Source: an uncultured Prevotellaceae bacterium
GTDB taxonomy: Bacteria > Bacteroidota > Bacteroidia > Bacteroidales > Muribaculaceae
Assembly: GCA_945921235.1 (NCBI GenBank)
Contig: CAMEKH010000004.1
Location: 1 to 49,072, forward strand
Reading direction: 5' to 3'
DNA: 49,072 nt
Numbering within the stretch: position 1 is the stretch's first letter; each line of letters begins with the position of its first letter. Shown in pieces: positions 1 through 49,072 of this stretch. The notes under the pieces were generated by a model that worked only from the letters and a program-made list of their open reading frames with translations, was not told where the DNA came from and ran no database searches. The translations under genes and the position numbers were made by a program.

Positions 1-1
1 C

Positions 2-1789
2 GATTCTCAGGGGGGGGGTAATCTCACTTGGGAAATCGCTGTAGAAAGTGCTGTGGTATCCACACCTACCGCACATGGTACTGTGAAAAACTTTTATCGC
101 CCTTCCTCTGTTATTATTGATAAGAACTATGAGAGTCCATACTACGGTCGTATATATGTTACCGAGGCTATGCCAACATCATTTGACCCTACCGGTAAGG
201 GTTATGAGAGTGAGGTAACTCGTGCAGGCGTGTATGCATTTGACCCTGCACTAAATTCAGTACTAAATAAGAGCGGCAACCCCGGTTTCACGGGTGGTAT
301 GACACGTGATGCTTCTGAACAATACGACCCACGCCGTATCCGCATCTCTGAAGATGGTCGCGTATTCGTAAGCCGCATTTCCCCAGGCGTATCTTCCGTA
401 TTTGAAATTAACCCTGACGACCTTAATGCCGATTTCACACCAATATTCAAATTTGCTTCTGTTTCTACTGCAAATTGGAATTTACTTGATGCAAGCGGTA
501 ATTTCATCGCAGCTCCTAATTGCGGATTAGATGTGATAGGCAGTGGCGAAAACCTGAAATTATTGGCACTGTCGGCAAGGTCTAATGCTACCGCATATTC
601 CGCTTTTCGTTGCGACGAATATAATCTTGGCACGGCTACCTCATGGAATAAAGCTCCATCGAAGAACATAGCAGCATTATCGGGGAAATATAGCATTTCC
701 CGTACAGCCAACAGCGTTGTTTACGACAATGAAGGAGGTATTTGGTTCTGCCAATACCGCGGCACTCCGACCGATGCTCAGCCTGCTATTGTACACGTCA
801 ATGCCGACGGTGTGGAAGACTTCAAAGATATAACCATTGTTGCTCGTAATAGTGGAATTGCCGTCAGCCCCGACGGCTCTAAATTGGCTGTTGCCAAAGC
901 CAACGATAGCAAATACAACGTTGTCATCTATGAAATTACAAAAACCGGCGGCACTCTTGGCATTACACTTCTCTATGAGTTTGCTACCGATGCGGGCTCT
1001 ACCCTCAACGACATTGCTTGGGACAACGCCAACAACATCTATATTGTAAATAGCTCTAAAGAAAAACTCAAAGTATTTGCACTGCCACGCGAAAGTGGAA
1101 CGGTAGTTACTCCTGCCGCCAAGCAATACACCATTAAAATCCCTGTTCCTGAGAAAGAATGCACTGCAGCACAAGACGACATCAACACGAATGAATATTA
1201 TGCAACTTTCAGCAACAACATTTCCGACATGCAACTGATTGCTGCTGCCGGTTGTGAAATCACCTTATACGACGTGAACGTTAGCGGCAACTCATTAGTT
1301 CTAAACCCTCGTGAGGACAATAAAGTGGCGCGCGGCGAGGCTGTCCTTGTGAAAACAAACCACAAGTCTTTCACTGCTACTCAGTTGACTGGAGAAGAAA
1401 GCCTCACTCCTGCCGAATATGGCACTGCGACACTGCTTCTTGCCTCTCCGAGCGAAGACCAGACAATCTCTTGCCATGCCTCTGAAGCTCTGCTCTATCG
1501 CTTGGCTTACGACAATTATAAGGAACAGACCGGTCTTGGATTCTATTGGGGCAATGCAGACGGCACCCAAATTAACGCCAAGTCGGGCAAGGGTTATCTC
1601 AAAGTTCCTGCTATTCAAGGTGCTCAAATCAAGAGTTTCCGCCTCAATCCTCTGCCCACTCACGTGGAAGAAATCAATGCCGAGGAATTGGATATGAATG
1701 AGCCTATCTACGACTTAAGCGGACGCCGTGTGGAGAATCCCACAAAGGGTATCTACATTCAGGGCAACAAGAAAATTATCATAAAATAA
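2..1789 (+). CDS. Secreted beta-propeller-like protein with sorting-domain-like C-terminus (5' partial)
   Basis: The reading frame stays open to the left edge of the window, so the true start lies outside it; the GTG at 53 is an internal codon. The N-terminal two thirds contain repeated 'G.R.Y.T' and 'V..DG..........VF.I' patterns, like NHL or SMP-30 beta-propellers. A region with the pattern 'YYATFSN...LIAAAGCEITLYDVNVSGN' follows, typical of Prevotella and Muribaculaceae extracellular proteins. The last ~30 residues (PIYDLSGRRVENPTKGIYI, then GNKKIIIK) resemble a type A sorting domain for type IX secretion. I infer an exported, surface-attached or released protein; its ligand is unknown. 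A run of nine G (10-18) lies in the coding frame. A 40-codon gene and a terminator follow directly. Confidence 0.75.
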   Translation, partial: DSQGGGNLTWEIAVESAVVSTPTAHGTVKNFYRPSSVIIDKNYESPYYGRIYVTEAMPTSFDPTGKGYESEVTRAGVYAFDPALNSVLNKSGNPGFTGGMTRDASEQYDPRRIRISEDGRVFVSRISPGVSSVFEINPDDLNADFTPIFKFASVSTANWNLLDASGNFIAAPNCGLDVIGSGENLKLLALSARSNATAYSAFRCDEYNLGTATSWNKAPSKNIAALSGKYSISRTANSVVYDNEGGIWFCQYRGTPTDAQPAIVHVNADGVEDFKDITIVARNSGIAVSPDGSKLAVAKANDSKYNVVIYEITKTGGTLGITLLYEFATDAGSTLNDIAWDNANNIYIVNSSKEKLKVFALPRESGTVVTPAAKQYTIKIPVPEKECTAAQDDINTNEYYATFSNNISDMQLIAAAGCEITLYDVNVSGNSLVLNPREDNKVARGEAVLVKTNHKSFTATQLTGEESLTPAEYGTATLLLASPSEDQTISCHASEALLYRLAYDNYKEQTGLGFYWGNADGTQINAKSGKGYLKVPAIQGAQIKSFRLNPLPTHVEEINAEELDMNEPIYDLSGRRVENPTKGIYIQGNKKIIIK

Positions 1790-1828
1790 CAATCCGATAC
1801 CAACACTCCTAAAAATTATTTTTCATTT

Positions 1829-1951
1829 ATGTTAAAAGAATATATTGAACCGGAAATAGAAGTTCTGCAAATAAATTGCCAGAAAGAGTTGCTTATCACA
1901 AGTAATCTGAATGAAATGCCCCATGAAGACGATGAAGATAACTCGTTTTAA
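1829..1951 (+). CDS. Small acidic-tailed peptide, 40 aa
   Basis: ATG at 1829 and TAA at 1949-1951 encode 40 residues. The start has the form MLKEYIEPEIEVLQINC and the end is strongly acidic (HEDDEDNSF). It lies 39 bases after the upstream secreted-protein gene and just before a strong terminator, so the two are probably cotranscribed. Short proteins with a 'PEIEV....LLITS' core are common in Bacteroidales beside surface-protein genes, to my knowledge without assigned function. There is no signal peptide or membrane segment. One Cys (residue 17) is present. There is no Shine-Dalgarno site, but the leader is A/T-rich as usual in this phylum. It could be a chance open frame, but its position between gene and terminator and its family-like core argue that it is real. 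Confidence 0.55.
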   Translation: MLKEYIEPEIEVLQINCQKELLITSNLNEMPHEDDEDNSF

Positions 1952-1980
1952 GATAAATTAAAACATAAATTAAAAGACTG

Positions 1981-2026
1981 CGCCCGAATGTTCATTTATA
2001 GCTTCGAACATTCGGGTGCTTTTTTT
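1981..2026 (+). terminator. Intrinsic terminator
   Basis: A perfect 11-bp stem (CCCGAATGTTC at 1983-1993 with GAACATTCGGG at 2006-2016) has a 12-base loop and is followed by a T-run at 2020-2026. It ends the + strand unit of the secreted protein and the 40-aa peptide. Confidence 0.9.
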
Positions 2027-2204
2027 CAGTCACTATTCTTAGAGCGCGTTCCTTAATTCGGACATTCTTTTATTATTGCAAGACAGCAGAAAACGCAGCG
2101 CCACACCTACAATGCCCTAATGGCGAGTGGAACAACGCCCCATACACACAACCGGCAGCGTGTCGCATAGAGGCGCGATTATGGTAGCAACATTGCTCTG
2201 TAAC
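2027..2204. other. Intergenic stretch with no recognisable gene
   Basis: This stretch lies between two convergent terminators. I see no convincing coding frame, RNA gene or promoter. Open frames on both strands here have no recognisable domain and run into the terminator hairpin. Confidence 0.5.
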
Positions 2205-2244
2205 AAAGAAAGCCCCCGGAGCACACTGCTCGGGAGCTTTCTTT
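2205..2244 (-). terminator. Intrinsic terminator of the secreted-protein operon
   Basis: The arms are AAAGAAAGC..CCGGAGCA (2205-2223) and TGCTCGGGAGCTTTCTTT (2227-2244), nearly fully paired around a 3-base loop. Read on the - strand the right-hand arm ends in TTTCTTTG, a T-rich tail. It lies 24 bases after the stop of the fimbrillin-like gene and probably works in both directions. Confidence 0.75.
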
Positions 2245-2268
2245 ACTATATATCGTCGGCGACTTTTC

Positions 2269-3763
2269 TTAGAACACCAAAACCGGGCGCACGTGGTAGA
2301 ATCCCGTTTTTGGATTACCAAAGCATGAGAAGGTGTTCAGCACCTTGCTCGATGAAAGTCTTTCACCATTGGTGAAATTCACCACATAGGCATATTCCGT
2401 AGCCGACACCGTCGATGTCCAAATCCACTCGTTTCTATCGAATTTATCAATGAAATCGGCATCAATCTTCGACATTGTGGCATTAACCTTATCGAGCGGC
2501 GTACCTACATTATCGAGCCAATAGAACATATCCATATAGCTCTCTATGAAGTGGTCGGGCGAGGAAGTATCGAGAGTCATCTCCCCGATGTTGCGTGCAA
2601 GGTCAAACCACTGTCCCAGTGTGGGCAGATACCAGCCCGTAGTCAAGCCGGCAAGCACATTGTAGTTACCCTTGTCCTTACCGTGGTCGGCAGCTGCCTT
2701 GAAAGCCTCATATTGCCCGCCTTCGTAGGCTGCCGGACGTTTTGTCCTGATAAGGTGTGGCATGTACCACTCCGCCCAATGCCTGTTTCTCATCGTCGCC
2801 AATCCTATCGGGATTGATATTGAACACAATGCCCACCACATCGGCAGCTTTCACCACCGAAGCATCGGCATCTTTCGACAACAGACGTCCGTCGGAGAGG
2901 AAGAAATCGCCCACTTGCAGCAAGTGTTTTATTTCACCTTCGCCCTTCTTGCGGTCGATATTATAGGTGTTCACGGTTCCGGGTTTTACGTTCGGTGTGA
3001 AGCTCCATTCATTCACCATAGGCTCATTGCCGTAGCTGCCCGAAAGTGCTTGCCCTGTGGCTGAAGGATTCACAATGTAGGCATAGAGTGCAGCCTCTTT
3101 CTTCTCAAATGGCTTGAACCCATTGAAAACTATATTCTCAGCTTTCAAAAGCACATAATCGGGAATTGCCGGCTCATTGGTGAACACATATCTTGTGGTA
3201 GGGAAAGTGATTTCGGCAAGTGCCATGCGGTGATTGAGCACAAAGCGCAACGATTGATTTTCATCGATTTTCGCCGAGGCTGTCATAAAGTCCGATGCCG
3301 TGTAGGCTGCATAATCGCTTTGGTCCTCTGCCACCTGCCATGCATCGGCCACCGCAGCAAAGAATTGCTCGGCATCGGCAGCAGTGGCATCAACAGCAGC
3401 CGGGAGTGACTCCACGTAGGGATAATAGGCAAAATAAGTAGCTTCGGCATCATTTGCGAGCACGCCGACAGGCTGCCACGTCACTTTGCCGTTTAAGCCT
3501 GCCACGGCTTGGAGGCACGCATTCTCGGCGAGAATCTCACCACCTTTCACCGCATACACACCTATCTTGTCGCCTGAGGTGAATACTGTGGTATATCCTT
3601 GTTCCTCGGCTCGCGACGTTACATATCCGGCATCTTCCACCGTCACCGAAAGTCCTGCCGGAATTTCAGCCGTAGCTATCACATCATCGCTTGAGCACGA
3701 TGTCATGGCTACTCCTATGGCAAGCCATGCATATATGATTGTCTTTCTCATCTCTTTTTTCAT
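2269..3763 (-). pseudogene. Fimbrillin-like lipoprotein with C-terminal DUF1566/Lcl-like domain, frameshifted
   Basis: Two overlapping frames are clearly one gene. The first starts at 3763 (MKKEMRKTIIYAWLAIGVAM, then TSCSS, a lipobox) and has the N-terminal pattern of Mfa-like/fimbrillin lipoproteins, including 'F..GDKIGVYAV' and 'YFAYYPY'. It runs to 'GIVFNINPDRIGDDEKQALGG' and then loses sense, stopping near 2708. The continuation is in another frame from about 2760 to 2269: 'GWYLPTLGQWFDLARN', 'WTSTVSATEY' and a final 'VRPVLVF', typical of DUF1566-like domains. The change needs a net one-base insertion (or two-base deletion) near 2755-2770. The gene upstream carries the same C-terminal domain intact. 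The start at 3763 leaves 19 bases after the preceding gene; ATG 3751 is also possible. It could be a true pseudogene, a recent mutation or an assembly error. Confidence 0.8.
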
Positions 3764-3782
3764 TTCAATGTTAATTTTTTTA

Positions 3783-5849
3783 TCAGAATGCAAGGACAAA
3801 GCGAACCGGCTGTATATTGGTCTTGTATATTGGCTCACAGCTCACATATTTTTCACATATCGGCATACAATAGTAGCAATCGTTGCTCGGGAAGATGCTC
3901 GTCATGTAGTTAACATCTCCTCCTGTGGGGAAATCGTCTTTCTCAGTGCTTGCAAGAGTACTCAATGTCACATTAATTAGCTCAATGAGATTCTCGGGAT
4001 ATTTCGTCCAGAACGACAGATACTTGTCGCGCTGCCAGTTGAAGCGAGTGGTGGTCACCGGGTAATACCACTCCGGGTTCTCTGTGTAATCAAGTCCGCT
4101 GAAATTGCGTATGATGTCAAACATCTGCGCCGGTGCGGGAACATACCAGCCTGTGCTCTTCACGTCGGCTGCCGGACCGCCGTAGTATTTGTCGACAGCT
4201 CCCGAAACGAGATTGTTCAGCACCGGATAATCGCCTTTGGCTATTTCGGATTTACGGTTCTCTGTCATTATCTTGTGTACCTTATATCCGCTTACAATAG
4301 CATTGAGCGTGGGATATAAATCTTCAGGAGTTGCTCCGACAATGGGAGAAAGACCTATGCCTGATTCGTCATAGAGTCCATTATCCCACTGTGCGAGGAT
4401 TACGCGGCTCGCCATTACAAGTCCGTGAGGCGTCTTCACGCCTTTTTCTTTCAAAGCTTGTTTTTCGGCTTCTCCCATGCGCGAGAGGTCGGTGGTGTAG
4501 ACGATTCCTATCACCTTGCGAGCAGCGCCCGTGTAGGGGTTGGTGTAGGTTGGTGCCGGCTTCGGCGATGCCCACAGCACTTTGCCATTGCCTGTGCGGT
4601 CGAATCCGAGGAAACCGCCATCGCTCCATGAGCCATCGGAGTAATAGTAATCGCCGATTTTCACTTCACCATAGTCAAAGTCCTTCTTGGTCGATTCCAC
4701 ATCTTCTATTTCGCCTGCACGCCATGTGGCACTTGCCGTACCCTCCACAGCTTCAAATGTAGCAACTTTCGCTCCGGCAGCAAAAATGCTGTAGGTGCTT
4801 CCTACTTTGAGCGATGGCTCGGAAATGAGCAGACGAGTATTATCGGCATAATCTTGCACGGCGATAAATCCGGTAGTTTCTTTCCCGGCTTCATCTTTCA
4901 CGGTTATTGCTGCTCCTTTAGCAACCGACGGAATTGTGCATAGCACATAATATTGATTGCATGCATATTCGGTAGGCTCGGTGCAATTACCTGCCATAGC
5001 TATGAGTTTGCCTCCATTGATTATGAAACTTCCGTCGGTGCAATTGATGCTGCTGCCGCTATCAGCTCCTTGTGCGACTACGCTTCCCGACTCCATGCGG
5101 AAACTTCCGGCACTGATTGCATCGGCAAAGCTCGACACGCACGACACTGCAGCGCCATTCACCTCCACTGCTCGCTTTGAGAACAATGCAGTCTTCTGCC
5201 CGGCGGTGATGCTCAGTGCGCCACCTCCGGTAAAGGTCAACGAACCTTCACTGTAGAGGCATGCCGACTCGTTTAGCCCGCCCACAGCCGCAAATGTCGA
5301 TGCATCGACTAATTTCGACTGCGTGCCTTCGCACAATTGCACAGCTACGTTTCTTTCAGTCTTTAGCTCTATTGCCGCTCCATCGGCATTGGTTATTTCC
5401 ACTCCGTTCAGAGCAAGGGAGAAATCGTCGGTCGAGGTTATGCTCACTGAGCCATCTTCGGTGGCTCCGCTTAAGCGATACACCACATCAGCAGCGTCTT
5501 CGGCTACTACTACCACGTCGGCTCCATTCTTTTCTACCGTTACGCCCTCGAATGCGCGCGGATTCACCACCGTGACATCTGCTCCGGCAAAGGTGATATC
5601 TACTACATTTGTGGCATCGCCCATTGTGATTCGCTGCAAATCGGCTCGCGGAATATTGGTCGTTGAGCGGTCTACTCCCACTATCACCACATTCTGCCTG
5701 CTTGCATCTACCGTTATGCTATCGGCTTTGCTTATTGGCAGTCCCATTGTGATTCCGTCGGCACGATGTAACCACAATGTTTCGGCTGCCCATGCCATCG
5801 ACACTGCCGCTATCGCAGTCAATGCCGTGAATAATAATCCTTTCTTCAT
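3783..5849 (-). CDS. Exported carbohydrate-binding (Cthe_2159-type) protein with DUF1566-like C-terminus
   Basis: 688 residues. Residues 1-21 are a signal peptide (MKKGLLFTALTAIAAVSMAW, then A). Residues 23-80 hold the 'GITMGLPISKADSITVD' and 'IPRADLQRITMG' pattern found at the start of many Bacteroidales surface proteins. Residues ~85-290 form a beta-helix-like region: 'SLALNGVEITNADGAAIELK', 'ACLYSEGSLTFTGGGALSI' and 'ALFSKRAVEVNG'. This matches the Cthe_2159 (DUF4353) polysaccharide-binding family. Residues ~395-688 (IGDYYYSDGSWSDGGFLGFD, GWYVPAPAQMFDIIRNFSG, IQPVRFVLAF) form the DUF1566-like domain shared with the downstream broken gene. Its ATG overlaps the preceding stop by four bases, so the genes are translationally coupled. 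Probable role: surface or periplasmic binding of a polysaccharide; the ligand is unknown. Confidence 0.75.
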   Translation of the reverse strand: MKKGLLFTALTAIAAVSMAWAAETLWLHRADGITMGLPISKADSITVDASRQNVVIVGVDRSTTNIPRADLQRITMGDATNVVDITFAGADVTVVNPRAFEGVTVEKNGADVVVVAEDAADVVYRLSGATEDGSVSITSTDDFSLALNGVEITNADGAAIELKTERNVAVQLCEGTQSKLVDASTFAAVGGLNESACLYSEGSLTFTGGGALSITAGQKTALFSKRAVEVNGAAVSCVSSFADAISAGSFRMESGSVVAQGADSGSSINCTDGSFIINGGKLIAMAGNCTEPTEYACNQYYVLCTIPSVAKGAAITVKDEAGKETTGFIAVQDYADNTRLLISEPSLKVGSTYSIFAAGAKVATFEAVEGTASATWRAGEIEDVESTKKDFDYGEVKIGDYYYSDGSWSDGGFLGFDRTGNGKVLWASPKPAPTYTNPYTGAARKVIGIVYTTDLSRMGEAEKQALKEKGVKTPHGLVMASRVILAQWDNGLYDESGIGLSPIVGATPEDLYPTLNAIVSGYKVHKIMTENRKSEIAKGDYPVLNNLVSGAVDKYYGGPAADVKSTGWYVPAPAQMFDIIRNFSGLDYTENPEWYYPVTTTRFNWQRDKYLSFWTKYPENLIELINVTLSTLASTEKDDFPTGGDVNYMTSIFPSNDCYYCMPICEKYVSCEPIYKTNIQPVRFVLAF

Positions 5850-6292
5850 CGCTTCACAATTTTAAATGCCACGTTTCCGGCTTTCACCACATAGACTCCC
5901 GCTGAGAGCAATTGCACATCGGCTTTGTCGCCTTCCACACCAAGCACTTTGCTGCCATCGAATGAATAGACTTCAATGCTCGCTGCTCCGGGAACTGCCA
6001 CCATGCTGCCATCGAATTTATAATTCACATCGGCAAATGTGCTTTCCACTCCGCCGGTGTGCTCTTGATTGAACCTCAAAGAGCAAAAATTGTCGTAACC
6101 ATAGAGGTTTGCGCCTCCTGTTGTAACCACACTCACGCCCTCATCAAGAAATGCTATCTCTGTGATGTCGGCGATTGCGAATTTCGTATCGCCTGTGGTC
6201 TGCCGCACATAGAGAGCATCGAAAGCCGACGCTGTCGATGCACTTGCAAGCACCAATGTCACGACACCGATACTTTTGTTGATAAAATTCAT
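5846..6292 (-). CDS. Short secreted protein with sorting-domain-like C-terminus
   Basis: 148 residues with a signal peptide (residues 1-23, ending STASA). The N-terminal half repeats the pattern seen at the start of the next gene: 'DALYVRQTTGDTKFAIADITEIAF'. The C-terminal part (SIEVYSFDGSKVLGVEGDKA, LLSAGVYVVKAGN, AFKIVKR) resembles a compact type IX sorting domain. It is the first gene of the three-gene operon and overlaps the next start (ATGA). It consists of little more than an N-terminal motif and an export/anchor domain, so it may be a small structural or accessory surface protein. No enzymatic motif is visible. Confidence 0.65.
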   Translation of the reverse strand: MNFINKSIGVVTLVLASASTASAFDALYVRQTTGDTKFAIADITEIAFLDEGVSVVTTGGANLYGYDNFCSLRFNQEHTGGVESTFADVNYKFDGSMVAVPGAASIEVYSFDGSKVLGVEGDKADVQLLSAGVYVVKAGNVAFKIVKR

Positions 6293-6405
6293 AATCTATA
6301 TAAGTTTTATTGATTAATTTGTCTTTATTGTCCAGTTCAATTCTTCCGGTTCTCTCAGCTACAACCCTAAGTAGCTAAAACTCTTCCGAATCATTTTTTC
6401 AGTGG

Positions 6406-6436
6406 CAAATATATACAAAAAAACATAAATTTCCAA
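6406..6436 (-). promoter_or_regulatory. Promoter of the secreted-protein operon
   Basis: On the - strand, TATATTTG (6406-6413) matches the Bacteroidetes -7 box TAnnTTTG exactly. TTGG lies at 6433-6436 with a 19-base spacer, a fair -33 element. The transcript would have a leader of about 105 bases before the ATG at 6292. Confidence 0.55.
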
Positions 6437-6456
6437 CATTGAGCTATATTAATGCA

Positions 6457-6504
6457 AGAAAATCGAGCATATTCCCATTATTTCGGAAATATGCTCGATT
6501 TTTA
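6457..6504 (-). terminator. Bidirectional terminator after nuoN
   Basis: AAAATCGAGCATATTCC (6459-6475) pairs with GGAAATATGCTCGATTTT (6485-6502) around a short loop, with A/T runs on both sides. It lies ~30 bases after the nuoN stop and ends the long - strand energy block. Confidence 0.85.
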
Positions 6505-6535
6505 TTATTGCGAAGTGTAAGTTGCGCTCCGCTTA

Positions 6536-8002
6536 CTACTTCAGCAAGCCGAACATCATTACATTGTCGTTGACTACATCGACCATAAAGGTGTAGATGC
6601 AACTTGCGATTCCTATAAAGATAATTCCAAGTGTGCATGCTATCATAGCTATGCGCTCGCTACATGCCGAGCGGAATGTGGGTATGATGCAATCGTCTTG
6701 ACGAATGAACATTGCCTTCACCACAAGCAGATAGTAGAACAGCGACACTATGGTGTTTATCAACGCTATGAGCACAAGCACATAGATTGCCACCGAACCG
6801 GTTTCGAGTGCTCCAACAAATATGAAGAATTTGCTGAAGAATCCTGCAAACGGCGGTATTCCGGCAAGCGAGAACATGGCAAGCATCATTGTGAACGACA
6901 GGTAGGGATTGGTCTTGTACAATCCGTTGTAGTCGTCGATTGACACCTTTCCGGAGAAGTTTTCTATCGCCGACACCACGCCGAATGCTGCAAGGTTGCT
7001 CACGATATACACAAGCACATAGAACATCAGCGAGGCGAGTCCGAGTTCATTGGCGGCTACCACACCGAGCATTATATATCCGGCTTGCGAAATCGACGAG
7101 AATGCAAGGAAACGCTTGATGTTGCGCTGACGAATGGCAAAGAGGTTACCCAATGTGATGGTAAGTATTATCAACGCATAGAGCATCCACTCCCACACGA
7201 CTGAATACACAGTGCCAAACACTTGCACAAGGATTACGAGAAACGCATAAGCCGCTGCTCCTTTCGATATTACCGAAAGATAGGAAGTGACTGCCGTGGG
7301 TGCGCCTTGATACACATCGGCTGTCCACAAATGGAACGGCACGAGCGACAACTTGAAGCCTACTCCGGCTATCACGAATGCTATGGCTGTGATGAGCAAC
7401 GCCGTGTTGCTTCCACCTACCAAGCGGCTTGCTATATCGGCAAAATACATCGAACCGGTCAATCCGTAGACGAATGAAAGTCCGAGCATAAAGATTGCCG
7501 ACGAGAAGATTGCCGTGAACATATACTTTGCCGCTGCCTCATGGCTCTCATAGCGATTCTTGTTGAATGCAACCAATGCGGCAAGCGGAAGTGATGCCGT
7601 CTCGAGTCCGATGACAAACAGCAGAAAATGACGTGCCGATATCATAAGATACATTCCAAACAGGGTGGTGAGCAACAGCTCGTAGAACTCGCCGCGGCGT
7701 ACTGCCACAAATTCGCTGTTCGACCACTTTATCGACTGTACAAGCACTATCAGCATACCTACATTTAGTATCGACTTCATCACAAAGGTGGAAGCCGTCG
7801 ACTCAAACATTCCGCTGAATGCCGTGCCGCGCATGAGCATGAAATAGTTGGCTATCGCAAAGGCTCCAAAAATCACGCTTGTGAACACAGGAAGTGCGCC
7901 AAGGCTCTTTTTCGGCATAAAAGTGTCGAAAAGGAACACTAACAAGAACACGGCAAGCAGCCCTAATTCTTGTGGCATCATTAAAAATTGAGAATAATCC
8001 AT
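6536..8002 (-). CDS. nuoN: NADH-quinone oxidoreductase subunit N
   Basis: 488 residues with about 14 hydrophobic segments. This is one of the three antiporter-like (Mrp-type) subunits of complex I, which move ions across the inner membrane. Recognisable landmarks are 'HFLLFVIGLETASLPLAALV', 'PFHLWTADVYQGAPTAV' and 'FSSISQAGYIMLG', with conserved Lys and His in the proton path. It is the last gene of the nuo block, 39 bases after nuoM. Length is normal for the family. Confidence 0.95.
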   Translation of the reverse strand: MDYSQFLMMPQELGLLAVFLLVFLFDTFMPKKSLGALPVFTSVIFGAFAIANYFMLMRGTAFSGMFESTASTFVMKSILNVGMLIVLVQSIKWSNSEFVAVRRGEFYELLLTTLFGMYLMISARHFLLFVIGLETASLPLAALVAFNKNRYESHEAAAKYMFTAIFSSAIFMLGLSFVYGLTGSMYFADIASRLVGGSNTALLITAIAFVIAGVGFKLSLVPFHLWTADVYQGAPTAVTSYLSVISKGAAAYAFLVILVQVFGTVYSVVWEWMLYALIILTITLGNLFAIRQRNIKRFLAFSSISQAGYIMLGVVAANELGLASLMFYVLVYIVSNLAAFGVVSAIENFSGKVSIDDYNGLYKTNPYLSFTMMLAMFSLAGIPPFAGFFSKFFIFVGALETGSVAIYVLVLIALINTIVSLFYYLLVVKAMFIRQDDCIIPTFRSACSERIAMIACTLGIIFIGIASCIYTFMVDVVNDNVMMFGLLK

Positions 8003-8041
8003 TTTTCTACTTTCTTATTTTTATTTTCAACACTTTTTGCT

Positions 8042-9544
8042 TTATGCAAACAATTTCATTATCGGCTCGGCCGCCTCGCTGATGATTCCGCTGAAGAAAT
8101 TCGGGAAACAGCCTATGGCGGCTACCGCTACTATCAAAGTTATCGTTGCCAAGCGCTCATGCCACTCGGCATCGGTCAATTCTTTGTGGTGGGCATCTTG
8201 TACGGCTCCGAAAAGCAATTTGCCTACCACTCGCAGAATGTAGACTGCCGTGATAACTATAGAGCAACATGCCATTACCGTGAGCACGCGGTGGAACATA
8301 TCGGCATGCTGGAACGAACCTACAAATATCGACATCTCTGCCACAAAGCCGCTCAAGCCGGGCAATCCAAGCGATGCCAAACCGGCTATCACATAGCCCA
8401 CGCCGAGGAATGGCATAATAGTCATCAAGCCTCCCATCTTACGAATGTCGCGTGTGTGGGTACGACCGTAAATCATACCAATCAGCGCAAAGAACAATGC
8501 TGTCATCAATCCATGCGACAACATTTGCAGCACAGCTCCTGTCATTGCAGTGGTGTTAAGCATAAGTATTGCAAATAGCACCATGCCGCAGTGACTCACC
8601 GATGAATAGGCGTTGATATACTTCAAGTCGGTCTGCACGCATGCACTGAATGCTCCGTAGACCACGCTGATTCCTGTCAGCAGAAGGAAAATCCATGCAA
8701 GCTCTCCGGCTGCCCATGGCATCAAGTAAATGGCAATGCGGAAGCAGCCATAGCCTCCAAGTTTCATCAACACGCCGGCATGGAGCATCGACACTGCTGT
8801 CGGTGCCGAAGCATGACCGTCGGGCGACCATGTGTGGAAGGGGAACATTGCTCCAAGCACGCCAAATCCCACAAAGGTCATCGGGAAGAGGTAGTATTGC
8901 CACTCATGTGGTATGGCATTGTTCTCGGCTATCTCAAGAATATTCATAGTGAGCTGTCCGCCCTCGGGTGCCGAATGGAAATAGATTCCTATCAAGCCGA
9001 GCATCAAGAATGCCGAGCCTCCCATCAGCATCAGCGTGAGCTTCATTGCCGAATAGTTCTTGTTGCCGCTTCCCCAAACGCCGATAAGCAGATACATGGG
9101 GATAAGTGCCACTTCATAGAACATAAACATGGTGAACATGTCGATGGAAATGAAGAAACCGAATACGCCCGTAGACAACAGGCAGAACCACATGAAATAC
9201 TCCTTGGGCAGAGGATTGATGTTCCACGACGCAAAGACACCCGCAAACACTATAAATGCCGAGAGTACTATCATCACCACCGATATGCCATCTACGCCAA
9301 GCGCAAGATTTATGTTCAGTGGCTCAAACCATGTCCATGAGTCGGTGAACAGCATAGGCGACACATCGCCGGCAGCTCTCATCGACAGAAACTCTATCAC
9401 TAAATATGCCGCAAGCAGCATCAAGGCAGTCGCACCGGTCACGGCAACGGCTCTCACTTGCTTCACACTTTTGCTCAAAGCAAGGCCACCAAGCATAAGC
9501 AGTGGCACAATAACGAAATAAATTAATACATTAGACCAAATCAT
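8042..9544 (-). CDS. nuoM: NADH-quinone oxidoreductase subunit M
   Basis: 500 residues and about 14 membrane segments; an antiporter-like ion-pumping subunit of complex I. Diagnostic motifs are 'FMFYEVALIPMYLLIGVWG' (conserved Glu in TM5), 'PFHTWSPDGHASAPTAVSML' and 'YSSVSHCGMVLFA'. It lies between nuoL (34-base gap) and nuoN (39-base gap) in the usual L-M-N order. Confidence 0.96.
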   Translation of the reverse strand: MIWSNVLIYFVIVPLLMLGGLALSKSVKQVRAVAVTGATALMLLAAYLVIEFLSMRAAGDVSPMLFTDSWTWFEPLNINLALGVDGISVVMIVLSAFIVFAGVFASWNINPLPKEYFMWFCLLSTGVFGFFISIDMFTMFMFYEVALIPMYLLIGVWGSGNKNYSAMKLTLMLMGGSAFLMLGLIGIYFHSAPEGGQLTMNILEIAENNAIPHEWQYYLFPMTFVGFGVLGAMFPFHTWSPDGHASAPTAVSMLHAGVLMKLGGYGCFRIAIYLMPWAAGELAWIFLLLTGISVVYGAFSACVQTDLKYINAYSSVSHCGMVLFAILMLNTTAMTGAVLQMLSHGLMTALFFALIGMIYGRTHTRDIRKMGGLMTIMPFLGVGYVIAGLASLGLPGLSGFVAEMSIFVGSFQHADMFHRVLTVMACCSIVITAVYILRVVGKLLFGAVQDAHHKELTDAEWHERLATITLIVAVAAIGCFPNFFSGIISEAAEPIMKLFA

Positions 9545-9578
9545 AATTCTTATTATCGTTTTAGAACCGTTGTCACGA

Positions 9579-11504
9579 TTAAATTATACAAATTATTGCT
9601 ATTGCAGCCAGCAATGCTGCTCCTGCCAAATATACCCACACATAGCCTTGAATGCTTCCGCCTTGCAACTTGCGAACGGCATACGATGCCGAATTGGTGA
9701 CGTTGGCAAGCATATCGAATGTGCCATCGATAATGCGGCGGTCAAACCATGCTATCGGACGGCTGATGCATGCAAAGATTATCTTATGTGTGATAAACTG
9801 ATAAAGCTCGTCCATATAGAAACGCTTGTAGGCGGCTGTCCAAAGTCCGCGGCAGCTGTCGGCCATCTTCTCGGGCACCGCATTCTCCTTGCGATAAAGC
9901 AATGTGGCAAGGATTATCGCTCCCACGGCTATCACCGTGCTTGTGCCGGCTACTCCCCAATTGATGTGGGTGGTGAGTCCCTCACGATTCCATGTCACAA
10001 GGTCGCCGAAAGGAATGAATCCTGCTACTATCGACACAAGTGAAAGGAATATTAGCGGGAACGTCATTGTCATTGGTGCCTCGTGTGGTGTGTGATGTCC
10101 GTAATCGGGATTGTTCCACCAGAATATCTTATAGTATAGACGGAACATATAGAATGCTGTCATTCCGGCTACTACCGACAACCAAATGCCCCATACCGGG
10201 CTGTTGGCGTAGGCTGCCACCAGAATTTCATCTTTACTGAAGAATCCGGCAAACGGCCAAATTCCTGAAATTGCCAAGCAACCTATCAAGAAGGCAATGT
10301 TGCAGATTGGCATATACTTGCGAAGTCCTCCCATCTTGCTCATCTCATTGGAATGCACGGCATGGATAATTGCACCGGCACACAAGAAGAGCAACGCCTT
10401 GAACATTGCATGTGTGAACAAGTGGAACATTGACGCCATGTAACCTACACCTTCGTGCAACTCCGGACGTGCCACGCCAAGCGATGTTATCATAAATGCT
10501 ATCTGCGATATTGTGGAGAACGCAAGCACTCGCTTGATATCGCTCTGCACGCATGCCACAGCGGCGGCATAGAGTGCGGTGACGCAACCTATCACGGTTA
10601 TTATAGTCATTGTACCTTCCTCAAGGCAATATACCGGGAACAGACGTGCCACCAAGTAGACGCCTGCCACAACCATAGTAGCGGCATGAATAAGTGCCGA
10701 CACCGGTGTCGGACCCTCCATTGCATCAGGAAGCCAAATATGAAGCGGGAACATTGCCGATTTTCCTGCACCTCCCATGAAAATGAGTGTCAATGCCCAT
10801 GCCATCACAGAGCAACCCATAAATGTGGCGCCTCCGGCTGATGCTATGGCTGCACCGGGATTGCTTGTGAGCGTAACAAAGTCGAACGTATCGGTGTAGA
10901 ACGACAATATCAAGATACCAAGCAGGAAGCCGAGGTCGGCAAAGCGTGTCACGATAAACGCTTTCTTCGACGCCGATACGGCTGCCGGCAACGTGTAATA
11001 GAATCCGATAAGCAGATACGACGACACACCCACAAGCTCCCAGAAGATATACATCTGGAATATGTTGGTTGCCACCACAAGTCCGAGCATCGAGAAGGTG
11101 AAGAGCGACAAGAACGCATAATAGCGCTGAAAACCTTTCTCTCCATCCATGTAACCCAAACTGTAGATATGCACCATGAGCGACACCGTGGTTATCACGA
11201 TAAGCATCATAGCCGATATCGGGTCTAAAAGTATTCCTAACTTAATTACCAAATTCTCAGTAAATTCAAGCCATGTTATATTCATCACTTCAAGCTGCTG
11301 GCGCACACCATCTACAATCTGTCCTTGCTCGGTGCCGAAGAAGTAGGTCAATGCTGCGGCATAGGCTATCAAGGTGGTTACTCCCATAGCACATGTGCCA
11401 AGCACTCCCGCTGTCTTCTTGCTCAGCTTAACCCCCACTATTCCCAAAAACAGGAACATCACAATGGGGATAATCAATACGGCAACTGTATATGAAAATT
11501 CCAT
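9579..11504 (-). CDS. nuoL: NADH-quinone oxidoreductase subunit L
   Basis: 641 residues, the largest membrane subunit of complex I. Motifs include 'IFWELVGVSSYLLIGFYY', 'KSAMFPLHIWLPDAMEGPTP', 'ALIHAATMVVAGVYL' and 'LAFSTISQIAFMITSLG'. The C-terminal part is consistent with the lateral helix (HL) and last transmembrane anchor. It starts five bases after nuoK, suggesting coupled translation. Confidence 0.96.
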   Translation of the reverse strand: MEFSYTVAVLIIPIVMFLFLGIVGVKLSKKTAGVLGTCAMGVTTLIAYAAALTYFFGTEQGQIVDGVRQQLEVMNITWLEFTENLVIKLGILLDPISAMMLIVITTVSLMVHIYSLGYMDGEKGFQRYYAFLSLFTFSMLGLVVATNIFQMYIFWELVGVSSYLLIGFYYTLPAAVSASKKAFIVTRFADLGFLLGILILSFYTDTFDFVTLTSNPGAAIASAGGATFMGCSVMAWALTLIFMGGAGKSAMFPLHIWLPDAMEGPTPVSALIHAATMVVAGVYLVARLFPVYCLEEGTMTIITVIGCVTALYAAAVACVQSDIKRVLAFSTISQIAFMITSLGVARPELHEGVGYMASMFHLFTHAMFKALLFLCAGAIIHAVHSNEMSKMGGLRKYMPICNIAFLIGCLAISGIWPFAGFFSKDEILVAAYANSPVWGIWLSVVAGMTAFYMFRLYYKIFWWNNPDYGHHTPHEAPMTMTFPLIFLSLVSIVAGFIPFGDLVTWNREGLTTHINWGVAGTSTVIAVGAIILATLLYRKENAVPEKMADSCRGLWTAAYKRFYMDELYQFITHKIIFACISRPIAWFDRRIIDGTFDMLANVTNSASYAVRKLQGGSIQGYVWVYLAGAALLAAIAIICII

Positions 11505-11509
11505 AATTC

Positions 11510-11821
11510 TTAAAATTTCATTTTTGTAAGTTCACGGATATCGACTTTATTAACCGCACGGAACACATTTATCACTATGGCTATCGCCAATGCGGTTTCG
11601 GCAGCCGCTATACCTATAGCAAACAGAGTGAAGAACATTCCTTCCATCTGCCCCGGGAACAAGAATCGGTTAAACACTGTGAAATTGATATCCACCGAGT
11701 TGAGCATCAACTCAAGCGAAATCAATATCGCTATCATATTCTTACGGGTGATGAACCCATAGACACCACAGCCGAACATTATCAGGCTGGGAATCAAATA
11801 CATCATCATTGTTATCTCCAT
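11510..11821 (-). CDS. nuoK: NADH-quinone oxidoreductase subunit K
   Basis: 103 residues from the ATG at 11821 (MEITMMMYLIPSLIMF), with three membrane helices. The conserved Glu residues of the NuoK proton channel are visible in 'AILISLELMLNSVDINF' and 'AAAETALAIAIVINVFR'. The frame is open further upstream, but that would overlap nuoJ and make the protein longer than the usual ~100 residues. A start at 11806 is also possible. The gap to nuoJ is 14 bases. Confidence 0.93.
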   Translation of the reverse strand: MEITMMMYLIPSLIMFGCGVYGFITRKNMIAILISLELMLNSVDINFTVFNRFLFPGQMEGMFFTLFAIGIAAAETALAIAIVINVFRAVNKVDIRELTKMKF

Positions 11822-11835
11822 ATCTCCTTGCCTTT

Positions 11836-12351
11836 CTATCTTTTGCGGGCTATAACAACTCCACCGATTATACATGCCAACAAGAGTATGCTTATTGCCT
11901 CAAATGGCAACAGATAGCCCCACTTGTCGGTGCTCAACAAGGCCTCGCCTATGCGCTGTATGTCGACATTCAAATTCACCGACATATTGCGCGCCATCAG
12001 CTCTCCATAACTGAGCAATGAATAGCCACACACTCCGACGCCTGCTATGGCGGCGGTCAATCCAAGCCACTTCTTGTGAGCGGTCAGGCGCTCGGCACTA
12101 TTGCCCGGACGACTCGTAAGCAAAATCGAGAACACGAACAGCACCATAATGCCTCCCGCATACACCGCTATCTGCACCGCACCGAGAAATTCATATCCTA
12201 TCTGGAAATAAATTCCGGCTGTGGCAAACAACACGAAAAGCAAATATGTGGCCGAACGCAATATCTTGCGTGAAGTCACCGTCAGCACCGAGAACACGAT
12301 AATTGCAATCGCAATTATGAAATACATTACAATATTTCCTACTGATTCCAT
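11836..12351 (-). CDS. nuoJ: NADH-quinone oxidoreductase subunit J
   Basis: 171 residues with five hydrophobic helices. Conserved NuoJ features are 'LVTSRKILRSATYLLFVLF' in its usual 'NPV.SAL.L' position and 'FLGAVQIAVYAGGIMVLFVF', the pi-bulge helix of TM3. It completes the membrane-arm linker between NuoH and NuoK. It lies 48 bases after nuoI. Confidence 0.94.
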   Translation of the reverse strand: MESVGNIVMYFIIAIAIIVFSVLTVTSRKILRSATYLLFVLFATAGIYFQIGYEFLGAVQIAVYAGGIMVLFVFSILLTSRPGNSAERLTAHKKWLGLTAAIAGVGVCGYSLLSYGELMARNMSVNLNVDIQRIGEALLSTDKWGYLLPFEAISILLLACIIGGVVIARKR

Positions 12352-12399
12352 ATTTTTTATAGTTTTTATTTTTTACGCTTTTTTCACTCTGCTACACCC

Positions 12400-12903
12400 C
12401 TATTTCGTTTCAGTGGTTGGCTGAACTGCCGGCTTGGGTGCCACAGGCTCTTCCTTCTCCGGAAGATAATTCAATTGCTTTACCAGCTTGTCGCGCGTGA
12501 ACACTGCCTGCTCGAAATCATTGGTGAATTCTATAGCATGCGACGCACACGACGTCACGCACAACTGGCAGAATGTGCAACTGCCAAGGTCGTACATGTA
12601 TTTAACCAATTTTTTGCGCTTTTTGCCGTCGGCGGTTTCCACCATTTTCGATTCGATGTGGATTGTGCCGTTCGGACAGTTCATTTGACATAGTCCACAA
12701 GCAATACACTTATGATTTCCCTCCGAATCATAATTAAATTTCAATGTAGCCCTGAATCGCTCGGGAATGTCGAGATGCTTGCGGTTCTCGGGATACTGTT
12801 TCGTAATTTTTGGTGTCACAAGCTCCTTACCCGTAACTTGCATACCTTGTACAAGGCTCCATGCCCCTTTAAAGAGTGACGAGAAATAATCCTTAATACT
12901 CAT
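12400..12903 (-). CDS. nuoI: NADH-quinone oxidoreductase subunit I, 2x[4Fe-4S]
   Basis: 167 residues. Two ferredoxin-type motifs bind clusters N6a and N6b: C66-x2-C69-x2-C72-x3-C76-P and C109-x2-C112-x2-C115-x3-C119. The N-terminus is amphipathic, as expected for contact with the membrane arm. NuoI normally follows nuoH, but here the whole atp cluster lies between them. It has a promoter-like box right at its start and a terminator 68 bases upstream, so it probably begins a second nuo transcription unit. The second motif ends C-A instead of C-P, a small variation. Confidence 0.95.
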   Translation of the reverse strand: MSIKDYFSSLFKGAWSLVQGMQVTGKELVTPKITKQYPENRKHLDIPERFRATLKFNYDSEGNHKCIACGLCQMNCPNGTIHIESKMVETADGKKRKKLVKYMYDLGSCTFCQLCVTSCASHAIEFTNDFEQAVFTRDKLVKQLNYLPEKEEPVAPKPAVQPTTETK

Positions 12904-12911
12904 AGATAAGT

Positions 12912-12940
12912 CAAATCTAATGATAATTCTTTTGTTTCAA
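12912..12940 (-). promoter_or_regulatory. Candidate promoter for nuoIJKLMN
   Basis: On the - strand, TAGATTTG (12912-12919) is an exact TAnnTTTG -7 box. TTGA at 12937-12940 is a possible -33 element with a slightly short 17-base spacer. The ATG of nuoI begins only eight bases after the box, so the mRNA would have almost no leader. It lies just past the atpG terminator, where a new start is needed. Confidence 0.5.
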
Positions 12941-12971
12941 TACCGGGTCTTGTTATTTAATTTTTAATTAT

Positions 12972-13007
12972 AAAAAGGAGAGGCCGGTATTGTTTACTCT
13001 CCTTTTT
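12972..13007 (-). terminator. Intrinsic terminator after atpG
   Basis: A perfect 11-bp stem, AAAAAGGAGAG (12972-12982) with CTCTCCTTTTT (12997-13007), has a 14-base loop. On the - strand the second arm runs into TTTTTATAATT. It sits eight bases after the atpG stop and separates the atp cluster from nuoI. Confidence 0.8.
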
Positions 13008-13014
13008 GTAATCC

Positions 13015-13902
13015 TTAGCGTTCAACTTGTCCGCCCAAAATATCGAGCAACTCGGTGGTAATGCCTTGCTGGCGCAACTTGTTGTATTCAAGCTGCAACT
13101 CACCGAGCAACTTACGGGCATTGTCGTTTGCACTTTGCATTGCCATAACTCGCGCAGCTGCCTCCGAGGCATTATTCTCGGTGCATACGTCCTGCATTGT
13201 CGAGGCTATGTAGAGCGGCAGTACACTGTTGAAGATAGCATTTGCGTCGGGCTCGAAGATACATGGACTGTTGGGATTGGCTATTGGCTCGCCAGCCGCT
13301 ATCCCCTCATAGCTCACCGGCAACAGCTGCTCTACCTCTATGCGCTGACGGCTCACCGAATGGAAGTGCATATACACTATCTCCACTTGGTCCACTTCAC
13401 CGCTCAGATAGGCTTGCTTCAGTACTTCAGTGAAGTCGCTTATCTCTGCTTGAGTGCTGCGAGTGGTGATATATTCCACTATCTTCACCTCTATTCCTGC
13501 GCCGGCTATCTTTGCCACTGCCTTTCTCATCTTCTTTCCCACAGGAAACACAACGATGCGAAGCGCACTGCCATACTTGGCTCTGCTATCATTTATTTTC
13601 TTGAGTAAATCCTTGAAAATATTGATATTATAGGCTCCGCACAATCCGTCGTCGGTTCCAAACACAACTAATGCCAAACTTTTCACCTCACGAATCTCAA
13701 TCAGTGGTGAACTGTACTCTGCCTCAGCAGCCATGAGATGACCCATAACAGTCTGTATCTGGCTGCGGAAAGGCACAAGGCGGCGCAACGACTGCTCTGC
13801 CTTGTGCATTTTTGCCGATGAAATCATCTTCATTGCGCTCGTGATTTTCTCTGTCGAGGCAACGGAGCCGATTCTACCTTTTAATTCGCGTAACGTTGAC
13901 AT
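13015..13902 (-). CDS. atpG: F1Fo ATP synthase subunit gamma
   Basis: 295 residues, the rotating central stalk of F1. The N-terminal helix has 'LKGRIGSVASTEKITSAMKM' and the C-terminal helix 'MQSANDNARKLLGELQLEYN', both conserved because they form the coiled coil inside the alpha3beta3 ring. It is the last gene of the atp cluster, 12 bases after atpA, which is the Bacteroidetes gene order. Confidence 0.96.
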   Translation of the reverse strand: MSTLRELKGRIGSVASTEKITSAMKMISSAKMHKAEQSLRRLVPFRSQIQTVMGHLMAAEAEYSSPLIEIREVKSLALVVFGTDDGLCGAYNINIFKDLLKKINDSRAKYGSALRIVVFPVGKKMRKAVAKIAGAGIEVKIVEYITTRSTQAEISDFTEVLKQAYLSGEVDQVEIVYMHFHSVSRQRIEVEQLLPVSYEGIAAGEPIANPNSPCIFEPDANAIFNSVLPLYIASTMQDVCTENNASEAAARVMAMQSANDNARKLLGELQLEYNKLRQQGITTELLDILGGQVER

Positions 13903-13914
13903 TATTCTTTTTTA

Positions 13915-15492
13915 TCAAACTCTGTACTTACTTGTTATCTCTTTAGCGGCTGTCTCAAGTTTGCCGGTAACATCTTCATTGATTACTCCCGACTTCAGTA
14001 CATCGAGCACATCTTTCTGATGTTTGGCCTTGAGATACTGCACAAACAGCTTCTCAAACTCTGCTACCTTGTCCATCGGCACACTCTCAAGCAAGCCTTT
14101 GGTTCCACAATATATCACGGCTATCTGCTCCTCTACGGGAACCGGCGAATATTGAGGCTGGATAAGCAGTCGCTCGTTCTTGCGTCCTTTGTCGATAGTG
14201 CGGGCTGTCACCGGGTCTATGTCGCCACCGAATTTGGTGAACGACTCCAGCTCGCGGAACTGGGCTTGGTCGATTTTCAGTGTTCCTGCCACCTTCTTCA
14301 TCGCCTTTATCTGTGCATTTCCTCCCACACGCGACACTGAGATACCTACGTTGATTGCCGGACGTACTCCTTGATTGAATAGTGCCGACTCAAGGTAAAT
14401 CTGTCCGTCGGTAATGGAAATCACATTGGTAGGAATGTAAGCCGACACGTCACCTGCCTGCGTCTCGATAATAGGAAGCGCAGTGAGTGAGCCTCCGCCT
14501 TTCACACGTCCCTTCATCACCTCCGGAAGGTCGTTCATCGAAGCTGCAAGTGCATCATTCTCTATTATCTTGGCGGCACGCTCAAGCAAGCGTGAGTGAA
14601 GATAGAAGATATCGCCCGGATATGCCTCACGTCCCGACGGACGCTTCAAGATTAGCGATATTTCACGATATGCTACTGCCTGCTTCGAGAGGTCATCATA
14701 CACAATCAGGGCATCACGTCCTGAATCGCGGAAATACTCTCCGATAGCCACTCCGGCAAACGGCGCATAATAGCGCATTGCCGCCGAATCGGCTGCCGTA
14801 GCTGCCACCACCACCGTATAGTCGAGTGCATTGTGCTCGCGAAGTTGGTTCACCACCGATGCTACCGTAGATGCCTTCTGCCCTATTGCCACATAAATGC
14901 AATATACGGGTTTTCCTGCCTCGTAGGTGCCTCGCTGATTAATTATAGTGTCGATAGCTATGGCTGTCTTTCCTATCTGGCGGTCGCCGATAATTAGCTC
15001 ACGCTGCCCGCGACCTATAGGCACCATTGAGTCAACAGCTTTCAAGCCCGTCTGCAACGGTTGCTTCACAGGCTGACGGAAAATTACACCCGGAGCCTTG
15101 CGCTCAAGAGGCAGACGTATTAGCTCGCCTTCAATCGGTCCTTTTCCGTCGACAGGCTCACCGAGAATGTTAATTACACGCCCGAGCAATCCCTCGCCGA
15201 CAGGTATCGACGCAATCTCTCCCGTACGCTTCACCGACATATTCTCCGACACTTTGTCGACGTTATTCAGCAAAATAACGCCCACATTGCTCTCCTCAAG
15301 GTTCATGGCTACACCCGTCGTTCCGTTCTCGAATTCCACAAGCTCATTAGCTTTCACATTCTCAAGACCGTAGACGTGTGCCACACCATCACCCACCTCA
15401 AGCACAGTGCCGACCTCCTCAAACGTCATCTTTCCGTTGACGCTGTCGAGCTGCTGTTTTAAAATTTCTGATATTTCACTTGGGTTTATCAT
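13915..15492 (-). CDS. atpA: F1Fo ATP synthase subunit alpha
   Basis: 525 residues, the non-catalytic nucleotide-binding subunit of F1. The Walker A is [10 protein letters not shown]. Other landmarks are '[20 protein letters not shown]' and '[20 protein letters not shown]', and the regulatory '[11 protein letters not shown]' region lies near the alpha-beta contact. Starts eight bases after atpH. Length and motifs are normal. Confidence 0.97.
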
Positions 15493-15500
15493 CTCACGTT

Positions 15501-16043
15501 TTATTTACTTAGGAGTTTCAAACGCAATTTCTTTAATTCATTCTTTATCGAAGCATCAAGAAGCAACGAGTCCACTTTCACCACAAAGCCGCCTATCAAT
15601 CCGGCATCTACGCGATGCGTCTGCTCTATTTTCTTCCCCTCAAGCTTTCGCTTCACTACCTCGATAATTTCGTCAAGTTTGTCCTCTCCCAATTCATGGG
15701 CAGTGACAATTTCCACTTGCGCTATATCATTGGCATCTCGATATATTTTCAAGTATGCCAATGCTATCTCACGCATAAAGTCCTCTCGGTTGTGCTCTAT
15801 AACCAGCTTGATGAACTTTGCAAGGCAGTCGCCCGCTTTTGCCGACGATGCGGTCAAAAGCACCTTCTCCTTGTCTGCTACGGGCAAGAAACGGTTCTCT
15901 ACCGCCTTGCGCAATGCCGGCTCCCCGTCGTAGCTCGCTGTGAGCTTCTTCATCTGGGCATACACGGCATCACTCTCTCCTTGCTCGCAAGCAAATTTAT
16001 AGAGAGCTTTGGCATAACGGCCGGGAATTAGTCCTTCATTCAT
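15501..16043 (-). CDS. atpH: F1Fo ATP synthase subunit delta
   Basis: 180 residues; it ties the peripheral stalk to the top of F1. The N-terminal '[20 protein letters not shown]' and the C-terminal '[20 protein letters not shown]' are the two family signatures. It lies eight bases from both atpF and atpA, in tight coupling. Confidence 0.94.
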
Positions 16044-16051
16044 AAAGCCTG

Positions 16052-16549
16052 TTAATTTTTAATCTCAACCTCATTCAATAATTTATCCACAAGCTCGGTC
16101 TGCGCTTTATCTCCCGCCATATTCTTGCGGACCATCTTCTCAGCTATGCTGAGAGCAAATGCGCTGACCTCGTTGCGGAACTGCAACTCCGATTCTTTGC
16201 GTGCCTGCTCTATGGCAAGTTTTGCAGCGTCCATTACTTTCTTTGCCTCTACCGATGCCGAACTCTTGGCGTCCTCGATTATCTGGCTTTTCATCTTCGC
16301 TGCTTCACGCAATATCTCGGCTTGCTTCATCTGTGCTTCAGCTATGTATTTCTCAGCTTCTGCCTTGGCATTGTCGAGCTGTTCTTTGGCATTTTGAGCA
16401 TATAGCACGCCTTTATCTATCAAGTCGGCACGCTCTTCAAGACTCTTCACAATGAAGGGCCATGCGTATTTTGCCAATATAAAGAACAAAAGGGCAAATA
16501 CCACAAACATCCAGAATACTAAGCCAAATTCCGGCGTGAACAGTTCCAT
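16052..16549 (-). CDS. atpF: F1Fo ATP synthase subunit b
   Basis: 165 residues. One N-terminal membrane helix (about residues 9-30, LVFWMFVVFALLFFILAKYA) is followed by a long charged, Ala-rich helix (residues ~35-150) that dimerises as the peripheral stalk. Only one b-type gene is present, so the stalk is probably a homodimer. It lies 18 bases after atpE. Confidence 0.94.
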   Translation of the reverse strand: MELFTPEFGLVFWMFVVFALLFFILAKYAWPFIVKSLEERADLIDKGVLYAQNAKEQLDNAKAEAEKYIAEAQMKQAEILREAAKMKSQIIEDAKSSASVEAKKVMDAAKLAIEQARKESELQFRNEVSAFALSIAEKMVRKNMAGDKAQTELVDKLLNEVEIKN

Positions 16550-16567
16550 ATTGTCCTTTTATATAGT

Positions 16568-16953
<386 letters not shown>

Positions 16954-18021
16954 TCATTCATGCTCTGCCGGAGCTTGCGCAAGTGAAATGAACAGTGTGG
17001 ACAGCATCGTGAACACGAATGCCTGGATAAAGCTCACCAATGTGTCGAGCAACAGCATAAATAGCGAGAATGCCACCGATACCACCGTAGTGCCTGCTCC
17101 AACGGCTATGCCGCCGAGTGCCGCAAAGATGAATATCAACAGTGTCAATACTATCACTATCATGTGTCCGCCCATCATGTTGGCAAACAGACGCACCATT
17201 AATGCCGCAGGCTTAGTGAAAATACCAAACACCTCTATCATAGGCATTATCGGTATCGGAAACTTTAGCCAAATGGGCACTTCAGGCCAGAAAATGTCTT
17301 TCCAATAGTGCTTTGAACCAAATAGATTGGTTATCAAGAAGGTGAATATGGCAAGTACCATAGTCACTGCTATATTTCCCGTCAGATTCGCACCTCCGGG
17401 GAATATTACCACCAATCCAAGCAGGTTCATCGTCAATATAAAGAAGAACACTGTGAGCAGATAAGGTGCAAACTTCGGCGCCTTGGCTCCGAGTGTGGGA
17501 CGAATCACGCCCATATACACAAACTCCACCACAAGCTCTATCGCTGCAGTCCACTTGCGCGGTGCTTTCATGCCATGATTCGTATACCAGCGCTTCACAC
17601 TGAAAACGCACAGCATCACTACAATGGCGCAGATGATTAGCGCAGCCACATTCTTGGTTATGGAAATGTCAAACGGACGATATTCAACCATTGCTCCGCT
17701 TGCATCGGGACGCATACCGACCACCTTGCCGTGATTGGCTCCTTCAGCAGCTATGCTGAAGCCGTCATACTCAGCCTCATGCGCAAGCCGCGATGAGCTG
17801 AAAATGTGCCAACCGCCCTCATAATCACGCACTATGATGGGCAACGGAATGCTTAGTGAGTGGCAGAATGGTACCTCCCACCCATAGCGGTCGCCCAAAT
17901 GCTCGAATATTATGGCCTTGGTGTCGATTTTCCCCTGCTCACCGCCATTGTCGGTCGCCGATGCGTTAATTGTCACCGCCGACAGCACAACAGCCAATAA
18001 TATGGTTAAAATCTTCTTCAT
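16954..18021 (-). CDS. atpB: F1Fo ATP synthase subunit a
   Basis: 355 residues from the ATG at 18021. The frame is open further upstream, but that part overlaps atpC and is not protein-like. The N-terminus MKKILTILLAVVLSAVTINA looks like a signal peptide. It is followed by ~90 polar residues that the E. coli protein (271 residues) lacks; a long N-terminus like this is familiar from Bacteroidetes AtpB. The membrane part has the channel Arg in 'ALMVRLFANMMGGH' and a final helix 'LDTLVSFIQAFVFTMLSTLF'. It starts 10 bases after atpC, with no atpI-like gene between. Confidence 0.94.
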   Translation of the reverse strand: MKKILTILLAVVLSAVTINASATDNGGEQGKIDTKAIIFEHLGDRYGWEVPFCHSLSIPLPIIVRDYEGGWHIFSSSRLAHEAEYDGFSIAAEGANHGKVVGMRPDASGAMVEYRPFDISITKNVAALIICAIVVMLCVFSVKRWYTNHGMKAPRKWTAAIELVVEFVYMGVIRPTLGAKAPKFAPYLLTVFFFILTMNLLGLVVIFPGGANLTGNIAVTMVLAIFTFLITNLFGSKHYWKDIFWPEVPIWLKFPIPIMPMIEVFGIFTKPAALMVRLFANMMGGHMIVIVLTLLIFIFAALGGIAVGAGTTVVSVAFSLFMLLLDTLVSFIQAFVFTMLSTLFISLAQAPAEHE

Positions 18022-18031
18022 ATCACACGCT

Positions 18032-18268
18032 TTAATATATGCACACCGAAACGACATTATTCTTAATGTCGGCAATACCGCCTTGTATCGACCTCGACTC
18101 CTTCGAGCCGCCCACATCTCCATACTCCATAGTTCCGGCACTGAGCGCTGCTATCATCGAGGCATGATGGTCGAGAACCGTGAACGAACCCTGTACTCCG
18201 GGCATTGTCACGCACTGCACCTCACCGGTGAACTCAACCTTCGCAGCCGATATTATTTTTAGTGTCAT
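18032..18268 (-). CDS. atpC: F1Fo ATP synthase subunit epsilon, short form
   Basis: 78 residues. Only the N-terminal beta-sandwich domain is present (VEFTGEVQCVTMPGVQGSFT, then VLDHHASM). The C-terminal helix pair that inhibits the enzyme in E. coli (epsilon ~139 residues) is absent. Short epsilons occur in Bacteroidetes. It would still couple gamma to the c-ring, but inhibition of ATP hydrolysis by an extended epsilon would be lost (inference). It lies 39 bases after atpD. Confidence 0.93.
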   Translation of the reverse strand: MTLKIISAAKVEFTGEVQCVTMPGVQGSFTVLDHHASMIAALSAGTMEYGDVGGSKESRSIQGGIADIKNNVVSVCIY

Positions 18269-18307
18269 AATTTATTATTTCTCAAAATTTCTAATTCGGG
18301 TAGTTTC

Positions 18308-19810
<1,503 letters not shown>

Positions 19811-19866
19811 TCACGAAATCTATTGGTTGTTTGTTCCTTTTGTTTCTCAGTTTTTGTTTTTTCTTT

Positions 19867-20949
19867 TTAGAAGTGCAAGCCGTAGACTACCACTAAGGTC
19901 ATCAGCACAAGGTTGAACAAGCCTATGGGCATGAGATATTTCCACTCAAGCGCAAGGAGCTGGTCGATACGCACACGCGGGAACGACCACTTGAACCAAA
20001 TGATAATGAACGACACAAAGAATGCCTTTCCTATGAACCACACCACCGAGGGTATATAGTCCATTATGGCATTGAAGCCTTCCCAACCCGGAACGTGAAA
20101 CGGCATCCAACCGCCCAAGAACATAAGCGATGCTATTCCCGACACAATAAACAGGTTAAGATACTCGGCAAGATAGAAGAATCCGAAATGGATTCCCGAA
20201 TACTCCGTGTGATAGCCCGCCGTAAGCTCATGCTCTGCCTCAGGAAGGTCAAACGGACCACGGTTTGTTTCACCGGTAGCTGCTATCAAATATATGATGA
20301 ATGCTATCACAGCAGGTAAATGTCCCTTGAAGATAAACCACCCGTCGGCTTGTGCCTCAACAAGTCCGGTAATCGACATCGTTCCGGCAAATACTACCAT
20401 CGTCATTATCGATAGTCCCACCGACAACTCATAGCTTATCATCTGTGCTCCGCTTCGCATCGCACCAATCAGGGTATACTTGTTGTTGCTCGACCAGCCG
20501 GCAAGCAATATTCCAAGAACGCCTATCGACGATGCCGCTATCATAAAGAACACTCCGATATTGAAATCAATGATTTGCAAGCCTTTTCCCCACGGCAACA
20601 CGGCAAACGACAGCATCGATGCCACAATCACCAAATAGGGAGCAAGAGCAAAGAGAAAACGGTCGATATTCTCAAGTCGGATAAGCTCCTTGATGAGAAT
20701 CTTAAACATATCGGCAAAGCTCTGAAGCACGCCCCACGGACCTACACGCATCGGGCCCAGACGGCACTGAAACCATGCGCACAATTTTCGCTCATAGAAA
20801 ATGTAGAACAGAGCAAGCACCGAATAGACTGCAAGCAACAATACGCCGATTATCACGCACTCTACCACTGTGGCTGCCCAACTCGGCATCACACTCTCAA
20901 GTAGGTTATCAAACCAATTTGTCAACACGCCAAAATCAAATATATTCAT
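19867..20949 (-). CDS. nuoH: NADH-quinone oxidoreductase subunit H
   Basis: 360 residues with eight hydrophobic helices. NuoH links the quinone site to the membrane arm. Conserved parts are '[20 protein letters not shown]', '[13 protein letters not shown]', '[16 protein letters not shown]' and '[20 protein letters not shown]', the acidic loop near the quinone channel. It lies 39 bases after nuoCD and is followed by atpD rather than nuoI. Confidence 0.96.
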
Positions 20950-20988
20950 TTCGCTTTATTGTTTCTTAATTACTATATTGAGTTTTAT

Positions 20989-22629
20989 TTATCGGTCGAT
21001 GTCGGGTATCACATAGTCGAGCGAAGCCGTTATCGTGATAAGGTCGGCAATCTTGTAATTACTGCATGTGAGGTCAACTACTCCTATCAAGTTCAAGCAC
21101 GGACTATTGAAGTGCATACGATAGGGATTCTTGCCTCCGTCGCTCTCAATGTACACTCCAAATGCTCCTCGGCTGGCTTCAACCTGCTGGAACCAATGTC
21201 CTACAGGCAACTTAATGAGCTTCGGCACTTTTGGTGCACAATATTCATTGCCTTCCTCACGCTCAAGCATATCGCAAAGCTGTTCGAGCAGGCTCACACA
21301 CTGCTCTATCTCGCGCATACGCACCATGTAGCGAGCAAAGCTGTCGCCGGCACTTTCGAGCACTTCATCGAATTTCAACTCGCTGTAGATTGAATAAGGC
21401 GAATGCTTGCGCACATCGCAGCTGTAGCCTGTAGCACGAGCCGATGGTCCGGTAATACCATAGTTGATTGCCTCGGCTTTGGTCATCACGCCCACGCCTT
21501 TTGTCCTTGTCTGAGCAATAACATTGCCGGTGAACAACTTGTGATATTCCTTCAAGCGCTCGGGCATTATTGCACATAGTTCACGCACATCTTTTATAAA
21601 ATCGGGGTGAACATCGGCTACTACACCGCCTATTACATTATAGTGAAGAGACATTCGTGCGCCACAAGTCTTATCAAAGATGTCAAGTATCTGCTCACGC
21701 TCGCGGAAACCGTAGAAGAATGCCGTAGTTGCTCCCATATCCATTGTCATACAGCCGTAGGACAGCAGGTGCGACGACAGACGCATCAATTCGTCCATCA
21801 TCACGCGTATAATCTGAGCACGACGCGGCACCTCTATGCCAAGAGCCTTCTCAATGCAGAGGCAGAGGCAGTGACGATTCTGATGCGCCGACATATAGTC
21901 AAGACGGTCGGTGTACATCAACGTCTGAGGATAAGAGTGCGATTCACACAGCTTCTCAATGCCTCGATGAATATATCCGGGCACCGGAACCACGCGTTTC
22001 ACCGTCTCTCCGTCAATAAGGGTGCGCAAGCGCATCACACCGTGGGTCGAAGGGTGCTGCGGACCGAAATTCACCACATAATCATCGGCTTCAAAGAGTT
22101 TATATTCCTTTTTCTCCACTTCTCCGTTCTCATTCTCAACGTAAGTCACCGAGTCGTCCTCATTCTCTTCGAGATTCAGACGAATAGGATTTATTTCGGG
22201 ATTGGCATCATAGTCCTTGCGGAGCGGATAACCTACCCAATCGTTGCGAAGGAAAAGCCTACGCATATCAGGGTGACCGATAAACACTATTCCATAGAAA
22301 TCGAAGACTTCACGTTCTTGCAACAATGCCACCTTCCACAAGTCAGACACACTGTGCAACATGGGGTTCTCTCTATCGGCTGTGGTCACTTTCACCTCGA
22401 GCATTGCCCTTGTGGCTGTCGAAGTCAGCTCATAGATGCAACCGAGCGACTCTTTCCAGTCCACTCCTATCACGGCTACGAGATAATCAAAATTCAGGTC
22501 AGCGTCGTTCTTCAGTTGCTCGGCGAGAGCACGCCATTCACCGGCGGCTACACTCACGCGAAGCACTTCGCCGTCCTCGAAAGTGGCTGAAGGACACAAT
22601 TTGCCGATTTTTTCTTTTAAATCCACCAT
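20989..22629 (-). CDS. nuoCD: NADH-quinone oxidoreductase fused subunits C/D
   Basis: 546 residues. Residues ~1-150 are NuoC (VFDFYGIVFIGHPDMRRLFL). An acidic linker (~150-175, EENEDDSVTYVENENGEVEK) joins NuoD (FGPQHPSTHGVMRLRTLIDG, RIEK-type 'GYIHRGIEKLCESHSY', final DYVIPDIDR). The fusion is usual in Bacteroidetes. NuoD carries the quinone-site His and Tyr and holds the site next to cluster N2 of NuoB. Confidence 0.96.
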   Translation of the reverse strand: MVDLKEKIGKLCPSATFEDGEVLRVSVAAGEWRALAEQLKNDADLNFDYLVAVIGVDWKESLGCIYELTSTATRAMLEVKVTTADRENPMLHSVSDLWKVALLQEREVFDFYGIVFIGHPDMRRLFLRNDWVGYPLRKDYDANPEINPIRLNLEENEDDSVTYVENENGEVEKKEYKLFEADDYVVNFGPQHPSTHGVMRLRTLIDGETVKRVVPVPGYIHRGIEKLCESHSYPQTLMYTDRLDYMSAHQNRHCLCLCIEKALGIEVPRRAQIIRVMMDELMRLSSHLLSYGCMTMDMGATTAFFYGFREREQILDIFDKTCGARMSLHYNVIGGVVADVHPDFIKDVRELCAIMPERLKEYHKLFTGNVIAQTRTKGVGVMTKAEAINYGITGPSARATGYSCDVRKHSPYSIYSELKFDEVLESAGDSFARYMVRMREIEQCVSLLEQLCDMLEREEGNEYCAPKVPKLIKLPVGHWFQQVEASRGAFGVYIESDGGKNPYRMHFNSPCLNLIGVVDLTCSNYKIADLITITASLDYVIPDIDR

Positions 22630-22683
22630 TTATTATAAAGTATATATCTGTTTCTAAAAAAGATTTTCTATCTCTCTGCTTAT

Positions 22684-23295
22684 TTATTTCATTGCTTCGG
22701 CTTCCTCAGGGTGCTTTGCAAGGAAATCCTTGATTTTCTCCTGTCGGTTCACGCCTCCGAAGAATCGCTCCACCTTCATCTTGCGCTGAAGTTGCATCAA
22801 GCCATAGAACATAGCCTCTGGACGAGGAGGACAGCCGGGTATATACACATCTACGGGCAATATCTTGTCGATTCCTTCAACCACACAATACGAGCCTTTG
22901 AATGGTCCGCCCGATACCGTGCAACCGCCGCAGGCTATCACATATTTAGGCTCTGCCATCTGCTCATAAAGACGCATAAGCACCGGTGCCATGCGGTGTA
23001 CGATTGTTCCCTGCACCATTATGTAATCGGCTTGGCGAGGCGAGTTTCGCGCCACTTCAAATCCGAATCGTGCCATGTCGTGACGTGCCGCCCCAAGGTG
23101 CATAAATTCTATCGCACAGCAGCTCGTACCGAAGCACAATGGCCACAGCGAGTTGGCTCGTCCCCAGTTGATAAGTCGGTCGATTGAGCCTACCACCACG
23201 TTAGCTCCCGAGGCATTAAGCTCTTCTACCAATTTGTCGATGTATTCGTTATCCTTGAAGTCTTCCTTCTTCATTCCTTTTATGCTCACTTCCAT
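22684..23295 (-). CDS. nuoB: NADH-quinone oxidoreductase subunit B, cluster N2
   Basis: 203 residues. The N2 ligands are in '[13 protein letters not shown]', '[13 protein letters not shown]' and '[12 protein letters not shown]'. I chose the ATG at 23295 ([13 protein letters not shown]) because AAAGGAG lies seven bases upstream, a rare strong Shine-Dalgarno site here. The longer frame from 23316 would add seven residues. The gene overlaps the end of nuoA by 10 bases. Confidence 0.95.
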
Positions 23296-23660
23296 TGCAA
23301 TGCTCCTTTCCGCCAAGCGTATGCCAAGCCTAAAATTAATACACAGAGGAATACTCCTACACTGATAAGCCCGTCAGGACCTAAACTGCGGCAGATTGCC
23401 GCCCAAGGGAATAAAAATACGGTTTCGACGTCGAACATCAGAAACAGAATTGCAAAGAGGTAATAACCCACTTTGAATTGCATCATACTTTCTCCACGAG
23501 TTTCCACACCGCACTCATAGGCCTTTCCTTTCTGTAGCGAGAACGACCGCGGTGATATTAGCCCGGCTATGACGAGTGCCGCAGCCACCAGACCGAGACC
23601 GGTGATGAGCGCCACTACCATCAGAGTTGTGCTTTGAATACCGAATACTGATAATTCCAT
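23286..23660 (-). CDS. nuoA: NADH-quinone oxidoreductase subunit A
   Basis: 124 residues and three membrane helices. Signature parts are '[13 protein letters not shown]', with the loop Cys that nears the quinone site, and '[19 protein letters not shown]'. It is the first gene of the - strand energy block, with 487 bases of non-coding DNA upstream. Confidence 0.95.
23303..23309 (-). promoter_or_regulatory. Strong Shine-Dalgarno site of nuoB
   Basis: AAAGGAG on the - strand lies seven bases before ATG 23295, inside the end of nuoA. Most genes in this window lack such a site. It fixes the nuoB start and may allow reinitiation after nuoA. Confidence 0.6.
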
Positions 23661-24147
23661 AAAGTTTATTTTACTTTTTTATAATTTTTCTTTCACTTGA
23701 TTTTTATCTAAAAACGAAAAAAATGAGCTTCGAGCTTGGACTTAAAGTTTCCGTCTTTTGTCCTTTCACTCCTACTGCCCACTTTCATCAACCTGCAATG
23801 CCGAATGCCCGAAATTTCCATGGCGCAAAATATTACACCACTGAACCGAAATCTTTCCATCAGTTTTCAGGCAAATCCGCTCAAATATGCAAGTTTTCTG
23901 TTTCATATCAGACATTATTCTCAATGTGTATTATAATGCATAAGCATTTCATTATCTTTGCATTAACTATAACGTAGCAGTGCAAGATAATGAAAAGTCG
24001 TTTTTTCGCAGTGCAAATATACAAAATCTTTTTCGTTTCTCACCCACTTATAGCAAATTAATTATTGGCTTTTTTACTACTAAATTATGACATATCACTA
24101 TTTTTAGCGATTGCCGTTATCCTCCGAATGTACTACCTTTGCACTCC
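23661..24147. other. Divergent control region between nuoA and the TonB receptor gene
   Basis: No credible gene is visible; two short + strand frames here (84 and 66 codons) have no protein-like features. The region holds a -7-like TATATTTG on the - strand (24014-24021), a TATCTTTG on the + strand (23953-23960), the receptor promoter (24111-24141) and an inverted repeat (23951-23962 with 23981-23991). If 24014-24021 starts nuoA transcription, its leader is about 345 bases long. Confidence 0.45.
24111..24141 (+). promoter_or_regulatory. Promoter of the TonB receptor gene
   Basis: TTGC (24111-24114), a 19-base spacer and TACCTTTG (24134-24141) fit the Bacteroidetes promoter well. The ATG follows six bases after the -7 box, which places the transcription start at or next to the start codon. 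Confidence 0.7.
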
Positions 24148-26436
24148 ATGAAACACATAATTCTACACTATGCCGTCTGTGCCGCTTTGTCGGTAATATC
24201 AGTTTCGGCTTTTGCCTCCGAGCACCCCGACAGCATCGAGCACGAAATTTGCCTCGATGAGCTTTCTGTGACCGCTATCAAGCAGGGTTCTCAGCTCGAC
24301 TACCAAGCCGTGTCGGCTACTTCCATCGCTCGCCGTGAAATCGAATCGCTGCAAATCTCCGATGCTAAAGCGGCAAGCAACCTTGTGCCTAATTTCTTTA
24401 TGCCCGACTACGGCTCACGCATCACTTCGTCAATCTATGTGCGAGGTCTCGGTGCTCGCATCGACCAACCTGCCGTGGGGCTGAACATCGATAATGTTCC
24501 TATTATGAATAAAGACAATTACGACTTCGACCTCCCCGACATTGACCGAATTGAGATGCTGCGCGGCTCGCAAAGCACGCTCTTCGGCAGGAACACAATG
24601 GGCGGACTTATCAATATCTACACTCTATCGCCTATGACATTCCAAGGATTCCGAGCATCGGCAGGATATGCTTCGGGAAATACGTTCAAAGCTGCAGCTT
24701 CCTTCTATGCCAAGCCTCACAATCGTCTCGGACTATCGCTTACGGCGTTCTACCGCTCCGTCGGTGGATTCTTCACCAATGCTTTCAATGGCGAAAAGTG
24801 CGACCATGAGAAGCAAGTCGGCGGCAGGACAAAACTGCAATGGCGCCCTTCATCAATTGTCAGCATCGACAATGTGCTATCACTATCTTTAGTGAGACAA
24901 GGCGGTTATCCCTACGAATTGGTGAACCAAGCCATCAGCAACTTGCCCGACGATGAGCATAAAATCAGCCGATATAATGTGGGTGAAATAAGCTATAACG
25001 ACACTTGCTTCTACCGCCGCACAAGTGTTTGCGACGGACTGACGGTGAGTGCCGACTTGGGTGGAGCACGCCTCTCGAGCATCACAAGCTACCAATTTAT
25101 CGACGACAATATGACGCTCGACCAAGATTTCCTCCCGGCGTCCTATTTCACACTCACACAAGCAAAACGCGAGCACACCGTCACGCAAGATTTTATCGCA
25201 AAAAGCACTTCTCTATCAAAATATGCTTGGCTTGCCGGCTTATTCGGATTCTACACGTCGTGCCACACGCACGCTGCGGCCAATCTACTCAACGATGGCA
25301 TTCACCAACTTATTGAGAATAAATATAATGCCAATTTCAGCGACAATAAGATTTATTGGGACAGCCGCCGATTCATTCTCGGCAGCAATTTCAAGACTTC
25401 AAACTATGGCTTGGCTTTTTATCACCAAAGTTCGCTACATATCGGTCGCTTGAACTTGCTCGCCGGAGTACGTTTCGACTATGAACACACTGCGCTCGAC
25501 TATTTAAGCGAATGCAGCACCGGATATACCGCCCGCCGCACTGCCGACGGCTCCACTTTAGCTCACGTAGATGTGAATATCAACGACCCGGGCAGCCTCT
25601 CGCAATCATTCTTTGAGGTTATCCCCAAATTGTCGGTCACATACGATGTTCCCTCAGCTATAAAAGCTCGAATTTATGCATCGGCGGCTAAAGGCTACAA
25701 AGCCGGTGGCTTCAACACCCAGATGTTCTCCGACGTGTTGCAACAACGCATAATGAACACTATGGGCGTTGGCTCTTCATATAACGTCGATGAAATCATC
25801 ACCTACAAGCCCGAGCATAGCTGGACATTCGAAGCGGGAACACATGCCGAGTGGCTCAACAGCCGCCTTCACACCGATTTATCGGTGTTCTACATTCATT
25901 GCACCGACCAACAGCTCACGGTGTTCCCCGACGGCAACACCACCGGTAGGATTATGACTAATGCAGGCAAAACACGCAGCTGGGGCATAGAACTTTCTCT
26001 GAAAGCCAATCCTATGCAAAACCTCGACTTGGCAATGAGTTTCGGTTTCACAGATGCCCGTTTTATCGATTTTTATGACGGAAAAGAAGATTTTTCAGGA
26101 AAATTCATTCCTTATGCTCCGCAAAACACTATCTTTGCAAGTGCCAACTACAGATTTGACGTAAATAAAGGACCGTTTAAGCACATCGACATCGGTGTCA
26201 ACACTCGCACCGCAGGAAAAATCTATTGGAATGAGCAGAACAATGTGCACCAGAATTTATATGCACTGCTCGGTGCCACAGTGAGCTTTGCAGGAAGCAA
26301 TTTCGCCCTCGATTTTTGGGGCGAGAACCTCACCGACACCAATTACAAGACGTTCTATTTCATGTCAATCAACAACACTTTCCTCCAGCGGGGAAAGCCG
26401 TTGCAAATAGGAGCTACATTGAAAATCAACATTTAA
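24148..26436 (+). CDS. TonB-dependent outer-membrane receptor
   Basis: 762 residues from ATG 24148 (MKHIILHYAVCAALSVISVS, then AFA: a signal peptide); a TTG nine bases earlier is less likely. Plug domain, residues ~40-155: 'SSIYVRGLGARIDQPAVGLN', 'DLPDIDRIEMLRGSQSTLFG' and 'RNTMGGLINIYT'. The rest is a 22-strand-type barrel with alternating hydrophobic strands, for example 'PEHSWTFEAGTHAEW' and 'RTAGKIYWNEQNNVH'. There is no N-terminal carboxypeptidase-like domain, so it is a siderophore/cobalamin-type receptor and not a SusC homologue. The substrate cannot be told; nearest in style are iron-chelate receptors. A lipoprotein gene follows 80 bases downstream. Confidence 0.85.
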   Translation: MKHIILHYAVCAALSVISVSAFASEHPDSIEHEICLDELSVTAIKQGSQLDYQAVSATSIARREIESLQISDAKAASNLVPNFFMPDYGSRITSSIYVRGLGARIDQPAVGLNIDNVPIMNKDNYDFDLPDIDRIEMLRGSQSTLFGRNTMGGLINIYTLSPMTFQGFRASAGYASGNTFKAAASFYAKPHNRLGLSLTAFYRSVGGFFTNAFNGEKCDHEKQVGGRTKLQWRPSSIVSIDNVLSLSLVRQGGYPYELVNQAISNLPDDEHKISRYNVGEISYNDTCFYRRTSVCDGLTVSADLGGARLSSITSYQFIDDNMTLDQDFLPASYFTLTQAKREHTVTQDFIAKSTSLSKYAWLAGLFGFYTSCHTHAAANLLNDGIHQLIENKYNANFSDNKIYWDSRRFILGSNFKTSNYGLAFYHQSSLHIGRLNLLAGVRFDYEHTALDYLSECSTGYTARRTADGSTLAHVDVNINDPGSLSQSFFEVIPKLSVTYDVPSAIKARIYASAAKGYKAGGFNTQMFSDVLQQRIMNTMGVGSSYNVDEIITYKPEHSWTFEAGTHAEWLNSRLHTDLSVFYIHCTDQQLTVFPDGNTTGRIMTNAGKTRSWGIELSLKANPMQNLDLAMSFGFTDARFIDFYDGKEDFSGKFIPYAPQNTIFASANYRFDVNKGPFKHIDIGVNTRTAGKIYWNEQNNVHQNLYALLGATVSFAGSNFALDFWGENLTDTNYKTFYFMSINNTFLQRGKPLQIGATLKINI

Positions 26437-26516
26437 AACAGCGATAACAGCATTTTAATTATCAATTCTTATAACTAATAAAAGAAACAAACAAACAAAT
26501 TATTTTTTAATTAATT

Positions 26517-27374
26517 ATGAAGAAATATTTATCAATTCTTTCGTTTATCCTCGTTTTTACTATGTCGTCGTGCCTTAATAACGATGGCGAGCAAGAGAAC
26601 AAGCAGTCGCTCAATGTGAAATGCTTCAACAAAATCACTACTACCGACGGCTCTAAAATCACCGAAGCAAACTACTATGTGGAATTCGATTTCATTGCCA
26701 ACACAGTAGCGATTACTACTTCCGACAACGAAATAAGTTCTTCAACTTATAAAATTGTCGGTTTGTCATTATCTGCCAGCGGCAACAAGGGATATTATTT
26801 CAGCTCATCGGCTCCTAAAGTCACCGATATGCAGGGTAATGTAATTCAGAACTTGAGAATCACCGACTTCTATGGTCAGTACACCGGCACAACTATTAAA
26901 TTCCGCTATTCAGTCAACGGCTCATCGAGCGTCTACGCCTCGCCTATTGAAGATAAATACAACTACGCAAGCACCTTAGTGTTTTCAACCGACGAGGAAC
27001 AACCTTTTACTTGGGACTCTGCAACTTACATGCTCACCTACAAACTCAGCGACGCCGATGCTAAAGCATGGGCTGCCAACTTGACAATAAAGAATGTGAA
27101 ATTCGATGAAAGAATGCCTATAGTTATCTCGGAGATGAAACTTGAAAATATCACCGTGACTCCTACAGTTCAGGGGCTTAAACTCTCGGCGGACAATATA
27201 ATTCCGATTATGGGCTCGGTGCCGCAGGAAAGATACTCTATCACCGAACTTCAAGGCACTGTGTCGCCTAATTTCTCCATCTCCGAACTGTTTTTGAACG
27301 AGAGTGTCGACCTCACTTTCAAGTGCATGGGAAAGGCCGTACAAGCTAAGGCTTATATCTACAAACGCAACTAA
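26517..27374 (+). CDS. Lipoprotein of unknown function
   Basis: 285 residues with a lipoprotein signal (residues 1-19, ...FTMSSC, Cys19). The rest is beta-rich and polar, with patterns such as 'YYVEFDFIANTVAITTSDNE' and 'YGQYTGTTIKFRYSVNGSSS' and a basic tail. I recognise no known domain. It is probably cotranscribed with the TonB receptor (80-base gap, same strand, terminator after it), so it may be an outer-membrane partner that helps capture the same substrate. Base composition is somewhat more A/T-rich than its neighbours. Confidence 0.65.
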   Translation: MKKYLSILSFILVFTMSSCLNNDGEQENKQSLNVKCFNKITTTDGSKITEANYYVEFDFIANTVAITTSDNEISSSTYKIVGLSLSASGNKGYYFSSSAPKVTDMQGNVIQNLRITDFYGQYTGTTIKFRYSVNGSSSVYASPIEDKYNYASTLVFSTDEEQPFTWDSATYMLTYKLSDADAKAWAANLTIKNVKFDERMPIVISEMKLENITVTPTVQGLKLSADNIIPIMGSVPQERYSITELQGTVSPNFSISELFLNESVDLTFKCMGKAVQAKAYIYKRN

Positions 27375-27400
27375 TCCGATTTTCGATAACAACAAAATAA

Positions 27401-27447
27401 AAAAATGCCCCTGCCGTCCACAGTTAGTTGAGCGACAGGGCATTTTT
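27401..27447. terminator. Bidirectional terminator between convergent genes
   Basis: AAAAATGCCCCTGCCG (27401-27416) pairs imperfectly with CGACAGGGCATTTTT (27433-27447). A-run and T-run flank it, so it can end both the lipoprotein gene and the ZIP transporter gene. Confidence 0.8.
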
Positions 27448-27454
27448 CTTTATC

Positions 27455-28258
27455 TTAAAAGAGCAATAACCCTCCTGCCATTATTGCCATGCCTGCCACC
27501 ACTCCTATTATGGCACAATGATGATGCCCATATTGCTCGGCACTCGGCAGAAGTTCATCAAAGGAGATATACACCATGATTCCCGCCACAAGGGCAAGTA
27601 ATAGCGCACCAATCACTGGATTCCAGAACGGGAGCAGAAATGCCGCACCCACACCGGCGCCAAGAGGCTCGGCAAGCCCGGTCAGGAATGAATAGCGCAG
27701 AGCTTTCCGCTTATCGCCTGTTGCATAGTATATAGGCACCGACACCGCCACACCCTCGGGAATATTATGAATGGCTATTGCCACAACAATAGGCAATGCC
27801 ACCTCTATCCCATCAAGAGCCGCCACAAACGTGGCAAGACCTTCAGGAAAATTATGAATCCCTATGGCAAGAGCCACCATCACTCCCGCACGCTTAATGT
27901 GGTGATTATGCCCCGAGCGGTCATTTAGTTCGCCATAATTATGCATCTCATGCGGATTTTCATCTTCGGGAATTAGGTAATCGATAGCCGCAATCAGCAA
28001 CACTCCGGCAAAAAACGCCGCCAGCGCATACACCTCGGGAAGCTTCCCTTGAAATATACTCGAAAGCGATTCAATGCTCTCGGGGAGTAAGTCCATGAAC
28101 GACACATACACCATTACACCGCCCGAAAGTCCCAATGCTCCCGAAAGGAAACGGGTGTTTGTGGCCTTGGCAAAAAATGCGAGTAGACTGCCTATCCCCG
28201 TTGATAATCCCGCAACCAGCGTCAGCCCCAATGCCATAATTATTGCTTGAATATCCAT
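27455..28258 (-). CDS. zupT: ZIP family metal transporter (ZupT-like)
   Basis: 267 residues and eight membrane helices. The binuclear metal site is visible as HNFPEG (135-140) and HNIPEG (164-169), the ZupT signatures. A His-rich loop (HEMHNYGELNDRSGHNHH, about 103-120) lies between helices 3 and 4. It imports zinc, and possibly iron or manganese, across the inner membrane. It is a single-gene unit with a TACATTTG box upstream. No metal-regulator gene is adjacent. Confidence 0.92.
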   Translation of the reverse strand: MDIQAIIMALGLTLVAGLSTGIGSLLAFFAKATNTRFLSGALGLSGGVMVYVSFMDLLPESIESLSSIFQGKLPEVYALAAFFAGVLLIAAIDYLIPEDENPHEMHNYGELNDRSGHNHHIKRAGVMVALAIGIHNFPEGLATFVAALDGIEVALPIVVAIAIHNIPEGVAVSVPIYYATGDKRKALRYSFLTGLAEPLGAGVGAAFLLPFWNPVIGALLLALVAGIMVYISFDELLPSAEQYGHHHCAIIGVVAGMAIMAGGLLLF

Positions 28259-28311
28259 AGTATATACACTTTTTTAATAAATTTTACATGCTAAAATGTC
28301 ATAAAACTCCG

Positions 28312-28344
28312 CAAATGTAAAAAAAATAAGCTAAATTAGCGCAA
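28312..28344 (-). promoter_or_regulatory. Candidate promoter of zupT
   Basis: On the - strand, TACATTTG (28312-28319) is an exact -7 box. TTGC at 28341-28344 is a possible -33 element with a 21-base spacer. Confidence 0.45.
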
Positions 28345-28446
28345 TAATTTTCAGGCGATTCTGATTTCGCACCTTTTTACTTTGCTGAAAAGAATCAGTC
28401 TTTGCCTCATTTCTATCGTTATTTTGTATTAGAACAACCACTGAAA

Positions 28447-29004
28447 ATGGCATCACAAAAGCAATACAATGAAGATGAAATTATCGAGCAATTGCACAAT
28501 CCGAGCAAGTGCCGAGATGCCTTCACACAAGTGATTGCTCACTACAGCGAGCCGCTTTACTGGCAAATTCGTCGCATGGTTATCGACCACGACGATACCA
28601 ACGACTTGCTACAGAACACTTTCTTAAAGGCATGGACCAATATCGACAATTTTCGAGGCGATGCAAAATTGTCTACTTGGCTCTACAAAATTGCTATCAA
28701 CGAATCAATCACTTTCATCAACAAAGAAAAAGCGAAAAACAATGTGTCGCTCAACGATGAGTCTTTCCTCATCGACAACCTCCAAGCCGATGATTGGTTC
28801 GACGGCGACGACATAAAGCTTCGCCTCCAAAAAGCCATCAACCAACTGCCTGAGAAGCAACGACTTGTATTTAATATGCGATATTTCGACGAAATGAAAT
28901 ATGAGGAGATGAGCGATATTCTCGGCACTTCGGTTGGCGCACTAAAAGCCTCCTACCACCACGCCTTGAAAAAAATTGAGCAATTTTTTTCGTCTAACGA
29001 TTAA
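28447..29004 (+). CDS. ECF-type RNA polymerase sigma factor
   Basis: 185 residues from ATG 28447 (MASQKQYNEDEIIEQL); the frame is open upstream, but that part is not protein-like. Sigma region 2 spans ~25-95 (DLLQNTFLKAWTNIDNFRGD, STWLYKIAINESI) and region 4 ~127-180 (LPEKQRLVFNMRYFDEMKYE, then 'LGTSVGALKASYHHALKKIE', a helix-turn-helix). It directs RNA polymerase to stress promoters. The next two genes encode a membrane protein and an exported protein, the usual make-up of an envelope-stress circuit. Confidence 0.92.
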   Translation: MASQKQYNEDEIIEQLHNPSKCRDAFTQVIAHYSEPLYWQIRRMVIDHDDTNDLLQNTFLKAWTNIDNFRGDAKLSTWLYKIAINESITFINKEKAKNNVSLNDESFLIDNLQADDWFDGDDIKLRLQKAINQLPEKQRLVFNMRYFDEMKYEEMSDILGTSVGALKASYHHALKKIEQFFSSND

Positions 29005-29037
29005 ACCTTTTCTACTCTAATCAGTCAAACAAGCGAA

Positions 29038-29436
29038 ATGAAAGAGAAAAGCGACATATTATTAAAGATTGGCAAAGATGCAGGATTTAAAGTCCCGGAG
29101 AACTATTTCTCCGATTTTGCCGAAAAAATGGCAAGCTCTCTGCCCGAGCAAGAAATCAAGCCTCTGCCCGAGCCTACACTCTGGCACAAGGTAAGACCTT
29201 TCGTCTACATGGCGGCAATGTTTGCAGGTGTGTGGTGCATGATGCAGATGTTCAATGGCATTGGGACAAAAGAGAAAGGAATATATAACCCCGACATAGT
29301 GGCAGGTTTCCAAAACGAAGCTAATGTCGATGATTTTATGCTCCACGGTGATGTGTCGGAGTATGACATTCTCACCTACGAGGATAGCGTCGCTGCCGAC
29401 GACTTGGGAAGCATCGCTGATACCTCGGCTCATTAA
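29038..29436 (+). CDS. Probable membrane anti-sigma factor
   Basis: 132 residues. Cytoplasmic residues 1-50 have 'GFKVPENYFSDFAEKMASSL', a 'vPenYF..f' pattern found in small Bacteroidetes proteins encoded after ECF sigma genes. One membrane helix spans ~53-72 (RPFVYMAAMFAGVWCMMQMF). The remaining ~60 residues are acidic and should be periplasmic. I see no zinc-binding anti-sigma motif. Assignment as anti-sigma factor rests on topology and position (33 bases after the sigma gene). Confidence 0.65.
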   Translation: MKEKSDILLKIGKDAGFKVPENYFSDFAEKMASSLPEQEIKPLPEPTLWHKVRPFVYMAAMFAGVWCMMQMFNGIGTKEKGIYNPDIVAGFQNEANVDDFMLHGDVSEYDILTYEDSVAADDLGSIADTSAH

Positions 29437-29464
29437 ATCACTTTTTTATTTCAACTTAGCAATT

Positions 29465-29947
29465 ATGAAACATAGAGCACTCTTTATCATAGCACTTTCT
29501 TTTCTCGCTTGCTCCTCCGGCTCAGCTTGGGCGCAAAAAGGCGACAAATCTCGAATAGCACGCGAAAAATGGATAAAGGAGGTGAGAACCTACAAGCACG
29601 ATTTACTTGTGGAAGAAACCGGCATGTCGGCTTCGCAGAAAAGCGAATTTCTTCCTCTATACTCGGCTATGGAGCAGGAAATTTATCAGGTGAACTACGA
29701 TGCCCGAGCTTTGGAGAGCAAAATTTCGGCTTCTTCAGAAGATGCGTCGGAGCTGGAATATGAGAAAGCTGCCGAAGCTCTTGCCGAGGTGAAGTCTAAA
29801 GAGGCTCAAATAGAGATGGAATATTTTCACAAATTCGAAAAAATCCTTTCAAAAAAGCAGATGTTCCTGCTGAAACGCGCCGAAAATCGCTTCGCCCGGA
29901 ACATGCTGAGCCATAGCAAACGTGGACATTCTTCAAAAACAAAATAA
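29465..29947 (+). CDS. Exported helical protein, Spy/CpxP-like
   Basis: 160 residues from ATG 29465; a longer frame from 29324 overlaps the previous gene and is rejected. The signal peptide is MKHRALFIIALSFLACSSGS, then AWA; an alternative lipobox at Cys16 is weak. The mature part is charged and mostly helical, with 'LVEETGMSASQKSEFLPLYS' and 'ILSKKQMFLLKRAENRF', resembling the 'l...Q...' repeats of Spy/CpxP-type periplasmic proteins. It may sense or buffer misfolded proteins and feed back on the sigma factor (inference). Confidence 0.65.
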   Translation: MKHRALFIIALSFLACSSGSAWAQKGDKSRIAREKWIKEVRTYKHDLLVEETGMSASQKSEFLPLYSAMEQEIYQVNYDARALESKISASSEDASELEYEKAAEALAEVKSKEAQIEMEYFHKFEKILSKKQMFLLKRAENRFARNMLSHSKRGHSSKTK

Positions 29948-30036
29948 ATTCATTTAGAATTATATAATTTGCGGCTTCATTCTAAAAACTAACTGTTTTC
30001 AAGGCTATATCACTTCGTGTGGATAGCAAAAGTATC

Positions 30037-30095
30037 AAACCCGAAACTGTAAGACTTAATCCTCTGAAAAAGATTATTCTCTTGGTTTCGGGTTT
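30037..30095 (+). promoter_or_regulatory. Long hairpin between the sigma cluster and the macroglobulin gene
   Basis: AAACCCGAAAC (30037-30047) and GTTTCGGGTTT (30085-30095) form a perfect 11-bp stem around a 37-base loop, followed by TTATATT. It lies 90 bases after the exported-protein gene and 55 bases before the macroglobulin ATG. It may be a weak terminator or a leader structure controlling read-through. Confidence 0.45.
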
Positions 30096-30150
30096 TATAT
30101 TAAGCATAAACCATGCCCCGTGTCTTATTCTTTTTTTATCTTGTCGAATT

Positions 30151-33100
30151 ATGAGAAATTTTATCTATTTAGTATCCCTATTATTAATTGCCGATTTTTC
30201 CATTATGGCACATAACAAAATAACAGCTCCCGATTTCGACTACCCGACAACCGTAGCTGAAAATGCCGACTGCGAACTTACCAAAGCTCTCAAAGCCGGC
30301 AATGAACACGAAATAACTCGCTACATCGTGCAATCTTCGCTCGCTAAGAGTATGCTGACTACCGACAATACCCAGACTCTCATTGAGCGTGTCGACAGCG
30401 TGGCTGAAGTCGCCCAAAACGGCGCATATAAGGCTATATTATATCACTTCGAGGCAAAGATGCTGAGCAATTATTTCGAGCGTTACCGCTTCAAGATTTC
30501 CGAGCGTTTATCTGCTCCCGATGCCGAAAACATCGATGAATGGAGCACCGACCGTTTCCGCTCACGCATCATAGAACTTACAGAAAAATGCGTTGACGAT
30601 TATAGTGTGTCTGCCTCGATGAAATTGGAGGAATTAGGCGATTTAATCGAGAAAAACGACTATTCGCACCTGTTTTATCCCTCAGTCTACGATATGCTGG
30701 GCTGGAACAGCATCGAATTAATCGATGAATTCGCATCTTCCGATAAGCGAGCCGCCGATTTAATCGAGGAAATCAGGAAAAACTTAATGACGATTCATGC
30801 CGATGGGTCTGCTCCTTTCCTCAATGCTAAATGCTACGGCAAGAACGCTGATGAACTACTCAATATCTACCGCCGATATTTCGACAGCACGGATATGGCT
30901 TTCTTGGCTATCGATGGATTAACCCTTTTGCCCGACACGGAGCGTCACTCGGCATACTCGCAGTTTCTACTCCGTTACCCGTCGTCGATATTCGCCTACG
31001 ACGTTAAGCGACTTAAAGCCGATATGGAAACTCTCTCTGCCGAGCTAAGGCTTTCCGACCGCTTCTCATCGGCTGAACCCATAGAAATTGAATGTAATGT
31101 TGCTAATGCTACCGATTTCACCATCTACGTATTCAGTCTTCCCGATTTCGTAACCGACTTATACCGGTATCGCGGGAAATGGGAGGCTCTGCCCATACGC
31201 CGATATAAATCGGTGCACCTCGAAGGCTCGGCTCCATTCCGCGACACGGTGAAAGTCACCTTGCCGGCTCTCGGCTATGGGCGTTACTTCGTGTACTGCG
31301 ACACACAGAGCAAATCGGGTCCTACGATATACGAAAAACTGAAGAATGTGCCTCGCTACACTTTGCAAACATTCATTGTGTCCGACATTATGCTCTTCAC
31401 GGCTTCAGTCGACGATGAAACGTGCCGGGTGTTTGCCGTCGATGCTTCCTCAGGCAAGCCTCTCAGCGGCGTAACCTTGACGGTGACTGATACCGGCACG
31501 AAATTTCTCACCGACAAAACCGGCAGCGTGCTGCTTCGCAAAGCTGAATTGAAAGGGCTTCGATACAACTCTTTCGACGTGAAAGCCACCCTCGCCGAGG
31601 ATAAATTGACGAGTTTATCGGCAACTTTCAGCAAGCGTTACGACTATAGCAATAATTTTGCCGAAATTTTCCTCGACCTCCCGGTGTATCACCCGGGCGA
31701 CACGGTGAACTTTGCCGCCGTGTATTATGCTACTGATAAATCATCGAATAATTCTGTGATTCCGGGCAAGGAATTGAGCGTTATGTTCTCCGACAGCAAC
31801 TATGAGCACATCGATTCACTGACGGTTACAACCGATGAAATGGGACGAATAGAAGGCTCTTTCATCGTACCCCGCGACCGCATGAACGGCACTTTCCACC
31901 TCGAGGTGAGCTGTGAAGACGATGAACTTACCGACATCGATGTGGAAGTAAGCGATTACAAGGCTCCTACTTTCTATGTGGAAATTGACTCTCGCGATTT
32001 CTATAATAAGGGAAAAGATGTCACTCTCACGGGTAAAGCATTGACCTACACAGGTATGCCTGTGGCTGATGCGCGCATTGAGGCTGAAGTGTCGCGCACC
32101 GAGTGGCTGTGGCGATTCTTCGGTTCATCAAACCGAGAGCACTTGTTGTCAATCATTGCCACCACTGCTGCCGACGGCTCGTTCTCGCTCACAATCCCGG
32201 CTGATTCGCTCATCGACATCAAATCGAGTTTCCGCTTCAGCCAATTTGTTGCCGACGTAAATATTACTTCGGCTGCAGGCGAAACGCAATCGGCTTCGGC
32301 TTCATTCCGCACCGAGCAATTCTGCTCGATAAGCGTAGTCGGCAATTCCGACTTATGTTTCAATTCCGAGAAAGAAATAATACTGCCTATAATGGTGAAA
32401 AACTCCGATGAAACGGCGGTTTTTGAGTGTTCCTACACTATTTCCGACATTGAATCGGGTGCCGTGATAGCTAATGGTTCTTTTGCTCCCGAAAAGCCGC
32501 TTATTCAGGCAAATTCTTCGATGAAATCGGGAAAATACAAGTGCACGGTGAGCGGTCCGCACAATGCGCAATGCGACATAGAGATAACACTCTTCAGCCC
32601 TGCCGACAAGTTGCCCCCGGTGGAATCGCCGCTATGGATACCCGACTGCGAGAACACCGTAACCGACGACAACCGAGTGAATATTCTTCTTGGCAACACA
32701 AATGCCGAAAGCCACATCTATTGCATCGCGGCAAGCCGAAACAAGGTGATTACCGATGGCTGGCTGATTATGAAGCCGGGCATGCATCGCTTGACGTATG
32801 ACATACCGCGAGATGAGAAGGAATTTATCGATTTCACATTCATCACAGTATGCGGCGGGAAAACCTATCACAAGCATTTCCGTCATAATTCAAAATATCG
32901 CCCTTGCGACATATCGATAGTGCCTGTGGTATTCCGCAACAATCTCGTGCCGGGCACTCCCGAGCACTGGTCGTTCCGATTGCTCGATGCTTCGGGCAAT
33001 CCGGCTCAAGGTGCTATGATTTGTGAGATGATGGACAAGGCTCTCACTCAAATCCGTACCAACGAATGGAATCTCTCGGCTACCGGCTATAATTTCGATG

Positions 33101-35691
33101 TGGCCTGGTGGAACATTATCAATCCATCTCTTCGCTCCACTACTTTCACAAAACGAATATCGCTACCTATTCAGGAGTCGGTGTCGATTCTTTGCCCCAC
33201 GTTGAACACCTATAACGTGAACATTTTCTATCCCACATATTCTCCGCGTCGTTTCCGCAACAAATTACTCAATGCCAAATCAGCCGGTGATGCAGAAGTA
33301 GGAATGTCGGCGAATATGGTTGAAATGGCTGTCGGCGCTCCCCCTTTATCAATGGGCACTGCCGAGGAAGCTGATGCCAAAATGAGTGACATCATTGCTG
33401 AAGATGCAGCAGAAGCAATGCCTTCGCTCGAAAATGTCAAAGTGCGCACTGCCGTCAATCCCACTGCCCTCTGGCGTCCTACTCTCCGCACCGATAAAGA
33501 CGGATACATCTACATCGACTTCAATGCGCCCGATTTATCTACTACATGGATTATGCAAGCTGTGGCTTATTCAGCCGATATGCACACCGCACGAATAGTG
33601 AAAGAGGTGATGACAAAGCGTCCGCTGATGGTGCGTGCCAACATGCCGCGATTTGTGCGCCAGGGCGACAAGGTGCAAATTTCCTCATCGCTCACAAATG
33701 CTTCCGACAGTGCTATGCAGTGCACTGCCTTGGTGGAAATATTCTCGCTCACCGACGATTCTGTTTTTGCCTCGGAATCGCTGAATGTGACTCTTGCCGC
33801 AGGTGAAACAAAGCCGATTGAAATAGAATGGGAGGTTCCCGACGGACTTGCCTGCGTGGGCTATCGCATAAAGGCTGCTTCGGCTTCATTCGGTGATGGA
33901 GAACAGCACTCTCTCGTAATTCTGCCTTCGGTGTCGCCTGTGGTCGAAACAAAACCGTTCTTTATCGATGCTTCGACAAGCAATTTCACACTCCCGCTAC
34001 CAAAGTTCACCAAAGGTAGCCGTGTGACATTAGAATATTGCAACAACCCTGTGTGGTACTGCGTCACTGCTTTACCCTCGGTAAAAACCGACGATTGCAC
34101 CACATCAACGGCTCTTGCTCATTCACTTTATGCCCTCACAGTGGCAAGCGGAATTGCTAATTCCTCTCCCGACATTCGTGAGGCTATTGACTTATGGATG
34201 ACCGACAATGCCGACTCCACGCTCGTTTCCAACCTTGCTAAAAACGAGGATTTGAAAATTTCCACTCTGCTTGCTTCGCCGTGGATTCGCGAATCGCAAC
34301 GTCAGACGCTGAGAATGCGTTCCATAGCCGACCTTTTCGATGAAGCGAAGAACTCGGCTGAAACCGACAAGATTTTATCCAAACTCGAAGAATTGCAAAT
34401 GCCCGACGGTGGCTGGACTTGGGTGAAATACCGCAATTGCGAATCGTCGTTCTTTGCCACTCACACCGTGCTGCAACTCATTGGCGAGGTGCGTAGATTA
34501 GGCTTTCTCTCAGGCAACAATCGCATCGACAAAATGCTTGCACGAGCTATTGCCTACTACGATGCAACGCAACTTGAGCGTTTCAATCGCAGAATCAATA
34601 AAAACGACTATAGCAACCTCAGCGACTACGTCTACACCCGCTCTCTTTTCAACGATATTGCAATGAGCGCCGAGATGAGCCGCATCTACAAAAAAGCCCT
34701 CACTTCTATGCAGCACGAATGGAAAGGACAGTCGCTGCCTGTGAAGGCTTATTTTGCTATGGCTCTGCATCGTAGCGGCAACTCCGCTACAGCCAAAGAG
34801 ATTCTCAACTCATTGCGCCAATTCTCTATCACCAAGCCTAATACGGGAATGTACTGGGACAATCTGCAAATAGGTTGGGACTGCTTCTATAGCAAGACGT
34901 CGCTCACCGCTACAATTCTCTCGGCATTTGCTGAAATTGAGCCCGAGTCGACAGATATCGACTTAATTCGCAAATGGGTCCTCCTCGACAAGCAAGCCAA
35001 CGATTGGGGGAATTCGAGTATGGCAAGTGCCGCTATCAACGCACTTCTGTCGTCGGGTAGCAAGTGGCTCGGCAAGCAAGATGCGGCTCGCATTGCCATT
35101 GCCGGGCAGAATGTCGACACCGCCAATGCCGACCGTTTCATTGGCTACTTCAAGCGCGAAATTGAGGTGGGAAGCACATCTATCGCCGATTTGACCATAG
35201 AACGCAGTGCCAAGAGTCCGGCATGGGGCGCACTCTACTGCCAATATTCCGCACCCATGACCTCGGTAAAAGCCTCCAAAGTCGATGAATTATCCATTGA
35301 GAAAGAACTTTATGTGGTGAATGGCGACCGCCTTGTGAAATCAGCCGCAATGAATGTGGGCGACAAGGTTCAAGTGCGCATGATAATCAAGAACAGCCGC
35401 GATTTGCAATATGTCACCCTTCACGACGAGCGTGCCGCTTGCTGCGAGCCGGTAGAACAATTATCGGAATATCGATGGCTCGACGGAACGGGATTCTACA
35501 TGGAAATTAAGAACGATGCCACTCGCATTTTCTTCAATTATCTGCCAAAAGGCACTCACGTTATAACCTACGATGTGCACATCTCAGCTCCCGGAAAATA
35601 TAATGTGGGCGTAGCATCTGTTCAAAGTCAATATGCACCGCAAATAGCCGCACACTCGGCAGGAAGCACCATTACCGTAGATAAAAAGTGA
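30151..35691 (+). CDS. Alpha-2-macroglobulin family protein without thioester
   Basis: 1846 residues from ATG 30151; upstream in-frame codons cover the leader hairpin and are not protein-like. The signal peptide is residues 1-19. Macroglobulin-type beta-domains occupy ~350-1050 (e.g. 'VYHPGDTVNFAAVYYAT', 'MNGTFHLEVSCEDDE'). A low-complexity Ala/Met/Glu stretch at ~1062-1090 may be the bait region. The A2M core follows (LWRPTLRTDKDGYIYIDFNA, ~1105-1133), then a helical toroid domain (GGWTWVKYRNCESSFFATH) and a receptor-like C-terminal domain. The position of the thioester motif (C-x-E-Q) reads DDCTTS, with Cys1316 but no Gln, so no thioester can form, as in YfaS-type proteins. Such proteins are thought to trap proteases in the periplasm. 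No pbpC gene is adjacent. Confidence 0.88.
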   Translation: MRNFIYLVSLLLIADFSIMAHNKITAPDFDYPTTVAENADCELTKALKAGNEHEITRYIVQSSLAKSMLTTDNTQTLIERVDSVAEVAQNGAYKAILYHFEAKMLSNYFERYRFKISERLSAPDAENIDEWSTDRFRSRIIELTEKCVDDYSVSASMKLEELGDLIEKNDYSHLFYPSVYDMLGWNSIELIDEFASSDKRAADLIEEIRKNLMTIHADGSAPFLNAKCYGKNADELLNIYRRYFDSTDMAFLAIDGLTLLPDTERHSAYSQFLLRYPSSIFAYDVKRLKADMETLSAELRLSDRFSSAEPIEIECNVANATDFTIYVFSLPDFVTDLYRYRGKWEALPIRRYKSVHLEGSAPFRDTVKVTLPALGYGRYFVYCDTQSKSGPTIYEKLKNVPRYTLQTFIVSDIMLFTASVDDETCRVFAVDASSGKPLSGVTLTVTDTGTKFLTDKTGSVLLRKAELKGLRYNSFDVKATLAEDKLTSLSATFSKRYDYSNNFAEIFLDLPVYHPGDTVNFAAVYYATDKSSNNSVIPGKELSVMFSDSNYEHIDSLTVTTDEMGRIEGSFIVPRDRMNGTFHLEVSCEDDELTDIDVEVSDYKAPTFYVEIDSRDFYNKGKDVTLTGKALTYTGMPVADARIEAEVSRTEWLWRFFGSSNREHLLSIIATTAADGSFSLTIPADSLIDIKSSFRFSQFVADVNITSAAGETQSASASFRTEQFCSISVVGNSDLCFNSEKEIILPIMVKNSDETAVFECSYTISDIESGAVIANGSFAPEKPLIQANSSMKSGKYKCTVSGPHNAQCDIEITLFSPADKLPPVESPLWIPDCENTVTDDNRVNILLGNTNAESHIYCIAASRNKVITDGWLIMKPGMHRLTYDIPRDEKEFIDFTFITVCGGKTYHKHFRHNSKYRPCDISIVPVVFRNNLVPGTPEHWSFRLLDASGNPAQGAMICEMMDKALTQIRTNEWNLSATGYNFDVAWWNIINPSLRSTTFTKRISLPIQESVSILCPTLNTYNVNIFYPTYSPRRFRNKLLNAKSAGDAEVGMSANMVEMAVGAPPLSMGTAEEADAKMSDIIAEDAAEAMPSLENVKVRTAVNPTALWRPTLRTDKDGYIYIDFNAPDLSTTWIMQAVAYSADMHTARIVKEVMTKRPLMVRANMPRFVRQGDKVQISSSLTNASDSAMQCTALVEIFSLTDDSVFASESLNVTLAAGETKPIEIEWEVPDGLACVGYRIKAASASFGDGEQHSLVILPSVSPVVETKPFFIDASTSNFTLPLPKFTKGSRVTLEYCNNPVWYCVTALPSVKTDDCTTSTALAHSLYALTVASGIANSSPDIREAIDLWMTDNADSTLVSNLAKNEDLKISTLLASPWIRESQRQTLRMRSIADLFDEAKNSAETDKILSKLEELQMPDGGWTWVKYRNCESSFFATHTVLQLIGEVRRLGFLSGNNRIDKMLARAIAYYDATQLERFNRRINKNDYSNLSDYVYTRSLFNDIAMSAEMSRIYKKALTSMQHEWKGQSLPVKAYFAMALHRSGNSATAKEILNSLRQFSITKPNTGMYWDNLQIGWDCFYSKTSLTATILSAFAEIEPESTDIDLIRKWVLLDKQANDWGNSSMASAAINALLSSGSKWLGKQDAARIAIAGQNVDTANADRFIGYFKREIEVGSTSIADLTIERSAKSPAWGALYCQYSAPMTSVKASKVDELSIEKELYVVNGDRLVKSAAMNVGDKVQVRMIIKNSRDLQYVTLHDERAACCEPVEQLSEYRWLDGTGFYMEIKNDATRIFFNYLPKGTHVITYDVHISAPGKYNVGVASVQSQYAPQIAAHSAGSTITVDKK

Positions 35692-35738
35692 CTTGCTATA
35701 TATGTGCCATTCTTCTGGTGCCGGGGAATGTCATTGCC

Positions 35739-36734
35739 CTATTCACTGCACAGGCTATCCTCTGCGGCTACATATTTGCCGAGGCACTCGCGCACCGTGG
35801 CAGTGTATTCGGCACGATGGTCAAGATAGGCATCGGCATGCTTGGAGCCTTCAGCCACCCACATAGCTTTAGGTTCGGGCTTCGCATCGTAGAGCTGTTG
35901 CATCATCGAAAATGGCACATATGTATCGGCATCACCATGAATGAACAGCATAGGGCGTCGGCACTTCTTCACTTGATTCAATGGTGATGCCTCGCCGAAT
36001 GTCCAGCCATATTTGAGTTTGCACAGCGCACTGGCAGTGTAAAGTAGCGGGAACGCCGGGAGCGAGAATTGTGCACGCAGTTCGCCCGAGAACTCGTTCC
36101 ACACGCTCGTATATCCACAATCTTCCACAAAAGCAGTCACATAGTCGGGAAGAGCCTCGCCCGACACGCACATAGTGGTGGCAGCCCCCATCGACACCCC
36201 GTGAACCACCACCCTTGAAGGTGCCACCGAGTCGCGGAATAAGTGTTCTGCCACCTCAGTCCAGCGAATCACATCGAATCGGTCCTTCCACCCCATCTGT
36301 ATCTCCTCACCCTCGCTCAATCCATGAGCATGAAGGTCGGGCATAAGGATATTATATCCAAAATCACGATGATACATGCGCCCGAGATACATAAATTTCA
36401 CACAATTATCGGTATATCCATGAACAACAATGGCAGTGCGACCGTGAGCCGAGTCGTTGCGCACATAAATGGCATGATGACGCTCCCCGCCGGGCATCAC
36501 AATGAAAGTGTCGCAAATAAGACCGCGCCTCAGCAGGCTGTCGCACCACGGGCGCATATCGGGCACACGCCTGTAAAGCTCAGCATAAGCACTATCCACA
36601 TTGCCGCGCATATCTCCGGGCTTGTGTTCATAACCTAATGAATAATCAAGCATATAAAAGCTACCGCCGACTATCGCAATAAGAAAAATAGCAGTTACCA
36701 CAATAGCCGAAATCCATATTTTTTTCATAAGCAT
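35739..36734 (-). CDS. Membrane-anchored alpha/beta hydrolase
   Basis: 331 residues; ATG 36728 would give a protein two residues shorter. An N-terminal membrane anchor spans ~5-28 (IWISAIVVTAIFLIAIVGGS). The alpha/beta-hydrolase fold is shown by 'AIVVHGYTDNCVKFMYLGR', the nucleophile elbow 'VHGVSMGAATTM' (G-x-S-x-G), 'PMLFIHGDADTYVP' (Asp) and 'GSKHADAY' (catalytic His). It is close to the 'BAAT/dienelactone-like' extracytoplasmic hydrolases found in Bacteroidales. The substrate is unknown, perhaps an acyl or peptide ester. It converges with the macroglobulin gene; no clear terminator lies in the 47-base gap. Confidence 0.85.
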   Translation of the reverse strand: MLMKKIWISAIVVTAIFLIAIVGGSFYMLDYSLGYEHKPGDMRGNVDSAYAELYRRVPDMRPWCDSLLRRGLICDTFIVMPGGERHHAIYVRNDSAHGRTAIVVHGYTDNCVKFMYLGRMYHRDFGYNILMPDLHAHGLSEGEEIQMGWKDRFDVIRWTEVAEHLFRDSVAPSRVVVHGVSMGAATTMCVSGEALPDYVTAFVEDCGYTSVWNEFSGELRAQFSLPAFPLLYTASALCKLKYGWTFGEASPLNQVKKCRRPMLFIHGDADTYVPFSMMQQLYDAKPEPKAMWVAEGSKHADAYLDHRAEYTATVRECLGKYVAAEDSLCSE

Positions 36735-36768
36735 AACTATGTTTTATCATCAATTGATATTGAAAATA

Positions 36769-36776
36769 CAAATGTA
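36769..36776 (-). promoter_or_regulatory. -7 box for the hydrolase gene
   Basis: On the - strand this reads TACATTTG, an exact TAnnTTTG match, 34 bases before the hydrolase start. No good -33 element is seen. It lies back to back with the -7 box of the glycan operon. Confidence 0.45.
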
Positions 36777-36799
36777 CTTAAAATCTCGCAGATTTTGTG

Positions 36800-36807
36800 T
36801 ATCTTTG
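36800..36807 (+). promoter_or_regulatory. -7 box for the glycan-precursor operon
   Basis: TATCTTTG is an exact TAnnTTTG match, 22 bases before the aminotransferase ATG. The -33 region is poor (CTTA), so expression may need an activator. Confidence 0.5.
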
Positions 36808-36829
36808 TAGGGTGATAATGATTTGAAAA

Positions 36830-37969
36830 ATGAAAGATAGAATTTTCTTATCGTTTCCGCACCTTGGCGGACATGAAATGCAATATATCAACGAGGCATT
36901 CAGTGGCAGTTGGGTTGTCCCGCTCGGTCCTCACGTAGATAAATTTGAGCAACGACTTGAGGAATACACAGGTGCCTCCCATGTAGTTGCTCTCAGCGCA
37001 GGTACTGCCGCACTGCACCTTGCCCTCGTTATGCTCGGAGTGACAGCCGGCGATGAAGTGCTGTGCCAATCATTCACATTCTCGGCGAGTGCCAATCCGG
37101 TGAAATATCAAGGAGCCAACCCGGTGTTCGTCGACAGCGAGCCTACCACATGGAACATGAGTCCCGAATCACTCGAAGAAGCTATCAACGACCGCAAAAA
37201 AGTCACCGGACGCTACCCGAAAGCCATAGTTGTAGTACACCTCTATGGAATGCCGGCGAAAATGGACGAGATTCTTGAAATAGCCCGCCGCTACGCTATT
37301 CCGGTGCTCGAAGATGCAGCCGAAGCTCTCGGCTCGGAATATCATGGCAAGAAGTGCGGCACTCTCGGCAATTATGGTGCCTTGAGTTTCAATGGCAACA
37401 AGATTATCACCACTTCGGGTGGCGGAGCATTGATTTGCCCCGACGCTGAGGCTGCACGCCATGTGAAATTTCTCGCCACACAAGCTCGCGAACCAATGCC
37501 CTATTATTTCCACAAGGAACTTGGCTACAACTATCGATTGAGCAATATAAGCGCAGGCATCGGTTGCGGACAAATGGAGTTTATCACCGACCGCGTGGCA
37601 CGACGCCGTGCCATTCACAACCTCTACACCGAGGGGTTCAAGAATGTGGAAGGAATAACAGTGCATCAAAATCCCTCTGCCGATGTGAAATCAAACTTCT
37701 GGCTGACGACAATCCTCTTCGATGAGAATCTGCACATTTCGCCTGAAGACGTGCGCCAAGCTCTCGAAGCCGAAAATATCGAGTCGAGATGGCTGTGGCG
37801 ACCTATGAATATGCAACCCATCTATGCCGACGCTCCTTTCTATGGTAGCGACTGCGCCGAGCGGATTTTCAATAGCGGACTATGCTTGCCAAGCGGAAGC
37901 ATACTCACCGACGATGAAATTCACCGCGTAATAGATTGTGTAACACAATATATTTCAAAACGTCAATGA
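36830..37969 (+). CDS. DegT/DnrJ/EryC1/StrS family sugar aminotransferase
   Basis: 379 residues, PLP-dependent. Lys191 in 'GALSFNGNKIITTSGGGA' is the Schiff-base lysine, Asp162 in 'LEDAAEALGSEY' contacts the pyridine nitrogen, and 'LSAGTAALHLAL' binds the phosphate. The family transfers amino groups to keto-sugars linked to UDP or dTDP for surface glycans. It is the first gene of a five-gene operon, and its stop overlaps the next start (ATGA). The exact sugar cannot be told from the sequence; PglE/LegC-like enzymes are the nearest in pattern. Confidence 0.88.
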   Translation: MKDRIFLSFPHLGGHEMQYINEAFSGSWVVPLGPHVDKFEQRLEEYTGASHVVALSAGTAALHLALVMLGVTAGDEVLCQSFTFSASANPVKYQGANPVFVDSEPTTWNMSPESLEEAINDRKKVTGRYPKAIVVVHLYGMPAKMDEILEIARRYAIPVLEDAAEALGSEYHGKKCGTLGNYGALSFNGNKIITTSGGGALICPDAEAARHVKFLATQAREPMPYYFHKELGYNYRLSNISAGIGCGQMEFITDRVARRRAIHNLYTEGFKNVEGITVHQNPSADVKSNFWLTTILFDENLHISPEDVRQALEAENIESRWLWRPMNMQPIYADAPFYGSDCAERIFNSGLCLPSGSILTDDEIHRVIDCVTQYISKRQ

Positions 37970-38685
37970 AGGATAGAACACCTGAATCGCAAGTCATTAT
38001 TTTCGACCTCGATGACACGTTATATAAAGAGGTCGACTTTGTAATGTCGGCTTATCACCACATTGATAGGCTACTTGTGGCTGAGCACGACACAAAGCCG
38101 GGCAAAGCTTTCCGTATTTTGCGCGACAGCTTCAAGGCGGGCGTGAACCCTTTCGATACGCTTTCGGCTTGGCTCGACAAGGAGGGCATTTCCATTCCTG
38201 ATGCCGTGCAATGGATGGTCGACGAATACCGCAACCACCGCCCTATTCTAAAGCTCGACGACAACACCACTAATGCTCTTATGTTTCTCGCCGAGATGAA
38301 TGTGCCCATGTTCATTATCACCGACGGGCGTTCTTTCACTCAGCGCAACAAAATCAGAGCATTAGGCATCGATGAGTTTATCCCTTGGAACAACGTGTTC
38401 ATCAGCGAGGAAATAGGATTCGACAAGACCAACCCCTACGCTTTCAATGAAATCAAAAAACGGTTTGCCGATAATGCAGCTATTGAATATATGTTTGTGG
38501 GAGATAATCCGGCTAAGGATTTTCTCGTTGCAAACACTAATGGCGCACTTTCGGTGTTGCTGCTCGACAACGGCAAGAACATTCACCCACAGGATATCAA
38601 AGTCGACCAAAAGCACAAAGCCAAATTCTACATTAAGCAATTACAAGAGCTCAACGACTACGTTGCCGATGCGCTCTACTTTTAA
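37966..38685 (+). CDS. HAD superfamily phosphatase
   Basis: 239 residues from ATG 37966, which overlaps the preceding stop. Motif I is FDLDDTLYK (nucleophile Asp14, acid/base Asp16), motif II Thr121 in 'FIITDGRS', the motif III lysine is Lys156 in 'GFDKTNPYAF', and the final acidic pair lies in 'FVGDNPAKDF' (Asp182, Asp187). A helical cap lies between ~20 and 90. Because it is coupled to a sugar aminotransferase and nucleotide-sugar genes, it probably dephosphorylates a sugar phosphate, but HAD substrates cannot be read from sequence. Confidence 0.85.
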   Translation: MKDRTPESQVIIFDLDDTLYKEVDFVMSAYHHIDRLLVAEHDTKPGKAFRILRDSFKAGVNPFDTLSAWLDKEGISIPDAVQWMVDEYRNHRPILKLDDNTTNALMFLAEMNVPMFIITDGRSFTQRNKIRALGIDEFIPWNNVFISEEIGFDKTNPYAFNEIKKRFADNAAIEYMFVGDNPAKDFLVANTNGALSVLLLDNGKNIHPQDIKVDQKHKAKFYIKQLQELNDYVADALYF

Positions 38686-38712
38686 TCACATTTCATTCTC
38701 CACATTATATTT

Positions 38713-39798
38713 ATGGACGCAAAATCACATAAGACAGCACTCATAACAGGAATTACCGGACAAGATGGCTCATTCTTAGCCGAATTTCTGCTCGAAAAGG
38801 GCTACGAAGTGCATGGCATCATTCGCCGAAGCAGCTCGTTCAACACAGGGCGCATTGAGCATCTTTATCTCGATGAATGGGTGCGCGACATGAAGCGGAA
38901 ACGCCTCGTCAATCTCCATTACGGCGATATGACCGACTCCAGCTCGCTGATTCGAATAATCCAAGAAGTTCAACCCGACGAAATATATAATCTTGCCGCT
39001 CAAAGCCACGTGAAAGTTTCTTTTGATGTGCCCGAATACACTGCCGATGCCGATGCTGTGGGCACTCTGCGACTTCTCGAAGCCGTGAGAATATTGAAGC
39101 GCGAAAAAGTTACGAAAATATATCAGGCAAGCACCTCCGAGCTTTATGGAAAGGTTCAGGAAGTGCCTCAAAACGAGCGTACTCCTTTCTATCCGCGCAG
39201 CCCATACGCCTGCGCAAAGCTCTATGGATTCTGGATTACGAAAAACTATCGCGAAAGCTATGGAATGTATGCCGTGAACGGGATTCTCTTCAACCACGAA
39301 AGCGAGCGACGCGGCGAGACTTTCGTGACTCGAAAAATCACTATTGCAGCAGCTCGCATTGCCAACGGATTGCAGGATAAGCTCTACCTCGGCAACCTCA
39401 ACGCCTACCGCGACTGGGGCTATGCCAAAGATTATGTGGAGTGCATGTGGCTGATAATGCAACAGCCCGAGCCCGATGATTTCGTGATTGCTACCGGCGA
39501 ATACCACACCGTGCGCGAATTCACCACCTTGGCTTTTGCTCGCGTAGGCATCAACCTTGAATGGCAGGGCGAAGGAATAGATGAAAAGGGTATCGACAGT
39601 GCCACCGGAAGGGTGATTGTGGAAGTCGACCCTAAATACTTCCGCCCGGCTGAAGTGGAACAGCTTCTCGGCGACCCCACTAAAGCTCGCACAGTGCTCG
39701 GCTGGAATCCTCGCCGCACATCGTTCAATGAACTTGTCAACATTATGGTCGACAATGATATGCGCCTCGTGAAAGAGGACCCTCACAATGTGAGATAA
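38713..39798 (+). CDS. gmd: GDP-mannose 4,6-dehydratase
   Basis: 361 residues. It converts GDP-D-mannose to GDP-4-keto-6-deoxy-D-mannose, the first step to GDP-L-fucose. Motifs: NADP-binding GITGQDGS (13-20), catalytic Thr141 and Glu143 in '[12 protein letters not shown]', Tyr165-x3-Lys169 in '[10 protein letters not shown]', and '[16 protein letters not shown]'. Normal length. It is followed 13 bases later by fcl. Confidence 0.96.
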
Positions 39799-39811
39799 GA
39801 ACAACTCTAAA

Positions 39812-40915
39812 ATGGAAAAAGACTCTAAAATTTATGTTGCCGGGCACAGAGGTTTGGTCGGCTCGGCTATATGGAACAACCTTACGAAAAAAGGCTACAC
39901 CAACCTTGTGGGCAGAACCCACCACGAACTCGACCTGCTCGATGCTGTGGCTGTGCGACGTTTTTTCGATGAGGAACAGCCTGAATATGTTATTCTTGCT
40001 GCCGCTCATGTAGGCGGAATTATGGCTAACAGCATCTACCGCGCCGATTTCATCTACCAAAATCTGCAAATTCAGCAAAATGTGATTGGCGAAAGTTTCC
40101 GCCATGGCGTAAAAAAACTGCTGTTTCTCGGCAGCACTTGCATCTATCCGCGCGATGCTCAGCAGCCTATCCCCGAAGATGCTCTACTCACTTCGCCACT
40201 CGAATATACCAATGAGCCATACGCTATTGCTAAAATCGCCGGACTGAAGTTGTGTGAGAGCTTTAATCTTCAATATGGCACTAATTACATCGCCGTGATG
40301 CCCACCAACCTCTACGGACCTAACGACAATTTTAATCTCGAGACGAGCCATGTTTTGCCGGCAATGATTAGGAAAATTCATCTTGCCAAGATGCTTCACG
40401 AAGGCAATTTCGATGCCGTGCGCGCCGACCTCAACCGGCGTCCCATAGAGGGCATTGACAGCTCGGCTTCCGACGATGCAATTCTTTCCATTCTCAATAA
40501 ATACGGCATCACTCGCAGCTACCTGCTACTTTGGGGCACAGGAAAGCCTATTCGCGAATTCCTGTGGAGCGAGGATATGGCTGATGCTTCAGTATATGTG
40601 CTCGAACACATCGATTTCGCCGACACTTACAAGGGCAATCCCGTTACTCCCGGAACTGCCGAAGCTGCGAAGCGCGAAATTCGCAACTGCCACATCAACA
40701 TTGGTAGCGGAAAGGAAATAACTATTGCCGAGCTTGCTCTATTGGTGAAAAGCACCATAGGCTACTGCGGCGAAATAAAGTGGGATTCTTCAAAGCCCGA
40801 CGGCACTATGCGCAAGCTCACCGATGTGAGCCGGCTTCATTCCCTCGGGTGGCATCACAGCATGGAAATTGAAGATGGTGTAAGAACTCTCTACAATTGG
40901 TATCTAAAGAATTAA
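39812..40915 (+). CDS. fcl: GDP-L-fucose synthase
   Basis: 367 residues; an epimerase-reductase that makes GDP-L-fucose from the Gmd product. NADP-binding 'GHRGLVGSAI' (11-20), Ser108 and Cys110 in 'LGSTCIYPR', and catalytic Tyr137-x3-Lys141 in 'EPYAIAKIAG'. The ~40-residue insertion (NFDAVRADLNRRPIEGIDSS and on), absent in the 321-residue E. coli enzyme, is usual in Bacteroidetes. Its TAA is followed at once by the next ATG. Confidence 0.95.
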   Translation: MEKDSKIYVAGHRGLVGSAIWNNLTKKGYTNLVGRTHHELDLLDAVAVRRFFDEEQPEYVILAAAHVGGIMANSIYRADFIYQNLQIQQNVIGESFRHGVKKLLFLGSTCIYPRDAQQPIPEDALLTSPLEYTNEPYAIAKIAGLKLCESFNLQYGTNYIAVMPTNLYGPNDNFNLETSHVLPAMIRKIHLAKMLHEGNFDAVRADLNRRPIEGIDSSASDDAILSILNKYGITRSYLLLWGTGKPIREFLWSEDMADASVYVLEHIDFADTYKGNPVTPGTAEAAKREIRNCHINIGSGKEITIAELALLVKSTIGYCGEIKWDSSKPDGTMRKLTDVSRLHSLGWHHSMEIEDGVRTLYNWYLKN

Positions 40916-41932
40916 ATGGAAATCACCGCAACTCTCCCGGCTATCTCTGCTATCGGCTGTTTTTTTGTGGCATGGACAGCAATTCTCTACTACTGCGAGA
41001 AGCTATATATCGCAGCAGCTCTGCGCTATGGCATCACCGACAAATCATCGGGAGGCACTATAGCCTCGGGAGGCGGTATCATTTTTCCTCTTGCCTACAT
41101 AGCAAGTGAGTTTTTCTCGCTGCTCACCCAAGGTGCGTTTCAATATCCGCTGTTTCTTATCGGAGCGGTAATAATAGCTTCGGTGAGCTTCCTCGACGAC
41201 GCAAAGCCTCAATCTCCGCTAATGCGTCTTGCAGTGCACTTCGCATGTGCCGCACTATTAGTGTGGCAAGTGTGTTACACCACAGGCTCTGCCATTCCAG
41301 CATGGCTCATAGCCCTGCTTGCAATTGCTACGGTAGCTATTGTAAACGCATTCAACTTTATGGACGGAATAAAAGGCATCACCGGTTGCTATGCCTTGTC
41401 GGTAATACTGCCACTTATGGCAGCCGGCTGTCCTGAACATTCTGAATTAGTGCTTTTAGCTCTTGTTCCTGCCACAGCAGTGTTTTGCACATTCAATTTC
41501 CGCACACCCGAGCGATGCTACTGCGGCGATGTGGGTGCTATATTTCTCGGCTATGCCGCCGCTCTGTTTTTATGCATCTACAGCATCAGTGGCACCCGTG
41601 GAGAAGAAAGTGTTTCACTCGATGCTTCAGCGGCAATTTTCATCATCGTATATCTTGTGGATTTCTCTCTCACACTGTTGCGGCGCATTGTCAAGCGCGA
41701 GAATCTCTTTGAGTCGCACCACTCGCACCTTTATCAGCGTCTTGCCTATGAGTGCCACATTCCACACATGGCGATAGCCGCAGTCTACGCACTGCTACAA
41801 GTAGCAATTTCCACACTCTATTTATTTATGCCTGCTACTATGCACTTGCCCTATTTAGGCATATCGGCACTCACTCTTGCAATTCTTCACACCATTATCT
41901 ATCGCAACATCGAGCCGAAAAGCAATAGTTGA
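40916..41932 (+). CDS. Polyprenyl-phosphate sugar-1-phosphate transferase (WecA/MraY family)
   Basis: 338 residues with about ten membrane helices. Signature sites: Asp94-Asp95 in 'FLDDAK', 'NAFNFMDGIKG' (144-154), 'CGDVGA' (203-208) and the His motif 'ESHHSHLYQRL' (266-276). The enzyme loads a sugar-1-phosphate from a UDP-sugar onto undecaprenyl phosphate and so starts a lipid-linked glycan. The position after GDP-fucose genes points to O-antigen, capsule or protein O-glycan synthesis, not to peptidoglycan. Zero-base spacing from fcl means translational coupling. Confidence 0.9.
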   Translation: MEITATLPAISAIGCFFVAWTAILYYCEKLYIAAALRYGITDKSSGGTIASGGGIIFPLAYIASEFFSLLTQGAFQYPLFLIGAVIIASVSFLDDAKPQSPLMRLAVHFACAALLVWQVCYTTGSAIPAWLIALLAIATVAIVNAFNFMDGIKGITGCYALSVILPLMAAGCPEHSELVLLALVPATAVFCTFNFRTPERCYCGDVGAIFLGYAAALFLCIYSISGTRGEESVSLDASAAIFIIVYLVDFSLTLLRRIVKRENLFESHHSHLYQRLAYECHIPHMAIAAVYALLQVAISTLYLFMPATMHLPYLGISALTLAILHTIIYRNIEPKSNS

Positions 41933-42287
41933 GCGCACACAAATCAGGCAAGCACGCGCACCGATGCGCCATTTGCAATAGTCTTAGAATTGATATCCAA
42001 TCATAAAGATAATTTACCATATTGCGCAGTGTTCCTTGCAAATAGCTATTGCTGAGCCTGATTACACCTACCTCACTGTTGAATCCGAGCAGAACATGAC
42101 GATACTCATTATTTTAAGCAAACATGGCGTTATTTTAATCGTTCAAGTGCCATTTCGCAAAATTTTTTGTCATTATTAAGCCTCAACATCGTTATTTTTC
42201 TTTGCTGCCAAGCATAAAATCGCTAACTTTGAGCATTGAATGACAACACAGGTTGCCTTCACTCTCTTTTAAACGCTTTTATTCTAT
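41933..42287. other. Intergenic stretch of about 350 bases
   Basis: There is a small hairpin, GCGCA/TGCGC (41955-41968), without a T-run. A near-palindrome GCAAATAGCTATTGC lies at 42038-42052, and the promoter of the S41 peptidase gene is at 42201-42231. I see no coding frame and no strong terminator for the glycan operon. Confidence 0.5.
42201..42231 (+). promoter_or_regulatory. Promoter of the S41 peptidase gene
   Basis: TTTG (42201-42204), a 19-base spacer and TAACTTTG (42224-42231) match the Bacteroidetes consensus exactly in both boxes. The leader would be about 60 bases. Confidence 0.75.
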
Positions 42288-42296
42288 TTGAAAAAA

Positions 42297-43334
42297 ATGA
42301 TATTCCGTTTCACTAAAATAATAACGATAGCCTCATTATTGCTTGCATCTCTGGTCGGTTGCCAAAAGCATGAGGAGTTTGCCAACGACCCTTACGGCAA
42401 TTTCGATGCTCTGTGGAAAGAAATCGATGAGCACTATTGTTTCTTCAAGTATAAAGACCTCAATTGGGCTGAAATAGGTGCCAAATATCGTGCTCAAGTG
42501 CTTCCTGTGATGTCGCCCACCGAACTTTTCGACGTGTGTGCTGCTATGCTCCGCGAGCTGAAAGACGGGCACACCAATCTCATTTCTTCATGGGACGTAT
42601 CGCGCTACTGGATTTGGGAGCAATATCCGCAAAACTACGATGAGCGGCTTATCAATGAATTCTACCTGAATTTCAACTATCGCAACTCATCGGGAATCAA
42701 ATACCAAATTCTCAGCAACAATTTCGGATATATGCACTACTCGAGTTTCAGCTCTACTATCGGCGAGGGGAATCTCGACAATGTTCTTGCCTATCTTGCA
42801 AGTTGCGACGGCTTGATTATCGACGTGCGCGACAATGGTGGAGGCTTCCTCACTAATGTGGAAACTCTCGTAGCTCGATTTATTACCGATGACATCTATG
42901 CCGGCTCTATTTCACACAAGACTGGACCCGGGCACGATGACTTTTCCGAGCCTTACGACTACTATTTTCACCCTGCCGATGCCGGACGAATAAAATTCCT
43001 GAAGCCTGTGGTGGTTCTCACCAACCGCGCTTCCTATAGTGCCACAAACAATTTCGTGTCGATAATGAAATATGTGCCGAACGTACGCATCGTTGGCGAC
43101 ACCACCGGTGGCGGAAGCGGACTGCCTTTCACCTCTGAAATTCCTTGTGGCTGGACGGTGCGCTTCTCAGCTTGCTCCATTCTCGACGCATCGGGAAAGG
43201 AAACCGAATTCGGCGTTGAGCCAAGCGAAGGGTGCAAGGTCGACATGACCGCCGAGGACCGCCTTGTCGGCAAGGACACCATTCTCGAAAAAGCGTTCAG
43301 CGTTCTCACCGACATGATTTCCGAGGGGCTGTAA
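42297..43334 (+). CDS. S41 family peptidase, lipoprotein
   Basis: 345 residues from ATG 42297; a TTG at 42288 would add MKK. The lipobox 'ASLVGCQK' places the acylated Cys at residue 22. The tail-specific protease core is seen in 'LRELKDGHTNL', 'DGLIIDVRDNGGGF' and 'VLTNRASYSATNNFVSIMK' (nucleophile Ser246 or Ser248), then 'VGDTTGGGSGLPF'. There is no separate PDZ domain. It probably cuts peptides or protein tails in the periplasm or at the outer membrane. It is alone in its transcription unit and converges with the alcohol dehydrogenase gene at nine bases. Confidence 0.87.
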   Translation: MIFRFTKIITIASLLLASLVGCQKHEEFANDPYGNFDALWKEIDEHYCFFKYKDLNWAEIGAKYRAQVLPVMSPTELFDVCAAMLRELKDGHTNLISSWDVSRYWIWEQYPQNYDERLINEFYLNFNYRNSSGIKYQILSNNFGYMHYSSFSSTIGEGNLDNVLAYLASCDGLIIDVRDNGGGFLTNVETLVARFITDDIYAGSISHKTGPGHDDFSEPYDYYFHPADAGRIKFLKPVVVLTNRASYSATNNFVSIMKYVPNVRIVGDTTGGGSGLPFTSEIPCGWTVRFSACSILDASGKETEFGVEPSEGCKVDMTAEDRLVGKDTILEKAFSVLTDMISEGL

Positions 43335-43343
43335 TTCACTTTT

Positions 43344-44510
43344 TCATGCAAAAGCGGCGGCATACAGACGCCTACAATCCTCCTCGCAATAGCGTTTCGG
43401 CGCATTCAGCGGGCTACCGCTTGCTATAGCATCGGTAGCCATTTTCGGCACTGCCGCAAAAAATGCCGCCTCATCTATTCCGTAGGCTTTAAGTGTGGGA
43501 ATATTGCACACTCGGCACAATTCATCCTCCGAAGCAAGGAATTTTGCCGATGCTGAAGCATCATCATCGTCACTGCCTGCCACTCCGATAGCACGAGCAA
43601 GCAATGCATACTTTCCTCGAGCCTCAGCCTCCATATCTCCAAGACAGACGCCAAGCAACATCGCATTTGAAATGCCATGCGGCACATGGAAAAGTGCACC
43701 TATGGGGCGGCTCATGCCATGAACCACCGTGACACTCGAATTGTTGATGCACACGCCTGCCTCAAGTGCGGCTAACGCCATTTGCTCTCGCGCTTCAGCA
43801 TTTGAACCATCAGTGTATGCCTCGGGCAGATAGCGCATAATGCGCTTCACCGCGCTCACCGCAAGAGCATCGGTTTCGGGCGTTGCTTTCACCGACACAA
43901 GCGACTCAATGGCATGAGTGAGGGCATCAAGCCCTGTAGCGGCTGTTACACTTGCCGGTGCCGAGAGCCCAAGGGTGTAATCCACAACAGCCACATCGGG
44001 GAGTAATGAATCACCTTTCAAAAGCATCTTTATGTTACGCTTTACATCGGTGATAATAGTGAATTTCGTAACCTCAGAGCCTGTTCCGGCTGTTGTAGGC
44101 ACTGCCACCACCTTAGGCATATCACACTCTATCACCTTGCCGTTATAGTCGGCAATTTCGCCCGGACACACCGTCATAGCGGCAATAGCCTTGGCAGAAT
44201 CGAGCGGACTGCCGCCACCCACTCCTATGCAGAAGTCGCACGCTGCATCACGATATATTCTCACTCCGGTGGCAATCATCGTATCGGTAGGCTCACCGGT
44301 TATTCCATCGAACACCACATATTCCATTCGCTCACTTTCAAGCACTGCTTCCAAGCGTGCCATTATCGGCGACTTGCCGACATGCGGACCGGTAACCACC
44401 AATGCCTTTGTTCCACAACTCTTTATCACTCCAGCCGCTTCTTGCAGTGAATCGGCTCCAACAAATATTTCCGATGGCACTCTAAGTGCCGCAGCAAACG
44501 TCTTTTTCAT
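43344..44510 (-). CDS. Iron-containing (group III) alcohol dehydrogenase
   Basis: 388 residues from ATG 44510 (MKKTFAAALRVPSEIFVG); the frame is open to 44534, but that part is not needed. NAD(P) binding: 'CIGVGGGSPLDSAKAIA' (GGGS 98-101). Metal ligands: Asp195 and His199 in 'GLDALTHAIES', His264 in 'VVHGMSRPIG' and His278 in 'FHVPHGIS'. It interconverts alcohols and aldehydes or ketones, probably in fermentation; the substrate cannot be told. It is divergent from the cation-efflux gene, with overlapping promoter regions. Confidence 0.92.
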   Translation of the reverse strand: MKKTFAAALRVPSEIFVGADSLQEAAGVIKSCGTKALVVTGPHVGKSPIMARLEAVLESERMEYVVFDGITGEPTDTMIATGVRIYRDAACDFCIGVGGGSPLDSAKAIAAMTVCPGEIADYNGKVIECDMPKVVAVPTTAGTGSEVTKFTIITDVKRNIKMLLKGDSLLPDVAVVDYTLGLSAPASVTAATGLDALTHAIESLVSVKATPETDALAVSAVKRIMRYLPEAYTDGSNAEAREQMALAALEAGVCINNSSVTVVHGMSRPIGALFHVPHGISNAMLLGVCLGDMEAEARGKYALLARAIGVAGSDDDDASASAKFLASEDELCRVCNIPTLKAYGIDEAAFFAAVPKMATDAIASGSPLNAPKRYCEEDCRRLYAAAFA

Positions 44511-44531
44511 TTCATGATAAATTAATTCGCA

Positions 44532-44539
44532 CAAAGTTA
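44532..44539 (-). promoter_or_regulatory. -7 box for the alcohol dehydrogenase gene
   Basis: On the - strand this reads TAACTTTG, an exact TAnnTTTG match, 21 bases before ATG 44510. The -33 element is unclear. Confidence 0.5.
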
Positions 44540-44561
44540 CACATAAAGAGAATTATTTCAG

Positions 44562-44569
44562 TAAATTTG
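44562..44569 (+). promoter_or_regulatory. -7 box for the cation-efflux gene
   Basis: TAAATTTG is an exact TAnnTTTG match, 27 bases before ATG 44597. The -33 region overlaps the opposite promoter at 44532-44539, so the two units may compete. Confidence 0.5.
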
Positions 44570-44596
44570 CCTCGATTTTTAAACACTGCTATAAAA

Positions 44597-45529
44597 ATGG
44601 GGGAAAAAATCATTTCAGCTAATCCTTACGAAAAAGAGGTGTATCGCATCACGCTGCTCGGCTCGTTTGCAAATTTCTTGCTCTTGCTCTTGAAGTTTTT
44701 TGCAGGAATAATCGGCAATAGTGCCGCCATGATTGCCGATGCAGTGCATTCGCTGTCGGATTTCGTGACCGACATTGTGGTTATAGTGTTTGTGCGCTTC
44801 TCTAATAAGCCCAAAGATGAATTCTACGACTACGGCTACGGCAAATATGAAACACTCGCCACGGCAATCATCGGAGTAATTCTCTTCATTGTAGGCTTCG
44901 GAATTCTATGGAGCGGTGCAGGAAGCATTCACCGCTTCTACACCACCGGAGAGCTTGAGCAACCCGGAATGTTGGCGTTAGTCATGGCATTGGTATCAAT
45001 TGTAGTGAAAGAGATTCTCTACCGCATCACCGCTGCCACCGGGCGCAAAGTGAACTCGCAGGTAGTAGTGGCAAATGCATGGCATCACCGTAGCGACGCT
45101 CTCTCGTCGATTGGCACGGCAATAGGCATAGGTGGCGCAATCTTCTTAGGCGAAGGCTGGCAGGTCCTCGACCCTATCGCTGCCATCATAGTGAGCTTCT
45201 TCATCATGAAAGTGGCTATACAGCTACTTATTCCCAGTTTCGGCGAGCTGCTTGAGAAATCGCTACCTGCCGATGTTGAAAAGAAAATAGAGAACATCAT
45301 TCTCTCGTTCCCGGGTGTCACCGAGCCACATCATCTGCGCACTCGACGTATTGGCAAATACTATGCTATCGAAGTGCACCTGCGCATGGACGGCAATATC
45401 ACTCTGCGCAAAGCCCACGACACGGCAACGGCTATAGAGCACAAAATCAAAGCCGACTTTGGCGAACAGACGCTTATCAACATTCATCTCGAGCCTATAA
45501 AGAACAGCTCCGACAAAAAGCAATCATAG
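44597..45529 (+). CDS. Cation diffusion facilitator family transporter
   Basis: 310 residues from ATG 44597 (MGEKIISANPYEKEVYR); a longer frame from 44486 runs back into the divergent gene and is rejected. Six membrane helices. The transport site is His51-x3-Asp55 in 'DAVHSLSDFVTD' and His163-x3-Asp167 in 'WHHRSDALSS', a pattern expected for zinc-type exporters. The cytoplasmic C-terminal domain (LRTRRIGKYYAIEVHLRMDG) has the usual fold. It exports a divalent metal by proton antiport. Confidence 0.93.
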   Translation: MGEKIISANPYEKEVYRITLLGSFANFLLLLLKFFAGIIGNSAAMIADAVHSLSDFVTDIVVIVFVRFSNKPKDEFYDYGYGKYETLATAIIGVILFIVGFGILWSGAGSIHRFYTTGELEQPGMLALVMALVSIVVKEILYRITAATGRKVNSQVVVANAWHHRSDALSSIGTAIGIGGAIFLGEGWQVLDPIAAIIVSFFIMKVAIQLLIPSFGELLEKSLPADVEKKIENIILSFPGVTEPHHLRTRRIGKYYAIEVHLRMDGNITLRKAHDTATAIEHKIKADFGEQTLINIHLEPIKNSSDKKQS

Positions 45530-45548
45530 ATATCGCAACACACTAATT

Positions 45549-46214
45549 ATGAGCAACAACGAATATATGCCGCAGCTCTTCAATTTCTTGAGCCTGCTTT
45601 CTGTGAATAATAACCGCGAGTGGTTTAATTGCCACAAAGAAGAATTCAACTATCTGCGCAACCTTTGGCTCGCCGACCTCAAGCTGCTCATAGGGCGCAT
45701 GGCTGAATACGACAATTCGCTGCGTGGCGTCGATGTGAAAGACTGCGTGTATAGAATCTACCGCGATATTCGCTTCAGTCCCAACAAACTGCCATATAAG
45801 ACATATCTCGGAGCTGTCATTGCCCGCGGCGGGCGAAAAACGCCTAAATCATGCTACTATATTCATTTCGAGCCCGGACATTGCGGACTTTTTGGCGGTA
45901 TATGGTGCCCCGAACAAAGCATTCTCAATGCTTTGCGCCACGAAATCGACAATAACATAGAAGAATTCCTCGATATTATCGACGAACCATCTTTCAAGAG
46001 CCGCTACACACTTTCGGGCGACTCGCTAAAAACCATGCCTAAAGGCTTCCCGAAAGATTTGCCTCACGCAAAATACATAAAAATGAAGGAATATATATTC
46101 TCAATGCCCGTAGCCGACGATTATTTTCTACGTAACGACTGGATAGAACGTGCCGCAAGTGACTTTAAGCCCTCTAAGCCACTACACGACTTCCTCAACT
46201 ATGTGTTTGATTGA
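45549..46214 (+). CDS. DUF2461 (TIGR02453) family protein
   Basis: 221 residues. Family marks are 'LSVNNNREWFNCHKEEF', 'RIYRDIRFSPNKLPYKTYLG' and 'YYIHFEPGHCGLFGGIWCPE'. The protein is cytoplasmic, and I know of no established function for the family. It lies 19 bases after the cation-efflux gene, so probably in the same transcript. Confidence 0.9.
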   Translation: MSNNEYMPQLFNFLSLLSVNNNREWFNCHKEEFNYLRNLWLADLKLLIGRMAEYDNSLRGVDVKDCVYRIYRDIRFSPNKLPYKTYLGAVIARGGRKTPKSCYYIHFEPGHCGLFGGIWCPEQSILNALRHEIDNNIEEFLDIIDEPSFKSRYTLSGDSLKTMPKGFPKDLPHAKYIKMKEYIFSMPVADDYFLRNDWIERAASDFKPSKPLHDFLNYVFD

Positions 46215-46262
46215 CACCAAAGTAGGTTGTTTTTAGCACATTTTGCGTCAATGTGTGCCAAA

Positions 46263-46313
46263 GGTTAATGTTGTGTTAATGTTGAAATTAACCAAAAAAA
46301 AAGTCTAAATTTG
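46263..46313 (+). promoter_or_regulatory. Promoter and candidate operator of the vor operon
   Basis: -33 TTGA (46282-46285), a 20-base spacer and -7 TAAATTTG (46306-46313) form a good promoter. Over the -33 box lie an inverted repeat GGTTAAT/ATTAACC (46263-46269 and 46287-46293) and a tandem repeat GTTAATGTTG (46264-46273 and 46275-46284). This arrangement fits binding of a dimeric regulator; the factor is unknown. Confidence 0.6.
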
Positions 46314-46335
46314 CACATATAAACGATAACTGAAT

Positions 46336-46566
46336 ATGGCAAAAATAAGAGGTGCAGTAACTATTGAGGAGGAGAGGTGCAAGGGGTGCAATCTATGCGT
46401 TGCGGCATGCCCCGCACATGTACTCTCGCTCCAACCCAAAGAGGTCAACAACCGTGGCTATCATTTCGCATTCATGAGCTCACCCGAAAAGTGCATTGGT
46501 TGCTCAAGTTGCGCATTGGTTTGCCCCGACGCCTGCATAGAGGTGTACAGAATTAGAGAAGAATAA
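46336..46566 (+). CDS. vorD: 2-oxoacid:ferredoxin oxidoreductase, ferredoxin-like delta subunit
   Basis: 76 residues with two [4Fe-4S] motifs: C15-x2-C18-x2-C21-x3-C25-P and C53-x2-C56-x2-C59-x3-C63-P. It passes electrons from the TPP-bound radical on the beta subunit to external ferredoxin. It is the first gene of the four-gene operon. The symbol follows the VorDBAC naming used in Bacteroides; a KorDABC (2-oxoglutarate) enzyme would look similar. Confidence 0.88.
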   Translation: MAKIRGAVTIEEERCKGCNLCVAACPAHVLSLQPKEVNNRGYHFAFMSSPEKCIGCSSCALVCPDACIEVYRIREE

Positions 46567-46614
46567 CAAAACAACCCGACGACTACTTTTTTTATATATA
46601 CACAGTTCAATAAA

Positions 46615-47700
46615 ATGGAAGAAGTTAGACTGATGAAGGGAAACGAAGCATTGGCTCATGCTGCAATACGCTATAGTGCCGATGGATATTTCGGTTATCC
46701 TATAACCCCACAATCGGAGGTACTTGAAACACTTGAAGCCGAAATGCCATGGGACACTACAGGAATGGTAGTGCTTCAAGCTGAAAGTGAAATAGCCGCT
46801 ATCAATATGGTCTACGCCGGTGCTGCCTGCGGGAAAGCTGTGTTCACATCATCATCAAGCCCCGGTATAAGCCTTATGCAGGAAGGTCTCTCTTACATAG
46901 CTGCAAGTGAATTGCCGGCTCTTATAATCAATGTGATGCGCGGAGGTCCCGGATTGGGAACAATTCACCCCTCGCAAGCCGACTATTTTCAGGCTTGCAA
47001 AGGTGGAGGTCACGGCGACTACCACATGATTGTTCTCGCTCCCTCGAGCGTGCAGGAGATGTGCGATTTTGTGGGCTTAGGCTGGGATTTGGCTTTCAAA
47101 TACCGCACCCCGGCTATGATTCTCGCCGATGGCATTGTAGGACAAATGATGGAGAAAGTGGTGCTCCCCGAGCAACGCCCGCGTCGCACCGAAGAAGAAA
47201 TACGCCGCCAATGCCCTTGGGCCGTGACCGGGAAAAAAGGTCGCAAGCAAAATGTTGGGACTTCACTGGAACTCGACGACGACAAGATGGAGCAGAACAA
47301 CCTCCGCTTCCAGCGCACTTATCGCGAAATAGAGAAAAACGAAATTCGATGCGAATGCACAAACACTCTCGATTGCGACTATCTGCTTGTGGCTTTCGGC
47401 AGCATTGCGCGAATTTGCGAAAAAGTGATGGAAATGGCAGCCGAGGAAGGCTTGAAGCTCGGAATCGTGCGTCCTATCACGTTGTGGCCATTCCCCTACG
47501 CCCAAATAGCCGAAGCTGCCAAAGGCGTTAAAGGAATTCTCACCGTGGAGCTTGACGCCGGACAAATGATTGAAGACGTAAAACTCGCAGTGAACTGTAA
47601 CATCGAGGTGAAGCATTACGGCCGAATGGGCGGAAATGTACCTACCCCCGATGAAGTGCTGAACGCTCTCAAAGAGCTTTTCATCAACGAAAAGAAATAA
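46615..47700 (+). CDS. vorB: 2-oxoacid:ferredoxin oxidoreductase alpha subunit (VorB-like)
   Basis: 361 residues. N-terminal pyrimidine-binding domain: 'KGNEALAHAAIRYSADGYFG', 'YPITPQSE' and 'QAESEIAAINMVYAGAACGK', with the catalytic Glu. The C-terminal transketolase-like domain has 'YLLVAFGSIARICEKVMEMA' and 'VRPITLWPFPYAQI'. With the beta subunit it decarboxylates a 2-oxoacid to acyl-CoA and reduces ferredoxin. The family match is to 3-methyl-2-oxobutanoate (branched-chain) enzymes; specificity is inferred. Confidence 0.88.
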   Translation: MEEVRLMKGNEALAHAAIRYSADGYFGYPITPQSEVLETLEAEMPWDTTGMVVLQAESEIAAINMVYAGAACGKAVFTSSSSPGISLMQEGLSYIAASELPALIINVMRGGPGLGTIHPSQADYFQACKGGGHGDYHMIVLAPSSVQEMCDFVGLGWDLAFKYRTPAMILADGIVGQMMEKVVLPEQRPRRTEEEIRRQCPWAVTGKKGRKQNVGTSLELDDDKMEQNNLRFQRTYREIEKNEIRCECTNTLDCDYLLVAFGSIARICEKVMEMAAEEGLKLGIVRPITLWPFPYAQIAEAAKGVKGILTVELDAGQMIEDVKLAVNCNIEVKHYGRMGGNVPTPDEVLNALKELFINEKK

Positions 47701-47710
47701 ATTCTTGGCT

Positions 47711-48472
47711 ATGGATATAAATGACATAATTAAACCCGAGAACCGCATTTACAAACGCCCTTCTCTCCTCACCGACAGCCACATGCACTACTGCCCCGGT
47801 TGCAGCCACGGTGTAGTGCACAAGTTGATTGCCGAAATTATTGAAGAGATGGGAATGGAGGAATCTGCTATAGGTGTAGCTCCGGTGGGTTGCGCTGTTT
47901 TTGCCTACAACTATATTGACGTTGACTTTGTGGAAGCCGCTCATGGCCGCGCTCCGGCTCTCGCTACTGCAATAAAGCGTCTGCAACCCGACAAATTAGT
48001 ATTCACTTATCAAGGCGATGGTGACCTTGCAGCTATCGGAACGGGAGAAACAATCCATGCTGCCAACCGTGGCGAAAACATTGCAATTATATTCATCAAC
48101 AATGCTATCTACGGAATGACTGGCGGTCAAATGGCTCCTACCACACTGCTCGGAATGAAGACGGCTACAACGCCCTATGGTCGACGTGCTGACCTTAATG
48201 GATATCCGCTGGCTATCAGCAACCTCGTGGCTCAATTAGACGGCTCTTGCTATGTTACCCGCCAAAGCGTGCAATCGCCGGCTGCCGTGCGAAAAGCAAA
48301 AGCCGCTATTCGAAAAGCCTTCGAGAACAGTATGGCAGGCAAAGGCACATCGATGGTGGAAATCGTGAGCACTTGCAACTCGGGGTGGAAACTAACTCCT
48401 GAACAGTCAAACAAGTGGATGGAAGAGCACATGTTTGCTAAATATCCTCTCGGCGATTTAAAAAACGTTTAA
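47711..48472 (+). CDS. vorA: 2-oxoacid:ferredoxin oxidoreductase beta subunit, TPP-binding
   Basis: 253 residues from ATG 47711; a TTG at 47705 would add two residues. TPP and Mg binding: 'GDGDLAAIGTGETIHAANRG' and 'IIFINNAIYGMTGGQMAPTT'. 'MHYCPGCSHGVVHK' near residue 28 carries the Cys pair of this subunit class. It lies 10 bases after the alpha gene, and the two chains form one active site. Confidence 0.9.
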   Translation: MDINDIIKPENRIYKRPSLLTDSHMHYCPGCSHGVVHKLIAEIIEEMGMEESAIGVAPVGCAVFAYNYIDVDFVEAAHGRAPALATAIKRLQPDKLVFTYQGDGDLAAIGTGETIHAANRGENIAIIFINNAIYGMTGGQMAPTTLLGMKTATTPYGRRADLNGYPLAISNLVAQLDGSCYVTRQSVQSPAAVRKAKAAIRKAFENSMAGKGTSMVEIVSTCNSGWKLTPEQSNKWMEEHMFAKYPLGDLKNV

Positions 48473-48488
48473 AATAATCTCACGGCAA

Positions 48489-49028
48489 ATGAAAGAAGAA
48501 ATAATTATAGCAGGATTCGGAGGGCAAGGAGTTCTGTCGATGGGCAAAATTCTCGCTTACTCGGGATTAATGGAGGATAAAGAGGTGACCTGGATGCCCT
48601 CTTACGGCCCTGAGCAACGTGGAGGAACAGCTAACGTGACTGTGATTTTGAGCGATGAACGCATAAGCTCGCCTATTCTTAATGCCTACGACTCCGTGGT
48701 GGTGCTCAACCAGCAAAGCCTCGACCGCTTTGAGAGCAAAGTGAAGCCCGGAGGAGTGCTAATCTACGACAGCTACGGAATTCACACGCCACCGACGCGT
48801 ACTGACATAAAAGTGTATCGAATCAACGCTATGGAAGCTACTTTCGAGATGAAAAATGCTAAGGCATTCAATATGATTGTGCTTGGAGCTTTGCTCAAAG
48901 TGAAGCCTATAGTGTCGATTGAAAGCGTGCTGAAAGGGCTTAAAAAGACACTCCCCGAGCGTCATCACAATCTGCTCGGCATGAACGAAGACGCTCTGCG
49001 CCACGGCATGGCTTTGATTCAAGAGTAA
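48489..49028 (+). CDS. vorC: 2-oxoacid:ferredoxin oxidoreductase gamma subunit
   Basis: 179 residues. 'IIIAGFGGQGVLSMGKILAY' is the gamma-family start, and 'MPSYGPEQRGGTANVTVILS' follows near residue 40. This subunit binds CoA and closes the active site. It is the last visible gene of the operon; the 44 bases after it to the window end show no terminator, so the operon could continue. Confidence 0.9.
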   Translation: MKEEIIIAGFGGQGVLSMGKILAYSGLMEDKEVTWMPSYGPEQRGGTANVTVILSDERISSPILNAYDSVVVLNQQSLDRFESKVKPGGVLIYDSYGIHTPPTRTDIKVYRINAMEATFEMKNAKAFNMIVLGALLKVKPIVSIESVLKGLKKTLPERHHNLLGMNEDALRHGMALIQE

Positions 49029-49072
49029 TCTATTCATTGCCGCCCCTCAGGCTACATTGATAATTCACTATA

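Follow-up and report, generated by a model that had tools for sequence, protein, structure and literature searches.

Upstream of the vor operon, whose role is the breakdown of branched-chain keto acids, we find a two-part promoter element that is kept across genera of one bacterial family. A direct repeat, GTTAA-N6-GTTAA (hereafter DR), and an inverted repeat lying just upstream of it, GCACA-N13-TGTGCC (hereafter IR), stand in a fixed geometry to each other and to the -7 box, and are linked to the promoter and not to the neighbouring genes. The DR recurs at other promoters; the IR, within the 34 genomes searched for it, is private to vor. Paramuribaculum and Muribaculaceae MAGs are among the named carriers of the motif, so that Muribaculaceae is the most likely family; a further carrier (L105) is labelled as a Bacteroides sp. 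MAG.

In the window (the whole stretch of DNA that was analysed, 49,072 nt), the repeats sit between a DUF2461 gene (45549-46214) and the four genes of the vor operon, all on the + strand. The first of these (46336..46566) encodes a 2x[4Fe-4S] ferredoxin-like delta subunit of 76 aa that matches Pfam Fer4 and related models and is OorD/PorD-like, below the NCBIfam cut-offs; it is followed by vorB, the alpha subunit (46615..47700, 361 aa; NCBIfam NF005507 VorB, 524 bits for a cut-off of 399), a TPP-binding beta subunit (47711..48472, 253 aa; Pfam TPP_enzyme_C, PorB/KorB-like, below the NCBIfam cut-offs) and a gamma subunit (48489..49028, 179 aa; Pfam POR, with TIGR02175 PorC_KorC above cut-off). 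Two copies of GTTAATGTTG, at 46264-46273 and 46275-46284, start 11 nt apart and form a perfect 10-nt direct repeat, which is flanked by perfect 7-nt inverted arms, GGTTAAT (46263-46269) and ATTAACC (46287-46293). The direct repeat exceeds chance, with one perfect 10-nt repeat at offset 11 in the window for 0.05 expected from 60 first-order simulations of 49 kb, and the inverted arms do not, 87 pairs with a 10-25 nt loop being present for 53.5 (s.d. 8.8) simulated. The sequence-only reading had singled out this palindrome (46263..46293, + strand) as a frame around the tandem copies. That part of it has to be given up: in the three loci of the same genus with a readable promoter (L003, L004, L005), GGTTAATGTTGTGTTAAT is kept, and both the second GTTG and ATTAACC are absent. 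The palindrome was dropped as the element, being near chance in frequency and not kept within the genus, and its right arm is taken as chance. A search of the genome for further GTTAATGTTG pairs, as had been proposed, found none with up to three mismatches. What is kept upstream of vor in relatives is GTTAA-N6-GTTAA and not ATTAACC, even within the genus.

The conserved element begins at 46236, upstream of the limits drawn in the sequence-only reading, and runs to about 46279, its last conserved position ahead of the -7 spacer. After a search for VorB in 61 genomes, comparison of the DNA that precedes the first operon gene gave the cross-genus pattern TGTGCCA-WW-GGTTAA-N5-TGTTAA. On the + strand of the window, the IR (46236-46259) has its left arm GCACA at 46236..46240 and its right arm TGTGCCA at 46254..46260, with 13 nt separating GCACA and TGTGC, and the DR has its two GTTAA at 46264..46268 and 46275..46279, the second 11 nt after the first. 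Across 85 representatives (vor sites below 75% identity), the first GTTAA is identical in 85/85 and the second is kept, base by base, at G 78%, T 89%, T 91%, A 100% and A 98%, and the G preceding the first (46263) is found in 92%; all these letters were part of the search pattern. The left arm GCACA is absent from the search pattern, yet it recurs in constant position, 13 nt ahead of TGTGC (offset -18..-14 from TGTGC), with 75-97% conservation per base in the representatives.

For 35 loci of the family, the choice rested on the VorB protein and not on the motif. In 22 of them the full motif, with no more than 3 of its 18 bases mismatched, is found 250 bp or less from the operon, compared with 0 in 50 shuffles of the set; it is in none of 15 vor loci of other families. 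Among the 13 family loci without it at that distance, L039 has the motif further out and L005 is cut by a contig end. When IR and DR were sought separately, both were present in 21 of the 35 loci, and in 21/21 GTTAA starts 10 bp after the first base of TGTGC; exact GCACA/TGTGC pairs in these loci have a spacer of 13 in 16 cases and of 14 in 2. The pattern, with at most two mismatches, is found in 132 of 397 family genomes and in 25 of 30 genera, mostly once per genome. From the site set, 22 of 144 pattern matches, all with two mismatches, were left out, and removal of 9 of 132 site copies as identical left 123 distinct sites. Of these, 106, among them each of the 53 perfect sites, share the strand of a vor operon and lie at most 400 bp upstream of it, in a set for which the letters of TGTGC and GTTAA served as bait and in which counts from relatives are not independent events; each of the 17 sites that are not vor-linked carries one or two mismatches. 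The window's own genome shows no full-motif regulon, with one site (vor) versus two control matches at up to three mismatches.

The symmetry of the IR extends beyond its core. Its outer bases covary, with the pair -19/+5 Watson-Crick in 52% of cases versus 37% in shuffles (0/1000 reached that value) and the pair -21/+7 in 53% versus 41% (p 0.018), and the covariation at -19/+5 looks as expected for a symmetric site. DR and IR are separable, since two vor loci (L269, L273) retain the DR after loss of the IR and two others (L013, L016) retain the IR with a worn DR. A search for GCACA-N13-TGTGCCA in 34 chosen genomes, mostly motif carriers, returned 45 rows, 26 at vor and 19 elsewhere, with 13 in the control. 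In this search the IR is thus private to vor, the 19 non-vor rows being near the control level; an IR regulon was accordingly rejected, the surroundings of 13 of the loci showing no common theme. Two further arrangements were seen at the IR. Upstream of vor in L025 (G015:C14) it forms part of a longer, perfect palindrome whose arms measure 18 bp or more (CCTTAACCTATGGCACAT ... ATGTGCCATAGGTTAAGG), so that GGTTAA too has its copy on the left side. In the window, a 12-nt inverted repeat, 83% complementary (ATTGACACCAAA/TTTTGCGTCAAT, 46210-46221 with 46241-46252), has one arm over the end of the DUF2461 gene and the other in the IR loop.

The element is also linked in its geometry to the promoter. 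The -7 box of the window, TAAATTTG (46306..46313, + strand), begins 26 nt after the end of the DR and matches the Bacteroides consensus TANNTTTG, as given in PMC12632263. A TAnnTT(T/C)G box stands at a phased distance in 105 of the 106 vor-linked sites: the end of the DR and the box are separated by 26 (41 sites), 27 (48) or 28 nt (8) in 97 of them, and by 36 (1), 37 (2), 38 (3) or 39 nt (2) in 8 more, with no box at the remaining one. These eight spacings are approximately one helical turn longer, and 3 of the 8 sites have an extra TGTTAAA at the usual distance. The suggestion that the vor promoter has a pair of half-sites spaced by one turn is therefore borne out, GTTAA-N6-GTTAA being kept across genera at a -7 distance that is fixed or increased by one turn. 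The spacing between element and promoter holds despite a gene start 177 or 230 nt away (L032, L039). The IR is centred about 58 nt before the -7 box, with no overlap.

The repeats had also been said to cover the -33 box. In the window this holds only in so far as a TTG that could act as a -33 element in this genome lies within the second repeat unit (46282..46284, + strand), and no -33 box is kept across the family. At -26..-22, TTTG occurs in 4% of vor promoters (n = 97), 19% of general promoter-like sites (n = 206) and 6% of decoys (n = 70); for a looser TTG the respective figures are 15%, 34% and 11% at -25..-22, and 30%, 36% and 17% at -25..-20. As a group, vor promoters thus have no conserved -33 box, TTTG being no commoner in them than in decoys. 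This scarcity, which amounts to a moderate difference, would fit a vor promoter that relies on an activator.

When the surroundings of 19 vor loci were compared, the genes beside the operon had nothing in common except the four vor genes, the next commonest neighbour clusters (DUF2461 is one of them) occurring at 4 of the 19. A regulator gene adjoining vor was also sought, and none is linked to the operon in these loci. Because the flanking genes differ in nearly all of the 19, the element travels with the promoter. In vor loci of Bacteroidaceae/Prevotella (e.g., L102, L106, L108, L120) there is no element and no clear promoter near the first vor gene, and the bases before vor resemble, by eye, the 3' end of another gene; in these relatives vor may be co-transcribed with the preceding gene.

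The DR is found well beyond vor. With a -7 box 26-28 nt downstream, GTTAA-N6-GTTAA occurs in 55 of 147 family genomes, versus 2 matches in the reversed control. It lies before an ftsX-like gene in seven genomes of one genus (g7; L278-L284), 28 nt from the -7 box, and at rRNA-like promoters in another (g4); a looser match precedes a gyrA-like gene in the window's genome (names such as ftsX-, gyrA-, Sua5- and PadR-like were read from translations, not by search). At the ftsX-like promoter of L278-L284, TTGAC stands just after the DR. TGTTAAA-N4-TGTTAAA stands at 37-38 nt in both rRNA promoters of G243, P1 and P2, and is missing from the rRNA promoters of G083 and G116; in rRNA loci of other families the DR form is essentially absent, with one loose TTAA pair (L363). 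The exact form GTTAANNNNNTGTTAAA gave 54 matches in 24 chosen genomes versus 18 in the control, and no match in the window's genome (G000). With the -7 spacing left free at 20-49 nt, there are at least 150 sites in 147 genomes versus 10 control matches. Among the matches listed, the 29 vor sites are all at 26-28 nt and 113 of the 121 non-vor sites are at 26-28, 36-39 or 47-49 nt, in a count for which vor rows were marked by hand from coordinates and in which rRNA operons and genus g7 are over-represented; outside g7, counting once per genome and spacing among the matches listed, 41 of 49 are in phase. The DR was searched in one orientation, and the control totals of 2, 18, 13 and 10 (DR, GTTAANNNNNTGTTAAA, IR and free-spacing searches) were summed by hand. 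Since the non-vor sites listed cluster at 26-28, 36-39 and 47-49 nt, the DR is a promoter module of the family that occupies three helical positions. In G000 the only phased DR among the matches listed is that of vor, so that no DR regulon is visible there. GTTAA as a feature of all promoters was rejected, with no peak in 210 promoter-like sites versus 70 decoys, which agrees with a feature of a subset.

Two other sequences were seen between the DR and the -7 box. A BT4338/Cur-like palindrome (TATGTTnTAnAACATA) is present there in 7 of the 16 sites at 47-49 nt among the matches listed, by eye four exact and three with one mismatch (G090:C99:44602-44673, which is L332, G077:C489:63305, G006:C6:63675, G129:C21:19589, G034:C4:159719, G118:C11:119448 and G103:C25:767). 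In several genera the same interval holds a run of about 6-10 G (G064:C35:288156, which is L345, G112:C3:31044, G096:C25:19735, G102:C7:44679, G082:C17:15874 and G073:C17:6057). Slippage in such a run would alter the spacing between DR and -7 box, and a phase-variable promoter is possible.

Our preferred reading, which we put forward tentatively and as a little short of probable, is that the vor promoter is composite and activator-dependent, the DR docking a promoter-contacting factor and the IR serving as a vor-specific operator. The factor would occupy the DR with two subunits, both on one helical face, and would contact RNA polymerase, replacing the missing -33 contact; the likeliest candidate would be a winged-helix response regulator of the OmpR/PhoB family. 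A second, dimeric regulator would bind the IR, presumably with some cooperativity, and would make activation, which we infer rather than repression, conditional on a signal tied to the vor reaction. Branched-chain acids or redox state, the candidates of the sequence-only reading, are no more than guesses for this signal. An alternative that we consider possible, though doubtful, gives the DR to the polymerase itself: it would be a UP-like element in which the GTTAAA repeats dock the C-terminal domains of RNA polymerase alpha, and only the IR would be the operator of a regulator. UP elements are the sites of this alpha domain, and those of E. coli are A/T tracts. Such a dock is suggested by the presence of the DR at rRNA promoters (P1 and P2 of G243, at 37-38 nt, and rRNA-like promoters of other genomes) and by its multi-turn positions, which among the matches listed take in 113 of 121 non-vor sites; for a DR at rRNA promoters of some genera, a general polymerase-docking element is no worse an explanation than a response regulator. 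The Cur-like palindromes in 7 of 16 sites at 47-49 nt, again among the matches listed, also look as if alpha were docked upstream of an activator. However, all 85 vor representatives have the G of GTTAA in the first half-site and 78% have it in the second, a strictness to which the search pattern itself contributes; TTAA contains a TpA step at its centre; and many of the rRNA promoters examined have A/T tracts without GTTAA.

The composite, activator-dependent reading has also to be weighed against explanations that dispense with activation. Conserved inverted repeats are typical of repressors, and a full motif found once in its own genome, with the IR outside vor near the control level, would suit a repressor operator comprising the whole element; we hold this to be unlikely, given an IR centred some 58 nt upstream of the -7 box and not overlapping it, a helical phase with that box that survives one-turn insertions, and the lack of a conserved -33 box. 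The covariation of the arms beyond the core (pairs -19/+5 and -21/+7) could also be that of an RNA hairpin, such as a terminator belonging to the upstream gene. This explanation is very improbable and is rejected mainly because the flanking genes vary among the 19 loci, differing in nearly all of them; moreover, the loop is fixed at 13 nt, no T run follows, and pairing at the positions that border the loop (-13/-1 to -9/-5) is not clearly above chance. As for the repeats being a chance feature of AT-rich DNA, the ATTAACC arm does behave in this way, but for DR and IR the idea is refuted by conservation, shuffles, phasing and the fixed offset, and we give it practically no credence.

Muribaculaceae are abundant gut bacteria, and we found nothing relevant on their promoter motifs in the open-licence literature, nor any description of the element, nor anything on the regulation of ketoisovalerate oxidoreductase or on rRNA UP elements of Bacteroides. 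Our wider proposal, in which our confidence stops somewhat below even, is that this family may use a helix-phased GTTAA direct repeat, absent from the literature searched, that precedes the -7 box by about 27, 38 or 48 nt. At rRNA, cell-division, Cur-like and metabolic promoters this repeat would be the docking site for a global activator or for RNA polymerase itself, and vor would add to it a private IR operator kept across most genera despite changing neighbours. A module of such strict geometry at rRNA operons and at a fermentation operon is a testable handle on transcription control in Muribaculaceae, and the IR of vor is a bait for a regulator without a linked gene.

Several known systems resemble parts of the element. 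The CIRCE/HrcA operator, TTAGCACTC-N9-GAGTGCTAA, also has inverted GCAC...GTGC arms, but these are arranged there as GCAC-N13-GTGC and at vor as GCAC-N15-GTGC, and the outer letters differ; together with sigma-54 and Rex sites, it was dropped on inspection against the consensus sequences. Like a UP element, the DR lies just upstream of the core promoter, is helically phased and occurs at rRNA promoters, in some genera only; unlike it, the DR at vor is a G-containing, sequence-strict GTTAA and not an A/T tract. The BT4338/Cur site, reported as wwwTATGTTnTAnAACATAwww in PMC6989115 and PMC3878776, is likewise an activator site of Bacteroidales upstream of a -7 box. Its palindrome has other letters and is matched by neither part of the vor element, TATGTTnTAnAACATA being absent from the vor consensus. 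Bacteroides HTCS sites are direct repeats too, but they are about 21 bp apart (PMC3878776), and with a period of 11 at vor this identity was rejected. A further likeness is to the WalR/VicR box of OmpR/PhoB-family response regulators in Firmicutes, TGTWAH-N5-TGTWAH, or TGTWAHA-N4-TGTWAHA in extended form (PMC4168254). It shares with the DR the direct half-sites, the 11-bp period and the letters, the second vor half-site reading TGTTAAA. Against the consensus as given there, TGTTAA in this second half-site is a full match; the first, GGTTAA, deviates at its first base, with GG instead of TG, and vor differs further in adding a locked IR. The window's genome has three PF00486 matches above cut-off, that is, OmpR-type DNA-binding domains. 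One of these regulators, L421, presumably resembles RprY; RprY was considered as the binder and set aside, the literature searched giving no binding consensus for it. It is the likeness to the VicR/WalR box, together with the presence of three OmpR-type regulators in the genome, that points to a response regulator as the candidate occupant of the DR.
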